Source of the DNA: Pseudohongiella sp.
GTDB lineage: Bacteria > Pseudomonadota > Gammaproteobacteria > Pseudomonadales > Pseudohongiellaceae
Length of the DNA: 64,000 nucleotides
Direction: 5' to 3'
NCBI GenBank assembly: GCA_030651695.1
Contig: JAUSCD010000022.1
Coordinates: forward strand, 1 to 64,000
Below are positions 1 to 64,000 of the stretch, in pieces. The position numbers and the translations under genes were made by a program. Position 1 is the first letter of the stretch, and each line of letters starts with the position of its first letter. The notes below the pieces were generated by a model that made no database searches, was not told where the DNA came from, and saw only the letters and a list, made by a program, of their open reading frames with translations.

Positions 1-122
1 GGCAGGATATATTTGCTTACATCGAAATGTTTTACAATCCAGTTCGTCGACACGGAACTAATGGAAATGTGTCGCCGGCCGAGTATGAAAAGAGTTACTT
101 TAAGCAGCTGGGAAGTGTCTAG
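1..122 (+). CDS. IS3-family transposase (OrfB), C-terminal fragment, runs off window
   Basis: Reading from base 3, the frame gives a peptide with the motif IFAYIEMFYNPVRRHG followed by SPAEYE and a stop at 120-122. This is the C-terminal end of the DDE integrase-type transposase (OrfB/InsF) of IS3 elements, downstream of the catalytic Glu. The rest of the gene is beyond the left edge, so activity cannot be judged. The element has inserted into a helicase gene whose 3' part follows directly. Confidence 0.8.
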   Translation, partial: QDIFAYIEMFYNPVRRHGTNGNVSPAEYEKSYFKQLGSV

Positions 123-140
123 AGAACTGGTAGCGATTCA
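1..140 (+). mobile_element. Right end of an IS3-family insertion sequence
   Basis: The first 140 bases read as the 3' end of an IS3-family element: the last codons of the transposase, a TAG at 120-122, then a short stretch ending in GATTCA at 135-140 that resembles the right terminal inverted repeat of IS3 elements. Immediately after base 140 a different reading frame opens that encodes the inside of a helicase. Base 140 is therefore my best estimate of the IS boundary. The left end and any target duplication lie outside the window. Confidence 0.7.
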
Positions 141-1081
141 GTGCAATTCTGGCGCGCAGCCACAAATACCTTGCTCCGGTGCAAGCGTGGTGCGAACAAA
201 ACAAAATCGTTTATCACATGGCAGCCGATAAGGGGCGAATGCCTGCATTGACCCGACACAGGGAATTCGTTTGTTTCGTTGATGCCATACTCAATCAACA
301 GGCTCCCGCTGGCGCCGAAGAGCTACTCGATCTTCTGAATATGATGGGCATAGATGGTTCCTGGCTAGGCGTGTTCTGCGAAGCTATCGAGCAGTTCAAG
401 CTAGAGTTCGGCGAGGCACAGCTCAGGGGGGCATCGCTGGTTGATTGGTTCTACGATTACTTCAGGGACATGCGTCAACAGCCATTGGACGGACTTTACC
501 TTGGTACGGTGCATTCGGCAAAGGGCTTGGAATTTCTGCATGTGCTGATGCTGGACGGCGGCTGGCTTACAGAATTGCCTACGCTAGAAGATGAGCGACG
601 CCTCTATTACGTTGGGATGACCCGCGCAGCTCAAACACTGACCTTATGCGAGTTTGAGAGTCACAACCCATTCAGCTCGATATTGTCGTCGTCATCGGTG
701 GCAATTCACTGGCAGGGTGAATACAACCCTGATCTAGGCAAGCGGTACATGACGCTCGCTCTTAGTGAAATTGATATTGGCTATGCCGGACGCCAGCCAG
801 AAAGCGCCGAGATCCATCGCAATATCGCACGGCTTAGTGTAGGCAGCCCTTTGCGCTGGAAGGAAGATAGCAACAACCGATATTTGATGCTGGATACTGA
901 TGGGAACATTGTGGGGAGGGCTTCAGCGTCTTTCCGTTTGGATGGGCTGATTGAATCCAGTACCGTCGCTGCAGTGGTCGTCAGGTATGCAGAGGACTCC
1001 GAGGAACAGTATCGAGACCACAACAAGTGCAAACGCTGGGAGGTGGTTGTGCCTAAAGTGGTTTTGAGTCCGATCAAATGA
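141..1081 (+). pseudogene. 3' fragment of a UvrD/Rep-type (superfamily 1) DNA helicase, cut by the IS3 element
   Basis: An open frame of about 313 codons starts right at the IS boundary with SAILARSHKYLAPVQAW, a typical internal helicase sequence, so the gene has lost its 5' part. It carries helicase motif V (TVHSAKGLEF, about 506-535) and motif VI (YYVGMTRA, about 605-628) and a C-terminal extension ending WEVVVPKVVLSPIK. That tail resembles, from memory, the end of very large RecQ/UvrD fusion helicases found in accessory regions. The first in-frame start codon is GTG at 179, but it lies inside the domain and is unlikely to be a genuine start. The ATPase N-terminal motifs are missing, so the fragment should be inactive. 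The rest may lie beyond the IS, left of the window. Confidence 0.75.
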
Positions 1082-1100
1082 CTTTTTGATGGAATAAGTT

Positions 1101-1214
1101 GTGAGCCTACAAGGCAAGATATATTTGCAGGGGCGGTATTGTCTGGAAAACGCCGAGGAACTTCTCGGGGCGGGAGAGCTGGCCGAGATCGCCCGCAGCG
1201 TTTGGAAGCCGTAG
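1101..1214 (+). CDS. Small ORF, possibly a gene remnant (37 codons)
   Basis: A GTG at 1101, preceded by a weak GGAAT ribosome-binding sequence and 19 bases after the helicase stop, opens a 37-codon frame containing YCLENAEELLGAGELAEIAR, stopped by TAG at 1212-1214. The helical, Ala/Glu/Leu-rich composition is reminiscent of the first helices of HEPN-like proteins, and the frame continues for a few plausible codons after the TAG. It may be the truncated start of a gene that once followed the helicase. It is too short for assignment. Confidence 0.3.
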   Translation: MSLQGKIYLQGRYCLENAEELLGAGELAEIARSVWKP

Positions 1215-1406
1215 TCGTCGGCTCAGACCGATGAGTAGATAACCTGGTAGCTCTATTAAATGGGTAGTAACTAAAGAGTGATGGGGCAAAGCGAAGTATT
1301 AGATGATGCCTGGAGAGGACTGGTATTTTTGGTATAAGTATTTGTAATGGATATAATTATAAAAATTTATATTTAACCGTTGTAACTACTGTTGTTGCTA
1401 AAGCAA
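1215..1406. other. AT-rich intergenic stretch, no gene seen
   Basis: I see no coding frame with plausible codon use here. The segment around 1325-1380 is notably A/T-rich compared with the chromosomal genes to the right. It separates the rightward helicase remnant from the leftward deaminase operon. Confidence 0.5.
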
Positions 1407-1439
1407 AGCTCAGGCCGACATAATATGTCGGCCTGAGCT
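1407..1439 (-). terminator. Perfect 33-nt palindrome, likely terminator of the leftward deaminase operon
   Basis: Two 16-base arms (AGCTCAGGCCGACATA and its exact complement) are separated by a single base. It lies 16 nt past the stop of the 57-codon ORF. On the minus strand the stem is followed by TTGCTTTAG, a modest T-rich tail, so a Rho-independent terminator is the simplest reading. The perfect symmetry and near-absence of a loop are unusual for a terminator. Confidence 0.6.
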
Positions 1440-1454
1440 CCGTAGTCAGACGAC

Positions 1455-1628
1455 CTACCGTCTTTCTCTGTTGCCAGATGCAGACATAGAGGTAGCAGCT
1501 GTAGGCTGTTGTGAGTTGGAGGCAGCGGTACTATTCCGTGTCCCAGAGCTGTTGTAAGTGCTAGTCCTTCTATTTTCGAGAATTTGACTTGCTGCCGTTA
1601 GGTATTGACTTCTGTCAGGTCTTTGCAT
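1455..1628 (-). CDS. 57-residue Ser/Thr/Asn-rich small protein downstream of the dCTP deaminase
   Basis: On the minus strand an ATG at 1628 lies only 3 nt after the TGA of the deaminase gene (1632-1634), and a frame of 57 codons ends in TAG at 1455-1457. The product starts MQRPDRSQYLTAAS, is rich in Ser, Thr, Asn and Arg and ends in GNRERR. No domain is recognised. The near-contiguous spacing suggests translational coupling, and the palindromic terminator follows 16 nt later, so the two genes look like one operon. It could be a regulator or antitoxin-like partner of the deaminase, or a chance frame; low-complexity composition argues for caution. Confidence 0.45.
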   Translation of the reverse strand: MQRPDRSQYLTAASQILENRRTSTYNSSGTRNSTAASNSQQPTAATSMSASGNRERR

Positions 1629-1631
1629 AAT

Positions 1632-3257
1632 TCAGTCCTTTTGTTTTTCTGGGGCCCAAGTTAATCCGGAAATTGATAATATCTTATTGGCGGATTCTAT
1701 TACTAGCGCCTCGATGTCGATATATGTGTCTACGTAACGTTTTATCCTCGCACCACTTTTACCCGGATCCCAAGGAGTTGGTTTACCGTCCGAAGTTCGT
1801 CTTTTTCCTGGCCATTTAAAAAGTTTTTCATAATGCTGAGGTGCGACACCAATAAAAGGCATAAAATTAACTTTGCCTTTTACCTCACCTGATGGATCTA
1901 CTTCTACGGATTCGCCATACATCATTTCAGTCTTACTCTTGTGGTAGGGCTCTATGTATACAACTCTTCGAATCCCCGCGCCGATTATGAGTCGAGCGCA
2001 TAAGTGGCATGGAAATGTTGTGCAGTACAAAGTTGCTCCTCTCACAGAAAGACCTTTGGACGTACAATCAAGTATTGCAGACATCTCAGCATGGAGAGGG
2101 CGGCCAAATTCCAAAAGGCTGTTAATCGTTAAGTGAGACCAGATTTCTTTACCCTCTCCGTGGTAAAGGTACTCTTCTAGACCACTAGGGTTACTTTTCC
2201 ACTTTTCGCTCAGAATGTCTTTCTTTGCAAGTCCGTTAACAATTTCTCCAACAATTTGTTTTCTAAATGCAACGCTAAAGTCCTGACCAACCGAGTAGTC
2301 TCTCCCGTCTGGAGTATCTCCGTCCCAATACAATCCGCCACCGTGCTTTGGTATGTCATTATGCCCCATGCCAAGTACTGAACCATGGTCGTCGAGGATC
2401 GCCGCTCCCACTTGTCTTGACATATCCAATGATCGAAGAGCTGCGCATGATGCTAAATACATTCCATGTTCGTCGCGAGTAGGTGAATGAAATGGATTGC
2501 AAAAAAAACTTTCGAAGAAGCGTCTGGTGGCTGTCTCACACTTCTTTCGTTCTCTAACGTCAACCACCAGATCTGCCATTGCGAAAACATCCGACACTCG
2601 TTGGCCAAGATCTCCGGCGTTCTCTTCGGAGTGGTCTCTATCTATTAATACTCTAGCTTGTTGAATTGAGTTCTGCTCAGTAGTTTGTCCGCCTGCTAGA
2701 CGCATAACTAAAGAATTGAGTCTGACTTCTTTTGGTGCGTAGGCGGATATCAAAACAAAGCCACCGCCGTAAGTGCGGCGCAATAGAGCAACTTCATCAG
2801 GGTTCTTTAGGGAGTCCAATACGTATGCCATTCCAGGGACTGGCCGATAGAAGTCTTCGCCTGTGGCGAGTTTCACTTCATGGTTTTCGGGGAGAGACGC
2901 GTTAGCTTTATTTCGCTCGTCCCAGATTAACGAGATCGCTAACCTTGCCAGTATGTCTCCTCGTTTTGTGCTGGATCTTAGTTCACTGCCTGCATCCATT
3001 CGTGAACAAATTCGGTCGTACTCATTGCCATCTTTAAGTGCAGTACTAAGTCCCTCTACGGAGGCCAATATATGGCTTATTCGAATTAGTGCACATTTAT
3101 ACCCAAACGCCCTCAGTTCTTGCTCAATCATTGAGTGAACGTCTTTTAATGGTGTGCCAAGTGGTCCAACTAGGCCTATAACGAGTTCTGGTTGTCGCGC
3201 AAAGTGGGCTGGTTGTCCGCTCTCGGGTAGATCTTCGCGATTTGGCACCATATCCAT
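1632..3257 (-). CDS. Anti-phage dCTP deaminase (kinase-like domain fused to dCMP/CMP-type deaminase)
   Basis: A 541-residue protein with two parts. The N-terminal region holds a P-loop-like segment GLVGPLGTPL (residues 28-37) that lacks the usual Lys of Walker A. The C-terminal region is a zinc-dependent deaminase with His-Ala-Glu at 389-391 and PCHLC at 416-420, which give the Zn ligands (H389, C417, C420) and the catalytic Glu (E391). This architecture is that of the defence deaminases (AvcD/DCD type), which convert dCTP or dCMP to the deoxyuridine form on infection and starve phage of nucleotides. In Vibrio the enzyme is held off by a neighbouring small RNA (AvcI); no such RNA is obvious in the 40-nt gap upstream here. 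Start at 3257 follows a weak GTGAGA ribosome site. It sits between restriction genes and an IS-cut helicase. Confidence 0.85.
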   Translation of the reverse strand: MDMVPNREDLPESGQPAHFARQPELVIGLVGPLGTPLKDVHSMIEQELRAFGYKCALIRISHILASVEGLSTALKDGNEYDRICSRMDAGSELRSSTKRGDILARLAISLIWDERNKANASLPENHEVKLATGEDFYRPVPGMAYVLDSLKNPDEVALLRRTYGGGFVLISAYAPKEVRLNSLVMRLAGGQTTEQNSIQQARVLIDRDHSEENAGDLGQRVSDVFAMADLVVDVRERKKCETATRRFFESFFCNPFHSPTRDEHGMYLASCAALRSLDMSRQVGAAILDDHGSVLGMGHNDIPKHGGGLYWDGDTPDGRDYSVGQDFSVAFRKQIVGEIVNGLAKKDILSEKWKSNPSGLEEYLYHGEGKEIWSHLTINSLLEFGRPLHAEMSAILDCTSKGLSVRGATLYCTTFPCHLCARLIIGAGIRRVVYIEPYHKSKTEMMYGESVEVDPSGEVKGKVNFMPFIGVAPQHYEKLFKWPGKRRTSDGKPTPWDPGKSGARIKRYVDTYIDIEALVIESANKILSISGLTWAPEKQKD

Positions 3258-3297
3258 TTCTATCTCACTGAGTTAATTATAGTAAGAGTATTGGAAT

Positions 3298-4290
3298 TTA
3301 CTCTGCCGGCCAATAAACCCTAATCAGCGGCACCAATACCCGACCGTCCATATCAAATTTGTCATAGTGCGCAACAATCAGATCGGCCAAGTCGTCAGTG
3401 TCGATCAACGTCACTGGGTACGTCGCTCTCTCAGCCTCATATCTAGCTTCTCTTGAAAAACCTCCGGTGCTTACATATAGCCCGGTGTCCCCAGTGCGCA
3501 GTACACCCACAAAGCTTCTGATCGCCTGAGAGCCCATTGCGCCAGCGCGGTGTTTTACCTCAACCTTGATTCTTGGCTGAGTCAGGCCAAGACCGTCAGG
3601 TGAGGCTATGACATCAACACCCCGATCCGGACCGCGTGGTGAAATTTTGGTCTTGTAGCCCATAGCGCGCAGGATAGCTGCCGCCAACTCTTCCATTTCC
3701 TCAGGTTGCAATGCCAGGATTTTGTCTTTGATCAGCTCATGCGCATCGGAAATTGCTTTGCCCTTGGTTTCACTGAAGTCTTCTTCGATCTCTTGCTCCG
3801 TCTGAATAATTGGCTTTCCGTGCAGTGCAGCGAGAATGTCGTTCAACACGGAAACAGAAAGGGAAAACAAGGTCAAGGTAGAGCCAAGCGAGTTGCGAGT
3901 GGATAGAGGTAATGTGTCCCTAGATACAGCACCGAGCCATTTGACTGTGCGCGTGTGCGAATGCCCGCCAATCTGTTTACCCTCAGGCATAAATTGATAG
4001 AGTCCTAAGTCCTCACCTACAAGATATTCCCGTCGCTCAGGGCTGTAGCTGATTACGGTGTCACCTTTTTGGATTTCGTCGCGGAATTTGCGAAGCATTG
4101 CAACAGAATTAGCTGTTTTGGCGGGTTTGGGATTTCCATAGCTGGCGATGTAAGCAGCGCGAATATCGTCGATTGATTGAAGCTTTGTCAGATCGCCCAG
4201 TTCATTCCAGCCTATTGAAATATAGCCAGATTCAAAATCCTCGATCAGTTTACCGCCACGCCCCGCGCGTATCATCCATCCACTTGCCAT
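3298..4290 (-). CDS. Mrr-type restriction endonuclease
   Basis: A 330-residue protein. The C-terminal half is an Mrr-like PD-(D/E)xK nuclease: EEMEELAAAILRAMGYK, then GVDVIA with the catalytic Asp, then KVEVKHR with the E-x-K, and the QAIRSFVGVL helix. The N-terminal half begins MASGWMIRAGRGGKLI and contains a YISIGW segment seen at the start of other Mrr-like proteins, probably a DNA- or modification-sensing domain. Enzymes of this group cut modified or foreign DNA. An upstream ATG at 4362 would add 24 residues (Asn/Gly-rich, not family-like), so I prefer the ATG at 4290. The gene is divergent from hsdM and lies 40 nt upstream of the deaminase gene in the same direction, possibly co-transcribed with it. 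Confidence 0.8.
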   Translation of the reverse strand: MASGWMIRAGRGGKLIEDFESGYISIGWNELGDLTKLQSIDDIRAAYIASYGNPKPAKTANSVAMLRKFRDEIQKGDTVISYSPERREYLVGEDLGLYQFMPEGKQIGGHSHTRTVKWLGAVSRDTLPLSTRNSLGSTLTLFSLSVSVLNDILAALHGKPIIQTEQEIEEDFSETKGKAISDAHELIKDKILALQPEEMEELAAAILRAMGYKTKISPRGPDRGVDVIASPDGLGLTQPRIKVEVKHRAGAMGSQAIRSFVGVLRTGDTGLYVSTGGFSREARYEAERATYPVTLIDTDDLADLIVAHYDKFDMDGRVLVPLIRVYWPAE

Positions 4291-4430
4291 TGTGCAATTC
4301 TCGTTATTGTTGATCCCGAAACGCGACTGATTATTACCTGTTCCGCCATTCGCGTCCAACACTGTCCCATCCCATCCCGTTTAATGTACTATCACCCGCC
4401 ATAATAAGGACATATCAACCAGGTACATTG

Positions 4431-6185
4431 ATGAATACCGAAAGCCATTCCCAGACCGCCGCCTTCCTCTGGTCAGTTGCCGATCTCCTGCGTGGGGACT
4501 TCAAACAATCCCAATACGGCCGCATTATCCTGCCCTTTACCCTGTTGCGGCGCATGGAGTGCGTGCTGGAAGGCACCAAGGCCAAAGTGCTGGTTGAGGC
4601 TAAAGCACATCAGAACAAGTCGTATGCGGTTCGCGAGCAGCTGCTGCTGCGGGCATCGGGCCACCAGTTTTTTAATGAATCGCAATTGTCCCTCGGAAGT
4701 TTGGCAGACGCCCAGATTAGCGATGACTTGCTGACCTATACCCAGTCCTTCAGCAAGGATGCGCGTGAGATCTTCGAGCATTTCCACTTTGAGGACTTTG
4801 TGCAGCAGCTTTCTGCCGCTGATTTGCTGTATCAGATCGTGCAGCGTTTTGCGGCCGTTGACTTGAGCCCGAAGAAAATCAGCAACTTCGGCATGGGCAT
4901 CATCTTCGAGGAGCTGATTCGCAAGTTTGCGGAAAGCTCCAATGAAACCGCAGGGGAGCACTTTACGCCCCGCGACATCGTGCATCTGGCGACCTCCCTG
5001 GTCATCACCGGGCAGGATGACAAGCTCAAGCCCAACAAGATTGTCACCATCTACGACCCCACAGCGGGCACGGGCGGCTTCCTGTCCGAAGGCGATGAGT
5101 ACATCCAGGCCATCAGCGAGAAGGTGACGGTTTCCCTCTCCGGTCAGGAGCTGAATCCCGAGTCCTACGCCATCTGCAAGGCAGACATGCTGATCAAGGG
5201 GCAGGACATCAGCAAGATCAGGCTGGGTAATACGCTCTCCGACGATCAGCTTGCTGGTGAGCGTTTCGACTTTATGCTCAGCAACCCACCTTTTGGAGTC
5301 GAGTGGAAAAAGGTACAGAAGCAGATCACCGATGAGCACAAGCGCCTTGGCCACGATGGCCGCTTTGGGCCAGGTCTACCGCGCGTATCCGATGGTTCCC
5401 TGCTGTTCCTCCTGCACCTGGTCAGCAAGATGCGCGACCCGCGCGAGGGCGGCTCCCGCATCGGGATTATTCTCAACGGCTCGCCCCTGTTTACCGGTGG
5501 TGCCGGCAGTGGGGAATCCGAGATTCGCCGCTACCTGCTGCAGCACGACTACGTGGAAGCCATCGTGGCGCTGCCCACCGATATGTTCTACAACACCGGC
5601 ATCGCGACCTATATCTGGCTGCTTTCCAACAACAAGCCGAAGGAGCGCAAGGGCAAGGTGCAGTTGATCGATGGCACCCAGCACTTCAGCAAGATGCGCA
5701 AATCACTGGGCAGCAAACGCCAGTACATTACTGACGAGCAGATTGATGATCTGGTGCGCCTGTATGGCCGCTTTGAAGAAACGCCGCAGAGCAAGATATT
5801 CCCGATTGAAGCCTTTGGTTATCGCCGCATTACCGTGGAGCGTCCCCTGCGTGATGAGCAGGGCAATATCGTGGTGGCGACAAAGGGCAAGAACAAAGGT
5901 AAGCCAGAAGCCGACAGCAGCCTGCGCGATAACGAGAATGTGCCGCTGGGGCAGTCTGTCTACGACTACTTCGAGCGCGAAGTGAAACCCCACGTGCCCG
6001 ATGCCTGGATTGATGAATCAAAGACCGATGCGCTTGATGGAGAGGTGGGTGTTGTCGGGTTTGAAATCCCATTCAATCGGCATTTCTATGTGTTCAAACC
6101 GCCACGCCCGCTGGAAGAAATCGATGCAGACCTGAAGCAGTGTACCGACCGGATCAAGCAGATGATCGAGGAGTTGTCGGCGTGA
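4431..6185 (+). CDS. hsdM: Type I restriction-modification system, DNA adenine methyltransferase subunit HsdM
   Basis: A 584-residue N6-adenine methyltransferase. It has the AdoMet-binding motif [10 protein letters not shown] (about 209-217) and the catalytic motif IV NPPFG (about 285-289), with the helical HsdM N-terminal domain before them. With HsdS it methylates the recognition site; with HsdR it forms the full endonuclease. I chose the ATG at 4431 over the TTG directly before it (4428); AGG at 4421-4423 is the likely ribosome site. The last bases overlap the hsdS start by 4 nt (GTGA), typical of translational coupling. Confidence 0.95.
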
Positions 6186-7570
6186 GTTTTCCAAGGTATT
6201 CAGCTTACAAAGCTTCTGGAGTTGACTGGCTTGGTGAGGTGCCTGAGCATTGGGGGATTTGTAGTTTTCGACATCTAATAAAGTCCGTTAGCAATGGCAC
6301 AACCGTGGAGCAAACTGATGAATCTGATGATACTGTTGCGGTCAGCCGAATCGAAACCATATCTACGGGAACTATCAATTTCAATAAAGTAGGATTTGTA
6401 GCTTCTCAGGATGTAGCGGTGAGATTTCTGTTGAATGCTGGCGATATTCTATTTTCACATATTAATTCGCTACCGATGGTAGGTAATGTCGCTGTATATA
6501 CTGGTAGAAAGCCACTATTGCATGGGATGAACCTGTTACGGCTGCAGCCTCGCAACAATATTTCAAGTGATTGGATTTTGTATTGGTTGAAATCTAAAAA
6601 TGTACGACAGGAAGTAGAGAGCAGAGCGAAACCGGCAATCAATCAAGCGAGCATTTCCACAGATTCCGTCCGGGCGTTACCGGCTTTAATGCCACCGGAG
6701 TCTGAGCAAACCCAAATTGCCCGCTTCCTGGACCACGAAACCGCCAAGATCGACGCCCTGATCGAACAGCAACAACGCCTGATCGAACTGCTCAAGGAAA
6801 AGCGTCAGGCCGTGATCTCCCATGCCGTCACCAAAGGCCTCGACCCGACCGTACCGATGAAGAATTCCGGGGTGGAGTGGCTTGGTGAGGTGCCGGCGCA
6901 TTGGGACGTAGCCTCATTAAAAATGCTGGTTGATGTGCGGGATGGCACTCACGAGACACCAAGTTATGTTGAGCCATCAGAGACCAGCTTTCCCCTTGTA
7001 ACCTCCAAAGATGTAACAGGCGGCACTCTACTGCTTGATGAGTGCAAGCATATTTCTGCGGATGACTATTATTCGATAATACGTCGATCAGGTGTCTCAG
7101 CAGGCGACATACTCATGCCAATGATAGGCACAGTAGGTTCGCCGTTTTTGCTCACCAAAGAATACGAGATCGCAATAAAAAATTTAGCTTTATTCCGAAC
7201 TTCACGAAGCAATGAAGAGCTTGTAAACCGATTTTTGCTGTATTTTCTATATTCAAGTGAATGCCAAGTACAGTTCGATTTAGAAAGCAGAGGGGGTGTA
7301 CAAAATTTCGTATCGCTTGGAACTCTTAGGGGCTTGCGTTTACCGGTTCCCCCGACAGAGGAGCAACTTAGTATCGTCCAACATCTAACTAAAGAAACCA
7401 GCAGACTTGATTCGCTAATATTAGAGGCAGGCGGTGCCATAGAATTTCTGAATGAGCGCCGCTCCGCCCTGATCTCCGCCGCAGTCACCGGCAAAATTGA
7501 CGTCCGCAATTGGAAGCCCCCAGTGTCTGAATCGGAACAAGAATCGCAACAGGAGGTCGCGCGTGGCTGA
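6182..7570 (+). CDS. hsdS: Type I restriction-modification system, specificity subunit HsdS
   Basis: A 462-residue protein with two target-recognition domains and the repeated boxes typical of Hsd[14 protein letters not shown] opens the first half and [13 protein letters not shown] opens the second (about 6866-6905). Each half ends in a coiled-coil helix region ([20 protein letters not shown] and the C-terminal equivalent ending [18 protein letters not shown]). The two variable domains, about 6250-6690 and 6910-7340, are visibly more A/T-rich than hsdM and hsdR, as expected for exchangeable recognition modules. The start is taken as GTG 6182, overlapping the hsdM stop by 4 nt; an upstream ATG at 6140 lies deep in hsdM and is unlikely. 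Confidence 0.93.
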
Positions 7571-10500
7571 CAGTAAGGAAGCGGTATTTCAGCAGGATAT
7601 TATTGATGCGATGACCGCTGACGGCTGGCTGAGCGGGCCTGCCTCAGGCTACGACCGCCGCGCAGCACTGTATACCGAAGACCTACTGGCTTACATCAAG
7701 GATGCCTGGCCGGAGCGCTGGGAAAAATTCAGTAAAAACAATCCCAAAGACCCTGAAGGCGTGCTGGTACAGAAGCTGGTGCGTGAGCTGGAAAAGCATG
7801 GCACGCTGGATTTACTGCGAAATGGTTTCAAGGTGCCAGGCGTGAAGATCGACCTGTGCAGCTTCAAGCCCGACCATGACATGAACCCGGACACGCATCG
7901 CCGGTATCAGGCCAACCGTCTGCGAGTAGTGCCGGAGGTGTCCTATTCGCCGCATTTTAGAGAAGGCTACTATAACCCTCGACTCGATCTTGTGCTGTTC
8001 GTCAATGGCATTCCCACTGCGACGCTGGAGCTAAAAAGCGAATTCAAGCAATCAGTGGAAAACGCCAAGCGCCAGTACCGCAATGACCGCCCGCCAGCCG
8101 ATCCACTGACCCGCAAACCAGAACCTTTGCTCACCTTTAAACGCGGTGCCCTGGTGCATTTTGCCGTGGGGCAAAGCGAGGTGGCCATGACCACTCGCCT
8201 GGCGGGCAAGGAGACCTATTTTCTGCCTTTCAATATGGGCACGGAAGAAGGAGGTGCGGGTAACCCGAAACCGGAAGACGAAAACCACTATGCCACGTCC
8301 TACCTGTGGAATCGATTGTTTCAGCGTGATGCCTGGTTGAAAGTGCTGGGGCGCTTTATGCACTTGCAGCGGGAAAAATCCGAAGGCTTTGACGGCAAGA
8401 TCACTGTCAAGGAAACCATGATCTTCCCGCGCTTTCATCAGTGGGAAGTGGTCAACAAGCTGATCGATACCACGCGAATGGAAGGTCCGGGCAAGCGTTA
8501 TCTGATTCAGCACAGCGCCGGTTCTGGCAAGTCCAACTCGATTGCCTGGGGAGCGCATCAGCTTGCCGCGCTCTACGATGACAAGGGCGAGAAGCTGTTC
8601 AACTCCATCATTGTGGTCACCGACCGCACAGTCCTCGACAGCCAGTTGCAAAACACCATCGGTCAGTTTGAGCATGCGGCGGGTGTGGTGGTGCCGATCA
8701 GTCGTGACATCGGCAATCTGAGCAAGTCAGAACAGTTGGCAGAAGCCTTGGCCAATCAGACTCGCATCATCATTGTCACCATCCAGACATTCCCCGCCTT
8801 GTTTGAAGCGCTGGATAAATATCCCAAGCTGGCAGCCGGTCGCTATGCGGTGATTGCTGATGAAGCACACTCGTCACAAACCGGTTCGTCTGCCAGCAAA
8901 CTCAAGGCCATTCTGGGCAGTGATGCACCCGACACTGACAATGGCGAAGAGATCAGCGCAGAGGAATTGCTGGATGCAGCGGTGATGGCGCGTGCGCCGA
9001 ACGAGCGCATCAGTTACTACGCGTTTACCGCAACGCCAAAATCAAAAACGCTGGAACTATTCGGACGCACACTAAACCCGGATATGCCGCCCAGTGCTGA
9101 CAACAAACCAGAAGCCTTTCACCTGTATTCCATGCGGCAGGCCATTGAAGAAGGTTTTATTCTGGATGTATTGAAGCACTACACCACCTACAGTACAGCC
9201 TGGAAGATCGCACATCCTGATGGCGAGGATGATGAGGTGGACAGCAAGAAGGCCCGCATCAAACTGGCACGCTGGGTGCGTCTGCACCCCTACAACATCA
9301 GCCAGAAAGTGGAAGTGATTGTCGAACACTTCCGCGCCAATATCCGCCACCTGCTCAACGGGCAGGCCAAGGCCATGATTGTCACTAGCAGTCGGCAGGA
9401 AGCTGTGCGTTATCAGCTGGCCGTCCAGAACTATGTGAAAGAGCAAGGTATCAGTGATGTGCATCCTTTGGTTGCCTTCTCCGGCAGCGTGTTGCCCGAT
9501 GAGGTTATACCAGAAGAGGTAACAGAGAACAGTGCACGGCTGAACCCTGGCTTGCATGGCCGAGATCTGGCCAAAGCCTTCGACACCCAGGATTACAACG
9601 TGATGATTGCGGCCAACAAATATCAAACGGGCTTTGATCAACCCAAATTGTGCGCCATGTATGTGGACAAGAAACTGCAGGGTGTAGATTGCGTGCAAAC
9701 CCTGTCGCGGCTTAACCGAACATTCCCCGGCAAGGAAACCTTTATTCTGGATTTCTTCAATGATCCCAAGGATATTCTCGACGCCTTCCTGCCTTACTAC
9801 AACAAAGCTGAACTCAATGATGTCACTGACCCGCAGATCATCTATGACATCCAGAAAAAACTGGATGCCGAGAATATCTACAACTGGGATGAAGTGGAGT
9901 CATTCGCGCTGGCCTTCTTTGATCCTAAAGCCGCCGCCAGCAAGCTGAGCTACTACTGCCAGCCGGCAAAGGAGCGGTTCACCAAACGCTACAAATTCTC
10001 TGCGGAAGCGCAAAAGCAGGCAAAGGACTTTTACCGCACTGCTGAAGCCAATGGTGACAGCGCCGGGCTAAAACGTGCGGAACATGCACTCAAGGAGGCC
10101 GGAGAACAGGTCGATCAATTGGAACTGTTCCGCAAGAACCTGCAGAGTTTTGTGCGTTTGTACGAGTTTCTATCACAGATCATTCCCTACGAAGATCGAG
10201 AGCTGGAGCAGTTGTGTGTGTTCGCCAAACATCTGTATCCCTTGCTGCGAGTGGATCGCTTGGACGCGGAGGATGTTGATGTCGGTGAGCTGCAATTAAC
10301 ACATTACCGGCTGACCAAACGTCAGGAACAGCAATTGAAGTTGGCGGAAACAGAAGGTGAATACGGTTTGAAACCCGCTTCAGAAGTTGGTTCCGGTAAA
10401 CCCAATGATGCTGAGAAGAAACGCCTTTCCGAGATTATTGAAGCGTTAAACGATTTGTTTGGAGCCGAGGTGACCGACGAGAACAAACTGACCTTTGCTA

Positions 10501-10757
10501 ACGGCATCGCAACGCGCCTCAGGCAGGACGAAGAGGTGATGGCGCAGGTTAACAGCCATACGCCAGATCAGGTTATGCATGGGGTGTTTCCCAAGCGTGT
10601 AGTTGATGCTGTACTCGATGCCATGACGGACAACGAGAAGCTTTCTCTGGAAGTGTTGGATAGTGAGGTGAAGAGCAAAGACTTCGCGCTTGTTATTTTG
10701 AAGATGTTAATGAGTGTGGCCGGCGACTTGTCGGGTAGACCAAATCAAGGAAAGTAA
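7563..10757 (+). CDS. hsdR: Type I restriction-modification system, restriction/translocase subunit HsdR
   Basis: A 1064-residue protein. The N-terminal part is the HsdR nuclease domain (RLDLVLFVNGIPTATLELKS, with the D...E-x-K pattern). It is followed by a superfamily 2 motor with Walker A AGSGKSNS (about residues 317-325), DEAHSSQTGS (about 433) and the later helicase motif QTGFDQPKLC, then a long helical C-terminus that docks on HsdM. It cuts DNA after translocation when the site is unmethylated. Start is GTG 7563: a perfect AGGAGG at 7551-7556 stands 6 nt before it, and it overlaps the hsdS stop by 8 nt. All key motifs look intact. Confidence 0.95.
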   Translation: MADSKEAVFQQDIIDAMTADGWLSGPASGYDRRAALYTEDLLAYIKDAWPERWEKFSKNNPKDPEGVLVQKLVRELEKHGTLDLLRNGFKVPGVKIDLCSFKPDHDMNPDTHRRYQANRLRVVPEVSYSPHFREGYYNPRLDLVLFVNGIPTATLELKSEFKQSVENAKRQYRNDRPPADPLTRKPEPLLTFKRGALVHFAVGQSEVAMTTRLAGKETYFLPFNMGTEEGGAGNPKPEDENHYATSYLWNRLFQRDAWLKVLGRFMHLQREKSEGFDGKITVKETMIFPRFHQWEVVNKLIDTTRMEGPGKRYLIQHSAGSGKSNSIAWGAHQLAALYDDKGEKLFNSIIVVTDRTVLDSQLQNTIGQFEHAAGVVVPISRDIGNLSKSEQLAEALANQTRIIIVTIQTFPALFEALDKYPKLAAGRYAVIADEAHSSQTGSSASKLKAILGSDAPDTDNGEEISAEELLDAAVMARAPNERISYYAFTATPKSKTLELFGRTLNPDMPPSADNKPEAFHLYSMRQAIEEGFILDVLKHYTTYSTAWKIAHPDGEDDEVDSKKARIKLARWVRLHPYNISQKVEVIVEHFRANIRHLLNGQAKAMIVTSSRQEAVRYQLAVQNYVKEQGISDVHPLVAFSGSVLPDEVIPEEVTENSARLNPGLHGRDLAKAFDTQDYNVMIAANKYQTGFDQPKLCAMYVDKKLQGVDCVQTLSRLNRTFPGKETFILDFFNDPKDILDAFLPYYNKAELNDVTDPQIIYDIQKKLDAENIYNWDEVESFALAFFDPKAAASKLSYYCQPAKERFTKRYKFSAEAQKQAKDFYRTAEANGDSAGLKRAEHALKEAGEQVDQLELFRKNLQSFVRLYEFLSQIIPYEDRELEQLCVFAKHLYPLLRVDRLDAEDVDVGELQLTHYRLTKRQEQQLKLAETEGEYGLKPASEVGSGKPNDAEKKRLSEIIEALNDLFGAEVTDENKLTFANGIATRLRQDEEVMAQVNSHTPDQVMHGVFPKRVVDAVLDAMTDNEKLSLEVLDSEVKSKDFALVILKMLMSVAGDLSGRPNQGK

Positions 10758-10762
10758 ATTTA

Positions 10763-11599
10763 ATGGAATATGTTATTTACTGTGATGAGTCTGACTCATC
10801 AGGACAGTATTACGGAAACTTTTACGGTGGCTTACTTGTTCGGTCTTCTGATTTGATTTCAACAATTGAAGCGTTGGAGTCGAAGAAAACCGAATTGAAT
10901 CTTGAGAGAGAGCTCAAGTGGCAGCGTGTGACAGGCAATTATTTAGATAAGTACCTGGAATTTTCAGAGTTGCTGTGTGACATGATCGCGAACGATATCG
11001 TGAAAGTAAGAATCATGTTTACGCAGAATATTCATACGCCGGGTCGATATGATGACTACCGGCGAGAAAACAAATACTTTCTTTTGTACTACCAGTTCGT
11101 CAAACACGCATTCGGCCTACAATACTCACCGCGTCATGAGTCTTTGGCAAAAGTGAGGGTATATTTGGACAAAATGCCAGATACGCGTGAAAAGGTGGAG
11201 AGTTTCAAAGATCACCTGGAATCACTGAACAAGAATACTTCTCTCAGGCGCAACAACATATTGTTTCAAAAGGAACAGATTGCAGAGATTGATTCCAAGC
11301 ATCATGTTTTGGCTCAGTCATTGGATATCATGTTAGGTGCTATGCAATTCAGGTTGAATGACAAGCATTTAGAAAAGCCTGAGGGACAACGCACTCGAGG
11401 CAACAGAACAATCGCCAAAGAAAAATTATACAAGTACATCAACAAGCGCATTAGAGCGATGCACCCCGGTTTTAATATTGGGGTCAGCACTGGCATAAAA
11501 GGAGACATCAAGAATCGGTGGAATCATCCATACCGACATTGGCTGTTTGTGCCAAATGGAGCAGAAGTAGATTTAAGCAAAGGAAAGAGAAAGAAATAA
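10763..11599 (+). CDS. DUF3800 domain protein at the end of the type I R-M operon
   Basis: A 278-residue protein starting MEYVIYCDESDSSGQYYGNF, the DES motif of DUF3800 proteins, a family with a predicted RNase H-like fold and no settled function. Further Asp/Glu candidates are YLDKMPD (about residue 133) and the Asp-rich stretch near residue 190. It ends in a basic tail KGKRKK. It begins 5 nt after the hsdR stop and is likely in the same transcript. DUF3800 genes are often seen in defence neighbourhoods, so an accessory role with the R-M system is plausible but unproven. Confidence 0.75.
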   Translation: MEYVIYCDESDSSGQYYGNFYGGLLVRSSDLISTIEALESKKTELNLERELKWQRVTGNYLDKYLEFSELLCDMIANDIVKVRIMFTQNIHTPGRYDDYRRENKYFLLYYQFVKHAFGLQYSPRHESLAKVRVYLDKMPDTREKVESFKDHLESLNKNTSLRRNNILFQKEQIAEIDSKHHVLAQSLDIMLGAMQFRLNDKHLEKPEGQRTRGNRTIAKEKLYKYINKRIRAMHPGFNIGVSTGIKGDIKNRWNHPYRHWLFVPNGAEVDLSKGKRKK

Positions 11600-11764
11600 C
11601 CCCGCGCTCGCTATGCCTTTTGGCGTATCTCAAGTGGAACTTGAGACTTCACGAGTCGCAGGGCTAATTTAGTATAAGCACGGCTGCTTGCCTGAATCAA
11701 TCATCCGTCATGCAAATGATGGAATGATTTGAGTGCTTTAAGAAATTTTGTCTATCACTTGAAA

Positions 11765-11851
11765 TGGTGCCCAGGAGAGGACTTGAACCTCCACGACCTT
11801 TCGATCACCAGCACCTGAAGCTGGCGTGTCTACCAATTCCACCACCTGGGC
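11765..11851 (-). tRNA. tRNA-Leu (anticodon CAG)
   Basis: The minus strand folds as a class II tRNA: acceptor arms GCCCAGG and CCTGGGC, encoded CCA at 11765-11767, D-loop GGAATTGGTAGACACG, anticodon stem CCAGC/GCTGG around loop TTCAGGT giving anticodon CAG, a long variable arm, and T-loop TTCAAGT. Its 3' end faces the defence island, the classical position for island integration. Confidence 0.95.
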
Positions 11852-11881
11852 ATTACGGGGTTGGAACAATCAAGAGCGCGC

Positions 11882-11910
11882 ATTTTGCCTAGGAGCCAAG
11901 GCCAAGTCAA
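11882..11910 (-). promoter_or_regulatory. Sigma-70 promoter of tRNA-Leu
   Basis: On the minus strand TTGACT (11905-11910) and CAAAAT (11882-11887) are spaced by exactly 17 nt, followed by a GCGCGC discriminator typical of stringently controlled stable RNA promoters. The first tRNA base is about 30 nt downstream. Confidence 0.8.
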
Positions 11911-11989
11911 CGGGCTTTTTTAAATTCTTTAAGAAATCAGGTGGCCGCAGGTGTATACTTGTCTTTACATGAAAACGAGACGAGATGAA

Positions 11990-14689
11990 ATGGCCAGAAA
12001 AAAGAACGCCAATGATGTAAGCAGTAATGCAGGCAGTGGTGAAGTTAGCAGTGGTGTAAGTAATGGTACAAAGAAGAGTACCCCCGCAGTGAAAACCCGC
12101 ATCAAAGATCCATTTGCCAACCGCGAAGCGGAAAAATACGAAAAACCCATCCCCAGTCGTGAATACATCATGGAGCTTATGGCCAAAATTGGCGAGCCTG
12201 TGACTTACGAGTATCTGCGCGAGCAGATGGGTTTTGATGACGATGAAGACCAGGCCGAGGCGCTGCGCCGCCGCCTGATCGCCATGAGCCGGGATGGTCA
12301 GCTGATCAGCAACCGCCGTGGTGTGTATGGTCTTGCCGACAAAATGGAGCTGGTCAAAGGCCGGGTTCAGGGTAATAAGGAAGGCACCGGTTATTTTGTG
12401 CCGGCGGATGCGTCCGGGGATATGTTCCTGGGCCCGCAGGAAATGCTCAAAGTTTTTGATGGCGACATTGTGCTGGTGCGTGTGTCGGGCGTTGATCGCC
12501 GTGGCCGCAAGGAAGGCATGATTGTTGAGGTATTGGAGCGCCGGCTGACGCAGATCGTCGGGCGCTTTTATCGCGATCATGGTTTTGGCTTGGTAGTCCC
12601 GGACAATCGTCGCATCAGTCAGGAAATCCTGATTCCGGAAGCCGATACCCGTAATGCGCAAGACGGCCAGTTTGTGGTCGCAGAGATTCGCAGTTATCCC
12701 GATCAGCGCCGCAAAGCAGTGGGCGCGATTGTGGAGATTCTGGGCGACCATATGGCGCCGGGTATGGAAATCGATGTTGCGCTGCGCAGCCATAATATTC
12801 CGCACGAATGGCCGAAAGAGGTCGAGCGTGCTGTAAAAGGTCTGTCAGAGGAAGTTGCCAAAGAAGATCTGGCCGGGCGTGTGGATCTGCGTGAACTGCC
12901 GTTTGTCACCATCGATGGTGAAGACGCCAAGGACTTTGACGACGCGGTTTATTGTGAGGAAGGCCCGCGTGGCACCGCCAAGCTGTTTGTGGCGATTGCC
13001 GACGTTTCCCACTATGTAAAACCGGAATCAGCGCTGGATCAGGAAGCGCAGAATCGCGGCAACTCGGTGTATTTCCCTGGGTCGGTGATTCCGATGCTGC
13101 CGGAAGTGTTGTCCAACGGTCTGTGCTCACTCAAGCCTCAGGTCAATCGCCTGGTGATGGTGTGTGAGATGGATCTGAGCCGCACCGGCAAAGTCACTGA
13201 CTTCCGTTTTTACGAAGGCGTGATTTTCTCTCACGCTCGTATGACCTATACCGAAGTCGCCGATATTCTGGAAACCCCGGATTCGCCCACCCGTGAGCGT
13301 AGCCGCGAGCGTCTGCGTGAAAAATACGCCGCTTTGATCCCGCATCTGGAAACGCTGTACGGTGTTTATGAAAAATTATCCAAGGCCCGTCAGCTGGCTG
13401 GCGCACTGGATTTCTCCAGTCAGGAAACCCGCATTGTGTTTGGCGAGACGCGCAAGATTCGCGAAATCGTGCCGGTGGTGCGTAACAATGCTCACCGTCT
13501 GATCGAAGAATGTATGTTGGCGGCCAACGTGTGTACGGCGCAGTTTCTGGCCGAATCTGATTTGCCGGTGTTGTACCGGGTGCACGAAGGCCCGAATCCG
13601 GACAAGCTGGAAAATCTGGGCATCTACCTGAAAGAGCTGGGTCTGGTGTTGACCAAATCCACCAAGCCAGAGCCCAAAGATTATCAGCGTGTATTGCAGG
13701 CGGTTGTTGATCGCCCTGACGCCAATCTGATCCAGACCATGTTGGTGCGCTCCATGCTGCAGGCGGTTTATCAGCCTGACAACATAGGCCACTTCGGTCT
13801 TGGCTTCGAAGCATATACTCACTTCACCTCGCCGATTCGACGTTATCCGGACCTGCTGGTGCACCGTGCGCTGCGTTACCTGATTCGCAGCGGCAAAAAC
13901 AAAACCCAGATCCGTCAGATCAAAGGCGCGGTCAAACTCACACGCAAAGAAGCCTATCCCTACCAGCCATCTGACATGCAGCACTTTGGTGAAAACTGCT
14001 CCATGACTGAGCGTCGCGCCGATGCCGCCAGTTACGATGTGCAGGACTGGCTGAAGTGTGAATATGTGAAAGATCGTGTCGGTGACGAGTTCCGTGGCAC
14101 GGTCAGTTCTGTCACCGGTTTTGGTCTGTTTGTGCAGCTCAGCGACATTTATGTTGAGGGCCTGGTGCATGTCACCGCCCTGAAAAATGACTACTACCAG
14201 TTTGATCCCGTGCGTCAGATGTTGCGCGGAGAGCACAGCGGTGTCAGTTATCGCCTGGGTGACACCGTGACCGTCAAGGTGGCGCGTGTTGATCTGGACG
14301 AGCGCAAAATTGATCTGCAGATTCTTGACGGTGGTGTGGTCAGAGCGCAGCCTGAAGGCAAGGCTGGGGCGCGACCAGGCAAGTCTGGCAGAGATGGCAA
14401 AAAAGGTTTTAAAGGCAAAGAATTCAAAGATAAGGAATTCAAAGGCAAGGGTGGTAAAGCGGGTGCTAAAGCAGGCAGCGCCAAAGCAGGCGGGAAATTC
14501 TCTGCCAAACCAGCCACCAGCGCAAAACCCGGCCGCTCACACAAAGCGGCAGCGGCTGATGCCACAAAGCCGCCGTCAAAAGCCAAAAAAGCAGCAGTCA
14601 AACCTGCTAAAGATGCGGCAGCCGCGCCCCTCAAAAAACCAAGATCGCGCTCACGCTCACGAGCTAACGCCAAAGCCCGGAGCGAGTAA
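11990..14689 (+). CDS. rnr: Ribonuclease R
   Basis: An 899-residue 3'-5' exoribonuclease of the RNase II/R family that degrades structured RNA. The order is an N-terminal winged-helix region (PIPSREYIMELMAK), cold-shock OB domains, and the RNB catalytic domain. The RNB Asp-rich motif is DGEDAKDFDDAV, with later HFTSPIRRYPDLLVHR. An S1 domain follows (about 14080-14320), then a long Lys/Ala/Gly-rich tail of roughly 120 residues. I take ATG 11990 as the start because earlier in-frame starts (11951, 11969) lie on or just after a TATACT -10-like sequence at 11953-11958. It overlaps rlmB by one base, the rnr-rlmB operon known from E. coli. Confidence 0.95.
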   Translation: MARKKNANDVSSNAGSGEVSSGVSNGTKKSTPAVKTRIKDPFANREAEKYEKPIPSREYIMELMAKIGEPVTYEYLREQMGFDDDEDQAEALRRRLIAMSRDGQLISNRRGVYGLADKMELVKGRVQGNKEGTGYFVPADASGDMFLGPQEMLKVFDGDIVLVRVSGVDRRGRKEGMIVEVLERRLTQIVGRFYRDHGFGLVVPDNRRISQEILIPEADTRNAQDGQFVVAEIRSYPDQRRKAVGAIVEILGDHMAPGMEIDVALRSHNIPHEWPKEVERAVKGLSEEVAKEDLAGRVDLRELPFVTIDGEDAKDFDDAVYCEEGPRGTAKLFVAIADVSHYVKPESALDQEAQNRGNSVYFPGSVIPMLPEVLSNGLCSLKPQVNRLVMVCEMDLSRTGKVTDFRFYEGVIFSHARMTYTEVADILETPDSPTRERSRERLREKYAALIPHLETLYGVYEKLSKARQLAGALDFSSQETRIVFGETRKIREIVPVVRNNAHRLIEECMLAANVCTAQFLAESDLPVLYRVHEGPNPDKLENLGIYLKELGLVLTKSTKPEPKDYQRVLQAVVDRPDANLIQTMLVRSMLQAVYQPDNIGHFGLGFEAYTHFTSPIRRYPDLLVHRALRYLIRSGKNKTQIRQIKGAVKLTRKEAYPYQPSDMQHFGENCSMTERRADAASYDVQDWLKCEYVKDRVGDEFRGTVSSVTGFGLFVQLSDIYVEGLVHVTALKNDYYQFDPVRQMLRGEHSGVSYRLGDTVTVKVARVDLDERKIDLQILDGGVVRAQPEGKAGARPGKSGRDGKKGFKGKEFKDKEFKGKGGKAGAKAGSAKAGGKFSAKPATSAKPGRSHKAAAADATKPPSKAKKAAVKPAKDAAAAPLKKPRSRSRSRANAKARSE

Positions 14690-15468
14690 TGTCAGCGCGT
14701 GAATGGATAGTAGGGATTCACTCGGTGGCCGAGCTGTTGCGCAGCCACCCGGAAGATGTGCTGGAGCTGGTGCTGCAGCAAGAGCGCACCGATCAGCGCA
14801 CCGATGAGGTGCGCGCACTGGCGCAGGAGCTGGGTATCAAAATCCAGGTCATGCCCAAGGCAGCGCTTGAGAAAAAGCTGCAAGGCGAGAGTAAGGGCGC
14901 CGGCAAACGGGTACCGGTGCATCAGGGCGTGGCAGCCCTGTGTCAATATCGAGATACCGTCAAGGACGAAGCCTTTCTGACCAAATTGCTGGACAGGCTG
15001 GATCATCCGGCATTAATTCTGGTGCTGGATGAAGTCACCGATCCGCACAATCTGGGCGCTTGTCTGCGCACCGCCGATGCGGCCGGAGCTGATGCTGTAA
15101 TAGTTCCTAAAGATAATTCTGCCACCATGAATATGACGGTGCGCAAAGTTGCCAGCGGTGCGGCGGAAAAGGTCAATCTGGTCGCGGTCACTAATCTGGC
15201 GCGCACACTGGCATCACTGCAGGAACGCGGCATCTGGATCAGCGGCACGGCCGGTGAGGCTGATCACAGCTTGTATAAGGCGGACTTCACCGGGCCGGTG
15301 GCGATTGTCATGGGTTCCGAGGGCAAGGGGCTGCGGCGCCTCACCCGAGAACACTGCGATTATCTGATCTCTATCCCGATGGCCGGGGTGGTGAGCAGCC
15401 TGAATGTGTCTGTTGCTGCCGGTGTGTGTTTGTTTGAAGCTGTCAGGCAACGACAGAAAAAATCCTGA
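14689..15468 (+). CDS. rlmB: 23S rRNA (guanosine-2251-2'-O)-methyltransferase RlmB
   Basis: A 259-residue SPOUT-class (TrmH family) methyltransferase. An N-terminal L30e-like RNA-binding domain is followed by the knotted AdoMet domain with LDEVTDPHNLGACLRTA, IVMGSEGKGL and IPMAGVVSSLNVSVAAG, the three SPOUT motifs. It modifies G2251 in the peptidyl-transferase P loop. The ATG at 14689 shares its first base with the rnr stop codon. Confidence 0.95.
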   Translation: MSAREWIVGIHSVAELLRSHPEDVLELVLQQERTDQRTDEVRALAQELGIKIQVMPKAALEKKLQGESKGAGKRVPVHQGVAALCQYRDTVKDEAFLTKLLDRLDHPALILVLDEVTDPHNLGACLRTADAAGADAVIVPKDNSATMNMTVRKVASGAAEKVNLVAVTNLARTLASLQERGIWISGTAGEADHSLYKADFTGPVAIVMGSEGKGLRRLTREHCDYLISIPMAGVVSSLNVSVAAGVCLFEAVRQRQKKS

Positions 15469-15504
15469 AAGCGCCGCATTATCTGGCCTGCAGCCAAAAA
15501 GCGT

Positions 15505-15533
15505 TTGCAAGTCACCCAAGCCTTCTCTACAAT
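15505..15533 (+). promoter_or_regulatory. Sigma-70 promoter of the rpsF operon
   Basis: TTGCAA (15505-15510) and TACAAT (15528-15533) are separated by exactly 17 nt and followed by a GC-rich GCGCGG start region. The promoter leaves a leader of about 165 nt before rpsF. Confidence 0.75.
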
Positions 15534-15539
15534 GCGCGG

Positions 15540-15705
15540 TCCCGGAAATCCACCCTGAAGGTGGGCGTGTGTTGAATCCACAGATTCAGCAGCCAGGGAA
15601 AACTAACGTTAACTCCTTGTCTTACCGTACTTTTATTGTCGGCCTGGTTGTTAATAAAGCCAGGGCTTTCGGTTTGCGGAAGACTTATTGCCAGAAGGAG
15701 TCTCT
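15540..15705 (+). promoter_or_regulatory. rpsF leader, possible S6:S18 autoregulatory RNA
   Basis: The leader contains a stem-loop GCCTGG (15642-15647)/CCAGGGC (15660-15666) and a second small fold around CTTTCGGTTTGCGGAAG, then AAGGAG about 8 nt before the rpsF ATG. In many bacteria the S6:S18 complex binds a structured rpsF leader to repress its own operon. I cannot verify the consensus here, so this is inference from position and structure. Confidence 0.35.
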
Positions 15706-16167
15706 ATGAGACACTATGAAATAGTATTTGTTGTACACCCTGATCAAAGCGACCAGGTTCCTGCGATGGTTGAGCGTTACACTCAGATGATTACTGAGAC
15801 CGGTGGCAAAATTCACCGTAACGAAGACTGGGGCCGTCGTCAGCTCGCATACCCGATTAACAAAGTACACAAAGCTCATTACATTCTGCTGAACGTGGAA
15901 TGTGGTCAGGAAGTACTGGACGAAATCGTAACCCTGTTCCGTTATAACGATGCCATTCTGCGTAATCTGGTTATCAAAATGGACGACGCGGTTACTGAAG
16001 AGTCTCTGATCCTGAAGAATGAGCGTGAGAGCCGTGAGCGTCGTGCGCGCGCTGAGACCAAGCGTCGTCTGGAAGAAGAAGCTGAATCAGCTGAAGGCGA
16101 TGATGATTCTGATGACGACTTTGAAGTCGACGCAGATGACAGCGACGAAGACGACGCTAATAACTAA
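15706..16167 (+). CDS. rpsF: 30S ribosomal protein S6
   Basis: A 153-residue S6 protein starting [20 protein letters not shown]. The ferredoxin-like domain occupies about 1-105 and is followed by an unusually long acidic tail rich in Asp/Glu ([18 protein letters not shown]), which recalls the Glu tails added by RimK in other species. AAGGAG at about 15694 decides the ATG at 15706; an upstream in-frame ATG at 15688 lacks a ribosome site. First gene of rpsF-rpsR-DUF2232-rplI. Confidence 0.95.
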
Positions 16168-16194
16168 TCACAGCTTTTTTAAAGGATACTGACC

Positions 16195-16425
16195 ATGTCA
16201 CGTTTTTTCCGCCGCCGTAAGTTCTGCAAATTTACTGCAGAAGGCACTATTCAGATCGATTACAAAGATGTTGAAACGCTGAAGGCTTACATTTCCGAGA
16301 CCGGCAAAATTGTTCCAAGCCGCATCACCGGAACCAAAGCACGTTACCAGCGTCAACTGGCAGTAGCGGTTAAACGCGCCCGTCATCTGGCGCTGATTCC
16401 GTACACTGACAGCCACAACGTATAA
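16195..16425 (+). CDS. rpsR: 30S ribosomal protein S18
   Basis: A 76-residue basic protein with the S18 signature [21 protein letters not shown] and [20 protein letters not shown]. It pairs with S6 on the 30S platform. It sits 27 nt after rpsF in the conserved ribosomal operon. Confidence 0.97.
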
Positions 16426-16436
16426 GTTGTTATTTA

Positions 16437-16459
16437 AAAGCCCTTGTTGCGCGGGCTTT
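16437..16459 (+). terminator. Stem-loop after rpsR, possible attenuator
   Basis: AAAGCCC and GGGCTTT form a 7-bp stem around TTGTTGCGC. There is no T-tract, so it more likely tunes or processes the transcript than ends it; the downstream DUF2232 and rplI genes continue in the same direction. Confidence 0.4.
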
Positions 16460-16504
16460 GCTGGTGAAAGTATTTTTGCCGGCAGGAGCTGTTAAGGAAA
16501 CATT

Positions 16505-17353
16505 ATGCGGGGTTTAGCACAATACGCCATGAGCGGACGCCGACAGGCGATCATTGCGGCCTTTGTGTGTGGTTTGATCCCGCTGGTTAACATGCTTACC
16601 CCCGCGATACTGGGTCTGGTTTTACTACGGCACGGCCAGCGAGAGGCCGTGCTGGTGACAGCCTGGGCTGTCTTGCCCCTGGTGGGATGGGCCCTGATGG
16701 GCGACATCACACCCCTGGTGCTGATGTGCGGCGTATTGGCGCTGGCAGCGGTACTCAGGCAGACCTCGTCATGGCAGTACACACTGCTGGCGGGAATTCT
16801 GGTGGGTGTAGGCGCCGAAATGGCATTGCGGCTGCGACCGGATTTTCTGGTTGTTCTGCAACAGCAGGTGGAAGCCTTTATGGCGGCGGGCGCTTTGCCG
16901 GACCAGCCTGAGGTGAGCCAGGAAGCGATGCGCAGTGCGCTGATCAGCCTGTTTGGTGTGATGCACATGTTTATGAGCATCTGCCTGGTGATGTTGGCGC
17001 GCTGGTGGCAGGCTCTGTTGTTTAACCCCGGTGGTTTTCAGCAGGAGTTTCACCAGTTAAAGCTGCAACCGGCTGTTGCTGTAATGTTGACGGTGTTGTT
17101 TGTGCTGGCGAGTACCGGCGTGACAGTGCTGTCAGGCTGGATAATGTATTTTATGTTGCCCTTGTTTTTTGCCGGTCTGGCATTGGTGCATGGGCTGATT
17201 GGATTGAAGAAACTATCGCGGCTTTGGTTGATAGCGTTTTATATGCTGATGCTGAACCCGCCGTTGGCGCAACTGTTATCAGTAGCCGCGCTTATCGACA
17301 GCTGGTATGACTTCCGTGCTCGCATAAAAGCAGCCGGAGGCCCGTCGAGTTAA
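16505..17353 (+). CDS. DUF2232 membrane protein of the ribosomal protein operon
   Basis: A 282-residue, very hydrophobic protein with about seven to eight predicted membrane helices (for example IIAAFVCGLIPLVNMLTPAI near the start and VAVMLTVLFVLASTGVTVL near residue 190). It resembles the DUF2232 (YybS-like) protein found between rpsR and rplI in Pseudomonas and relatives. Function is unknown. It starts about 80 nt after rpsR and is followed by rplI after 49 nt, so it is probably part of the operon. Confidence 0.8.
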   Translation: MRGLAQYAMSGRRQAIIAAFVCGLIPLVNMLTPAILGLVLLRHGQREAVLVTAWAVLPLVGWALMGDITPLVLMCGVLALAAVLRQTSSWQYTLLAGILVGVGAEMALRLRPDFLVVLQQQVEAFMAAGALPDQPEVSQEAMRSALISLFGVMHMFMSICLVMLARWWQALLFNPGGFQQEFHQLKLQPAVAVMLTVLFVLASTGVTVLSGWIMYFMLPLFFAGLALVHGLIGLKKLSRLWLIAFYMLMLNPPLAQLLSVAALIDSWYDFRARIKAAGGPSS

Positions 17354-17402
17354 AGCCGGAAAGGCGCCTGATTATGAATCAGGACTTAATTGAGGAAACA
17401 TC

Positions 17403-17849
17403 ATGAACGTAATTCTGCTGGAAAAAGTAGGTCGTTTGGGCAGCGTGGGTGACACAGCTTCCGTACGTCCGGGTTATGCACGTAATTTTCTGTTCCCGTC
17501 CGGCAAAGCCGTACCGGCAACCAGAACCAACCTGGCTGACTTCGAAACCCGTCGTGCCGAGCTGCTGGCAGCTCACAACGAGAAAGTTGCTGAAGCTCAG
17601 GCGCGTGCTGCCAAGCTGAAAGACCTGCGTGTAGCAATTTCTGTAAACGCTGGTGACGAAGGCAAACTGTTCGGTTCAGTGGGCACGCGTGATATCGCTG
17701 ACGCTGTGAACGCAACCGGCGCTGAAATCACTAAAGCTGAAGTGCGTCTGCCAAACGGCGCAATTCGTGAAGTGGGCGAGTGGGTAGTTTCCATCGACCT
17801 CGGTTACGAAGTTGAAGAAACCATCACTGTTGCGGTTGTTCCTGCTTAA
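17403..17849 (+). CDS. rplI: 50S ribosomal protein L9
   Basis: A 148-residue L9: MNVILLEKVGRLGSVGDTASVRPGYARNFL-type N-terminal RNA-binding domain, a long connecting helix rich in Ala/Glu, and a C-terminal domain ending VEETITVAVVPA. It binds 23S rRNA near the L1 stalk. Preceded by GAGGAAA at about 17392. A strong terminator follows it. Confidence 0.97.
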   Translation: MNVILLEKVGRLGSVGDTASVRPGYARNFLFPSGKAVPATRTNLADFETRRAELLAAHNEKVAEAQARAAKLKDLRVAISVNAGDEGKLFGSVGTRDIADAVNATGAEITKAEVRLPNGAIREVGEWVVSIDLGYEVEETITVAVVPA

Positions 17850-17922
17850 TCAGGCACTTCTTTAAACAGTCTCACTGAGCGTGTTTCGGCGGTTGTCGAT
17901 GTCACAGCTTAGTGGGAGAATG

Positions 17923-17959
17923 AAGCACCGCCGTCCTCCGGGCCGCGGTGCTTTTTTTA
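17923..17959 (+). terminator. Rho-independent terminator after rplI
   Basis: AAGCACCGC (17923-17931) pairs with GCGGTGCTT (17945-17953) and is followed by a run of T. It ends the ribosomal operon and lies before the dnaB start. Confidence 0.85.
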
Positions 17960-17983
17960 TGGCCAGCGTTTTCGGGAATCAGG

Positions 17984-19432
17984 ATGTCAGACAGAACAAC
18001 AAACGAGCTCAGGGAACCGGCCGCCGGCTTTGAACGCCAGCCACGTCAGGCGCCGCTCAGCGCGGCCAGCGCCCTCGGGGGCGGCGTGCTTAAAGTACCT
18101 CCGCATTCGGTTGAGGCTGAGCAGGCAGTGCTCGGTGGTCTGATGCTGGATAACTCAGCCTGGGATAATGTCGGCGAAGTGCTGCAGGCACGCGACTTCT
18201 ATCGCCATGAACACCAGCTGATTTTTGACGTCATGCAGAAGCAGGCCGAAGCCAGCAAACCCATCGACGTGGTGACCTTGGTAGAGGCGCTGGACAGCCT
18301 GAATCAGGTGCAGGACGCCGGTGGTATCGAGTATCTGTCTGACCTTGCCAGCCATGCGCGCGGCACCGCCAATATCAGCGCTTACGCGCGCATCATTCGT
18401 GAGCGCTCCACGCTGCGCACGCTGATCAGTGTATCCAACGAAATTTCCGACAACGCGTTTAATCCGGCTGGCCGTGAAGCCGCTGATGTACTGGATTTTG
18501 CCGAACAAAAAGTTTTCCAGATTGCCGACAGCCGCGCCCGCGATGGCGGGCCGCAGCAGGTAAATCCGCTGCTGACCAAGGTTGTTGAAAAAATTGATGA
18601 GCTGATCAAGTCCAAAGGCGGCATTACCGGCCTGTCGACCGGTTATATCAACCTGGACAAAAAGACCATGGGACTGCAGAAGTCCGATCTCATTATTGTG
18701 GCCGGTCGACCCTCCATGGGTAAAACCACCTTTGCCATGAACCTGGCCGAGCACGCGGTGCTGACACAGGACAAACCGGTGCTGGTGTACAGTCTTGAGA
18801 TGCCGGCCGAGAGCCTGATTTTTCGTATGCTCAGCTCCATCGGGCGTATTGACCAGACCAGGCTGCGTAGCGGACAACTTGAAGATGAGGATTGGCCCAA
18901 ACTCACCGCCGCCATCGCCAAGTTAAAAGACCGTCCATTGTTGATTGATGACACCGTGGGCCTGAGTCCTACCGAAATGCGTGCGCGCGCGCGCCGTGTG
19001 GTGCGTGAGTATGGCGGCCTGGCATTGGTGGTGGTCGACTACCTGCAGCTGATGCAGATCAAAGGCTTTGGCGACAACCGTGTGGGTGAGATTTCAGAAA
19101 TTTCCCGATCACTTAAAACCCTGGCGCGTGAATTTGAATGTCCGGTGATTGCCTTGTCTCAGCTCAATCGTAGTCTGGAACAACGCCCCAATAAACGCCC
19201 GGTGATGTCAGACCTGCGTGAATCCGGCGCCATCGAGCAGGACGCCGACATCATTGCGTTCGTCTATCGCGACGAAGTTTACAATGAAGACACCCCGGAA
19301 AAAGGCGTGGCCGAGATCATCATTGGCAAACAGCGTAATGGCCCTATTGGTACTGTGAAACTGGGCTTTATGGGTCAGTTCACCCGCTTTGATAATCTGG
19401 CGCTGCCGGACTACGACGACAGTTATGCCTGA
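17984..19432 (+). CDS. dnaB: Replicative DNA helicase DnaB
   Basis: A 482-residue hexameric 5'-3' helicase. The N-terminal collar domain (KVPPHSVEAEQAVLGGLMLD) is followed by the RecA-like domain with Walker A GRPSMGKTT, Walker B ALVVVDYLQLM and the terminal QRNGPIGTVKL motif. ATG 17984 is preferred because an earlier in-frame start at 17948 lies inside the rplI terminator. No intein is present. Its last 8 bases overlap alr. Confidence 0.97.
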   Translation: MSDRTTNELREPAAGFERQPRQAPLSAASALGGGVLKVPPHSVEAEQAVLGGLMLDNSAWDNVGEVLQARDFYRHEHQLIFDVMQKQAEASKPIDVVTLVEALDSLNQVQDAGGIEYLSDLASHARGTANISAYARIIRERSTLRTLISVSNEISDNAFNPAGREAADVLDFAEQKVFQIADSRARDGGPQQVNPLLTKVVEKIDELIKSKGGITGLSTGYINLDKKTMGLQKSDLIIVAGRPSMGKTTFAMNLAEHAVLTQDKPVLVYSLEMPAESLIFRMLSSIGRIDQTRLRSGQLEDEDWPKLTAAIAKLKDRPLLIDDTVGLSPTEMRARARRVVREYGGLALVVVDYLQLMQIKGFGDNRVGEISEISRSLKTLAREFECPVIALSQLNRSLEQRPNKRPVMSDLRESGAIEQDADIIAFVYRDEVYNEDTPEKGVAEIIIGKQRNGPIGTVKLGFMGQFTRFDNLALPDYDDSYA

Positions 19433-20570
19433 CGCACACAGCTGGGCTGATATCGATCTGCAAGCCTTGCAGCATAACCTTGGCAGGGCGCGTGAATTTG
19501 CGCCGGGCAAACGTGTTTGCGCCGTGATCAAAGCCAATGCCTATGGTCATGGCGTGCATGCCATCGCTGAAGCGCTGTTGCCGGTTCTGAATGACGGCGA
19601 TTGTGTGGCAGTTGCCACCTTGAATGAGGCGCTGGCTTTGCGCCAGACACTGGAACATCTGCAAAGCAAAACCCCTGTGCTGGTCTTGCGCGGGCCGCTG
19701 GATATCACTGAACTGGAGGCACTGGTGCAAGGTGGTTTCCACTGGGTGATGCACTCGAAGTATCAGGCAGAACTTTTAAAAGGCTGGCTTGATGCCCACT
19801 CTGCTGCAAAAAAACCAATTCTCAATATCTGGTTAAAAATTAATACCGGCATGAACAGGCTGGGTTTGCGGGTGGATGACCTGCAGCCGATCTGGTCATG
19901 GTTGCAGTCCCTGGACGCCCCCGGCGAGCGCGTACTGATGTCGCATTTTGCAACGGCTGATGAGCATGATCATGCGTTAGCAAAAACTCAGCAGCAAACC
20001 TTTGCGCAGATTACGGATAATTTGTCAGGAGCGCGCACACGCAGTCTGTCAGCCTCTGCCGGTATAGTGTGCTGGCCGGATGCGCATCATTCCATAGTCC
20101 GTCCCGGCATCATGTTGTACGGGGCCTCGCCTATGGTCGATGCCGAAGCAGCTAAGTACGGACTTAAACCGGTGATGAGTCTGAAGTCGCGCTTGCTGAC
20201 CATCAATCAGGTCAAAGCCGGTGACACGGTCGGTTATGGCGCCACATATCACTGTAAGGAAGATATGCCGGTCGGCGTCATTGGCATAGGGTATGGTGAT
20301 GGTTATCCGCGTCATGCGCCTTCCGGTACCCCCGTGCTTATTTATGCACAAGGCAAGGTCTGGGAGGCGCCGCTTGCAGGACGCGTTTCAATGGATATGC
20401 TGACGGTCGACCTGCGTGGTATTCCTGCATCACCCGGCGACGAAGTATTGCTGTGGGGCCAAAGCTGGGGCAGTGAATTGCCGGCTGACCGGATTGCACG
20501 CCACGCCGGAACCATTGCTTACGAATTGTTTTGTCAGGTGACTTCTCGGGTTAAATTTATCTACAGGTAG
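19425..20570 (+). CDS. alr: Alanine racemase (catabolic/biosynthetic not distinguishable)
   Basis: A 381-residue PLP enzyme that makes D-alanine for peptidoglycan. It has the PLP-lysine motif AVIKANAYGHG near residue 35, SASAGIVCWPD and the catalytic Tyr region GYGATYHCKEDM of fold-type III racemases. The ATG at 19425 overlaps the dnaB stop by 8 nt (ATGCCTGA), so the two genes are translationally coupled. The dnaB-alr order is common in Pseudomonas and relatives. Confidence 0.95.
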   Translation: MPDAHSWADIDLQALQHNLGRAREFAPGKRVCAVIKANAYGHGVHAIAEALLPVLNDGDCVAVATLNEALALRQTLEHLQSKTPVLVLRGPLDITELEALVQGGFHWVMHSKYQAELLKGWLDAHSAAKKPILNIWLKINTGMNRLGLRVDDLQPIWSWLQSLDAPGERVLMSHFATADEHDHALAKTQQQTFAQITDNLSGARTRSLSASAGIVCWPDAHHSIVRPGIMLYGASPMVDAEAAKYGLKPVMSLKSRLLTINQVKAGDTVGYGATYHCKEDMPVGVIGIGYGDGYPRHAPSGTPVLIYAQGKVWEAPLAGRVSMDMLTVDLRGIPASPGDEVLLWGQSWGSELPADRIARHAGTIAYELFCQVTSRVKFIYR

Positions 20571-20576
20571 CAGGAC

Positions 20577-21950
20577 ATGGCTAAAGCAAAAACTGCCTAT
20601 GTCTGCGAAGACTGTGGCTCTGAATACAGCAAATGGCAGGGCCAGTGCACGTCCTGCAAAGCCTGGAATACCTTGACCCGCATCAGCGTGGGCAGTAGTA
20701 ACGACTCACCCTCGGTACAGGCTGATTTTCGCAAGCAGGGTTACGCCGGTCAGCTTTCTGCGGTGCAGGATTTATCAGAAATTGATGTGGCCTCAGTACC
20801 ACGTTTTTCTTCGTCATTAGGTGAGCTGGATCGGGTGCTGGGCGGTGGACTTGTGCCCGGCTCAGTAGTGCTGATTGGTGGTAATCCCGGCGCTGGCAAA
20901 AGCACTTTGCTGTTGCAGGTGATGTGCACACTGGCGCAGCAAATGTCAGCCATGTATGTTACCGGCGAAGAATCGCTGCAACAGGTTGGTATGCGCGCGC
21001 GCCGGCTGGGGCTCCCTGAAAAAAACCTGAAGATGCTGGCTGAAACCCAGGTCGAAACCATTTGTCGATTGGCGGAAGAACTGCAGCCAAAATTGTTGGT
21101 GGTTGACTCTATCCAGGTGATGCACAGCGCCGATGTGCAATCGGCGCCGGGCAGTGTGTCGCAGGTACGCGAGTGCGCGGCCTATCTGATTCGCTACGCC
21201 AAACAGACCGGCACAGTGTTATTTCTGGTGGGTCATGTCACCAAGGACGGTTCACTGGCAGGCCCCAAAGTGCTGGAACATATGATTGACTGTTTCATCA
21301 TGCTGGAAGGCGGCAGTGATACGCGCTTCAGAATTTTGCGCGGACAAAAAAACCGGTTTGGCGCAGTGAATGAGCTCGGCGTTTTTGCCATGACTGAAAA
21401 AGGTTTGAAGGAAGTTAAAAATCCGTCGGCCATTTTTTTGGCGCGCACCGATGAAGACAGCGCAGGCTCACTGGTGATGGTGCTGTGGGAAGGCACGCGG
21501 CCTTTGCTGGTAGAAATTCAGGCTCTTGTTGATGGCACACAAACCGGCAATGCGCGTCGTCTGGCAGTGGGCCTTGATCAGAACCGATTGGGTATGCTGT
21601 TGGCTGTGCTGCATCGCCATGGTGGTTTGTTTATGGCCGACCAGGATGTGTTTGTGAACGTGGTAGGTGGCGTCAAAGTCACCGAAACCGGCGCTGATCT
21701 GGCGGTGTTGCTGGCTATTGTCTCCAGTTTCCGCGACCGGGCTTTACCGCGTGAGCTGGTGGTATTCGGCGAAGTCGGGCTTGCCGGAGAAATACGTCCG
21801 GTGCCCAGCGGTCAGGAGCGTTTACAGGAAGCTGCCAAACACGGATTCACGCGTGCGATTGTGCCGAAAGCCAACTGCCCGAAACAGCCAATTGCCGGCA
21901 TGGAAATTATTGGCGTCAGCAAGTTGTCCGAGGCCTTGGCTGCACTTTAA
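20577..21950 (+). CDS. radA: DNA repair protein RadA
   Basis: A 457-residue RecA-like branch-migration protein. It has the N-terminal four-Cys zinc finger (C10, C13, C24, C27), Walker A GGNPGAGKST (about 101-110), the RadA-specific KNRFG motif (about residue 257) and a C-terminal Lon-protease-like domain (GADLAVLLAIVSSFRDRALP). It helps process recombination intermediates and stalled forks. It starts 6 nt after alr and ends 20 nt from a convergent diguanylate cyclase gene, with no clear terminator between. Confidence 0.96.
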   Translation: MAKAKTAYVCEDCGSEYSKWQGQCTSCKAWNTLTRISVGSSNDSPSVQADFRKQGYAGQLSAVQDLSEIDVASVPRFSSSLGELDRVLGGGLVPGSVVLIGGNPGAGKSTLLLQVMCTLAQQMSAMYVTGEESLQQVGMRARRLGLPEKNLKMLAETQVETICRLAEELQPKLLVVDSIQVMHSADVQSAPGSVSQVRECAAYLIRYAKQTGTVLFLVGHVTKDGSLAGPKVLEHMIDCFIMLEGGSDTRFRILRGQKNRFGAVNELGVFAMTEKGLKEVKNPSAIFLARTDEDSAGSLVMVLWEGTRPLLVEIQALVDGTQTGNARRLAVGLDQNRLGMLLAVLHRHGGLFMADQDVFVNVVGGVKVTETGADLAVLLAIVSSFRDRALPRELVVFGEVGLAGEIRPVPSGQERLQEAAKHGFTRAIVPKANCPKQPIAGMEIIGVSKLSEALAAL

Positions 21951-21969
21951 AAACCCCGGGCAGAACGCC

Positions 21970-23412
21970 TTAGTCCGCCTGCACAATACAATCCCTGCCG
22001 TTCTCCTTGGCTTCATACAGGGCGGCGTCCGCGCGTGCCAGAAACATCTCCAGCGCCTCACCTTGCCGGTAGTCGGTCACACCCATACTGAGAGTGACTT
22101 TGATTGAGGTCTTGCCAAAGGCAATTGAGTGTTTCCGCATCGCTTCACGTATACGTTCTGCGCGCAGCATGGCATCTTCTATCGGACAGTTATCGAGCAG
22201 CAACACAAACTCTTCTCCACCCCAGCGACAGATTGTGTCGCTTTCGCGGATGTGCTGCTTGATCAGCGTGCTGATCCCCTGAAGGACCAGATCACCGGCC
22301 TGGTGTCCATGTGTATCATTTACTTGTTTGAAGTGGTCAATATCTATACTGATCAAAGAAATCGGGCGCGGATAGCGCTGTGTATTTCGGGTCAAATGAT
22401 CAAAAATCATCTCAAACAGATGGCGGTTGGCAACGCCGGTCAGCCGGTCTTTGGTGGCCATATCCTCAAGCCGTTTCTGATACGAGCGCAGCGTAAAATG
22501 CGCAATGACCAGCACCAGAGCCATGATTGCTGCAGACAGCAGCAGGTTCAATGTCAGTGTGTTATTGATGCGCGCTTCGCCGCCCGAGCTATCCTGCTCA
22601 ACAATCAGATACCAGTCAAACTCGGGCACCAGACGGCTGTTAAGGAACATGCTGTGGCCGTTAACGGCGGTGTAGTTGAGTGATGCGCTGGGTGAACTCA
22701 GTATCTGTGTTGCCACCTGACTGACGCCGGGTTGCTCCTGAAGGCGGTTGTGACGCTCATCATTGCTGCCGGTCAGCGTGACGTTGCCTTGCCGGTCTAC
22801 AAAGTAGATGGAACGGTTATAGCGCTGCTGATAGGTATCAATCAGCCCGGTGACAGCCGCAACCGACAGACCAACGCCGGTCGCGCCGATATAACGACCG
22901 TTGTAATCCAGCACCCGATAATTGATGAAGATGCTGACCCGGCTGCGATCGGCAGTATCTGTATCCACATTGACTTCGAACGGTTGCCGCATCGTGCTGA
23001 CACGGAAATACCAGGCATCGTCGGCATCATGCTCTGACACTGTTTTTATCACGCCGGTCGGATGGTAGTACTGCCGCGTAGTTTCGGAGACATAAAATGC
23101 CGTGATGGTGTCGTACTGCTGCTGTATCTCGGTCAGGTAGGCAATGATGCGCAGGCTGTCTTCCTCTCCGCTCAGCGCCCAGTCCCGGACAAAGGTATCT
23201 GTGGCCATCACTGAGGAGATCAGGATAGGACGCAACAGATCGCGCTGAATCTCGGAGTAGATGTTGTCGCTGGTCAGCGGAAGCATCTGTTCAGATATGT
23301 TTCTGGATAACGAATCCCGCGCCACAAAATAGCTGGTCAGACTGGTGGCCATAAAGCCAATGATCATGAGGGCGGTTAGTGCGCTGATAAATATAAACTT
23401 TCTTCGATACAT
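21970..23412 (-). CDS. Membrane-bound diguanylate cyclase (Cache sensor + GGDEF)
   Basis: A 480-residue protein with an N-terminal membrane helix (about 7-29), a periplasmic double-Cache-like sensor (about 35-280), a second helix (about 286-307) and a GGDEF domain. The active-site motif is GGEEF at 398-402 and the RxxD inhibitory I-site RESD at 389-392 lies at the right distance, so it should make c-di-GMP and be product-inhibited. The Cache region suggests it senses a small periplasmic ligand. It is divergent from a chemoreceptor gene 195 nt away. Confidence 0.9.
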   Translation of the reverse strand: MYRRKFIFISALTALMIIGFMATSLTSYFVARDSLSRNISEQMLPLTSDNIYSEIQRDLLRPILISSVMATDTFVRDWALSGEEDSLRIIAYLTEIQQQYDTITAFYVSETTRQYYHPTGVIKTVSEHDADDAWYFRVSTMRQPFEVNVDTDTADRSRVSIFINYRVLDYNGRYIGATGVGLSVAAVTGLIDTYQQRYNRSIYFVDRQGNVTLTGSNDERHNRLQEQPGVSQVATQILSSPSASLNYTAVNGHSMFLNSRLVPEFDWYLIVEQDSSGGEARINNTLTLNLLLSAAIMALVLVIAHFTLRSYQKRLEDMATKDRLTGVANRHLFEMIFDHLTRNTQRYPRPISLISIDIDHFKQVNDTHGHQAGDLVLQGISTLIKQHIRESDTICRWGGEEFVLLLDNCPIEDAMLRAERIREAMRKHSIAFGKTSIKVTLSMGVTDYRQGEALEMFLARADAALYEAKENGRDCIVQAD

Positions 23413-23606
23413 AAACGTCCTGTCGGAGTTGCCCGGCGTTTTGACGCAACTGAATATTCAAGATGTTATCTGCTGCGCCGATACCCGAGTCAGAGGGGAT
23501 TCTATTCTGACTGTTGGAAACGCCTTGCAGTTTATTCACCCAAATTGGCGAAACGTGTTGATCCGGCAGTATAAGCCTGACAATTCGATGACCGGAGTAT
23601 AGCAAG

Positions 23607-25577
23607 ATGTCAGTCCATAGCTCACGCACCTTACGTTCGGGCAATCGTTCCGGCAATCGTTCGGGCATCGGTTTCGCGAGCCGCCTCACGCTGATGATGA
23701 CGGGCGTCGTGCTGCTTGCCGTCACTTCAGTCGCCAGCGTGCTCTATGTTTCGTACAGCAACTCATATACCCGCGTCACGCTGGATGAGTTGGAAACATC
23801 AGGCCGACTCAACGTTAACTCATTTTTGCAATGGGCGCAGTCCCGGCAGGATGAAATGCAATATCTTGCCTCTCTGGATGCCGCACGCTTCGGTGACCTG
23901 GATCTGTTGGAACAGTTGCTGCAGAGAATTGCAGACGCCCAGGGATTCTACGACACCATCTTTTTGGTAGATACCTCTGGATTTGGAGTAATAGGTGTTG
24001 AGTATGCCGGCCAGCAGGCCCGTATTCTGTCACCTGAAGAAGCCCAGGCTTTTGCTGTTGCTGACCGTGACTGGTTCCAGCAGGCCATGCGTGGGCAGAA
24101 TGCGTTTTCCCAGCCTGTTGTGTCGCGCGCCACAGGCAACACCGTCAGCACCGTCGCTATACCTGTGCGCGTGGGCCAGCAGATTGTGGGTGTCATGCGA
24201 GGCGCGGTGCGTGTTGATACGATTCTGGCACGTGTCAGCGAACTCGCGCGGGGCGAGGGGTCTGAAGTCTACCTGTTGGATTCCAATGCATTGCCCGTGA
24301 CGCCGGCCAGATCGATACAGCGAATGGACCAGGCGGTTAACACAGAAGCCGGACAAGCCATCCGTGCGGGTCGCAACGGGGTCGGCCAGTACTCAAACGC
24401 CGCCGGTATACCTGTTGTAGGCAGTTATAACTATATGCCTCTGCTGGGCTGGGGTCTTGTACAGGAGCTTCGTCAGGACGTGGCGTTCGCTGAGCTTCGC
24501 TCTGTATTGATCACATTGCTGGTGGTTACCGGTATTGTGTTGGCGCTTTCCGTTTTTGCCAGCCTGATGCTGGTACGTAATGTACTGGGCACGCTGGGTG
24601 GTGATCCGGAGTACGCGGCCGATGTGGTCAGGCGCGTCGCAGACGGAGATCTGACAGAAACCGTTGTGCTCAAAGCGGGGGATCAGCACAGCCTGTTGGC
24701 ATCAATTGCCACCATGCAGTCCAGTCTTCGCGAGATGCTGGACGAAGTGACGCGATATGCGGAACAAGTGGCTGCCGCTGCAACAGAATTGACGCAGGTG
24801 AACGATGAGACCAGTCGGGGCATCGTTGATCAGAACAATCGTATTGATGGCACCGCAGCAGCAATGAATGAAATGACCACAACGGTTGAAGATGTGGCTG
24901 GCAATACACAGCGCGCGGCTGGCAGCGCCAGACAGGTGAGTCTGGACGCAGCCAGTGGCCGTGAAGTAGTCGTTGCAACCGTAGCGGCCATCAAGTCTCT
25001 GGCAAAAGACATTGAAAACGCTGTGCGTGTCGTCACCGAGCTGAAAAGCGACAGCGATAAAATTGGCAGTGTCTCCCAGGTAATTCAAAACATCGCAGAG
25101 CAGACTAATTTGCTGGCGCTGAATGCGGCCATCGAATCAGCCAGAGCAGGCGAAAGCGGGCGCGGTTTTGCTGTTGTTGCAGACGAGGTGCGTTCGCTGG
25201 CCAGTCGCACAAAAGAATCCACCACCGAGATTCAGGCGACGATCGAGAAGCTGCAATCCGGTGCTATGCGTGCAGAAAAAGTCATGCAAAGCAGTCGCGA
25301 CGGAGCCACGCAAATGGTGGATCGGGTTGCTGAAACCGATCAGGCGCTGGAGCGTATTACTCAGGGGGTCTTGTTAATTGAAGAGATGACCCAGCAGATA
25401 GCCAGTGCTGCGGAACAACAAACTGCTGCTGCACGCGAGATCAATCGCAATATTCACGGAATCAGTGATGTGGCTGAAAGTACCGGGCGAAGTGTGGAGC
25501 AGTCTGGTGAAGCCAGTGAGTCGCTGGCGACGCTGGCGGAAAGATTAAGAGGCCTGGTATTGAAGTTCCGCGTTTAA
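23607..25577 (+). CDS. Methyl-accepting chemotaxis protein (Cache sensor)
   Basis: A 656-residue chemoreceptor. After a short cytoplasmic start containing repeated SGNR units, a membrane helix at about 28-50 is followed by a Cache-type periplasmic sensor. Then come a second helix at about 295-322, a HAMP linker ([20 protein letters not shown]) and the signalling coiled coil, whose tip reads [20 protein letters not shown]. It passes ligand signals to CheA/CheW. No chemotaxis partner genes lie nearby. GGAG about 9 nt upstream supports the ATG at 23607. Ligand cannot be inferred. Confidence 0.95.
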
Positions 25578-25585
25578 ATCGGCTT

Positions 25586-25606
25586 GAGCCCCCGGCGGGG
25601 GGCTTG
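25586..25606 (+). terminator. GC-rich stem-loop after the chemoreceptor gene
   Basis: AGCCCCC and GGGGGCT flank a 3-4 nt loop 10 nt after the stop codon. The following T-run is short (TTGT), so termination is likely but not strong. Confidence 0.5.
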
Positions 25607-25716
25607 TCAGCACCTGATGCCTGGTTTACTGTCCTCCCGTTGCCGCTGTATGAATTTTGGGTAGCCGGCCTGCTCCCGCAATGAGAGCATCAGATTCAGG
25701 AGAGTATTGACCCGAT

Positions 25717-26436
25717 ATGTTATCGCCGTATTTAGCTTATGTGCAGTCAAATTATGTAAACTTGTTTGCGCCGGTATTTTTTATCGTTTGCTTCAGGGGC
25801 TATTTGCATTACACCTATCTGCGTAGTCTGGATACGCCCTGTCTCGCTTTTGCCATGCATCGCTTTCGCAAACAATGGATCCGGATGGCGATGATACGGG
25901 ACAACCGCATACCGGACACAAATATTGTGGCAAATCTTGAGCGCAATGTTTCATTCTTTGCGTCCACTTCCTTGCTTGTGCTGGCAGGTCTGGTAACGTT
26001 GCTGAGTTCAGCTGAAGCCGCGCTGGGTATGCTGAATGAGATTCCCTTCTCCGATAACAGCAGCCGGGGTGAATGGGAAGTTAAAGTACTGTTGCTGGTA
26101 TTTCTGTTTGTATATGCCTTCTTCAAGTTCACCTGGGCACTCAGGCAATATGGGCTGGTTTCGGTAATGATTGGCGCAGCACCTGAAAACTCGTTAAACC
26201 CGGGCAAAGAAGAGATTGCAAAACATGTTGATTCAATATCAAAGATGGCTTCAAAAGCGTCCGGCAATTTCAACAATGGTTTGCGCAGCTACTATTTCAG
26301 TATGGCGGCCCTGGGCTGGTTTATAAACGCGTGGGTACTGATAGCGCTGTCTGTGTTTATTGTGTTTATTCTTTATCGTCGTGAATTCAAATCAGATACT
26401 TTGGGCATTATGATGGATGATTTGCCGGACGCTTAG
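25717..26436 (+). CDS. DUF599 family membrane protein
   Basis: A 239-residue membrane protein with four predicted helices: near the N-terminus (VNLFAPVFFIVCF), FFASTSLLVLAGLVTLL, VLLLVFLFVYAFFKFTWAL, and one near the C-terminus (WFINAWVLIALSVFIVFILY). The segment RIPDTNIVANLERNVSFFAST matches what I recall of DUF599 proteins, whose function is unknown. It stands alone between signalling genes. Confidence 0.7.
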   Translation: MLSPYLAYVQSNYVNLFAPVFFIVCFRGYLHYTYLRSLDTPCLAFAMHRFRKQWIRMAMIRDNRIPDTNIVANLERNVSFFASTSLLVLAGLVTLLSSAEAALGMLNEIPFSDNSSRGEWEVKVLLLVFLFVYAFFKFTWALRQYGLVSVMIGAAPENSLNPGKEEIAKHVDSISKMASKASGNFNNGLRSYYFSMAALGWFINAWVLIALSVFIVFILYRREFKSDTLGIMMDDLPDA

Positions 26437-26527
26437 GGCCCGGATCCGTGCAAGAGTGATAGTATGAAACCTTTCCCGGTAACTAAAAGTGTGCGACATG
26501 GCTTTTTTATGTCTGCCGAGGTGATTG

Positions 26528-29119
26528 ATGCAAGCGGCAAGTGTGTCTACAGATCAGGTCAGAAACTGGGCCGCATATAACCGTTCCGTTATTGTGTCTC
26601 TGGTACTCCTGGCTTTGCTCATGCTGGGGCTGCAGGTCATTCTTGAAAAGCGTTATACCCAGCGACAGCTGGCACAGCAGCGGGAAGCGATTTCAGAGCG
26701 CCTTGGCGTTATCCGCTATCAGCTTGAAAGCACACTTGCCAATAATCTGTCGCTGATAAACGGGCTGGCAGCGTTCATATCGTCATATCCGGATTTTACT
26801 CCCGCACAATTTAATCAGTACGCAGAGACTGTTATCTCGCGGGAGCCCGCATTGGTCAATCTGGCTGCCGCGCCGGATCTTGTAGTCAGATACGTGTATC
26901 CCTACGAAGGCAATGAAGCAGTCCTCGGTCTCGACTATATGAGCCAGGTCGCGCAGCGCGATGCCGTGGTGCGCGTTGTTCAGACCGGGAATATGGTCAT
27001 CGCAGGACCTTTTGATTTGGTTCAGGGTGGGCGCGCGTTTGTCGGGCGCGCTCCGGTGTATGTTTCCAATTCCGATGGAACCCAACGCTTCTGGGGTATT
27101 GTTTCATCGCCCATGCTGGCAGAAACCATCTATCGCATGGCTGGCCTGGACAGCATTCCGGCGGACATCGAACTGGCTATCCGGGGCAACGACGGAGTTT
27201 TGTCCAACGAAGTTTTTTATGGTTCCCCCTCGATATTTGAGTCGCCGGGTGTTGTGACCATGCCAGTCGCAGCGGTAGGTAGTTCATGGGAAATTGCAGC
27301 AGCTCCGACAACTCCCAGGGCAGCGGTCAGCGGCGGTGTTATCTCGTTACGGGGTACCAGTTTCGCTGTATTTTTACTGTTGTCAGTGCTGTTGGTATTA
27401 CGTTATCGCCAGTTTCAGCACAACCAGGTGCTGAGAACTATCATCTTCAGGAACGAGAGATTTCTGCGTGCTGTTGAAACGGTTTCGCGTGTGGGGGGCT
27501 GGCGCTGGTCTGAAGGCAGTTTCACAGAGGTCTCTACACAAGCCCGTGAAATTATGGGATTGCCTATGGATAGGCCACGGCTGGCTATGGCGGAATTTTG
27601 CCACATGCTTGATGAGCGCAGTCGTGAAATATTTGAGTACTACATCACCAACGCTGCCCGCAATATGCAGAGAATTGATCAGGAGCTGGAAATGCGCCGG
27701 CGCGATGGCGAGGTATTCTGGTTGCACCTCAAGGCAGAAGTCATCGATGAAGATGGTGGCGATACCGAACTGGTCGGTGCTATTCAGGATATTACGCAGC
27801 AGAAAAAAGTCGACCAGCTGATTGAGTACCAGGCCAATTACGATCTGTTGACGGGCATGCCCAACCGCGCGCTGTTTCAGGACCGTTTACTTAACGCGTT
27901 GTTACATGCGCAACGCAGAAGTACGCGAATTGCTGTTTTGTTTGTGGATCTTGATAATTTTAAATCGGTTAACGACAACCTCGGGCATGACGCGGGTGAT
28001 CTGTTGCTTGTTGAGTCAGCACGCCGTATTCAACGGTGTATCCGGTCAGTCGACACCGTTGCGCGTTATAGTGGCGACGAATTTGTGGCACTGCTTGTAG
28101 ATGTGTTTTCCGCCAGTGTGGCTTCCCGTATTGCCGAGGAAATGGTGATAGCGATGAGGGAGCCGTTTTCATTGGATGGTCGCCAGGTGTACTGTAGTGC
28201 CAGTATCGGCGTTTCATTTTATCCTGATGACGGCGACAACCCGGATACGCTGCTGATCAAGGCTGATCAGGCAATGTACGAGGTGAAAAAGTCCGGTCGC
28301 AATGCCTGGCAGTTTTATACCGCCGCGATGCAGTTGGAATCCGAGCACAAACACCTTCTTTATAACGAGCTTGTGGCAGCAATCAACGAAGACCAGCTGG
28401 AAGTTTATTATCAGCCGGTAGTAAACAGCAGTGACGGCGTCATTGTCAGCTGTGAGGCCCTTGTACGGTGGCCAAGACCGGACGGGTCGTGGGTAACGCC
28501 GGACCAGTTCATTCCGGTAGCCGAAGAACGCGGGTTGATCAACAGGATTGATTTGTTTGTGCTGCGACAGTCAATCAAAAGCATCCGGCAACTGAACACC
28601 TTTCTGGAACACCCGATCAGTTTATCTGTCAACGTTTCACCGCGTCTGCTTCATCTGCGCGACGATGATGCCCAGGACTGGTTGCGGGTGCTGGAGCAGG
28701 AGCGTGATGTTGCGATCACCATAGAAATCACCGAGCGCGTGCTGGTGGATGAGCAGGGCAATACCAAAAAAGTATTGGAGCAGCTGCATCGGGCTGGTGT
28801 GCGCATTGCCATCGATGATTTTGGAACCGGTTATTCCGGTCTGAGTTACTTTTCGCGCTTCCCGGTATCAGCGCTAAAAATTGACCGCTCTTTTGTGCGT
28901 GATCTGGGGCTGCGGGCAACGGAGACCACGCTGGTTGAAACCATTTTATTGCTCGCCAGTAAACTGGGAATACAGGTAGTAGCTGAGGGCGTGGAAACAG
29001 ACGAGCAGGCAACGTTTTTGCGGGATCATGAATGTGATTTTCTGCAGGGCTATTTTATTTCGAGGCCACTGCCTGAGTATGAGTTCGGGCGCATGGTAAT
29101 AGAGCAGCAAGGCAGGTAA
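26528..29119 (+). CDS. CHASE-PAS-GGDEF-EAL cyclic-di-GMP signalling protein
   Basis: An 863-residue protein: a membrane helix (about 20-39), a periplasmic CHASE sensor (about 75-255), a second helix (about 275-292), a PAS domain (about 310-425), a GGDEF domain (about 435-600) and an EAL domain (about 610-863). The cyclase motif is SGDEF (515-519), a tolerated variant of GGDEF. The phosphodiesterase motifs EAL (643-645), DDFGTGYSG and GYFISRPLP look intact. It could therefore degrade c-di-GMP, with the cyclase part acting as enzyme or GTP sensor. Start chosen as ATG 26528 behind GAGGTG; a TTG precedes it in frame. Confidence 0.92.
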   Translation: MQAASVSTDQVRNWAAYNRSVIVSLVLLALLMLGLQVILEKRYTQRQLAQQREAISERLGVIRYQLESTLANNLSLINGLAAFISSYPDFTPAQFNQYAETVISREPALVNLAAAPDLVVRYVYPYEGNEAVLGLDYMSQVAQRDAVVRVVQTGNMVIAGPFDLVQGGRAFVGRAPVYVSNSDGTQRFWGIVSSPMLAETIYRMAGLDSIPADIELAIRGNDGVLSNEVFYGSPSIFESPGVVTMPVAAVGSSWEIAAAPTTPRAAVSGGVISLRGTSFAVFLLLSVLLVLRYRQFQHNQVLRTIIFRNERFLRAVETVSRVGGWRWSEGSFTEVSTQAREIMGLPMDRPRLAMAEFCHMLDERSREIFEYYITNAARNMQRIDQELEMRRRDGEVFWLHLKAEVIDEDGGDTELVGAIQDITQQKKVDQLIEYQANYDLLTGMPNRALFQDRLLNALLHAQRRSTRIAVLFVDLDNFKSVNDNLGHDAGDLLLVESARRIQRCIRSVDTVARYSGDEFVALLVDVFSASVASRIAEEMVIAMREPFSLDGRQVYCSASIGVSFYPDDGDNPDTLLIKADQAMYEVKKSGRNAWQFYTAAMQLESEHKHLLYNELVAAINEDQLEVYYQPVVNSSDGVIVSCEALVRWPRPDGSWVTPDQFIPVAEERGLINRIDLFVLRQSIKSIRQLNTFLEHPISLSVNVSPRLLHLRDDDAQDWLRVLEQERDVAITIEITERVLVDEQGNTKKVLEQLHRAGVRIAIDDFGTGYSGLSYFSRFPVSALKIDRSFVRDLGLRATETTLVETILLLASKLGIQVVAEGVETDEQATFLRDHECDFLQGYFISRPLPEYEFGRMVIEQQGR

Positions 29120-29120
29120 G

Positions 29121-29162
29121 AAAAATGGGGACGGAGGAGTGCACTCCTCCGTCCCCATTTTT
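29121..29162. terminator. Perfect 42-bp palindrome, bidirectional terminator
   Basis: Two exact 21-base arms meet at TGCA (centre between 29141 and 29142), beginning AAAAATGGGGACGGAGGAG. With A's on one side and T's on the other it is a terminator in both directions. It sits between the stops of the convergent EAL-protein gene (2 nt away) and decarboxylase gene (2 nt away). The GGGGACGGAG core recalls repeats seen near REP-type elements, but only one copy was noticed here. Confidence 0.85.
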
Positions 29163-29163
29163 T

Positions 29164-30336
29164 CTAGACGAAATACGCTTTCAGCGGCGGGAAGCCATTG
29201 AATTCGATCGCGCTGTAGCTGGTTGTGTAGGCACCTGTGGAGAACCAGTACAGACGGTCGCCGGTTGCCAGATTCAGAGGCAGATAAGGCTTGTACTGCT
29301 CGTACATGATGTCGGCACTGTCACAGGTCGGACCTGCGACAATCGCTTCTTCAGTCTCACCCTGTTTCTCAACGTAGATGGGATACTTGATGCTCTCATC
29401 CATGGTCTCGATCAGGCCAGAGAATTTGCCCACATCGGTGAATATCCAGCGATGCAGCGAGGTGTGTGATTTGCGAGAAATCAACACCACTTCAGAGACC
29501 AGGATTCCGGCATTGGAAATCAGTGAACGGCCCGGCTCCAGAATGATTTCCGGGAAGTCGTCACCAAAATCTTCCTGAATGAACCGTGTGATCTCTTCCG
29601 CGTAGGTCGGCAGCGTGTTGGCACGGGTGATGTAGTTGGCCGGGAAACCACCGCCCAGATTGATCATTTTCAGGGTAATGCCGTCTTCTTCTTTCAGGCG
29701 CTCGAAAATCACCTTCACTTTGGCAATGGCAGCATCCCAGACACCGATATCACGCTGCTGCGAACCCACGTGGAAAGAGATGCCGTAGGGGTCCAGACCA
29801 AGCTCACGGGCCAGAATCATCAGATCAATGGCCATATCAGTGTGACAGCCGAATTTGCGCGACAACGGCCAGTCAGCAGTGTGGCTGCCTTCAGTCAGGA
29901 TGCGGGCATAAACTCGTGAGCCGGGCGCCGCGCGTGCAATATTGCGCAGATCCGCTTCCGAATCGGTGGCAAACATGCGCACACCTTTTTCGTAGAAGTA
30001 ACGGATATCCTTACTCTTTTTGATGGTGTTGCCATAACTGCAACGCTCTGCCGTAACGCCCAGGCTGAGCAACTTGTCCAGCTCATAGATGGAGGCAACG
30101 TCAAAATTCGAGCCCTTGTCCTTCAACAGATTGATGACTTCCGGCGCGGGATTGGCTTTAACAGCATAGTAGATCTTGGAGTATGGGAAATACTCGATCA
30201 GAGAATCGTAATGCTCACTGATGGTTTTCAAATCGATCACCACAAACGGTGTCTCTTTGGTATCCGCCATCGCTTTAATGCGGTCAAACGTGTCCTGCGG
30301 GTAGAAATCTTTAATCTTGATGGATTCAGTGCTCAT
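29164..30336 (-). CDS. Lysine/ornithine decarboxylase (fold-type III PLP enzyme)
   Basis: A 390-residue PLP decarboxylase of the eukaryotic-type ODC/bacterial LODC group. It has the PLP-lysine motif YYAVKANPAPE, the His of FHVGSQQ that stacks on the cofactor, the glycine loop NLGGGFP, EPGRS for the phosphate, and the active-site Cys in GPTCDSAD. It makes putrescine and/or cadaverine, feeding polyamine synthesis. The ATG at 30336 (MSTESIKIK) is chosen because AAGGAGT lies about 12 nt upstream; an ATG at 30360 would precede that ribosome site. Substrate preference cannot be read from sequence. Confidence 0.9.
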   Translation of the reverse strand: MSTESIKIKDFYPQDTFDRIKAMADTKETPFVVIDLKTISEHYDSLIEYFPYSKIYYAVKANPAPEVINLLKDKGSNFDVASIYELDKLLSLGVTAERCSYGNTIKKSKDIRYFYEKGVRMFATDSEADLRNIARAAPGSRVYARILTEGSHTADWPLSRKFGCHTDMAIDLMILARELGLDPYGISFHVGSQQRDIGVWDAAIAKVKVIFERLKEEDGITLKMINLGGGFPANYITRANTLPTYAEEITRFIQEDFGDDFPEIILEPGRSLISNAGILVSEVVLISRKSHTSLHRWIFTDVGKFSGLIETMDESIKYPIYVEKQGETEEAIVAGPTCDSADIMYEQYKPYLPLNLATGDRLYWFSTGAYTTSYSAIEFNGFPPLKAYFV

Positions 30337-30597
30337 TCTTGGTTGTGACTCCTTCAGCAATGGCTGGGCATTTATCTGGGCATTTATATAGTCGCGGGTT
30401 GCAGGCAGTCTTACTCATAGTGCCACTGCTGGTGGCGCGCATTGTAACAAACGCATCACTTGCGTAAAACGAAGTTTTTTGAATTAGCCCGAATCGGCTG
30501 GCTTTTTTGTGCTGTGTGTCAATAATAGCCCTCTGTGCCGGGTTGGGCTGATGCCCTTTTGTTGTCTCTGAAACCGGTAACAGGGATTGGGAAGTTC

Positions 30598-32343
30598 ATG
30601 GATATTTTTCTGAAACTCGGATGGTATTTCCGTGCCAAATGGCGTCGTTATGTCTTGGCGGGTGTACTGCTGATTGCTGTGGATGTACTGGAGCTCACCA
30701 TTCCCTGGCTGGTGGGTCGTCTGATTGACGAGGTGCTGGCACAAAGTCTTACTACTCAAAGCCTTACGCAGTATGTGGTGGCTGTGCTGGTATTGGGTGT
30801 GCTGATTTACATCATGCGGTTTTTGTGGCGCCTGTTTCTGTTCAGCGCCTCATTCCAGCTCGCCGAGCTGCTCAGACAGCAGGTCTATCGTCATATGACG
30901 CTGATGGCCCCGGGGTTCTATAACAAGCACCGCACCGGTGACCTGATGGCGCGCGCAACCAATGACGTCACTGCAGTTGAAATGACAGCGGGTGAAGGCG
31001 TTTTGTCGGGGCTCGATGGCGTGGTCACGGGTGTGCTGGTGCTGGTGGTCATGATGGTGTTCATCAGCTGGGAGCTGACACTGGTGGCTTTGTTGCCATT
31101 TCCGCTCATGGCCTGGTTTTTCTACATCATCGGCACGCGGCTTCACGATGGCTTCCGTGACGCCCAGGAGCGTTTCTCGGATCTCAATGACAAGGTCCAG
31201 GAATCAGTGTCCGGTATCCGGATGATTCGTGCCTTTGGTCGTGAAGTGCGAGAAGACGCCGACTTCATGCAAGTGGCTGATCGTGCTGCAGAAGCCAATA
31301 TGCGCGTGGCGGCGACCGACTCGCTTTATGATCCGGCTATCTTTATCACAGTAGGCGTATCGTTTCTGCTGTCCATTGCCATGGGCGCCTGGCTGATAGA
31401 GCAGGGCAGTCTGACACTTGGGCAGCTGACCAGTTTCACCATGTATCTGGGTTATCTGATCTGGCCGATGTTTGCTTATGGCTGGCTGTTGAATCTGGTG
31501 GAGCGTGGCAGCGCAGCTTACACGCGCATCAACGCCCTGCTTGAAGCACGCTCACCGGTAGTGGATAGCGGTCAGCTGTTATCCGCGGTGAATCACGACA
31601 TTCATTGGGATATTGCGGAATTTACTTATCCCGGTGCCGGCTCGCCGGCGCTGTCCAACGTGTCACTGCATGTTCCACAGGGCAATCTGCTCGGCATTGT
31701 TGGTGCGACCGGGGCGGGCAAGTCCACTCTGATCAACCTGCTGCTGCGCTACTACGACCACGACCAGGTACGCATAGAGCTGGGTGGGCACCCTGTGCAG
31801 GATTTCACTCTTCAGGCGCTGCGCAGCATGATTGCGGTGGTGCCGCAGGATGCGTTTTTGTTCACAGCCAGCATTGCGGAAAACATTGCGCTTGGCAGAC
31901 CCGATGCTTCCATAGAAGAAATTCGTGCGGTAGCGCGCCTGGCCTCTGTTGAACAGGACATTCTGCGTTTCCCTGCTGCCTACGACACGCTTGTCGGAGA
32001 GCGCGGCGTGACCTTGTCAGGCGGCCAGAAACAACGCATTGCCATCGCACGCGCGTTGTTGCTCGATGCGCCGATTCTTGTGCTCGATGATGCCTTGTCA
32101 GCGGTGGATGTAAATACCGAGCGCAATATTCTCGCGCATTTAAAACAGGCCCGTCAGGGGCGCACGACAGTGATTCTTTGTCATCGTCTGTCAGCCGTGG
32201 AAGATGCCGATCAGATTGTGGTGATCAGTCATGGCGAAATCAAAGAGCGGGGCACTCATCAAAGTCTGCTGGCAGAAAAAGGCTGGTACGCCCGTATGTT
32301 CAACTATCAAAAACTGGAGCAGGCTGTTGCATCAGGACGATGA
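30598..32343 (+). CDS. mdlA: ABC transporter, fused membrane-ATPase subunit (MdlA-like)
   Basis: A 581-residue half-transporter: six membrane helices (about 1-310) and an ATPase domain with Walker A GATGAGKST, signature LSGGQKQR and Walker B ILVLDDALSAVD, where Asp replaces the catalytic Glu after Walker B. Such a degenerate site is common in one half of heterodimeric exporters such as MdlAB/TM287-288. Its partner overlaps its 3' end. ATG 30598 is used; an upstream ATG at 30535 would add a non-homologous segment. Likely exports peptides, lipids or drugs; substrate unknown. Confidence 0.9.
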   Translation: MDIFLKLGWYFRAKWRRYVLAGVLLIAVDVLELTIPWLVGRLIDEVLAQSLTTQSLTQYVVAVLVLGVLIYIMRFLWRLFLFSASFQLAELLRQQVYRHMTLMAPGFYNKHRTGDLMARATNDVTAVEMTAGEGVLSGLDGVVTGVLVLVVMMVFISWELTLVALLPFPLMAWFFYIIGTRLHDGFRDAQERFSDLNDKVQESVSGIRMIRAFGREVREDADFMQVADRAAEANMRVAATDSLYDPAIFITVGVSFLLSIAMGAWLIEQGSLTLGQLTSFTMYLGYLIWPMFAYGWLLNLVERGSAAYTRINALLEARSPVVDSGQLLSAVNHDIHWDIAEFTYPGAGSPALSNVSLHVPQGNLLGIVGATGAGKSTLINLLLRYYDHDQVRIELGGHPVQDFTLQALRSMIAVVPQDAFLFTASIAENIALGRPDASIEEIRAVARLASVEQDILRFPAAYDTLVGERGVTLSGGQKQRIAIARALLLDAPILVLDDALSAVDVNTERNILAHLKQARQGRTTVILCHRLSAVEDADQIVVISHGEIKERGTHQSLLAEKGWYARMFNYQKLEQAVASGR

Positions 32344-34090
32344 ATTACCAAGACGCGTAGACCGTCGCTCCCTGAGGCGGCTGCTCCGGTACGCATTGGC
32401 TTATCCGCGACTTTTAAAACAGGCAGCCGTGCTGCTGATTCTGAGTACTCTTGGCCAGGTGCTTGGTCCGGTGCTGGTCAAGGTTTTCCTGGATGACTAC
32501 GTCACTCAGGGGCACTATCCTGCGCGCGATCTGATTTTTCTGGCGGTGGCTTATGCCGGACTTTACGGCCTGTCTGCATGGGCCGGATACTGGCAGGCAA
32601 TGCGTTTGAATGACGTTGCATTCTCTGTCGTACGCAGTATTCGGGCACAAGTATTCAGTACCGTGGTTCGCAAACCGCTCTCGTATTTTGATCACCGCCC
32701 GACTGGTAAACTGGTGTCGCGTATCACGAACGACACCGAGGCAATCAAAGATCTTTTTCTGCATGTGGTAGCAACATTTGCGCAGGGCATAGTGCTGATT
32801 GTTGCGATATTTATTGCCATGGCGCTGCTGGACATACGCCTGATGCTGGTGTGTCTGGTCATCATGCCGGTGATGATTGTAGTGATGATCAATTATCAGC
32901 GATTGAGTGCGCCCCGTTACCACAAAGCGCGCAGTATTCTGAGTCAGATCAACGCCACGATGAGCGAATCGATTCAGGGTATGAAAATTATCCAGCTGAT
33001 GAATCAGCAGAAACGTTTTCATCAGCGTTTCACTGATACCAGCCAAAGCCATTTTGCTGCACGGATGACCAATCTCAAGCTGGATGCCATATTGCTGCGC
33101 CCGATGCCCGATCTGCTGCGTACCATGACATTGGCAGGTGTGCTGTTTTATTTTGGCTCGCAATCGATGACAACAGCTGTCGAGATTGGTGTGATCTATG
33201 CGTTTATCAACTACCTGTCACGTATCACTGAACCGGTGATGCAGATGACACAACGCCTGAGCATGTTGCAGCAGGCCGTGGTTGCCGGCGAGCGGGTTTT
33301 TGAAATTCTGGATGAAGGCAAGGAAGAGCACAAAAACGCGCGCCAGATGATTGAACAGGGACGTGTTGAGTTCAGGGATGTTTCTTTCAGTTATGACGGT
33401 AAACATCCGGTGTTGAACAATATCAATTTTGTGGTTGAACCGGGTGAGTTCTATGCCGTAGTCGGGCATACCGGCAGTGGCAAAAGTACTTTGATGAGTT
33501 TGTTGATGCGGTTTTATACGCCTCAATCCGGGCAGATACTGCTGGACGGCTGGCAGCTGCATGAGATCGACCAGAACAGTTTGCGCAATCAGGTCGGCGT
33601 GGTGATGCAGGATCCGTTTATCACCACGGGCAGTGTACGCGACAATATTTGTCTGGGTCAGGTAATGAGTGATGAGCAGATTGTGCGCGCGGCCAAACAG
33701 GCGCAGCTGCATGAATTTGTGATGAGTCTGCCTGACGCTTACAACACGATGATGGATGAGCGAGGCGGCAATTTTTCAACCGGGCAGCGTCAGCTTTTGT
33801 CGTTGGCGCGCACGCTGGCGCATGATCCGATGATTCTGATTCTGGATGAGGCAACTGCGAATATTGATAGTCATACTGAGGCGGTGATTCAGTCGGCGTT
33901 GATGCAGCTTAAGGGTAAAACCAGCATCATCGCGATTGCGCATCGGTTGAGTACGATCACCTCTGCTGATCAGATACTGGTTTTGCATCAGGGGGAGATT
34001 GCGCAGCGGGGGACGCATCAGGGTTTGCTTGGGCATGAGGGGTTGTATCGGAATATGTATTTGTTGCAGCAGAGTCGGGGTGATGGGTGA
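32327..34090 (+). CDS. mdlB: ABC transporter, fused membrane-ATPase subunit (MdlB-like)
   Basis: A 587-residue partner of the preceding gene with six membrane helices and an ATPase domain: Walker A GHTGSGKST, signature FSTGQRQL (a variant of LSGGQ) and Walker B ILILDEATANID with the catalytic Glu present. One degenerate and one canonical ATP site is the pattern of heterodimeric exporters. No ATG fits the N-terminus; TTG 32327, 7 nt after GGAG at 32316-32319, gives the best start and overlaps mdlA by 17 nt. An ATG at 32231 in frame would overlap mdlA by more than 100 nt. Confidence 0.88.
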   Translation: MHQDDELPRRVDRRSLRRLLRYALAYPRLLKQAAVLLILSTLGQVLGPVLVKVFLDDYVTQGHYPARDLIFLAVAYAGLYGLSAWAGYWQAMRLNDVAFSVVRSIRAQVFSTVVRKPLSYFDHRPTGKLVSRITNDTEAIKDLFLHVVATFAQGIVLIVAIFIAMALLDIRLMLVCLVIMPVMIVVMINYQRLSAPRYHKARSILSQINATMSESIQGMKIIQLMNQQKRFHQRFTDTSQSHFAARMTNLKLDAILLRPMPDLLRTMTLAGVLFYFGSQSMTTAVEIGVIYAFINYLSRITEPVMQMTQRLSMLQQAVVAGERVFEILDEGKEEHKNARQMIEQGRVEFRDVSFSYDGKHPVLNNINFVVEPGEFYAVVGHTGSGKSTLMSLLMRFYTPQSGQILLDGWQLHEIDQNSLRNQVGVVMQDPFITTGSVRDNICLGQVMSDEQIVRAAKQAQLHEFVMSLPDAYNTMMDERGGNFSTGQRQLLSLARTLAHDPMILILDEATANIDSHTEAVIQSALMQLKGKTSIIAIAHRLSTITSADQILVLHQGEIAQRGTHQGLLGHEGLYRNMYLLQQSRGDG

Positions 34091-34123
34091 TTTGTTGTGC
34101 TACCTGAATTTTTGGCTGTGGCC

Positions 34124-34304
34124 GCAGCAGGAGCAGGGCGCAGTGCAAGACAGGCCGCATCCTCTGACACGCCGACCGGAGCTGCGCAACTCAACGTCGC
34201 GGCTGCGCCGCTCCGGATTCGAACAGTGCTCGCTCTTTTTCGGTCGGCGTGTCAGAGGATAAGCGCGGCCTGATTGGTCTTGCACTGCACCCAGCTCCTG
34301 CTGC
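34124..34304 (+). repeat. Structured element E1 (181 nt), first of an inverted pair
   Basis: The ends pair in a 28-29 bp outer stem with two mismatches (GCAGCAGGAGC... with ...GCTCCTGCTGC), followed by a GGCCGC/GCGGCC helix with asymmetric unpaired bases. A perfect 20-bp stem follows (34159-34178 with 34241-34260). Inside lies a 49-nt core at 34183-34231 (TGCGCAACTCAAC..., including hairpin GCGGC-TGC-GCCGC). A second copy, E2, with the same length and layout lies at 35414-35594 on the other strand. It lies between mdlB and the 3' end of the DUF3626 gene. No T-tract follows, so it is not a simple terminator. Confidence 0.85.
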
Positions 34305-34384
34305 TCACTTCGAATTTATTGATGTGGAGTGCGCAGGTGTCACACAATCTGTTGATGGTGGTTGGAGTGGGTCCGGGTGCAGTC

Positions 34385-35242
34385 CTATTCTGCGTGCGCC
34401 AGATTGAGGTTTCCGAATTTGGCGAGGTAGTGCCACACTTTTTTCAGATCCTGGGCATCGTGTAACTGCTGATTTACGGCAGCGCCTATCATGAGCGGCG
34501 TAATAATTCCGTTCTCGGCAATATCATGGGCCAATGCGATGTATTGCTGGCCGCGATAGTTCGCGTAATGGTTGAGGGCAGACACCCGAATTGAGAACCC
34601 TTTGTGCCACTCCACGGTACATCCCAGAAGCGCGGCAGCCTTTTCAACTTCCGTACCTTTGTAGCAGGGGTCCAGTACCAGTTTGTCGACGTCAGACGCG
34701 ATCGCGATGCTGCCGTGTATATGGGCTTCGATGTAGTGGTCCAATGCGTCCGGTTCATCGGCATCTGCCAGGTCAATCAGATGCTGTATGGCGCCGGCAT
34801 ACCCGTATTCGCGCGGTCCCAGCCAGCTTTCGGGATAACAGAATGTGGTTCTGTCTAGAACATGGCTTTTGAGTGTGAAGAATGACGACCCGAATCTGGG
34901 CGATCCGCCGGCGCCATGTCTGCGATGATTTAATGCGCCATACTTTGGCCGTTCACTCGCGGGAGCATCATCATACAGGCCATTGAACGCTGCACTTTCC
35001 CAGTTCCATCGGTCGCCACCAGCAAATGCCGAAACGCCACCATTGCCCGTGCCCGTCTCAAACTGCGAACGCAGATACCCATCACTTGCAATCCTGCTCA
35101 AAACCGGCTGCCCGTCACGCGTCAATCTGTCCGGATGAAAATTGACCGTAACTTCCAAAGCACTCGCGTCAGGGCAAAGTTCCCCATGACATCGAAAACG
35201 CTCAAGAGCTTTCTGTTGGATCGGGCTCAGTGTGTTTTTCAT
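34385..35242 (-). CDS. DUF3626 domain protein
   Basis: A 285-residue soluble protein. Conserved-looking stretches VTVNFHPDRLTRDGQPVL, SQFETGTGNGG, RPKYGALNHRRHGAGGSPRF and DRTTFCYPES match DUF3626, a family of unknown function. The several invariant-looking polar residues (HPDR, QFETG, RPKYGAL, GGSPRFG) suggest an enzyme. No signal peptide or membrane segment. No clear ribosome site precedes the ATG at 35242. It is bracketed by the inverted structured elements E1 and E2, the only gene between them, as though carried as cargo. Confidence 0.75.
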   Translation of the reverse strand: MKNTLSPIQQKALERFRCHGELCPDASALEVTVNFHPDRLTRDGQPVLSRIASDGYLRSQFETGTGNGGVSAFAGGDRWNWESAAFNGLYDDAPASERPKYGALNHRRHGAGGSPRFGSSFFTLKSHVLDRTTFCYPESWLGPREYGYAGAIQHLIDLADADEPDALDHYIEAHIHGSIAIASDVDKLVLDPCYKGTEVEKAAALLGCTVEWHKGFSIRVSALNHYANYRGQQYIALAHDIAENGIITPLMIGAAVNQQLHDAQDLKKVWHYLAKFGNLNLAHAE

Positions 35243-35413
35243 ACCGTCAGAGAATTCATGCTCGTCTCGGGACTCAGGTCACAATTGGAATGACGAATGG
35301 TAAGTCCACAGTCATGAATTTAGCAACGATGCGCAGAACAACCCGGACACTCCAGACCAGGCTCAAGTGTAAGCCGAGCCCGATCCCAACCACCACACCC
35401 AAATTCAGCGTGA
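35243..35413. other. Spacer between DUF3626 start and element E2
   Basis: No coding frame of substance is seen. If the DUF3626 gene has its own promoter it should lie here or in E2; I find no good -35/-10 pair. Confidence 0.4.
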
Positions 35414-35594
35414 GCGACGGGCGGGCATGGCAGTGCCGGACCAATAAGGCCGCGTTTATCTTCTGTGTCGCCGCCCGATCAAGCGGGAGCACTGTGCGAA
35501 TCCTGAGCGGCGTAGCCGCGAAGTTGAGTTGCGCACCGCCGGGCGGCGACACAGAAGATGCGGCCGGTCCGGCACTGCCATGCCCGCCCGTCGC
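35414..35594 (-). repeat. Structured element E2 (181 nt), second of an inverted pair
   Basis: The outer stem is a perfect 29-bp pairing (35414-35442 with 35566-35594, GCGACGGGCGGGCATGGC...). Next comes the GGCCGC/GCGGCC helix with the same asymmetric bulges as E1, then a perfect 20-bp stem (35458-35477 with 35540-35559). The 49-nt core at 35487-35535 matches the E1 core at 45 of 49 positions when read on the minus strand. The 20-bp stem differs from that of E1 at five pairs, every one compensated on the other side. It lies 172 nt upstream of the DUF3626 start, on the same strand as that gene when aligned to E1. Confidence 0.85.
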
Positions 35595-35638
35595 GGCCCC
35601 ACTGATTAGAAAACCACCGCACCGCCTTTCCATCAGAC

Positions 35639-35673
35639 AAAAAAAAGACCCATCCGTTCCCAGACAGGCCTTT
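35639..35673 (-). terminator. Rho-independent terminator of ppdK
   Basis: Read on the minus strand, AAAGGCCTGTC pairs with GATGGGTCTTT (several G-U pairs) around an 8-nt loop and runs into eight T's. It lies about 33 nt after the ppdK stop. Confidence 0.75.
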
Positions 35674-35705
35674 CTCATCACATCTGACTCACAACTATCC
35701 TGATA

Positions 35706-38465
35706 TCACTCAGCAGAACGCAAAGCCGCCTGCGCCGCAGCCAGGCGCGCAATCGGCACCCGGGGCGGAGAACAGCTCACATAATGCAGCCCCAGCTTAT
35801 GACAGAAATCGATAGAATCAGGATCACCCGCGTGCTCACCACAGATCCCCAACTTCAGATCCTTACGCGTCTTCAGACCATTCTCCACCGCAAACTGCAT
35901 CAATTTACCCACACCCGTCTTATCCAGACTCGCAAACGGGTTCTTGTTGTAGATTTCTTTCTGCTGATACTGATCATAGAACATACCCATATCATCGCGG
36001 CTCAGGCCCAGGGTCGTCTGCGTCAGGTCATTGGTGCCGAAGCTGAAGAACTCTGCAACCTCTGCAATCTCATCCGCAGTAATAGCGGCACGTGGCACTT
36101 CTACCATGGTGCCAACCAGGTACTTGATGGTGACACCTTTCTTCTTCATCACTTCATCAGCCATGCGGCGCACGATATTCAGCTGGTCGGCGAGTTCTGC
36201 TTTGAAGCCCACCAGCGGGATCATGATCTCAGGGTGAACATCAACAGGGTTCTTGCTCTTCATCACTTCCGCAGCCGCTTCAAAAATGGCCTGCGCCTGC
36301 ATTTCTGTGATTTCCGGATACAGGATGCCGAGACGGCAGCCGCGGCAACCCAGCATCGGGTTTTCTTCGTGCAAGGCTTTAATTCGATCGATCACAAATT
36401 CCAGTGGTAAACCAAGTTTGTCTGCAAGCTGACGACGCACCGCATCATCCTGCGGCAGGAATTCGTGCAAGGGTGGATCCAGCAGGCGGATGGTTACCGG
36501 GCGACCGGCCATGGCTCTGAACAATCCAACAAAGTCTTTGCGCTGCATTGGCAGCAGTTTTTTCAACGCTTCACGACGTTGTACCACGTCGACTGCCAGA
36601 ATCATCTGACGCATGTCGTCAATGCGGCTGCCTTCAAAGAACATGTGTTCCGTGCGGCACAGACCGATACCTTCTGCGCCGTAAGCCACTGCCTGCTGAG
36701 CCATCGACGGGGTGTCGGCATTGGTGCGGATGCGCAGTTTGCGGTGTTTATCTGACCATTCCATGACGGTGTTGAAGAGCTCATAGGTATAGCTCTCTTC
36801 CGGCTTCATGTGACCTTCGAGCACGCGTTTGACTTCAGAGTCTGCGCTCTCTATCAGGCCTTTATAAACGTTGCCGGTAGTTCCGTTGATGGAGATGTAA
36901 TCGCCTTCGCGCAGGGTAATACCATTGGCGGTCAGTGTCTTTCTTTCGTAATTGATGGTGATATCGCCGGCGCCACAGATACACACTTTGCCGAGCTGAC
37001 GCGCGACCAGAGCCGCGTGTGATGAGACGCCACCGCGTGTAGTCAGAATACCTTGCGAGTTCAGCATGCCCTTCAGATCTTCCGGAGAAGTTTCTGAGCG
37101 GCACAGGATCACTTTATTGCCTTTACGCGCTTCCACTTCTGCCTGCGCAGCGGTGAATGCGATGCGCCCAGTAGCAGCGCCGGGGCCTGCGGGCAGGCCT
37201 TTGCAGATCAGCTGGGCTTCTTTCTGTGCCTTGATGTCAAACACCGGCACCAGCAGCGAGTCGATAGACTCTGCAGGGATTTTCAGCAGCGCAGTTTTCT
37301 GGTCAATCAGCTTCTCGCGGTTGAGTTCAACAGCAATCCGGATCGCAGCCAGACCAGTGCGTTTGCCATTGCGGGTCTGCAGAATAAACAGACGACCGCC
37401 TTCAATGGTGAATTCAAAGTCCTGCATGTCCTTGAAGTGTTTTTCAAGACGCGCGCGCACTTTCTCCAGATCGGCAAAATTCTTCGGCAGTTCTTTTTCC
37501 ATGGCCGCGATGGGCTTGGGCGTACGCACGCCTGCAACAACATCCTCGCCCTGGGCGTTGGTGAGGTACTCACCGTAGAACACTTTTTCGCCGGTGGCCG
37601 GGTCGCGCGTAAACGCAACACCTGTGCCGCTGTCATCGCCGGCATTACCAAACACCATGGATTGAATATTCACCGCTGTGCCCCACTCCGCAGGAATGCC
37701 GTACTGCTGGCGGTAGAGGATTGCGCGATCATTTTTCCATGATCCAAATACTGCGCCGACAGCACCCCACAGTTGCTCGTAAACATCCTGCGGAAAGCTC
37801 TTGCCGGCGGTTCTGTTGATCAGCAGTTTGTAGCGATTGACCAGTTCGCGCAGCTCGTCTGCGGTGAGCTCATTATCCAGCTCTTTGCCCAGTGTGTGCT
37901 TCATTTCATCCAGCAGGGCGTGGAAGGGGTCTTCAGACTCCTCGTCAGCCGCCTGGACGCCCATGACAACATCACCATACATCTGGATAAAACGGCGGTA
38001 GCAGTCCCATGCAAAACGCGGGTTGCCGGAAATATTCGCCAGGCCTTCAACTGTCTGGTCGTTCAGGCCAAGATTGAGGATGGTATCCATCATGCCCGGC
38101 ATGGAGTCACGGGCGCCAGAGCGCACGGATACCAGCAGAGGGTTGTCACGGCTGCCAAACTCGCGCCCCATTTGTTCTTCCACCAGCCTGATAGCCTGCT
38201 GGACATCTTTTGCCAGTGACTTCGGATAACTGCGGTCATGGTCGTAAAAATATGTGCAGACTTCCGTGCTGATGGTGAACCCGGGAGGAACTGGCAGGCC
38301 TATGGCCGCCATCTCCGCCAGATTGGCGCCTTTGCCGCCCAACAGCGCGCGCATGGTGGCATTACCATCAGTTTGACGGCCGAAGTTGTATACATACTTA
38401 GCGGATTTCGGGTTTGAGGCTTTGCTGGTATCGGATTTTTGATTCATGGTTCCCGGGTTCTTCAT
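35706..38465 (-). CDS. ppdK: Pyruvate, phosphate dikinase
   Basis: A 919-residue enzyme interconverting pyruvate + ATP + phosphate with PEP + AMP + pyrophosphate. The N-terminal ATP-grasp domain begins with YNFGRQTDG and [20 protein letters not shown]. The swivelling phospho-His domain has [19 protein letters not shown]. The C-terminal PEP/pyruvate barrel contains [26 protein letters not shown] and a final [23 protein letters not shown]. Length and motifs are complete. A second in-frame ATG at 38447 (MNQKSD) could be the true start. It may supply PEP for gluconeogenesis on C3/C4 substrates. A 15-nt palindrome lies about 150 nt upstream. Confidence 0.95.
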
Positions 38466-38614
38466 CAGCAGTTTGAATGCGAAGCGAGTGGTTTTGAGGC
38501 GCGCAAGGATAATGCAAGTCGGGTTTTAAATCCAGCAGGAGGGTATGCAAATCAGGTCCTTACTGACGTGAAATTCCTGTAATCGGTCGTTATTTCGCCG
38601 TAATTGCATGCTTT

Positions 38615-38629
38615 TGTAGTAATACTACA
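38615..38629. promoter_or_regulatory. 15-nt palindrome upstream of ppdK, candidate operator
   Basis: TGTAGTA and TACTACA are exact complements around a single A. The site overlaps the stop codon of the esterase gene and lies 150 nt upstream of ppdK. The size and symmetry fit a dimeric repressor site, but no regulator is identified. Confidence 0.35.
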
Positions 38630-39434
38630 TATTGGGCGGGTGATTGAATTCTCCATACTTTAAAAAGTGGATAACCTGCGCAATCACGGCAGCGCGCTGC
38701 ATTATAAAGGTGTGTGTATAAGGCATTTCGATGAAGTCACGCATGCCATCTATCTTGGTGCTTTCTACGGTAACTTTGCCGTCATCATGTTCCGGTAATG
38801 TCATCGAAAAAATCGGATTGAAGGAGCGATTTCCCGCAATCACGCCCAGTTCGAAGTCAACCGGCGGCAGGTTTGCGGGAATGCTGTCAGGGCCGGCGGT
38901 CCCGAGCTGGGAGGCCGGATCTCCGGTAAAAAGCTCAAAACCGGGTACACGGCCAAAGACGTCGATGATCTGGCTGCCGTGGTTGGGCGGTGCCAGCATG
39001 ACTATCCGACCCAGTTCGTTGATTGAGTGCTCACTGAGGTAGTAACGCACCAGAATTCCACCTAATGAGTGCGTGGCAAAGTGAATCAGCGGCGCATTGA
39101 GCGCTCTGCATTCCTCGAGACCTTCATTAATGGCGAGATCTGCCAACTGTTCGATCGTGTGGGTGCGGGATTCGTAGTGCACATTGCTGACGCTGTAACC
39201 GGCATCTGCCAGTGTTCTGGCCATCTTGCGCATGGAAAAGTCGGTTCTGCCCATGCCGTGCAGTAAAATCACGCATTCTGCACTGTCGGTGTGCGGCGGG
39301 TTCGGTTCCGGGAATTGAACAGGGGGCAAGGTCTGCGGTTCAGCAGAATTCGGCTCGGCCACGAATACACACCCGATTAACATCAGGGCGGATAAAAGTG
39401 CCGGTGCCAGGCGCTGAGGTCGGACTCTGTTCAT
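38625..39434 (-). CDS. Lipoprotein esterase/lipase of the alpha/beta-hydrolase fold
   Basis: A 269-residue protein with a lipoprotein signal: a hydrophobic stretch ending LMLIGC, so Cys22 is the predicted lipid anchor. The mature part starts with an alpha/beta-hydrolase core: VILLHGMGRTDFSM (oxyanion loop) and THSLGG with nucleophile Ser123, then an Asp and the His of YTHTF. It resembles PGAP1/lipase-like hydrolases that act on esters at the cell envelope. Same strand as ppdK, 160 nt upstream of it; co-transcription is possible. Confidence 0.75.
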   Translation of the reverse strand: MNRVRPQRLAPALLSALMLIGCVFVAEPNSAEPQTLPPVQFPEPNPPHTDSAECVILLHGMGRTDFSMRKMARTLADAGYSVSNVHYESRTHTIEQLADLAINEGLEECRALNAPLIHFATHSLGGILVRYYLSEHSINELGRIVMLAPPNHGSQIIDVFGRVPGFELFTGDPASQLGTAGPDSIPANLPPVDFELGVIAGNRSFNPIFSMTLPEHDDGKVTVESTKIDGMRDFIEMPYTHTFIMQRAAVIAQVIHFLKYGEFNHPPNM

Positions 39435-39819
39435 AGGAGCAGCCTTTTATGTCATGGCGATGACGGGGCGCATGCGCCCTGTATCTTCTGAGCCTGAGTG
39501 GCAGGTTTACAAGCCGCGTCAGCGCTGGGTGAACCCGGTGGGTGTGCCTGGGCGATGAATGCAAGTTGTTGCCACTATTATAAAAATTCCTGAGCCATGA
39601 TACTCTTTAATGGCGGTAAGGGTCTAATCTACCCGACACACTTTGTTGCAAAAATGATAGAGCAATCGTTGTACTAGTTCAGAAAGTTCGGATACGATCC
39701 ATCGCAATGCTGACAACGTAGTATTCGATGCAGAACAAAAGACAGTACGGCGGTAGTTGCTGTCAGGGGGTAGTCCCCGATAGACTTTGAGCCGCTTAAC
39801 CCTGCGGGAGGAATTCCAA
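39435..39819. other. Divergent intergenic region between the esterase and the first PHM-like gene
   Basis: No coding frame is seen. On the minus strand TATAAT (39577-39582) is a -10-like sequence for the esterase, without a good -35. On the plus strand a 14-nt sequence at 39638-39651 recurs upstream of the second PHM-like gene. A GGGAGGA ribosome site at about 39805-39811 serves the next gene. Confidence 0.5.
39638..39651 (+). promoter_or_regulatory. 14-nt motif shared upstream of PHM-like genes 1 and 2 (copy 1)
   Basis: ACACTTTGTTGCAA occurs 168 nt before PHM-like gene 1 and again, identical, at 42100-42113 before gene 2. It contains a TTGCAA -35-like hexamer; for copy 1 an 18-nt spacer leads to TGTACT. 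It may be the promoter region or a shared regulatory site. No copy is seen before gene 3. Confidence 0.4.
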
Positions 39820-40779
39820 ATGAAAAAGACAAGTATGACAGCTATGCTCGCTCTGGCGGCTGCAGTTAGTTTTCAGGCTAATGCGGCGACCGGCGTAGAC
39901 CCACTGACTCAGATCAAACCAGTAGATGCCGAATGGTTCTACAACGGTTCACAGCCTGATTTCGTGGTAGAAGTTCCTAGCTTCACCGTTCCAGCAACTG
40001 GCGTAATCGACTACATCGACTCCGTAATTCCTTTGGAGTTCGGCGAAGATCGTTGGGTTAAAGCCGTTCAGTTCATTCCAGGCGACAAGCGCGTTCTTCA
40101 CCACCTGTTGTCTTATGTAGTTGCAGATGGCTCGAAAGCGGCTGATGGCATGATCGACGAAACTGTTAATGACAGCCGTCGTGAATTCCTGGAAGGCTAC
40201 GCACCGGGTAAAGAGTACGCAACAGAGTTCCCCGAAAACACAGGTATTTTCATGCCTGACGGTTCCGCTCTGCGTATGAGCATCCACTACACTTCTTTCG
40301 GTCAGGAAACTACCGACAGCACTCGTGTAGGCCTGTGGTTCCACGACAAGGCGGATGAGCCTCAGTACCAGTTCCACACTTACTCAGTGTCTACTCCAAT
40401 GAACCAGATCCGTATTCCGGCTGGCGCAATGGATCACGCTGCGACTGCAACGCACGTGTTTGAACAGGACATCACTCTGTACGGTTTCCGTGCACACATG
40501 CATTACCGTGGCAAGTCCATGGCAGCGCGCGTGATTTACCCTGACAACACTGCTGAAGACATCATCAACGTTGCTGACTATAACTTCGCTTGGCAGCCAA
40601 CCTACCGTATGGCTGAGCCGATGATTATCCCGGCTGGCTCACGCGTAGTTGTTGAAGGTCTGTTCGACAATTCCCAGTACAACCTGGGTGTACCAGATCC
40701 GACTGTAGACGCCATGGGCGGCCTGCAGAGCTGGGAAGAAATGTTCATCGGTTACTTCTCTTACACAGCTAATGACTAA
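39820..40779 (+). CDS. Secreted copper protein of the PHM (ascorbate-dependent monooxygenase) fold, paralog 1
   Basis: A 319-residue protein with a Sec signal (MKKTSMTAMLALAAAVSFQA, cleavage after about NA-A). It shows the full copper-ligand pattern of peptidylglycine alpha-hydroxylating monooxygenase: His94-His95 (VLHHLL), His156 (MSIHYTSF), His226-x-His228 (AHMHYRGK) and Met308 (EEMFIGY). Spacings resemble rat PHM (H107, H108, H172, H242, H244, M314). These bind two separated copper ions for O2-dependent hydroxylation of an unknown substrate. Such domains are usually fused to a redoxin and cytochrome; here a redoxin-cytochrome gene follows separately. Strong ribosome site; likely highly expressed. 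Own terminator follows. Confidence 0.8.
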   Translation: MKKTSMTAMLALAAAVSFQANAATGVDPLTQIKPVDAEWFYNGSQPDFVVEVPSFTVPATGVIDYIDSVIPLEFGEDRWVKAVQFIPGDKRVLHHLLSYVVADGSKAADGMIDETVNDSRREFLEGYAPGKEYATEFPENTGIFMPDGSALRMSIHYTSFGQETTDSTRVGLWFHDKADEPQYQFHTYSVSTPMNQIRIPAGAMDHAATATHVFEQDITLYGFRAHMHYRGKSMAARVIYPDNTAEDIINVADYNFAWQPTYRMAEPMIIPAGSRVVVEGLFDNSQYNLGVPDPTVDAMGGLQSWEEMFIGYFSYTAND

Positions 40780-40817
40780 GTTGTAAGAAAGTGACTGTTT
40801 GAGCAGCACAATTGAGA

Positions 40818-40851
40818 GGGGCTGCTTCCTGGCGAAGCGGCCCCTTTTATT
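40818..40851 (+). terminator. Rho-independent terminator after PHM-like gene 1
   Basis: GGGGCTGCTTC pairs with GAAGCGGCCCC around CTGGC, followed by TTTTATTT. The stem sequence is nearly the same as that after PHM-like gene 3, suggesting the terminator was duplicated with the gene. Confidence 0.85.
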
Positions 40852-41108
40852 TAGTGAGAGAGTCAGTTTTAGTTAAATTTGTCAGACTTCTGATGTAATC
40901 TCGGGCGCCTGGTTTGCTGATTGTCGAAGCAGCTGCCAGAAGTTTGCGCCAGATTAAGAATTTGTTAAGGCTAATGCAGTAAGCTTGCTCAGCCAGCATC
41001 TTGCTGTGCCACCAATCAAAACAATAATATGTCGCAGAGCGTGTTGCCCCCTGGGGTTCATGGTCCTGCAGAATTATCCAGAGAGAGAATAAAGAGGGTT
41101 TGTTCATC
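40852..41108 (+). other. Leader region of the redoxin-cytochrome gene
   Basis: No coding frame with support is seen in these 257 nt. AAGAGGG at about 41092-41098 is the ribosome site of the next gene; no confident promoter was found. Confidence 0.4.
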
Positions 41109-41969
41109 ATGAAAAAATTCAGCATGCTGGCGATGTTTTCCGTAGCCGCGGCATTCAGTTTTAACGCTCAGGCAGCCGACCGCGTGGGTGACTTTACGCT
41201 TATTGACAACACTGGCAAAGCCCACCAGCTGAGCAAGTATGCTTACAGCAAAGCGCTTGTAATTATTTCTCAGGCGACTGGTTGTACTGCAAACCAGGAA
41301 AACATTGCACGCTACAAGCAGCTGCGCACTAACTGGGATCACCGTGGCGTGACCTTCGTTATGCTCAACTCCGACAACAAAGACGATCGTGCAGGTATCC
41401 GCGCCGAAGAAGCGATCTGGAACTATGACTTCCCGATTCTGGATGACGAAACCCAACTGGTTGCTGAATCACTGGGCATTACCCATGCTGGTCAGGTAGT
41501 TGTGGTAGATCCGGTTCGTATGAATGTCCTCTATCGTGGTCCGCTGCCAGCTCAGCCTGCTAACGCTCCACTGGGTCAGGCTCTGACAGCTATTGTTGCT
41601 GATGGCGCTGATAGCCGTCAGATGGAAACCGTTACTGTAGAATCTGAGGCTGCTGCCGGCTGTGCACTGACGTTCCCGGCTCGTGACGCAGCGTTGGCTA
41701 AAGTGCCTGACTACGAAACTGAAATCGCTCCGATCCTGATCGAGCGTTGTGTTGGTTGTCACGTAGAAGGCGGTATTGGTCCATTCGCTATGAACAGCCA
41801 CATGATGATTCAGGGCTGGAGCCCGATGATTCGTGAAGTGATCATGACTGGCCGTATGCCACCAATGCAGATTGACCCAACTATCCGCGAATTTACCAAC
41901 AGTGGTAATCTCCCGGTGGAAGAGCGTCAGAAGCTGGTTCACTGGATCAATGCGGGTTCGCCACGTTAA
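41109..41969 (+). CDS. Secreted redoxin fused to a c-type cytochrome domain
   Basis: A 286-residue protein with a Sec signal (cleavage after about NAQAA). Residues about 25-165 form a thioredoxin-like (AhpC/TSA) domain in which the usual CxxC is reduced to a single Cys (ATGCTANQ, C59). Residues about 200-286 carry one c-type heme site, CVGCH at 214-218, with Met-rich GRMPPM (250-253) as likely axial ligand. In other bacteria the same redoxin and heme domains are fused to a PHM-like copper domain; here they lie in a separate gene between PHM paralogs. It may carry electrons to them or mature their copper sites. ATG 41109 fits AAGAGGG upstream. Confidence 0.8.
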   Translation: MKKFSMLAMFSVAAAFSFNAQAADRVGDFTLIDNTGKAHQLSKYAYSKALVIISQATGCTANQENIARYKQLRTNWDHRGVTFVMLNSDNKDDRAGIRAEEAIWNYDFPILDDETQLVAESLGITHAGQVVVVDPVRMNVLYRGPLPAQPANAPLGQALTAIVADGADSRQMETVTVESEAAAGCALTFPARDAALAKVPDYETEIAPILIERCVGCHVEGGIGPFAMNSHMMIQGWSPMIREVIMTGRMPPMQIDPTIREFTNSGNLPVEERQKLVHWINAGSPR

Positions 41970-42029
41970 TTGATCCGGATTTGAGGGTTCTGTAGTTTTT
42001 TGATACAAACCTATTCAAATCAAACCTTT

Positions 42030-42069
42030 AGAAAGGCCGCCCCTGTACTCAGGGGCGGCCTTTCTGCTT
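42030..42069 (+). terminator. Rho-independent terminator after the redoxin-cytochrome gene
   Basis: Perfect 16-bp stem, AGAAAGGCCGCCCCTG with its complement around TACT, followed by GCTTTT. It lies about 60 nt after the stop. Confidence 0.8.
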
Positions 42070-42099
42070 TTCAGGCTATTTCCCTGTCAAGTGAATGCT

Positions 42100-42113
42100 A
42101 CACTTTGTTGCAA
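42100..42113 (+). promoter_or_regulatory. 14-nt motif shared upstream of PHM-like genes 1 and 2 (copy 2)
   Basis: Identical to ACACTTTGTTGCAA at 39638-39651. Here it lies 147 nt before the start of PHM-like gene 2, a similar distance to that of copy 1. Confidence 0.4.
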
Positions 42114-42260
42114 TTCTCTTTGGGTGCCAGTTGTGTTGATCAATTCCCTGGTTTAGGATCAGACACAATGCAAGGCAGTTTGTATGCAGAATACAAAAAC
42201 CGCTAAGCCTTCAGTCCTGTCAGGGCTCAAAGTGCTTATTCCCGGAAGAGGAGCATTATA

Positions 42261-43217
42261 ATGAAAAGAACTAGTTTGACTGCTGCGCTCGCAATCGCGG
42301 CTGCCTGGGGAGTTCAGGCGCACGCAGGCGTGGATCCCCTGACACAGATCCAGCCTGTACAGAGCGAATGGACCTATAACGGCACTGCGCCAGACCATGT
42401 TGTTGATGTGCCAGCATTTGCTGTGCCTGCAACTGGTGTGATCGACTACATCAACTCTGTGATTCCGCTCGAATTTGAAGACGAAAGATGGGTGAAAGCC
42501 GTCCAGTTTATCCCTGGCGACAAGCGGGTACTGCACCATTTGTTGTCCTACGTTGTTGCTGATGATGGTGGCAATGAAGGCACAATCAACGAAGAGGACA
42601 ACGATCCTCGTCGTGAATTCCTCGAGGGTTATGCCCCCGGTAAGGAATACGCAACCGAGTTCCCAAGCAATACTGGTATCAAAGTGCCGGTTGGTTCAGC
42701 ACTGCGTATGAGTATTCACTACACCTCCTTTGGTCAGGAAACTACGGACAACACACGTGTTGGCCTTTGGTTCTATGACAAAGAGGAAAACCCCGAGCTG
42801 GAATTCCGCACATATTCTGTGTCAGCAAACGGTGCGCAAAATCTGCATATCCCGCCAGGCGCTATGAACCATGAAATGGCAGCCAGCTATGTGTTCGAAG
42901 ATGCAATCGTGTTGCATGGTTTCCGTGCTCACATGCACTACCGTGGCAAATCCATGAGTGCGCGGGTTATTTATCCAGACAATACTGTTGAGGATATTAT
43001 CAACGTTGCTGACTATAACTTTGCCTGGCAGCCTACTTACCGTATGAAGGATCCGATGACATTGCCGGCCGGTTCCCGAGTAATAGTAGAAGGCCTGTTT
43101 GACAATTCCGAGTTTAATCCCGGCAACCCGGATCCTACAGTACCTGCTGTTGGTGGTCCGCAGAGCTGGGAAGAAATGTTTATTGGATACTTCTCGTACA
43201 CAGACGTACCGCAATAA
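42261..43217 (+). CDS. Secreted PHM-fold copper protein, paralog 2
   Basis: A 318-residue secreted paralog of the product of 39820-40779, sharing most of its sequence. Signal peptide ends near QAHAG. All ligands are kept: VLHHLL, MSIHYTSFG, AHMHYRGKSM and EEMFIGYFSY. It differs mainly in the loop after the HH pair (NEGTINEEDNDPRREFLEGY) and in surface residues. GAGGAG about 10 nt upstream gives a strong start. It has its own upstream region and terminator, so the paralogs may be expressed independently. Confidence 0.8.
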   Translation: MKRTSLTAALAIAAAWGVQAHAGVDPLTQIQPVQSEWTYNGTAPDHVVDVPAFAVPATGVIDYINSVIPLEFEDERWVKAVQFIPGDKRVLHHLLSYVVADDGGNEGTINEEDNDPRREFLEGYAPGKEYATEFPSNTGIKVPVGSALRMSIHYTSFGQETTDNTRVGLWFYDKEENPELEFRTYSVSANGAQNLHIPPGAMNHEMAASYVFEDAIVLHGFRAHMHYRGKSMSARVIYPDNTVEDIINVADYNFAWQPTYRMKDPMTLPAGSRVIVEGLFDNSEFNPGNPDPTVPAVGGPQSWEEMFIGYFSYTDVPQ

Positions 43218-43244
43218 GCCCTCCGCTCGAGTTTGATCTGGAAC

Positions 43245-43276
43245 AAAAACCGCCCTCAAAAAGGGCGGTTTTTGTT
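43245..43276 (+). terminator. Rho-independent terminator after PHM-like gene 2
   Basis: AAAAACCGCCCT pairs with AGGGCGGTTTTT around a short A-rich loop, followed by GTTTT, 28 nt after the stop. Confidence 0.9.
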
Positions 43277-43409
43277 TTAAACACCTCCAAAATTGCGCTA
43301 AATCAAATTTTTTGTCCCTGCCCGGAGAGAAACTCTGCTCATGGGGGCGCCGCAAAGCACAGCTCCCCGACTTGAAGGTAAGCCCTAATCTGAGGAGAGG
43401 AACTGATAA

Positions 43410-44366
43410 ATGCAAAAAATAATATTAACCGCGACCACTCTTGCAGCTTCATGTTTTGCTGGCGCTGCCAGCGCCGGTGTGGACCCGCTTACCTTGATCC
43501 AGCCTCCGGTAAGCGAGTGGACATACGATGGCAGCAATCCTGACTACATCGTTGAGGTGCCGTCGTTTACCGTTCCTGCTACCGGTGTGATCGATTATAT
43601 TGACTCGGTAGTCCCTCTGGATTTCGGCGAAGAGCGTTGGGTCAAAGCCGTGCAGTTCATCCCCGGCGACAAGCGGGTACTTCACCATCTTCTGTCTTAC
43701 GTTGTGGCCGAAGACGGCAATCATGAAGGCATGATTAACGAAGAAGACAACGATCCGCGCCGGGAATTTCTAGAGGGCTATGCCCCCGGTAAGGAGTATG
43801 CAACGGAGTTTCCAGGAGGCACTGGCATCAAAGTTCCGGAAGGCTCGGCCTTGCGAATGAGTATTCACTACACCTCTTTTGGTCAGGAAGCTGTGGACAG
43901 CACACGGGTTGGGCTGTGGCTGTATGACAAGCAGGATGAGCCAAGTCTGGAATACCACACCTACTCGGTTGCTGCTAACGGCCCACAGAATATTACGATT
44001 CCGCCAGGGGTGATGAACCATGAAATGGCTGCAAGCCATCAGTTTGATCAGGACATCGTCCTGCATGGTTTCCGTTCACACATGCACTACCGTGGTAAAT
44101 CCATGAGTGCACGGGTTATCTATCCGGATAACACGGTTGAGCAAATCATCAATATCCCGGACTATAACTTTGCATGGCAACCAACCTATCGCATGGCGGA
44201 GCCAATGGTGATTCCAGCGGGTTCGCGTGTAATTGTTGAAGGGGTTTTTGACAATTCGCAATACAACATTGGCAACCCTGATCCTAATGTCACGGTTGTA
44301 GGAGGTCTGCAAAGCTGGGAAGAAATGTTTATCGGGTATTTCTCTTATACTGATCTGCCCAAGTAA
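43410..44366 (+). CDS. Secreted PHM-fold copper protein, paralog 3
   Basis: A 318-residue third paralog with signal peptide MQKIILTATTLAASCFAGAA. Copper-ligand positions VLHHLL, MSIHYTSFG, SHMHYRGKSM and EEMFIGYFSY are all present. It is closer to paralog 2 in the NEEDNDPRREF loop, while the terminator after it resembles that of gene 1. GAGAGGAA precedes the ATG. Three intact copies in 4.6 kb point to recent duplication under selection for dose or for different partners. Confidence 0.8.
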   Translation: MQKIILTATTLAASCFAGAASAGVDPLTLIQPPVSEWTYDGSNPDYIVEVPSFTVPATGVIDYIDSVVPLDFGEERWVKAVQFIPGDKRVLHHLLSYVVAEDGNHEGMINEEDNDPRREFLEGYAPGKEYATEFPGGTGIKVPEGSALRMSIHYTSFGQEAVDSTRVGLWLYDKQDEPSLEYHTYSVAANGPQNITIPPGVMNHEMAASHQFDQDIVLHGFRSHMHYRGKSMSARVIYPDNTVEQIINIPDYNFAWQPTYRMAEPMVIPAGSRVIVEGVFDNSQYNIGNPDPNVTVVGGLQSWEEMFIGYFSYTDLPK

Positions 44367-44404
44367 GGTATTGTGGTAGCCTGATTGTAAAGACAGTACG
44401 TATA

Positions 44405-44436
44405 AAGGGGCTGCTTCTTTATGGAGCGGCCCTTTT
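44405..44436 (+). terminator. Rho-independent terminator after PHM-like gene 3
   Basis: GGGGCTGCTTC pairs with GGAGCGGCCC and runs into TTTTT. The left arm is the same 11 bases as in the terminator after PHM-like gene 1. Confidence 0.85.
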
Positions 44437-44491
44437 TCATTTTTATTTTCTGAGGATTTATGTCCGGATTCTCAGTCAGGAAATTTTGACT

Positions 44492-45589
44492 ATGACGATT
44501 GATGTTTTACTAAAACCGTTCAACTCACCAAAACTTCAGCTTAAGAATCGTGTACTGATGGCGCCGATGACTCGCCAGTTTTCCCCGGACGGTGTGCCCG
44601 GTCCCGATGTGGTTGACTACTATCGCCGCCGTGCAGAGGGCGATGTCGGCCTGATAATTACCGAAGGCACCACAGTCGGCCACAAAGCCGCATCATTCGA
44701 CAGCAAGATTCCAAACTTCCACACACCGGAAGCACTTGCGGGCTGGAAAAAAGTTGTTGAAGCGGTGCATGCTGCTGGCGGAAAAATTGCGCCGCAGCTC
44801 TGGCATATAGGCTGTGCCCGTAAACCCGGAACAGGCCCGTTCCCTGACTATCCGAGCGCGACGCCATCGGGTCTGGCTTTGCCGGGCAAACCGGTTGGTG
44901 AGCCGTTAAGTGTGGAGGAAATCGGAGAGATTGTTCAGGCATTTGCGGTGGCAGCGCGCAATGCCAAAGAGATTGGTTTTGACGCAGTTGAGATTCATGG
45001 TGCGCACGGATATCTGGTGGATGACTTCCTGTGGGAAGGGCTGAACCAGCGTGATGACAAGTACGGCGGATCGCGCGCAAAACGCAGTCAGTTTGCGGTA
45101 GAAATAGTGCAGGCTATCCGGGCAGAAGTTGGTGAGGATTTCCCGATCATTTTCCGTTTCTCTCAATGGAAGCAGCAGGATTACAACGCGCGGCTTGCGA
45201 CTACGCCTGAGGAATTGCTGGAGGTGTTGAAACCCATTTCTGATGCTGGTGTTGATATATTTCATTGCAGCACACGTCGATTCTGGGAGCCTGAGTTTGC
45301 TGGCTCCGATCTTAACCTGGCGGGCTGGACAAAAAAATTGCTCAACAAACCTACTATCACGGTAGGTAGTGTCAGTCTGAGTGAGGAGTTCATTACCACA
45401 TTCGTTGGCGGTGAAGCGGCCTCTGCTGACATCACCGAGCTTCTGAATCGCCTGGAGAAAAATGAATTTGATCTGGTTGCAGTTGGCCGTGCGTTAATTG
45501 CCAATCCTGATTGGGTGAAACTGATTCAATCGGGCAAAACAGACGCACTTAAAACGTACAATAAATCCATTCTGGCCGAGCTGGTTTAA
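44492..45589 (+). CDS. NADH:flavin oxidoreductase, Old Yellow Enzyme family
   Basis: A 365-residue FMN-dependent TIM-barrel oxidoreductase. It begins with the FMN-binding LKNRVLMAPMTRQFSPDG, then QLWHIGCARKPG, the active-site region DAVEIHGAHGYLVDDFLW and NQRDDKYGGS, and ends with DLVAVGRALIANPDWV. Enzymes of this family reduce activated C=C bonds of enones or nitro compounds. Start is ATG 44492 behind AGGAAA; a TTG lies 6 nt earlier. It stands alone after the PHM cluster terminator, and a link to that cluster is only positional. Confidence 0.92.
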   Translation: MTIDVLLKPFNSPKLQLKNRVLMAPMTRQFSPDGVPGPDVVDYYRRRAEGDVGLIITEGTTVGHKAASFDSKIPNFHTPEALAGWKKVVEAVHAAGGKIAPQLWHIGCARKPGTGPFPDYPSATPSGLALPGKPVGEPLSVEEIGEIVQAFAVAARNAKEIGFDAVEIHGAHGYLVDDFLWEGLNQRDDKYGGSRAKRSQFAVEIVQAIRAEVGEDFPIIFRFSQWKQQDYNARLATTPEELLEVLKPISDAGVDIFHCSTRRFWEPEFAGSDLNLAGWTKKLLNKPTITVGSVSLSEEFITTFVGGEAASADITELLNRLEKNEFDLVAVGRALIANPDWVKLIQSGKTDALKTYNKSILAELV

Positions 45590-45723
45590 TTTACAAAAAG
45601 CTTTTTGTATTTAGAACAGCCTTTCTATTTAATGCCTTTAAGGAGGCCAACGCGCAGCTGCAAGCTGCAGGTTCGTACCCAATGCCGGGTGCGTGCTGAT
45701 GACAACAAAAACGGAGAATGATG

Positions 45724-47253
45724 ATGAATAATCAGACCAACCGGTTTTGGGGGTTCAGTGCGATTCCTCAGATTTTTTTCCCGGCAGCGGGATTGGTGTT
45801 GTTGTTTATTGTGCTGGCGCTGTCCTTTCAGGACAGCCTCGCCGGTTTTTTTGGTGAACTGGGTCGATTCACTTTTTATTACTTTGGCTGGTTCTACGTG
45901 CTGGTAGTCAGTACGTTGCTGATTTTTTTGCTGTGGCTGGCGTTCAGCGGATACGGCGCCTTAAAACTGGGGCACGATAACGAGAAGCCGGCGTATAGCA
46001 CCACCTCATGGTTTGCTATGCTGTTTGCCGCAGGCATCGGTACCATCCTGATGTTCTGGGGTGTGGCAGAACCCCTTAGCCATTACGTCAATCCCCCGCT
46101 GCTCGGTGTTGAGCCGGAAAGTCTGGATGCAGCCCGCAACGCCATGAATATCGCTCTGTATCACTTCGGTTTGCATACCTGGACAATTTTTGTGATGCCT
46201 GCTCTGGCAATCGCCTACTTCAGCTACAGACACAATCTGCCGCTGCGCATCAGCAGCGTGTTCTATCCTCTGTTGGGTGATCGTATTTACGGGCCGGCCG
46301 GCTGGGCTATTGATGTGATAGCGCTGACAGGAACTGTGTTTGGTGTGTCGGTATCAGTCGGACTGGGTGCGCTGCAGTTAAACAGTGGTCTGAGTGCGGT
46401 ATTTGATTTCCAGCCATCCCGGCTTATCCAGTTGACGATTGTGGCAGTTGTCACGCTGGTGGCTTGCATGTCAATTGCAATGGGTCTGGATCGGGGTATC
46501 AAACGCCTGTCTGAGATAAATATTCTGCTGGCCTTGTTAGTCATGATATTTGTCTGGATCGTAGGCCCGACCTTATTTATCACATCAGGTATTGTGCAGA
46601 ACTTTGGTAATTACATGCAGAATTTGCCATGGATGTCGTTCTGGACTGAAGCGTATCAGGGCACCAGCTGGCAACAAAGCTGGACGGTGTTTTATTGGGC
46701 GTGGACTATTTCATGGGCGCCTTATGTCGGGATTTTTATTGCCAGAATTTCGCGTGGGCGCACAATCAAACAATTTGTGCTCGGCGCCCTGGGTGCGCCC
46801 ATGCTGTTCACGCTGATCTGGTTCTCGGTATTTGGCATCACAGCTATCGATATGGAATTAAACAAAGGCATTGATTTAAAAACGCAGGTGCAATCTGATG
46901 TGGCGGTGGCCCTGTTTGATTTTCTGTTTAATCTGCCCCTGCCCATGCTCAGCGCCAGTCTGAGTTTGCTGGTGATTCTGATTTTTTTGATAACGTCAGT
47001 GGATTCGGCCGCGATGGTAGTCGATCATCTGTCGCGCAAAGAGGGGCAGGAAAGCCAGATGTGGCAGCGCCAGTTCTGGACCTTGCTGATTGGCATTACA
47101 GCCGCCACCATGTTGTCTGGCGGCGGCTTGCCGGTATTGCAGAACGTGGTCACCGCACTCGGGTTTCCGTTTTGTATTCTGCTATTGCTGATGGCGATTT
47201 CTTTGTTTCGTGCTTTGGGACGCGATCAACGTGCTCAGCTTATCGCGACCTGA
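45724..47253 (+). CDS. BCCT-family betaine/choline/carnitine-type transporter
   Basis: A 509-residue secondary transporter with twelve predicted membrane helices. The BCCT signature lies in AAGIGTILMFWGVAEPLSHY and in the Trp-rich segment VFYWAWTISWAPYVGIFIARISRGRT. Such proteins import quaternary ammonium osmolytes with Na+ or H+. Substrate cannot be fixed. Three ATGs follow each other at 45718, 45721 and 45724; GGAG at 45713-45716 best fits the third. Its stop overlaps the convergent rlmKL stop by 14 nt. Confidence 0.92.
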   Translation: MNNQTNRFWGFSAIPQIFFPAAGLVLLFIVLALSFQDSLAGFFGELGRFTFYYFGWFYVLVVSTLLIFLLWLAFSGYGALKLGHDNEKPAYSTTSWFAMLFAAGIGTILMFWGVAEPLSHYVNPPLLGVEPESLDAARNAMNIALYHFGLHTWTIFVMPALAIAYFSYRHNLPLRISSVFYPLLGDRIYGPAGWAIDVIALTGTVFGVSVSVGLGALQLNSGLSAVFDFQPSRLIQLTIVAVVTLVACMSIAMGLDRGIKRLSEINILLALLVMIFVWIVGPTLFITSGIVQNFGNYMQNLPWMSFWTEAYQGTSWQQSWTVFYWAWTISWAPYVGIFIARISRGRTIKQFVLGALGAPMLFTLIWFSVFGITAIDMELNKGIDLKTQVQSDVAVALFDFLFNLPLPMLSASLSLLVILIFLITSVDSAAMVVDHLSRKEGQESQMWQRQFWTLLIGITAATMLSGGGLPVLQNVVTALGFPFCILLLLMAISLFRALGRDQRAQLIAT

Positions 47254-49417
47254 TCAGCCAGGTCTGATGGATACGGGCGTTGCGCACAAAGTCTTTGTCC
47301 AGACTTTGTGCGCTGTAGTCCTGAACATCATACTGTTCAGCGACAGTTTCATCCATTTTAAACCGGCGCATATTATTTGAAAAAATCAGCAGGCCGCCCG
47401 GATTCAATCGGCTCATGCTCAAATCAATCAGCATACTGTGGTCGCGCTGAACGTCTAATATATTGTCCGTGCTTTTGGAGTTGGAGAATGTTGGTGGGTC
47501 CAGGAAAATCAGATCGAATTTTTCACGGTATTTTTGCAGATAAGTGATGCAGTCCAGTTCCACCAATTCATTCTGGTACAGATCCAGGCCATTGAGTTCA
47601 AGATTGCGTCTGGCCCAGTTGATATAGGTGCGTGACAGATCCACGCTGACGGTATGACGTGCGCCGCCCAGTGCCGCCTGCACGGTGACTGAACCGGTGT
47701 AACAAAACAGATTCAATACGTCCTTGCCCTGCGCAATGTCGTGTACGTAACGGCGCATGGGGCGGTGATCCAGAAACAGGCCGGTATCCAGATATTTTTC
47801 CAGATTCACGATCAGGCGCGCATCACCTTCCTTGACTATGATGTCTTCACCATCGCGTTCGTTAGGCTGATACTGCTGTTTGCCTTTCTGCCGTTCACGT
47901 ACTTTGATGGCTACTTTGTCTGTTGGCAGTTCCATCACATTTTGAACAGCAATCACTGCTTGCTTGCGACGCTGTGCAGCATCCTCTTCACCAATCGACG
48001 CCGGCGCTTTATATTCCTGCATATGCACACGAATGACCTGGCGCTCATCTTTGTACACATCAATGGCAAACGAATATTCCGGCATGTCGGCGTCATACAG
48101 GCGATAACAATCGATGCCTTTCTGCTCAGCCCAGCGCCCGATATTTTTCAGATTTTTACGCAGACGATTGGCCAGCATAACGCCGCCTTCATCGAGTGAG
48201 GCTGCCGTCATGGATTTGATGGTGACCGGACCTGTGGCCTGACGCTGGTAAATGCTGTCTTCGTTGACATGGAACAGCAGCAGCTTGGCAGGCAGGGCGC
48301 CGTTAAACAATGCATACTGACGATGGCTGTGCATGCCCATCAACTTGCCCCATTCGGGCCGGGCGGTAAACACGGCGGCTTCAGCGCCGACGGCTTCGGT
48401 GCGAATCAGTTTGCCCAGTTCCTGATACAACTGCATCACTTCAGTGTCTTCGCCAAGACGTTCAGCGTAAGGGGGGTTTGTCAGCAGCAGATCAGGTTTG
48501 CGCGAAGGTTTGGCCTCGGTCAGTAAACACGAATCGAATTCTATAAAGTCCCAGACACCGGCGCGTTCCGCATTGCGACGTGCCATGCCCAGTGCACGCA
48601 GATCCTGGTCGCTGCCCAGTGCGTGACCTTTCCAGCCTTTGGCGAGATCACGTCGTGCTTCAGCTTCCTCAAGTACCTGTTTGGCAGCTTCGAGGTCATG
48701 GTGGGGCCATTGTGACAGCTCGCCGTCGCGCAGCAGCCCGGGAGCGACATCCATCGCCATCAGCACGGCTTCAATCAAAATAGTGCCGGCGCCGCACATG
48801 GGGTCATAAATCACCGGCTCTTCCTGCTTCATGATGGTGGGCCAGCCCGCGCGCATCAGCAGCGCGGCTGCCAGCGTCTCTTTCATCGGTGCTTCGCCTT
48901 GCTCCAGACGGTAACCGCGTCTGTGCAGACTTTCAGTCATCAGCTCGAGACCCAGAATCAGGCGGTTGCGTTTGATCACCGCGTGAATTCGCATATCGGG
49001 ACTGTCTTTGGAGACATCAGGCCGCGCCATGCCCTGCGCGCGGAACTGGTCAACAATGGCGTCTTTGATGCGTTGGGCAATAAATTGAGTATGACGCAGC
49101 TGATCGGTGGTGCCTGCAGCGCTGATCGCAAAGCTGCTGTTGCTGTCCATGTGCTCCAGCCAGTTGATGCTGTCTGCCACTTCGTACAGGGAGTCAGCGT
49201 CCGTGACCGGCCTTTCCTGAAGTATCAGGATGACGCGGTTGGCCACACGCAGATGCATCAATGCGCGGTAGGCCACCAGCAGTGTGCCTTTGAAATAAAC
49301 GCCGGCTACGGATTGACGTATGTCCTCAGCGCCGCAGGCGCGCAGCTCCTCTTCAAGCAGGGACTCAAGGCTTTTGGCGCAGCTGGCAAAAAAGTGCAGA
49401 GATTGAGCATCAGACAT
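47240..49417 (-). CDS. rlmL: Bifunctional 23S rRNA methyltransferase RlmKL (m2G2445 / m7G2069)
   Basis: A 725-residue fused enzyme. The N-terminal THUMP domain (HFFASCAKSLESLLEEEL) and first methyltransferase domain (DPMCGAGTILIEA, LLTNPPYAERLG) correspond to RlmL. The C-terminal RlmK domain has VLNLFCYTGSVTVQAALGG and LIFLDPPTFSNSK. It methylates two guanines of 23S rRNA. ATG 49417 aligns with the E. coli start; an upstream ATG at 49567 would add 50 non-homologous residues. Divergent from rlmJ. Confidence 0.95.
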   Translation of the reverse strand: MSDAQSLHFFASCAKSLESLLEEELRACGAEDIRQSVAGVYFKGTLLVAYRALMHLRVANRVILILQERPVTDADSLYEVADSINWLEHMDSNSSFAISAAGTTDQLRHTQFIAQRIKDAIVDQFRAQGMARPDVSKDSPDMRIHAVIKRNRLILGLELMTESLHRRGYRLEQGEAPMKETLAAALLMRAGWPTIMKQEEPVIYDPMCGAGTILIEAVLMAMDVAPGLLRDGELSQWPHHDLEAAKQVLEEAEARRDLAKGWKGHALGSDQDLRALGMARRNAERAGVWDFIEFDSCLLTEAKPSRKPDLLLTNPPYAERLGEDTEVMQLYQELGKLIRTEAVGAEAAVFTARPEWGKLMGMHSHRQYALFNGALPAKLLLFHVNEDSIYQRQATGPVTIKSMTAASLDEGGVMLANRLRKNLKNIGRWAEQKGIDCYRLYDADMPEYSFAIDVYKDERQVIRVHMQEYKAPASIGEEDAAQRRKQAVIAVQNVMELPTDKVAIKVRERQKGKQQYQPNERDGEDIIVKEGDARLIVNLEKYLDTGLFLDHRPMRRYVHDIAQGKDVLNLFCYTGSVTVQAALGGARHTVSVDLSRTYINWARRNLELNGLDLYQNELVELDCITYLQKYREKFDLIFLDPPTFSNSKSTDNILDVQRDHSMLIDLSMSRLNPGGLLIFSNNMRRFKMDETVAEQYDVQDYSAQSLDKDFVRNARIHQTWLIRSR

Positions 49418-49615
49418 AACAGGGCAGGCATCCTTATACTTTAAGGCGTGCATGATAATACGAAACAGCGGCAATTGCCTGACTAGTAGTTGCCTGGCGC
49501 TCACTGCGGGGCATTGAAGCAGGGCTGACGTGTGATTTATCAATGCAGTTTGTGGCGCCTGCCGCAATTGACTATGATGGCGGCCCGCAATAGCTAAACT
49601 TTTTCAGAGAATTCA

Positions 49616-50470
49616 ATGCTCAGTTATCTTCACGGTTATCACGCTGGCAACCATGCCGACGTCATCAAACATCTGGTTTTGCTGGCGCTGCTGCAACAGT
49701 TGCGGCAAAAGGAGAAACCCTTTGTGGTAATTGATACCCATGGCGGCAACGGTCTTTACGCGCTGGACAGCCCGCAGGCCCGTAAAACGCGAGAGGCAGA
49801 GAGTGGGGCGCTGCCCTTGTGGCAGCATTATAAGAAGTACTCTGCTTTCAAATCGCCTTTGCTGAACGATTACCTGGCCCTGATAACCGGTTTTAATCCG
49901 GACGCCAGCGCAGCAAAACCATCAATTTATCCGGGTTCACCTGCCATTGCTCAATCACAACTGCGTGAGCATGACAGATTGACAGTCATGGAGCTGCACA
50001 ACAGCGAGGTTGATCAGCTGCGCACCAACTTCCATTTTGACAAACGCATCACCATTCATCATCGGGATGGATTTGAAGGTGCGGTAGCGCTATCACCGCC
50101 GGCGCCGCCAATGCCCCGGCGTGGTCTGGTGCTGATTGATCCGTCTTATGAAATCAAAACCGATTATCAGCGTGTGGCAAAGACCGTGAAGGAGATCCAC
50201 CGGCGCTGGGCGACCAGCATGATTGCAGTGTGGTATCCCATGCTGGGGCGGACACGTGATCATAGTTCCTCGCTGATTCAGACATTAAAATCCCTGCCGG
50301 ATGTGCGAGTGATGGAGCTGGTGATGGGGCCGCAGACGGAAGAGTTTGGCATGCACGGCTCAGGCATGCTGCTGATCAACACACCCTGGCAGTTTGGCAA
50401 AATCATTGATCCGGCGATGCAGGAAGCGGCAACATGTATGTCAGCAAGTTATCGTGTTACTGTTAAATAA
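49616..50470 (+). CDS. rlmJ: 23S rRNA (adenine-2030-N6)-methyltransferase RlmJ
   Basis: A 284-residue methyltransferase beginning MLSYLHGYHAGNHADVIKH, the RlmJ signature, with AdoMet motif DTHGGNGLY and the catalytic motif LIDPSYE (a DPPY variant). It methylates A2030 of 23S rRNA. It lies divergent from rlmKL, so two rRNA-modification genes share a 198-nt intergenic region. Confidence 0.95.
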   Translation: MLSYLHGYHAGNHADVIKHLVLLALLQQLRQKEKPFVVIDTHGGNGLYALDSPQARKTREAESGALPLWQHYKKYSAFKSPLLNDYLALITGFNPDASAAKPSIYPGSPAIAQSQLREHDRLTVMELHNSEVDQLRTNFHFDKRITIHHRDGFEGAVALSPPAPPMPRRGLVLIDPSYEIKTDYQRVAKTVKEIHRRWATSMIAVWYPMLGRTRDHSSSLIQTLKSLPDVRVMELVMGPQTEEFGMHGSGMLLINTPWQFGKIIDPAMQEAATCMSASYRVTVK

Positions 50471-50515
50471 AAATTGTTTTTGTAATTGCCAGCGCTGAAT
50501 TCAAAGAGGGTCGTA

Positions 50516-50947
50516 ATGAAAAAACTGCAACTTGCGATGATGATGTCTGCACTGGTGTTCAGCTCAAACGCATCACTGTTCGCGCAGGCAACGCTGGAGC
50601 CATCCATGTATTCAGGGCTTACCCTTCAGGTAGGCCAGGTGCACAGCGGTGAGCTGCTGACTTCACATCCGCAAATGTCTGATGGTTCGCATGCTGATTG
50701 TTTCCAGCTCGATACAGAGGCAGGCAAGGAGTACTCCGTTACTCTGCGCTCGACGGATTTTGATAGTTATCTGATGCTGGGGATCGGGTCCTGCGCCGAT
50801 GTCATGCTTTCATTAGAGAACGATGACTTCGAAGAAGAGACGCTGGATGCCCGCATAGTTTTTACCGCAGAGCACCAGCAATACTCTATTTTTGTGAACA
50901 GTTATGACGCCGGTTTTACCGGCGCATTTACCCTGCATATCGATTAA
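50516..50947 (+). CDS. Secreted protein with a PPC-like beta domain
   Basis: A 143-residue protein with a Sec signal (MKKLQLAMMMSALVFSSNAS, cleavage near LFAQ-A). The mature part, about 110 residues, is acidic and beta-rich and resembles the bacterial pre-peptidase C-terminal (PPC) domain, as in DCFQLDTEAGKEYSVTLRS and the final FTGAFTLHID. Two Cys (about 70 and 97) could form a disulfide. PPC domains usually accompany secreted peptidases, but here one stands alone. ATG 50516 has GAGGG upstream. Function unknown. Confidence 0.65.
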   Translation: MKKLQLAMMMSALVFSSNASLFAQATLEPSMYSGLTLQVGQVHSGELLTSHPQMSDGSHADCFQLDTEAGKEYSVTLRSTDFDSYLMLGIGSCADVMLSLENDDFEEETLDARIVFTAEHQQYSIFVNSYDAGFTGAFTLHID

Positions 50948-50964
50948 CGTGCGCTTACTCCTGC

Positions 50965-52506
50965 TCAAGGTTTGTTGAGCCAGCGCACTTCATACAGGTC
51001 ATGGCGCTGGTCACGCGCATTGGTTACTGAGCCTTCGTGTCTGACCTGAACCAGCTTGTCCAGATCAAGGTCGGCTACCAGTGCCATTTCGGTATTGGGT
51101 GTGCTTTCCGCAATCACCGCGTCGTGCGGGAACGCAAAGTCTGACGGTGAGTACACTGCTGACTGGGCATACTGGATGTCGACGTTGTGTACCTGCGGCA
51201 GGTTACCGACGCTACCCGCGATACAGACATAGCATTCGTTTTCAATAGCGCGCGCCTGAGCACAACGCTGCACCCGCAGGAAACCGTTTTTAGTATCGGT
51301 CCAGAACGGCACAAACAGAATATCCATGCCCTGTTTGGCCAGCAGGCGCGACAACTCCGGGAATTCCACGTCATAACAAATCAATATGCCAACGCGTCCC
51401 GCGTCGGTTTCAAACACCTGCAGCTTGTCGCCGCCATCGATTACCCAGTCGCGGCGTTCGTGCGGAGTGATGTGCAGTTTGGCCTGTGAGTCCACGGTGC
51501 CATCACGACGACACAAATAGGCTTTGTTGTAGAGGTTGTCGCCTTCCATCACCGGGATGCTGCCGGCGATGATATTGATGTTGTAAGTAATCGCCAGCTC
51601 GGACAGCGCTTCAATGGAACGGGTGGCAAATGTAGACAGGAAGCGGATCGCCTCAAACTGATTGCTCTGGTCACCCAGTCCCATCAGCGGAGCGTTAAAA
51701 AATTCCGGGAACAGCACAAAATCCGATTCGTAATCCGCCATGGTGTCTACAAAGTATTCCACCTGCGATAGCCACTCATCAAAAGACTGTGTCAGGCGCA
51801 TCTGCCACTGCATGACACCCACGCGCACCACACTTTTACGGCGCTGGCTGAGGTCGCGGGTTTCAGGTTCGTACAGGATGTTGTTCCATTCCAGCAGAGT
51901 GGCATAACCCTGAGATTTTTCGTCCTGCGGGTTGTAACCCTTGAGCAGGCGCTTGACCTCAAAATCGTTGGCCAGCTGGAAGCTCAGGATGGGGTCGTGC
52001 AGCTCTTTGTGGTCTACCGCTTCGATGTATTCGCGCGGAGACATCTGTTCAGCATGTTTGTGGTAATTGGTAATGCGTCCGCCAGCCAGAATGGCGCGCA
52101 GGTTGAGATCACGACACAGATCCTTGCGGGCATCGTAAAGGCGTCGGCCAAGGCGCAGATCTCGGTATTCCGGGTCAACAAACAGATCCATCCCGTAAAG
52201 CGCATCGCCTTCAAGGGTATGCCTCATCTGTTCGCGCCGGCCGATCAGATCTTCATAGGTATGCTGTCGGCTGTAGCGGTCGTAGTCACAACGGATGGTC
52301 AATGCTGCGGCCACCAGATTGCCAAAGTCCTCGATCACGATCTGGCCTTCCGGGAATTCGTTGATCAGTTTTTCAATCGAAACCTGCGGCCAGGCACCAC
52401 CGATATCCGGGTACACCGCCTCCATCAGACGCGCGAGCTGAGGGTAGTCAGCCGCCGTCAGATTGCGCAGTTTAAGATGTACATCTGAGGGGGTATCGGG
52501 CGTCAT
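50965..52506 (-). CDS. GNAT acetyltransferase fused to a nitrilase-type amidohydrolase
   Basis: A 513-residue fusion. Residues about 1-200 form a GNAT N-acetyltransferase with the acetyl-CoA loop DLFVDPEYRDLRLGRRLYD. Residues about 225-500 form a carbon-nitrogen hydrolase with the Glu-Lys-Cys triad: Glu in LFPEFFNAP, Lys in KLHITPHERR, Cys in ILICYDVEFPE. The fusion is found in many bacteria; its substrate is not established, but an amide or N-acyl compound is likely. ATG 52506 is preferred, with AAGGA 7 nt upstream; an ATG at 52569 lies further 5'. Confidence 0.9.
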   Translation of the reverse strand: MTPDTPSDVHLKLRNLTAADYPQLARLMEAVYPDIGGAWPQVSIEKLINEFPEGQIVIEDFGNLVAAALTIRCDYDRYSRQHTYEDLIGRREQMRHTLEGDALYGMDLFVDPEYRDLRLGRRLYDARKDLCRDLNLRAILAGGRITNYHKHAEQMSPREYIEAVDHKELHDPILSFQLANDFEVKRLLKGYNPQDEKSQGYATLLEWNNILYEPETRDLSQRRKSVVRVGVMQWQMRLTQSFDEWLSQVEYFVDTMADYESDFVLFPEFFNAPLMGLGDQSNQFEAIRFLSTFATRSIEALSELAITYNINIIAGSIPVMEGDNLYNKAYLCRRDGTVDSQAKLHITPHERRDWVIDGGDKLQVFETDAGRVGILICYDVEFPELSRLLAKQGMDILFVPFWTDTKNGFLRVQRCAQARAIENECYVCIAGSVGNLPQVHNVDIQYAQSAVYSPSDFAFPHDAVIAESTPNTEMALVADLDLDKLVQVRHEGSVTNARDQRHDLYEVRWLNKP

Positions 52507-52854
52507 TTCAAAGTCCTTGGCGGTGCACGTGTAGTGCCGGGGAGCGGGCAGGCTGTAGTTCACGCACAAGGTAACAAATCCGCACTCTGTCGGCCAGCCT
52601 GGGAAGGCGGTTCGTCCCTTGAATATGGACTTGCCGGGTACTCTGGAGTATGCTCTGAAGTCCTTCCTGCTGAGAGTAATACTCAGTGTGCCTGTGGTTC
52701 AGACCGTCTTTGAAGGGGGGCGGCGGACTGTATTACTGGCGTGGATGAGGAGGTTCTGCACTAGCGGAGCCGCTAACTAGTTAGAAAAACTACGAGCCAA
52801 AAAGAAAACCACAAAGCCTGGAAGCTGTTTTCCGGCTTGATGAGGAGAGTGCAA
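52507..52854. other. Divergent intergenic region upstream of the PQQ dehydrogenase
   Basis: No coding frame is supported. Two short dyads are seen: CTGAG-N7-CTCAG near 52670-52690 and TAGCGG-AG-CCGCTA near 52762-52775, the second about 80 nt before the dehydrogenase start and a possible operator. GAGGAG at 52842-52847 is the ribosome site of the next gene. Confidence 0.4.
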
Positions 52855-54909
52855 GTGAAGATAAAAAGTAAACGTTTGGCAGGCGGCTTCGCCAGAAAGC
52901 CAGCGCTGACCGGCCTGGTTTCCATGGCTGCTGGTCTTGTGCTGGCTGCGCCGGTGCTGGTCTCCGCGCAGCAAGGTGAGAGCATCGAGTGGCTGACACT
53001 CGGATCCGATTACGCTCACACCCGCTATATCCCTGCATCGCAGATCACTCCCGCGAATTTTGAATCCCTTCAGACTGCTTGGACCTGGGACGGCGCAAGC
53101 TTCCAGGCAACCAGCGGTCGTTCAACGCCCAGTTACATTGACGGCGTTCTCTACACCGTTGCCGGCGACCGTCGTCACGTAGTGGCGATTGATCCGGAGA
53201 CCGGTGAGACCATCTGGTCCTACCGCGAACCGCACACCTTCCGTCATGAATACTCCATGCGTAAAGACTACGGCAAAGGCGTAGGTTATGCAGAAGTTGA
53301 CGGCAAAGGCGTGATTTACATCATCAGCCCGGGCTTTTTCCTGACAGCACTGGACGCCAAAACCGGCGCGCCGCTGGAAGGTTTTGGTCATCCCATTGGT
53401 GTTGAGGGTTTTCCCGAGACCGGTGTAGTCGATCTGCAAAAGATTCTGGCTGCGCAAAATGGATATGAATTCGACCCGTACTACGGTATTCCGTTGTCAT
53501 CCGGTTATATCACGTCTTCCTCGCCGCCCATTGTGGTTAACGGGATAGTGGTGGTAGGTAACTCTGCAGAGCAGGGTTATAACCAGACCCGTTATGAGAA
53601 CATTCCCGGCGACATCCTGGGCTTTGATGCCAAGACAGGTGAGCACGCGTGGACGTTCAATATCATTCCAAAAGCCGGCGAATTTGGCGCGGACACCTGG
53701 TTTGATCAGGATGGAAACCCGATTGAAGATCCGCACTCCTTCACCGGAGAAGTGTCCTCATGGGCTCCTATTGCAGCGGATCCTGAGCTCAATATGGTCT
53801 ACATCCCGACTAACCCGCCCACCATCGACTTCTATCGTGGTCACATGACGGGTGATGGCCTGTACGGCACCAGCCTGATCGCGCTGGACGTTGCTACCGG
53901 TGAGCGTAAGTGGCACTTCCAGATGGTTCGCAAGGACGTCTGGAACTATGACACGCCAACTGCACCTGTGCTGCTGGATGTGATGCACAATGGTCAGCAG
54001 GTTAAAGCCGTTGCCCAGGTTACCAAGCAGGCATTCACTTACGTATTCAACCGCGAAACCGGTGAGCCTTTGTGGCCAATCGAATACCGTGACGTACCTC
54101 AGTCAACCATGCCTGGTGAAGTTCTGGCCGCGCAGCAGCCATTCCCGACCAAGCCGGCTCCCTACGATATGCAGGGTCTGACACATGATGACCTGATTGA
54201 CTTCACTCCGGAGCTGCGTGCTCAGGCAATTGAAGGCATCAAAGACTTCAAAATCGGACCACTGTTCAATCCGCCTCTGCACACTGACAACAACGAAGGT
54301 TATGTTGCTGCTCTGTGGTGTCCGGGTGACGTCGGTGGTGTAAACATCGATGGTCCTGCTGCCGCTGATCCAACAACAGGCACACTGTTTGTGGTATCAC
54401 GTAAAGGCTGCACCAACCGGATTATGGCGCCGGCACAGGAGCGTGATGCGCAACTGGAATTGCCCACCGGTGAAACCTTTGCACAGTACGCAGCACTGCG
54501 TTCTGCGCTGGTGCGTGGCCCACAAGGCCTGCCGCTGTTCAAGCCGCCCTATAGCCGTCTGACTGCTATCGACCTGAACACCGGTGAGCACAAGTGGTGG
54601 ATCCCTATAGGCGAAACGCCTGACCGTATCAAGAACCACCCTGCGCTGGCTGGGATTGATGTGGGTAACACCGGCACCGGCAGCGTAGCTCCGATGACAG
54701 TTACTGCTACCATGCTGATGTACTCAAGCAATGCGAGCGACGGCACACCAACACTGTTTGCAGTGGATAAGGAAACCGGCAGGCAGCTCGGCAAGGTGGA
54801 AACACCTGGCGTCAGCCGCTACGGCATGATGAACTTCCAGCACAAGGGCAAGCAGTATGTTGTTCTGCAGACTGGTAGCACTCTGACAGCAATGGCGCTG
54901 CCAAACTGA
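52855..54909 (+). CDS. PQQ-dependent dehydrogenase, periplasmic
   Basis: A 684-residue protein with a Sec signal (basic start, then LTGLVSMAAGLVLAAPVLVSAQ) and an eight-bladed quinoprotein propeller. Typical repeats are AIDPETGETIWSYREP, GFDAKTGEHAWTFN and ALDVATGERKWHFQ. There is no CxxCH, so electrons must leave through another carrier. The protein most resembles membrane-type glucose/polyol dehydrogenase-like quinoproteins; the alcohol or sugar oxidised is unknown. No pqq synthesis genes are in the window. GTG 52855 is chosen for GAGGAG 7 nt upstream; ATG 52840 would precede that site. Confidence 0.9.
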   Translation: MKIKSKRLAGGFARKPALTGLVSMAAGLVLAAPVLVSAQQGESIEWLTLGSDYAHTRYIPASQITPANFESLQTAWTWDGASFQATSGRSTPSYIDGVLYTVAGDRRHVVAIDPETGETIWSYREPHTFRHEYSMRKDYGKGVGYAEVDGKGVIYIISPGFFLTALDAKTGAPLEGFGHPIGVEGFPETGVVDLQKILAAQNGYEFDPYYGIPLSSGYITSSSPPIVVNGIVVVGNSAEQGYNQTRYENIPGDILGFDAKTGEHAWTFNIIPKAGEFGADTWFDQDGNPIEDPHSFTGEVSSWAPIAADPELNMVYIPTNPPTIDFYRGHMTGDGLYGTSLIALDVATGERKWHFQMVRKDVWNYDTPTAPVLLDVMHNGQQVKAVAQVTKQAFTYVFNRETGEPLWPIEYRDVPQSTMPGEVLAAQQPFPTKPAPYDMQGLTHDDLIDFTPELRAQAIEGIKDFKIGPLFNPPLHTDNNEGYVAALWCPGDVGGVNIDGPAAADPTTGTLFVVSRKGCTNRIMAPAQERDAQLELPTGETFAQYAALRSALVRGPQGLPLFKPPYSRLTAIDLNTGEHKWWIPIGETPDRIKNHPALAGIDVGNTGTGSVAPMTVTATMLMYSSNASDGTPTLFAVDKETGRQLGKVETPGVSRYGMMNFQHKGKQYVVLQTGSTLTAMALPN

Positions 54910-54950
54910 TGCAGATGCTGAAGATGACCCTGTCATCCGATTGATTTGCC

Positions 54951-54988
54951 AAAAACCCGCTGTAGCGAGAGCTCAGCGGGTTTTTTGT
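54951..54988 (+). terminator. Rho-independent terminator after the PQQ dehydrogenase
   Basis: AAAAACCCGCTG pairs with CAGCGGGTTTTTT around an 11-nt loop, 42 nt after the stop. Confidence 0.9.
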
Positions 54989-55047
54989 TTATAGTGATTT
55001 ACTATTTTTCCTGAAACTTGGCGGTTAAAGCCACGCCAACGTGCCTC

Positions 55048-55087
55048 AAACCCCGATCTGTCTTAACAAGACGGATCGGGGTTTTTT
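55048..55087 (+). terminator. Second terminator-like hairpin, with no gene before it
   Basis: AACCCCGATCTGTCTT pairs with AAGACGGATCGGGGTT around AAC, with one mismatch, followed by TTTTTT. It is a strong terminator only 60 nt after the previous one and without an intervening ORF, so it may end a small RNA starting around 54990-55010, or back up the first. Confidence 0.75.
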
Positions 55088-55190
55088 ATTCTTATCCCTG
55101 AAATTCCTGAAATCAGGCCTTTTATCGTCAAATGATATGTTGTAGCATACTTGCGTTTTCAATAATGACTATGCTGTCAGGGATATGAAT

Positions 55191-57299
55191 ATGAATTTCA
55201 AAAAAGCTCCGCTGAGCCTCGCTGTTACCTTATTGGCGGGAGGTAGCTCCCTGTTGTTAAGTACTTCTGCATTCGCGCAGACGCCAAATTCCACGGGTTC
55301 CACCCCGCCTGTCACAGAGATCAGAGTGACAGCACTGGGCATCGATGAGAGCGCCGATCTGATCGTTGCGCCTTTTGATGTGCTTGAGCGAGATGAATTA
55401 CTGACCCGTGGCGGTACGCTGGGAGATCTGCTGAACGGTTTATCAGGTGTGCATGCTGACAGTTTTGGCGGCGGCGCCTCACGTCCGGTTATTCGCGGAC
55501 AAACCGCACCCAGAACCAAAATTCTGTCAGATGGCAATTCCATTCTGGATGCCTCTGATGTCTCCCCGGACCACGCGGTTACCGTTGACCCATTGCTGGC
55601 GCAACGTATCGAAGTATTGCGCGGCCCCGCAACATTACTGTACGGCGGCGGTGCCATTGGTGGCGTAGTGAACGTGCTGGATGACAAGATTCCAACTGCC
55701 ATGCCAGAAAAAGGTTATGAGGGTTTTATGGCACTGCGTGGTAATACGGTTGCTGATGAGCGCGCTGGCGCACTCAGCGTAACCGGACGCGCTACCGACA
55801 ATATTGCCCTGCATTTTGAAACATCACTGCGTGACACTGATGATTACAAAGCGCCGAATTGGGATGAGTCGCGTGTTGACGGCACATTCTCCGAAAACAA
55901 AAACTCCAGTTTTGGTGCTTCATGGATTGGTGACCGGGGTTATATCGGTCTGGCTTACTCCTACCGAGCTGACGAATACGGCATTCCCGGGCACAGCGAA
56001 GAATACCTGGAGTGTCATCCGCACGGTGTTAGCCTGCACTGCGGTAGTCACGACGATCACGATCATGATCACGACCATGATCACGAAGATCACGCAGTCC
56101 CGTTTGTTGATCTGACCAGCAAGCGTGTTGATTTGCGTGGTGAGTATCTGAATCCGTTTGCCGGAATCAACAAGGTCCGCTTCCGTGCCAGCACAACCGA
56201 CTACCAACACATTGAGTTCGAAGAGGATGAAGTGGGCGCGTTGTTTGGTAACCGCGGTTACGAAGCACGCGTAGAGTTCGATCACGCTGCCATCATGGGT
56301 TGGCAGGGTCTGTTCGGCATTCAGGTATCGGACAGCACGTTTAAAAACGGCGGCGAGCATGTATTCATGCCAACCGTGGATTCGAGCGCTGCCGGTGTAT
56401 TTGTTGTTGAGCATTACCAATTGAATGACAGCTGGCACTTTGAGGCTGGCGCTCGTTACGATCGTCAAAGCCATAAGCCGGTGAATGATGTAAGAAATCG
56501 CCCGAAATTCAGCGATTCCGCATTTTCATATTCCGGTGCAGCAATCTGGAATGTGAGCACGGATACGATACTGTCTGCTACATACGCCCGTGCTCAGCGA
56601 TTGCCGCACGCACAGGAGCTGTACGCCCGTGGTGTACACGTCGCAAGCAATACCTATGAATGTGGTCTGGTCAGACACCCTCTGACCTGTGGTGGTGCGG
56701 CCAACAATCAGGATATCCGCAAGGAAACTGCTGACAACTTCGAGCTGGGTCTGCGCAAGATTGATGGTGCTTTCACTTACAGCTTCAGTCTGTTCCACAA
56801 TAAAGTGGACGACTACATCTATGCACGCACACTGGATCAGTACGAAGACTTCCGGTTGATCAAGTACACCCAGCGTGATGCTGAGTTCACCGGGTACGAA
56901 GCCGAACTTGGCTATAGCTTTAACGATGTGCTGTCTGCATCGGTTTTCAGCGACTACGTTCGCGTTGGCCTGACGTCCGATGATCGTCTGCCACGTATTC
57001 CGCCACGTCGTGTTGGCGGTCGTATCAACACTGTACTTGCCGGTGGTTACAGTGCCGAGCTTGAATTCTATCGCGCATCCAAAGCAAGCCGTGTTGCGGA
57101 TTTCGAAACAGCACAGCCGTCTTACGACATGCTGAACCTGAGTGCAAACTACAGTTTTGGCAACGACAGCCGTTACCAGCTGTTCCTGCGCGGATCCAAT
57201 CTGCTGGATGAGGACGTCAGAAACCAGTCCTCTTTCCTGGCCGATGTGATACCGATGCCGGGTCGTAATCTGAGTGCCGGATTCAAGCTGGGGTTCTGA
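55191..57299 (+). CDS. TonB-dependent outer-membrane receptor with His/Asp-rich loop (ZnuD-like)
   Basis: A 702-residue receptor: signal peptide ending near STSAFAQ, plug domain (PVIRGQTAPRTKILSDGN, QRIEVLRGPATLLYGGGAIGG) and a 22-strand barrel ending in Phe (AGFKLGF). An extracellular loop near residues 285-300 carries alternating His and Asp (DDHDHDHDHDHEDH) flanked by Cys. This resembles ZnuD-type zinc receptors, so uptake of zinc or another transition metal is likely. ATG 55191 is favoured over 55185 by its spacing from CAGGGA. No confident Zur or Fur site was found directly upstream. Confidence 0.85.
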   Translation: MNFKKAPLSLAVTLLAGGSSLLLSTSAFAQTPNSTGSTPPVTEIRVTALGIDESADLIVAPFDVLERDELLTRGGTLGDLLNGLSGVHADSFGGGASRPVIRGQTAPRTKILSDGNSILDASDVSPDHAVTVDPLLAQRIEVLRGPATLLYGGGAIGGVVNVLDDKIPTAMPEKGYEGFMALRGNTVADERAGALSVTGRATDNIALHFETSLRDTDDYKAPNWDESRVDGTFSENKNSSFGASWIGDRGYIGLAYSYRADEYGIPGHSEEYLECHPHGVSLHCGSHDDHDHDHDHDHEDHAVPFVDLTSKRVDLRGEYLNPFAGINKVRFRASTTDYQHIEFEEDEVGALFGNRGYEARVEFDHAAIMGWQGLFGIQVSDSTFKNGGEHVFMPTVDSSAAGVFVVEHYQLNDSWHFEAGARYDRQSHKPVNDVRNRPKFSDSAFSYSGAAIWNVSTDTILSATYARAQRLPHAQELYARGVHVASNTYECGLVRHPLTCGGAANNQDIRKETADNFELGLRKIDGAFTYSFSLFHNKVDDYIYARTLDQYEDFRLIKYTQRDAEFTGYEAELGYSFNDVLSASVFSDYVRVGLTSDDRLPRIPPRRVGGRINTVLAGGYSAELEFYRASKASRVADFETAQPSYDMLNLSANYSFGNDSRYQLFLRGSNLLDEDVRNQSSFLADVIPMPGRNLSAGFKLGF

Positions 57300-57349
57300 T
57301 CTTCCCGGTTGCTCCACAAGGAATAGGTAATCTGTAGTTAGTGAATTTT

Positions 57350-57383
57350 AAAGGCCGGTCTCAATGTCCGGCCTTTTTTTTTC
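57350..57383 (+). terminator. Rho-independent terminator after the TonB receptor
   Basis: AAAGGCCGG pairs with CCGGCCTTT around TCTCAATGT, followed by a long T-run, about 50 nt after the stop. Confidence 0.9.
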
Positions 57384-57448
57384 TTACCCTGAGGACTGGT
57401 GTACGGCCCGACTATATAGTGGCGGAACCGATGAGGCGATCTCATTAT

Positions 57449-57463
57449 TGATAATGATTATCG
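57449..57463 (+). promoter_or_regulatory. Fur box upstream of the DUF2061 gene
   Basis: TGATAATGATTATCG matches the 7-1-7 Fur consensus TGATAATnATTATCA at 13 of the 14 defined positions. It lies 83 nt before the DUF2061 start, so this gene, and perhaps the CNNM gene after it, should be repressed by iron-loaded Fur. Confidence 0.75.
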
Positions 57464-57546
57464 TTAAGATACAAATTAAACAATATTGTTTCCCCGCCTG
57501 ACCGCCTATGCTGGCCACATCAGAATTTTGCAGGGAAATAAATATC

Positions 57547-57750
57547 ATGAAAAAAACCGCATCATTTGCAGTATTGCACATGGCAACAGCGTTCACCGTG
57601 GCGTGGGCGATGACCGGCAGTATTGCCGTGGGAGGCGCCGTGGCATTGGTTGAACCTGCTGTTAATACAGTGGTTTACTTCTTTCACGAAAAGGTCTGGC
57701 AGCGCCTGCAGAATCCGTTGGTTGAGCGGGACGTGCAACTGCAGCTGTAG
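57547..57750 (+). CDS. DUF2061 small membrane protein
   Basis: A 67-residue protein with two hydrophobic segments (FAVLHMATAFTVAWAMTG and AVGGAVALVEPAVNTVVYF) ending FHEKVWQRLQ, the pattern of DUF2061. Function is unknown. AGGGA at about 57531 supports ATG 57547 over an upstream ATG at 57508. A Fur box precedes it, and the CNNM gene follows after about 100 nt. Confidence 0.7.
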   Translation: MKKTASFAVLHMATAFTVAWAMTGSIAVGGAVALVEPAVNTVVYFFHEKVWQRLQNPLVERDVQLQL

Positions 57751-57848
57751 TTTGAACCATGTAACCTGCCGGAATAATTCGTTGAGCGTGCTATGGAACT
57801 ATAGTAGGATCGAATTCCGTTTTTTATCAGGAGATCCAAGTACCCTCC

Positions 57849-58910
57849 ATGGGCACATTAATTGTTATTGCAGTCTTGTCCATCAGCGTGTCTTTTATAT
57901 GTTCCCTTTTAGAAGCTTCTCTGCTTACCCTGACGCCAAGTCACATCGTCAAATACAAGTACAGCAAGCCTGAGCTCTATCAGAAGCTGCGAAAGTTAAA
58001 AGACCGGATTGACCAGCCACTCGCTGCGATCCTCACTCTTAATACTGTTGCTCACACCTTTGGAGCTGCCGGCGTAGGCGCGCAGGTGGTCATTGTGTTT
58101 GGTGACGGCTATCTTGGCGCCGCCTCAGCCGTCATGACCTTCCTGATTCTTATTCTCTCCGAGATTATCCCCAAAACCCTGGGTGCCCGTTATTGGCAGA
58201 CTATGGTTCCGTTACTGCCCGCTACGCTGAACGGCATGATATTTGTTCTCAAGCCCTTCATCATGATGTCCGACAAGATCACTGAGTGGATGGGAGTGGG
58301 TGCTGTTGACATTGACCTGCGATCCGAGATCAAAGCGATGACCAATCTGGGCCGAGACACCGATCAGCTGGATGAAGACGAACGTCGGGTTATCGCCAAC
58401 ATACTTGATCTGCATGAAGTCAAAATCAAAGACATCATGACGCCACGCACGGTGTGCGAATTTCTGAACAGCGAGTCGACTGTCGGTGCAGTGCTGGAAG
58501 CGCTCAGAGATACAGCATTTTCGCGTTACCCGGTGCTGGACGAGAATGAACACCCGCAAGGCATTGTCTTCCGGGCTGAATTGCTGGACGCTGATCCCGA
58601 TATGCTGGTCAGCGAACTGGTCAAACCGGTGAAAATTGTAACTGACGACGTCAGCGCCGAGTCCGTCATGACAACTTTCCTGGCGGAACATCAGCACATG
58701 GGTCTGGTGTACGATCAATACGGCACCTGGCTGGGCCTGGTGACCATGGAAGATGTACTGGAAACCATTCTTGGTCAGCCCATTATGGATGAGACTGATG
58801 ACATTCCGAACATGCGCCGGTTTGCGCGCAAACGTTGGGAGAACCATATGAAGCACCAGGGCACCACACGCGGGCAGCAGGCTGCGCCGGACTCGACAAT
58901 CGTCAGATAG
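57849..58910 (+). CDS. CNNM/CBS-domain transporter (HlyC/CorC family)
   Basis: A 353-residue protein. Residues about 1-160 form the CNNM (DUF21) membrane domain with LLEASLLTLTPSHI near the start and LSEIIPKTLG. Two CBS motifs follow: KDIMTPRTVCEFLNSESTVG and the segment ending GLVTMEDVLETILG. The C-terminal CorC domain is short or absent. Such proteins move Mg2+ or related divalent cations and sense nucleotides through CBS domains. It stands behind a Fur-controlled DUF2061 gene, next to metal-related genes. Confidence 0.85.
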   Translation: MGTLIVIAVLSISVSFICSLLEASLLTLTPSHIVKYKYSKPELYQKLRKLKDRIDQPLAAILTLNTVAHTFGAAGVGAQVVIVFGDGYLGAASAVMTFLILILSEIIPKTLGARYWQTMVPLLPATLNGMIFVLKPFIMMSDKITEWMGVGAVDIDLRSEIKAMTNLGRDTDQLDEDERRVIANILDLHEVKIKDIMTPRTVCEFLNSESTVGAVLEALRDTAFSRYPVLDENEHPQGIVFRAELLDADPDMLVSELVKPVKIVTDDVSAESVMTTFLAEHQHMGLVYDQYGTWLGLVTMEDVLETILGQPIMDETDDIPNMRRFARKRWENHMKHQGTTRGQQAAPDSTIVR

Positions 58911-58937
58911 TTGCTGTGTAGTGGTCGGTAAGATGGG

Positions 58938-58969
58938 AGCCCAGTGATGAATATCACCGGGCTTTTTTA
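58938..58969 (+). terminator. Rho-independent terminator after the CNNM gene
   Basis: AGCCCaGTGAT pairs with ATCACcGGGCT around GAAT, then TTTTTT. Confidence 0.85.
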
Positions 58970-58992
58970 TTTGAAATGCCGCGCGTCATAAT

Positions 58993-59007
58993 TGAGAATA
59001 GTTATCA
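58993..59007 (+). promoter_or_regulatory. Fur-like box upstream of the His-rich lipoprotein
   Basis: TGAGAATAGTTATCA matches TGATAATnATTATCA at 12 of the 14 defined positions, 72 nt before the lipoprotein start. Confidence 0.6.
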
Positions 59008-59079
59008 GTTGCGATGAGATGCATCCGTCGCTATAGTGCAGCTTTTCTGACCTCAGCAATCAAACGGAGAATTTTTGCA

Positions 59080-59901
59080 ATGACCCGATCCAGAGATCTT
59101 TGTACAGTAGCAGCGATCAGTCTGCTGTTGGGCGCCTGTAGTGCTGATCACAGTGCTGATCACAGCGTCGGCCACGGTGCAGAGCACGCCAGCGCCGGCG
59201 CCGCGTCCCATGACATGGCGACTCATGAGCCTGCGGAGTTGGATCAGGAACTGGTCGCCCGCATCATCGGCGACGATGTGGTTTATCTGACGCAGCTGGG
59301 CCTGATGCGCGGCCACCTGTTTGTAGGCGTAAGGCTGTATCAGGAAGGTGAGCACAGCGAAGCAGCCACTCATATGAAGCACCCGGAGAGCGAACTGTAT
59401 GCTGAGCTGCGTCCCGGGCTTGAGCAGCGTGGCGCACCCGACTTTGCGTCACAGCTTGAAGCATTGGCCGTGGCCGTAGAGACCCACCAGACGGTAGCAC
59501 AGGTTGACCGGCTGTACGCGGAGCTGTTGACGACCATCAAACAGGCTGAAGCTGCAACCGCAGATATTGGCGGAGCCCAGGTGGCTCAGGTCATCAAAGC
59601 CTTGCTGGACAACGTGGCGTACGAATATGACATTGCGGTAGGTGCCGACGGCATGCTGCTGAATGCTCATGAATACCAGGATTGTCTGGGTTTTGTTGAG
59701 GTAGCCAATGAGTATATTGATACCTTGCAGCAACGCAGCGACGAAGCGGCAAGCGTTCAGGGACTGCGTCAGCAAATGGCGTTCCTGCAGCAGGTGTTCC
59801 CGATCACAGTACCTTCTTCGCGACAGCCGTTGACTCAGCCAGCGTTGGTCAACGAAGTCATTGATCGCATTGGTGTGACGCTCGCAGGCTTTCCGCTATA
59901 A
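59080..59901 (+). CDS. His-rich lipoprotein of unknown function
   Basis: A 273-residue lipoprotein: signal LCTVAAISLLLGAC with lipid-anchor Cys20, then a His/Ala-rich stretch (SADHSADHSVGHGAEHASAG) that could bind metal ions. The rest is an all-helical, acidic domain. The domain contains YLTQLGLMRGHLFVG and His/Glu pairs such as EHSEAATHMKHPESE, further possible metal ligands. GGAGA about 10 nt upstream gives the ATG at 59080. A Fur-like box lies in the promoter region, so a role in periplasmic iron or other metal handling is likely, but no homologous family is recalled with certainty. Confidence 0.7.
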   Translation: MTRSRDLCTVAAISLLLGACSADHSADHSVGHGAEHASAGAASHDMATHEPAELDQELVARIIGDDVVYLTQLGLMRGHLFVGVRLYQEGEHSEAATHMKHPESELYAELRPGLEQRGAPDFASQLEALAVAVETHQTVAQVDRLYAELLTTIKQAEAATADIGGAQVAQVIKALLDNVAYEYDIAVGADGMLLNAHEYQDCLGFVEVANEYIDTLQQRSDEAASVQGLRQQMAFLQQVFPITVPSSRQPLTQPALVNEVIDRIGVTLAGFPL

Positions 59902-59934
59902 TCCGCGACTCTTCTTATTTGCGGCGTTCAGATC

Positions 59935-61233
59935 ATGCATTCCCATGCTTCACCAGCGACACTCACCCTGAAGCCAGTCAGCCATATTCAGGGTGAGGTC
60001 ACACTCCCCGGTTCCAAGAGCCTGTCCAATCGTATTCTGCTGCTGGCAGCGCTGGCCAGGGGTGAAACCCGCATCAGCAATCTGCTGGACAGCGATGATG
60101 TGCGCTATATGTTGCAGGCTTTGCAGGCACTGGGCGTGTCGTATGAGCTAAGTGTGGATAAAACCTATTGTGTTTTGCAGGGTAATGCCGGGCCGTTGAC
60201 TCATGAGGGTGCCCTGACACTGTTTCTGGGCAATGCCGGAACCGCCATGCGCCCGTTAACGGCAGCGCTGGCTGCCGGTAATGGTGAGTTCGAGCTGACT
60301 GGCGAACCGCGCATGTCCGAGCGACCAATTTCTGATCTGGTAGATTCCTTAACAGCATGCGGTGCAAACATTGAGTATCTCGGGCCGCAAGGTTTCCCGC
60401 CTTTGCGTATTCACGCCAACGGGCTCAATGGAGGTAAGGTCAGCATACGCGGCAATATCTCCAGTCAGTTCCTGACTGCCATGCTGATGGCAGCCCCATT
60501 GTGTCGGGAAGATCTTGAAATAACCGTCGAGGGCGAGCTGGTTTCCAAACCCTATATCCATATCACGCTGGATGTCATGAGGCGTTTTGGTGTGGAAGTG
60601 CAAAATGACAACTACCAGCGTTTTGTGGTTCGTGCCGGTCAGCAGTATGTTGCGCCCGGCGACATCATGGTGGAAGGTGACGCTTCTTCTGCGTCCTATT
60701 TTCTTGCTGCCGCGGCCATTGCCGGAGGTACTGTGCGTGTTCACGGCACTGGCACCGCCAGCGTGCAGGGAGACGCAAAATTTGCAGAAGTGCTCGAACA
60801 GATGGGTGCCAAAGTCACTTGGGGCGAGACGTGGATTGAGGTCAGCAAAGGCGAGTTGAACGGCGTTGATGTTGATCTCAACCATATTCCTGATGCTGCC
60901 ATGACCATTGCCACTACCGCGCTGTTTGCCAATGGCCCGACCGCAATCCGCAACATCTACAACTGGCGGGTGAAAGAGACGGACAGGCTTTCCGCGATGG
61001 CCACTGAGCTGCGTAAAGTCGGCGCGCAAGTGGAGGAGGGCGATGACTACATAGTCATTCATCCGCCCGCCAGTGTATTGCCGGCAGCGATTGATACCTA
61101 CAATGATCACCGCATGGCCATGTGTTTTTCACTCGCAGCATTTGGTGGCAGCGCAATTGTCATCAATGATCCGGGCTGCACCGCGAAAACGTTTCCGAAC
61201 TACTTTGATTTATTTTGTGGTATGACCAGATAA
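59935..61233 (+). CDS. aroA: 3-phosphoshikimate 1-carboxyvinyltransferase (EPSP synthase)
   Basis: A 432-residue shikimate-pathway enzyme joining shikimate-3-phosphate and PEP. It has [19 protein letters not shown], the class I (E. coli-type) motif [32 protein letters not shown] and the C-terminal [14 protein letters not shown]. Length is normal. It lies 33 nt after the lipoprotein gene and may be read through from it. No serC or cmk neighbour is present, unlike in E. coli. Confidence 0.96.
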
Positions 61234-61279
61234 GCGCCAGATACAACTCACACGATCGACTGCCGGCCCCAGGATCGTT

Positions 61280-62332
61280 ATGGAAAGAATAAAAAAATTT
61301 TTATTACGTGTGCTGGGGATACTGCAACGGCATCCGGCCCTGATGGCGATTTTCGGATTTGTATCGGGTATTGCCAGTTATGTGCTGGTGGAAGGTCGCG
61401 AGACTTTTGCGCAGGTGCTCGCTATCCTGATGCTGGTAAGTTGGCTGCTGCTTGTTACAGAGCCCTGGATACGGGCGCTGTTCCTGAAATTGTTTGGCGT
61501 CAAAATGCCCAGAATGGTGATGCGTCTGGGCACACAAATGGTGCATCAGGAGAGTCTGTTTTTTGCCCTGCCGTTTTTTCTTGCGGCGACCACCTGGAAT
61601 CACTCCCAGGCTATCTTCACTGCAGCGCTTATCCTGTCGGCACTGGTCTCGGTTATTGATCCGATCTATCACGGGCATCTGGCCAGACATCGCGCGGTCT
61701 ATCTGATATTTCACGCGATGACTTTGTTTGCTGTATTGCTGGTTGTGTTACCGCTGCTGATGCTGATCAACACCGAGCAAAGTTTACAACTGGCGCTGAT
61801 CATAGCCATGGTATTCAGTCTTCCAAGCCTTTGGGGCGGCATGCCAACCGGGCAGTGGTGGCGGATGCCCGCGCGATTTGTTGTACTGCTCGTGCTCGGC
61901 GCTGGCTTGTGGCAGGCGCGCATTCTGATACCACCTGCAGCGCTGGAACTTAACGGGATAACATTATCGCATCAGGTGGACCGCCAACAGCGCAGTCCCG
62001 GTGACAGTCTGGAAACAGTCTCTGAGAGTGCTCTGCGCGAGACAGGTCTGTACGCATGGACGTCAGTGAAGGCGCCGCGCGGGCTGCGGGAGAATATCCA
62101 TCATGTCTGGATGCACAATGGCGCTGTGGTGGATCGCATTACACTTGATATTGAAGGCGGTGATTCAGGCTATCGTGCCTGGACGCACAAATTGAATTTT
62201 CCGGCTAATGTGCTGGGTAACTGGCAGGTCAGAGTGATTACTGATTCCGGCCAGCTGATCGGACTGGTTCGTTTTGAAGTAGTTGCCAGCCCTGCCGCTC
62301 TGATCAGCGCAATACCATCAGAGATATTGTAG
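61280..62332 (+). CDS. Membrane protein with DUF5924 and DUF2914 domains
   Basis: A 350-residue protein. Residues about 1-225 form about six membrane helices (for example ILMLVSWLLLVTEPWIRALF and LFFALPFFLAATTWNHS). A periplasmic C-terminal beta domain (about 240-345) contains HHVWMHNGAVVDRI and GNWQVRVITDSGQLIGLVRF, as in DUF2914 proteins. Function is unknown. Its 3' end overlaps the convergent universal-stress-protein gene by 29 nt. Confidence 0.7.
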   Translation: MERIKKFLLRVLGILQRHPALMAIFGFVSGIASYVLVEGRETFAQVLAILMLVSWLLLVTEPWIRALFLKLFGVKMPRMVMRLGTQMVHQESLFFALPFFLAATTWNHSQAIFTAALILSALVSVIDPIYHGHLARHRAVYLIFHAMTLFAVLLVVLPLLMLINTEQSLQLALIIAMVFSLPSLWGGMPTGQWWRMPARFVVLLVLGAGLWQARILIPPAALELNGITLSHQVDRQQRSPGDSLETVSESALRETGLYAWTSVKAPRGLRENIHHVWMHNGAVVDRITLDIEGGDSGYRAWTHKLNFPANVLGNWQVRVITDSGQLIGLVRFEVVASPAALISAIPSEIL

Positions 62333-63182
62333 TTTTACTGATCATGGCGGTCGTGGTGCTGCCAAGAATCAGATGACGTATACGCGAGTGTCCATAGGCG
62401 CCCATGATCATCAGATCAATATTCTGCTGTTGCTGGTACTGAGTCAGCGCGATGTCCGCTTCACCGGCAACAATCGCGGTACTGGTTTCAAACCCGGCGT
62501 TGGTCAATACGGCAACTGCTTCATCCAGCTGGGCTCGTGCTACATCAGTGTCTGCGCCAACCATCACCAGATGACAGGGAATACCCCTGAACAGCGGACT
62601 GGCTGCGACCATGTGTACTCCTTTGCGCATGGTCAGGCTGCCGTCGTAGGCCATCATGATTTTTTGCGGTGGCGCAAAGGTCTGCTGCGCAATCAATACC
62701 GGTTTGTGCAGTGCGCGAATCACGCTCTCAACATGGCTGCCAATGTGACCGTGTGAAGAGGCAGAACGCTGACCGCGTTTGCCGACCACCAGCATGCGGG
62801 TTTCAGGCGCAAGTTCAACCAACGTATCGACCAGTTCACCATGACGCTGGCGCGTCTCGACATTCCGGACACCTTTGCTTTCGACGCGTTGCGCAGCGCC
62901 CTGCAACATCAGTTTGCCTTGCTCCAGGGCAACACGTGCCCGTCTTTGATCCAGGTCCGCAAGTTCCTGCAGCAGGGCTTCCTGAGCGCCCAGCCCTATA
63001 CTGCCACTGAAATTCTGGGCCATACTGGTTTCATCTTTGTCCAGCACGTGCAGCAGACTCAGCGGCGCATTCATGCGTGCAACGCTCCAGGCGGCATAGT
63101 CACAGACAGACTCGGCATATTGAGAGTCATCGATACAGGCGATTACTTTGCCGGTCATTTCCGGAACAATAATTTCAGTCAT
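62304..63182 (-). CDS. Tandem universal stress protein (UspA family)
   Basis: A 292-residue protein with two Usp folds. The first (about 10-145) begins KVIACIDDSQYAESVCDYA. The second (about 165-292) begins KIMMAYDGSLTMRKGV and carries the ATP-binding motif MGAYGHSRIRHLILGSTT. The first domain keeps VVGKRGQRSASSHGHIGS. It lies 43 nt downstream of a SulP anion transporter gene on the same strand, a pairing seen in other bacteria, so it probably responds to or regulates that transporter. Confidence 0.9.
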   Translation of the reverse strand: MTEIIVPEMTGKVIACIDDSQYAESVCDYAAWSVARMNAPLSLLHVLDKDETSMAQNFSGSIGLGAQEALLQELADLDQRRARVALEQGKLMLQGAAQRVESKGVRNVETRQRHGELVDTLVELAPETRMLVVGKRGQRSASSHGHIGSHVESVIRALHKPVLIAQQTFAPPQKIMMAYDGSLTMRKGVHMVAASPLFRGIPCHLVMVGADTDVARAQLDEAVAVLTNAGFETSTAIVAGEADIALTQYQQQQNIDLMIMGAYGHSRIRHLILGSTTTAMISKTTISLMVLR

Positions 63183-63225
63183 CAGCGGTGTTCCTTTATC
63201 TCGTTATTGTTTTTCTGTCTGAAGT

Positions 63226-64000
63226 TCAGTGGCCCATCAGGCGTTCAACGGCATCGGGTTTATCGTGTACAGCAAACCGGTCGACCAGTGTCGCACTGGC
63301 CTCGTTCAGGCCAATCAATTCAACATCGGCGCCATCACGACGGAACTTCAGGATGACTTTGTCGAGCGAACTGATGGCCGTAATGTCCCAGAAATGCGCA
63401 CGACTGAGATCGATAGTAACCTTGTCGATACCTTCTTTGAAGTCAAAACCGCCGATGAACTGATCTGCCGATGTAAAAAACACCTGACCAATCACAGTGT
63501 ACTGGCGATGCAGACCGTCTTCCGACAGGGTTGAGCCGATATACAGGATGTCGCCCACTTTACGTGCAAAAAACAGCGCACTCAGCAGCACACCCAGCAA
63601 CACCCCCAATGCCAGATTGTGAGTCATCACCACCACGGCGACTGTTGAAATCATTACTATGCTGGAGCTTTTCGGATTTGTGCGCAGATCCCTGACCGAG
63701 GACCAGCTGAAGGTGCCGATGGCTACCATGATCATTACTGCGACCAGTGCGGCCATCGGGATCTGACCGACCCATTCCCCCAGGAAAACTACCAATATCA
63801 GCAGCACGCTACCAGCAGTGAATGACGACAGGCGCCCGCGACCACCCGATTTTACGTTGATGACTGATTGCCCGATCATGGCGCAACCGGCCATGCCACC
63901 AATCAGGCCCGCGCCGATATTGGCAACACCCTGACCAACACATTCACGGTTTTTGTTGCTGGTTGAATCGGTCAGGTCATCGATGATGGTAGCTGTCATC
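63226..64000 (-). CDS. SulP-family inorganic anion transporter, C-terminal part (runs off window)
   Basis: The visible 257+ residues hold the last membrane helices ([20 protein letters not shown] near the visible start, then [32 protein letters not shown], given here only in outline) and a cytoplasmic STAS domain with [19 protein letters not shown]. SulP/SLC26 proteins move bicarbonate or sulfate. About half the gene lies beyond 64000, so no start is given. Confidence 0.88.

Follow-up and report, generated by a model that had tools for sequence, protein, structure and literature searches.

The stretch of DNA analysed here (the window, 64,000 nucleotides of a Pseudohongiella genome designated G000) carries two structured elements of equal length, E1 and E2, placed in inverted orientation around a DUF3626 gene, and the question raised by this locus is what such a pair represents: a functional folded RNA, a DNA hairpin recognised as a single strand, or the ends of a unit that carries a gene. 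The relevant features, with their positions in the window, are as follows.

32231-34090, plus strand: ABC transporter gene, left neighbour (PF00664, PF00005).
34124-34304, plus strand: E1, nested hairpin of 181 nt, 33 nt 3' of the ABC transporter stop and on the same strand.
34124-34151, plus strand: E1 outer arm, 5' side, pairing with 34277-34304 at 93%.
34153-34158, plus strand: E1 GGCCGC helix, 5' side; its 3' side, GCGGCC, at 34265-34270.
34159-34178, plus strand: E1 20-bp stem, 5' side; its 3' side at 34241-34260.
34188-34230, plus strand: E1 conserved core, AACTC..ACAGTGCT.
34261-34264, plus strand: E1 AAGC bulge.
34271-34275, plus strand: E1 TGATT bulge, directly after GCGGCC.
34277-34304, plus strand: E1 outer arm, 3' side.
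34385-35242, minus strand: DUF3626 gene between E1 and E2 (PF12294, E 3.4e-59).
35414-35594, minus strand: E2, nested hairpin of 181 nt, 111 nt past the PPDK stop and on the same strand.
35488-35530, minus strand: E2 conserved core.
35540-35559, minus strand: E2 20-bp stem, 5' side on the minus strand; its 3' side at 35458-35477.
35706-38465, minus strand: PPDK gene, right neighbour (PF01326, PF02896).

The architecture given in a preliminary description of this DNA was largely confirmed. Both elements lie at the positions assigned to them and have the same length of 181 nt, although the likeness between them continues for a few nucleotides past both sides (201 nt at 75%). Neither 20-bp stem contains a mismatch, and the five pairs that differ between E1 and E2 are all compensated; the outer stems, which had been said to keep pairing, do so over 28 nt at 93% in E1 and over 29 nt at 100% in E2; and the 49-nt core, from TGCGCAACTC to GTGCTC, is identical at 45 of 49 positions (counted by eye). 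The bulge described as TKATT was correct, but that described as ATAARC is in fact AARC, the AT being part of the 20-bp stem. Predicted folding energies were -127.8 kcal/mol for E1 and -143.7 kcal/mol for E2 (z = -12.4 and -14.4), and none of 200 shuffles gave as good a fold. The core pattern derived from the copies described below matched the window twice, at E1 and at E2, with 0.00 matches expected.

A profile search of regions placed the element at 28 sites in its own genome (3.86 Mb, 35 contigs), some of them partial, degenerate or cut by contig ends, while a search with E1 itself gave 32 matches, a number that includes the opposite strand of E1 and some very weak matches. E1 also matched in all 14 of the other Pseudohongiella genomes searched, and in none of 41 genomes of other genera at E ≤0.001. 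The pair is thus not unique, and the search for further copies in this and related genomes that had been proposed at the outset was successful. Among 23 near-full copies from the own genome, 39 of 65 pairs changed on both sides and yet stayed paired; 96.8% of cells were paired compared to 33-45% in slid controls, and no shuffle reached the covariation score, in a test favoured by the structure having been derived from that same alignment. Only about 48 of the 1,485 cells were unpaired and 10 were wobble pairs, with few intermediates, so the variation was almost wholly compensated. Conservation was highest in the GGCCGC/GCGGCC helix, in the two bulges (TGATT and AARC) and in the core loop. The proposal that structure is maintained while the stems drift and the unpaired letters are retained, which had been based on two copies, was therefore upheld by the covariation of the stems in the 23 copies and by the conserved bulges.

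A smaller core, S-AACTC-R[hairpin]Y-TCRNACART-S', proved to be common to Pseudohongiella and Betaproteobacteria (Thauera, Niveibacterium, Gallionella and Burkholderiales). Its helix pairs GGC-[U]-G-[C]-G-S with S'-C-[U]-C-G-C-C, followed by A-[A]-C-U with A-G-U, and R-Y closes an inner hairpin whose length and sequence vary widely. The pattern AACTCRNYNTC-N10..20-GNNYTCRNACARTSCT was present in at least 111 stretches in named genomes, a few of which are chance matches; Thauera, Niveibacterium, Uliginosibacterium, Gallionella and Burkholderiales were the taxa among the matches listed. With redundant loci counted, S and S' were complementary in 202 and R and Y in 207 of the 208 matches to the pattern; after deduplication the figures were 58 and 62 of 63, respectively. 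The pattern allows two letters for each of S', R and Y and leaves S free. An alignment (A1) was made of 57 of the 63 deduplicated rows, leaving out L081, L141, L151, L162 and L181, which lack the closing helix and were taken as chance matches, and L023, a broken copy. In it 92.7% of cells were paired compared to 31-49% when slid, and cells with a double change numbered 97 against 31.6 in shuffles. Two of the five measures fell within the range of the shuffles: pairs with a double change (7 against 6.0; 134 of 500 shuffles) and further pair types (17 against 14.3; 32 of 500 shuffles); in addition, the named pair 18/46 failed in 27 of the 57 rows.

The distribution of the core is patchy and not that of a housekeeping element. 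A covariance model, searched with filters that lose weak matches, detected the core at E ≤1e-4 in 14 of the 369 genomes sampled from the class, a count that includes the own genome. At E ≤0.01, copies numbered 11 in G008, 15 in G010, 49 in Thauera 2A1, 28 in Niveibacterium 24ML and 7 in a Gallionella MAG. Orthologous copies are common to different species (the trpF/trpB site; L042 and L043), indicating that part of this pattern is inherited. A plasmid- or phage-borne element was rejected, as blastn gave no match for E1 to plasmid or phage sequences, nor for a Thauera copy to plasmids; the single match of the core pattern in viral contigs (L181) was dropped as chance, being without the closing helix. 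The expectation of a far larger class with a short loop also failed, since that pattern matched only 3 of the 369 genomes. Separately, the core with a matching closing helix was seen in MAGs labelled Parcubacteria and Bacteroidales (L082 and L105), through either a wider spread or mis-binning, and at L062:6411-6471 there is a collapsed element in which the arms and the GGCCGC base are left and the inner stem and core are lost.

A scan with Rfam gave nothing over the gathering threshold in the window at 33900-35800 or in 10 other loci, and a known Rfam RNA was rejected on this basis. Likewise, no description of the hairpin family was found in the open-access literature, supplements being outside that scope. 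The earlier remark that no described family with this core was known was consistent with both results. The E1/E2 hairpins are giant hairpin repeats organised in doublets, and the family they form is real, widespread and apparently undescribed.

That organisation was seen in 138 copies from six genomes, in which 33 neighbours lay within 700 nt of each other; 30 of these converge, 3 diverge and none point in the same direction, so the inverted pairing noticed around the DUF3626 gene is a recurrent arrangement. Gene calls, made with a simple ORF picker and not taken from an annotation, were available on both sides of 20 distinct doublets; the two flanking genes were co-directional for 11 of these, convergent for 6 and divergent for 3. 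The possibility that doublet convergence is a by-product of convergent flanking genes therefore failed (6 of 20 only), and convergence belongs to the unit and is not forced by gene layout. An alignment of seven Niveibacterium doublets shows them to be part of a larger unit, in which further conserved hairpins lie to the outside of the two core hairpins; the extra hairpins of these larger units in Niveibacterium 24ML (L379-L387) include a CTTTCTTTG..CAAAGAAAG stem. The elements also have a sharp edge. Exact AATCCGG forms the left end of 19 of 38 elements with a 34-nt core (the Thauera type), and mean pairwise identity is 1.0 at AATCCGG and 0.22-0.43 at 9-30 nt farther out; a weak, partly conserved GTGC precedes AATCCGG, and beyond it the sequence is mostly unrelated.

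To determine which strand folds, we counted isolated arm mismatches, those with a paired base on either side, as read on the strand that is sense for E1. In 243 distinct, globally deduplicated elements there were 96 A.C against 35 G.T mismatches, with the same direction in the 71 elements that have the TGATT base (43:18) and the 172 that do not (53:17), and in a less strictly deduplicated count (98:41, made up of 49:22 and 49:19); these counts rest on related, non-independent sequences. The small core helix of the own copies was reversed, with 6 G.T and 3 A.C. As an A.C on one strand is a G.T on the other, the bias suggests that wobble pairs are tolerated on the strand complementary to the E1 sense. 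Comparing A.C with G.T per strand is a simple test for the folded strand of any conserved palindrome.

This result bears most directly on the alternative that the sense strand acts as a functional structured RNA, a 3'-UTR element or small RNA serving mRNA stability, termination or regulation. Such an RNA would explain the strong folding and covariation, and the position of the elements is as a 3'-UTR RNA predicts: by the same simple gene calls, where an upstream gene was called for a Pseudohongiella element, it lies on the element's own strand in 50 of 66 cases, mostly no more than about 125 nt away, and solo elements of the TGATT type lie sense-downstream of a gene in 30 of 35 distinct cases. 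However, the orientation bias is weak in solo elements without the TGATT base (61 same against 40 opposite), and the mismatch bias is the reverse of what selection on a sense-strand RNA should produce. Furthermore, neither E1 nor E2 has a T-run terminator, and a reading as terminator was rejected because the single T-run candidate, at 34420-34435, sits past E1 and is within chance; the high copy number, patchy spread and convergent doublets also suit a repeat family better. An antisense RNA would agree with the wobble bias but not with the position rule. We consider an RNA function unlikely, though it is the main competitor of the favoured reading. Of the two possibilities raised at first, a folded RNA or a single-stranded DNA hairpin, it is the second that is favoured, because of the mismatch bias, the pattern of dispersal and the sharp boundary, with the first the weaker.

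The preliminary description had also proposed a cargo-carrying unit of about 1.47 kb. The junction between the ABC transporter and PPDK genes is variable across the genus. DUF3626 occurs in 3 of 15 genus genomes, only at this locus, with intact elements in two of them: the arrangement in G000 is element, DUF3626, element, and it is likewise in G005, whose contig stops short of the ABC gene. In G004 DUF3626 is retained with both hairpins collapsed to arm remnants. Thus, DUF3626 and the element pair co-occur, which may reflect one event in a lineage. At the same junction, G001 and G002 have a small ORF with a start of the double-glycine type (by eye) inside an inverted pair of a short hairpin family, G011 has one hairpin of that short family, G014 has about 250 bp with another hairpin (by eye) and G009 has an ORF; the other seven genus genomes gave no ABC match in the roughly 1.5 kb beside PPDK. 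The short family, GAACGGCGC..GCGCC-TGATT-GTTC, has the TGATT bulge in common with the base of E1 and E2 and forms its inverted pair at the orthologous locus. It was found at the following positions.

L207, 4418-4439 and 5154-5175: short hairpin family.
L209, 4411-4432 and 5178-5199: short hairpin family.
L210, 1427-1448: short hairpin family.

The small ORF in L207 and L209 begins with a leader-like EQVSGGD and resembles a double-glycine bacteriocin precursor (by eye).

Tabulation of the genes inside the other wide pairs, as had been suggested, gave SfLAP, beta-lactamase-family, flavodoxin-like and DnaJ-domain genes or ORFs with no Pfam match; these are unrelated to each other and there is no common cargo among them. 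Where presence and absence could be compared, G010 has a pair with a 117-aa ORF (1,193 bp) in place of which G008 has 113 bp; the breakpoints are no more than about 20 nt from the outer ends of the two hairpins, and G008 retains some 15-20 nt like the left end. Similar arm remnants were present at the absences in G004 (at both elements), in L323 against L329 and in L407. Inspection by eye of these sites, all of them remnant-bearing, gave no clean empty site and no target duplication, the other evidence that had been looked for, and the remnants indicate losses or replacements, not proven insertions. Hence the cargo-carrying unit is plausible only, given that DUF3626 is in 3 of 15 genomes, that the genes in other pairs are unrelated and that the comparisons yielded no virgin insertion site. 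At sites where E1-type units come and go there is a third hairpin family, one side of which carries GAGCGACGAAAACCTGAGGAGG (L407 reverse strand at about 2090-2160, L343 and L408; by eye).

An enzyme encoded beside the elements was sought by clustering 3,290 neighbour ORFs. The largest clusters, their representatives judged by eye, were ordinary genes: eight ORFs examined by Pfam for seven of these clusters gave TctC, MCP, AidB, ABC transporter, beta-lactamase family, PRAI and PALP, with TctC and MCP on opposite strands of one place, while the ORF for a cluster of 20 loci, possibly repeat-derived, had no Pfam match. No recombinase or transposase family and no autonomous copy was recognised among these largest clusters. 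The alternative that the elements are of the REP or TIR type and, like REPINs and TIRtrons, depend for their movement on a RAYT- or TIRYT-like Y1 (HUH) transposase draws on the bulged hairpins, inverted doublets and intergenic high copy number, which are REP features in published accounts (PMC8266576, PMC6006769, PMC3733652), and on the presence of Y1_Tnp genes in 15 of 15 Pseudohongiella genomes and 11 of 16 other carriers. On the other hand, the remaining 5 of those 16 carriers gave no Y1 match, including G353 with at least 13 copies; one Y1 protein used as a phmmer query had no relative in element loci L001-L181; the Y1 gene lying about 0.5 kb from an element in G201 has its own GGGG-type flanks (by eye); and GTAG is not conserved, being in the 5' base window of 4 of 22 own and 0 of 19 Thauera-type elements. 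Movement by a Y1 enzyme is accordingly quite doubtful. All 15 genus genomes have a Y1-like gene encoding some 330 aa (L191-L205; partial in G004); no element lies within these 3-kb loci, and the gene looks domesticated.

Palindromes can be repaired by template switching, and for this reason compensated stems alone do not prove function. It could be argued, then, that the elements are passive relics that nothing now recognises, with template-switch mutation maintaining the complementarity of their arms; arm-to-arm copying would give the compensated variation with few intermediates, and collapsed copies do exist. However, the bulges and the C.U mismatch would be expected to disappear under template switching, yet these are kept from Gamma- to Betaproteobacteria, and the core loop is retained even where the hairpin within it has been replaced. 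Retention of the bulges, the mismatch and the loop speaks for function more strongly than the compensated stems do, and purely passive palindromes are improbable. Integron-type attC-like sites with DUF3626 as a cassette can be set aside as extremely improbable: attC sites also fold as single strands with extrahelical bases around small genes, and 4 of 15 Pseudohongiella genomes have an integron integrase match above the cut-off (L410-L413; broken or partial in others, including the own genome at G000:C5:6459-7166), but RYYYAAC/GTTRRRY boxes were absent from 23 of 23 own elements in the windows tested, on which ground attC identity was rejected, no core lay within 5 integrase loci, G010 with its 15 copies gave no integrase match, and closely spaced copies form inverted rather than direct pairs.

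What is shown is a set of dispersed, covarying hairpins, often head-to-head, with one conserved internal-loop core across Gamma- and Betaproteobacteria. We consider it slightly more likely than not that E1 and E2 are ends or solo copies of a non-autonomous, REPIN- or MITE-like mobile family that folds as single-stranded DNA. When the DNA becomes single-stranded, for example in replication, the strand complementary to the E1 sense would fold; an enzyme acting in trans would then recognise the extrahelical bases and the AACTC/TCRNACART loop, the conserved bulges being what single-strand recognition would need, and it might cut near the hairpin base and move either one hairpin or a convergent pair together with the intervening DNA. 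E1-DUF3626-E2 would then be a long-spaced unit of about 1.47 kb within a hotspot flanked by the ABC transporter and PPDK genes. A bolder form of this, for which the chances are low, is a new class of single-stranded DNA mobile element in Beta- and Gammaproteobacteria, with giant palindromic ends that have a covarying internal-loop core and an enzyme neither of the Y1-HUH nor of the integron kind that could move a convergent pair with a chromosomal gene. The hairpins constitute a family in several Beta- and Gammaproteobacterial genera, without an Rfam match in the loci scanned or a describing paper in the open-access literature, whose DNA-level covariation signature and consensus can be searched for in any genome, and which offers a concrete test for single-strand recognition beyond the known REP and integron systems.

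Of the known systems, attC sites share with these hairpins a folded single strand with extrahelical bases and differ in their boxes and in the direct, not inverted, order of neighbours. MITEs of the Ypal, ERIC and NEMIS type are non-coding sequences of 70-300 bp with inverted repeats and no internal transposase. The E1/E2 family resembles them as non-coding inverted repeats with no transposase inside, and is set apart from the descriptions of those families by its core, its nested bulged architecture and its head-to-head doublets. Ypal, ERIC and NEMIS are named as bacterial MITEs in the account of TIRYT elements (Di Nocera 2013, PMC3733652), where the terminal inverted repeats of the latter are long, sometimes self-complementary sequences that form repeat families and dimers and flank a Y1 transposase gene, often with GGGGWSAS. 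In being long, inverted and self-complementary, and in forming repeat families and dimers, the E1/E2 elements are like these TIRtron/TIRYT repeats as so described, but none of those examined was seen to flank a Y1 gene. They are unlike both the REP/RAYT and the TIRYT systems in that a Y1 match is absent from 5 of 16 carriers and from beside the elements in L001-L181. REPs, according to two papers (PMC8266576, PMC6006769), are intergenic repeated imperfect palindromes, some needing bulges, that occur singly or as inverted doublets and on which TnpA-REP acts as folded single strands. The likeness to REPs, BIMEs and REPINs so described lies in repeated intergenic folded hairpins with bulges and in inverted doublets (30 of 33 neighbours converge); the difference is that REPs measure 20-50 nt and have a 5' GTAG, whereas the hairpins of the E1/E2 family have no conserved GTAG, are about 100-180 nt long (181 nt in E1 and E2, and more than 50 nt in the other folded copies) and are nested around an internal-loop core.
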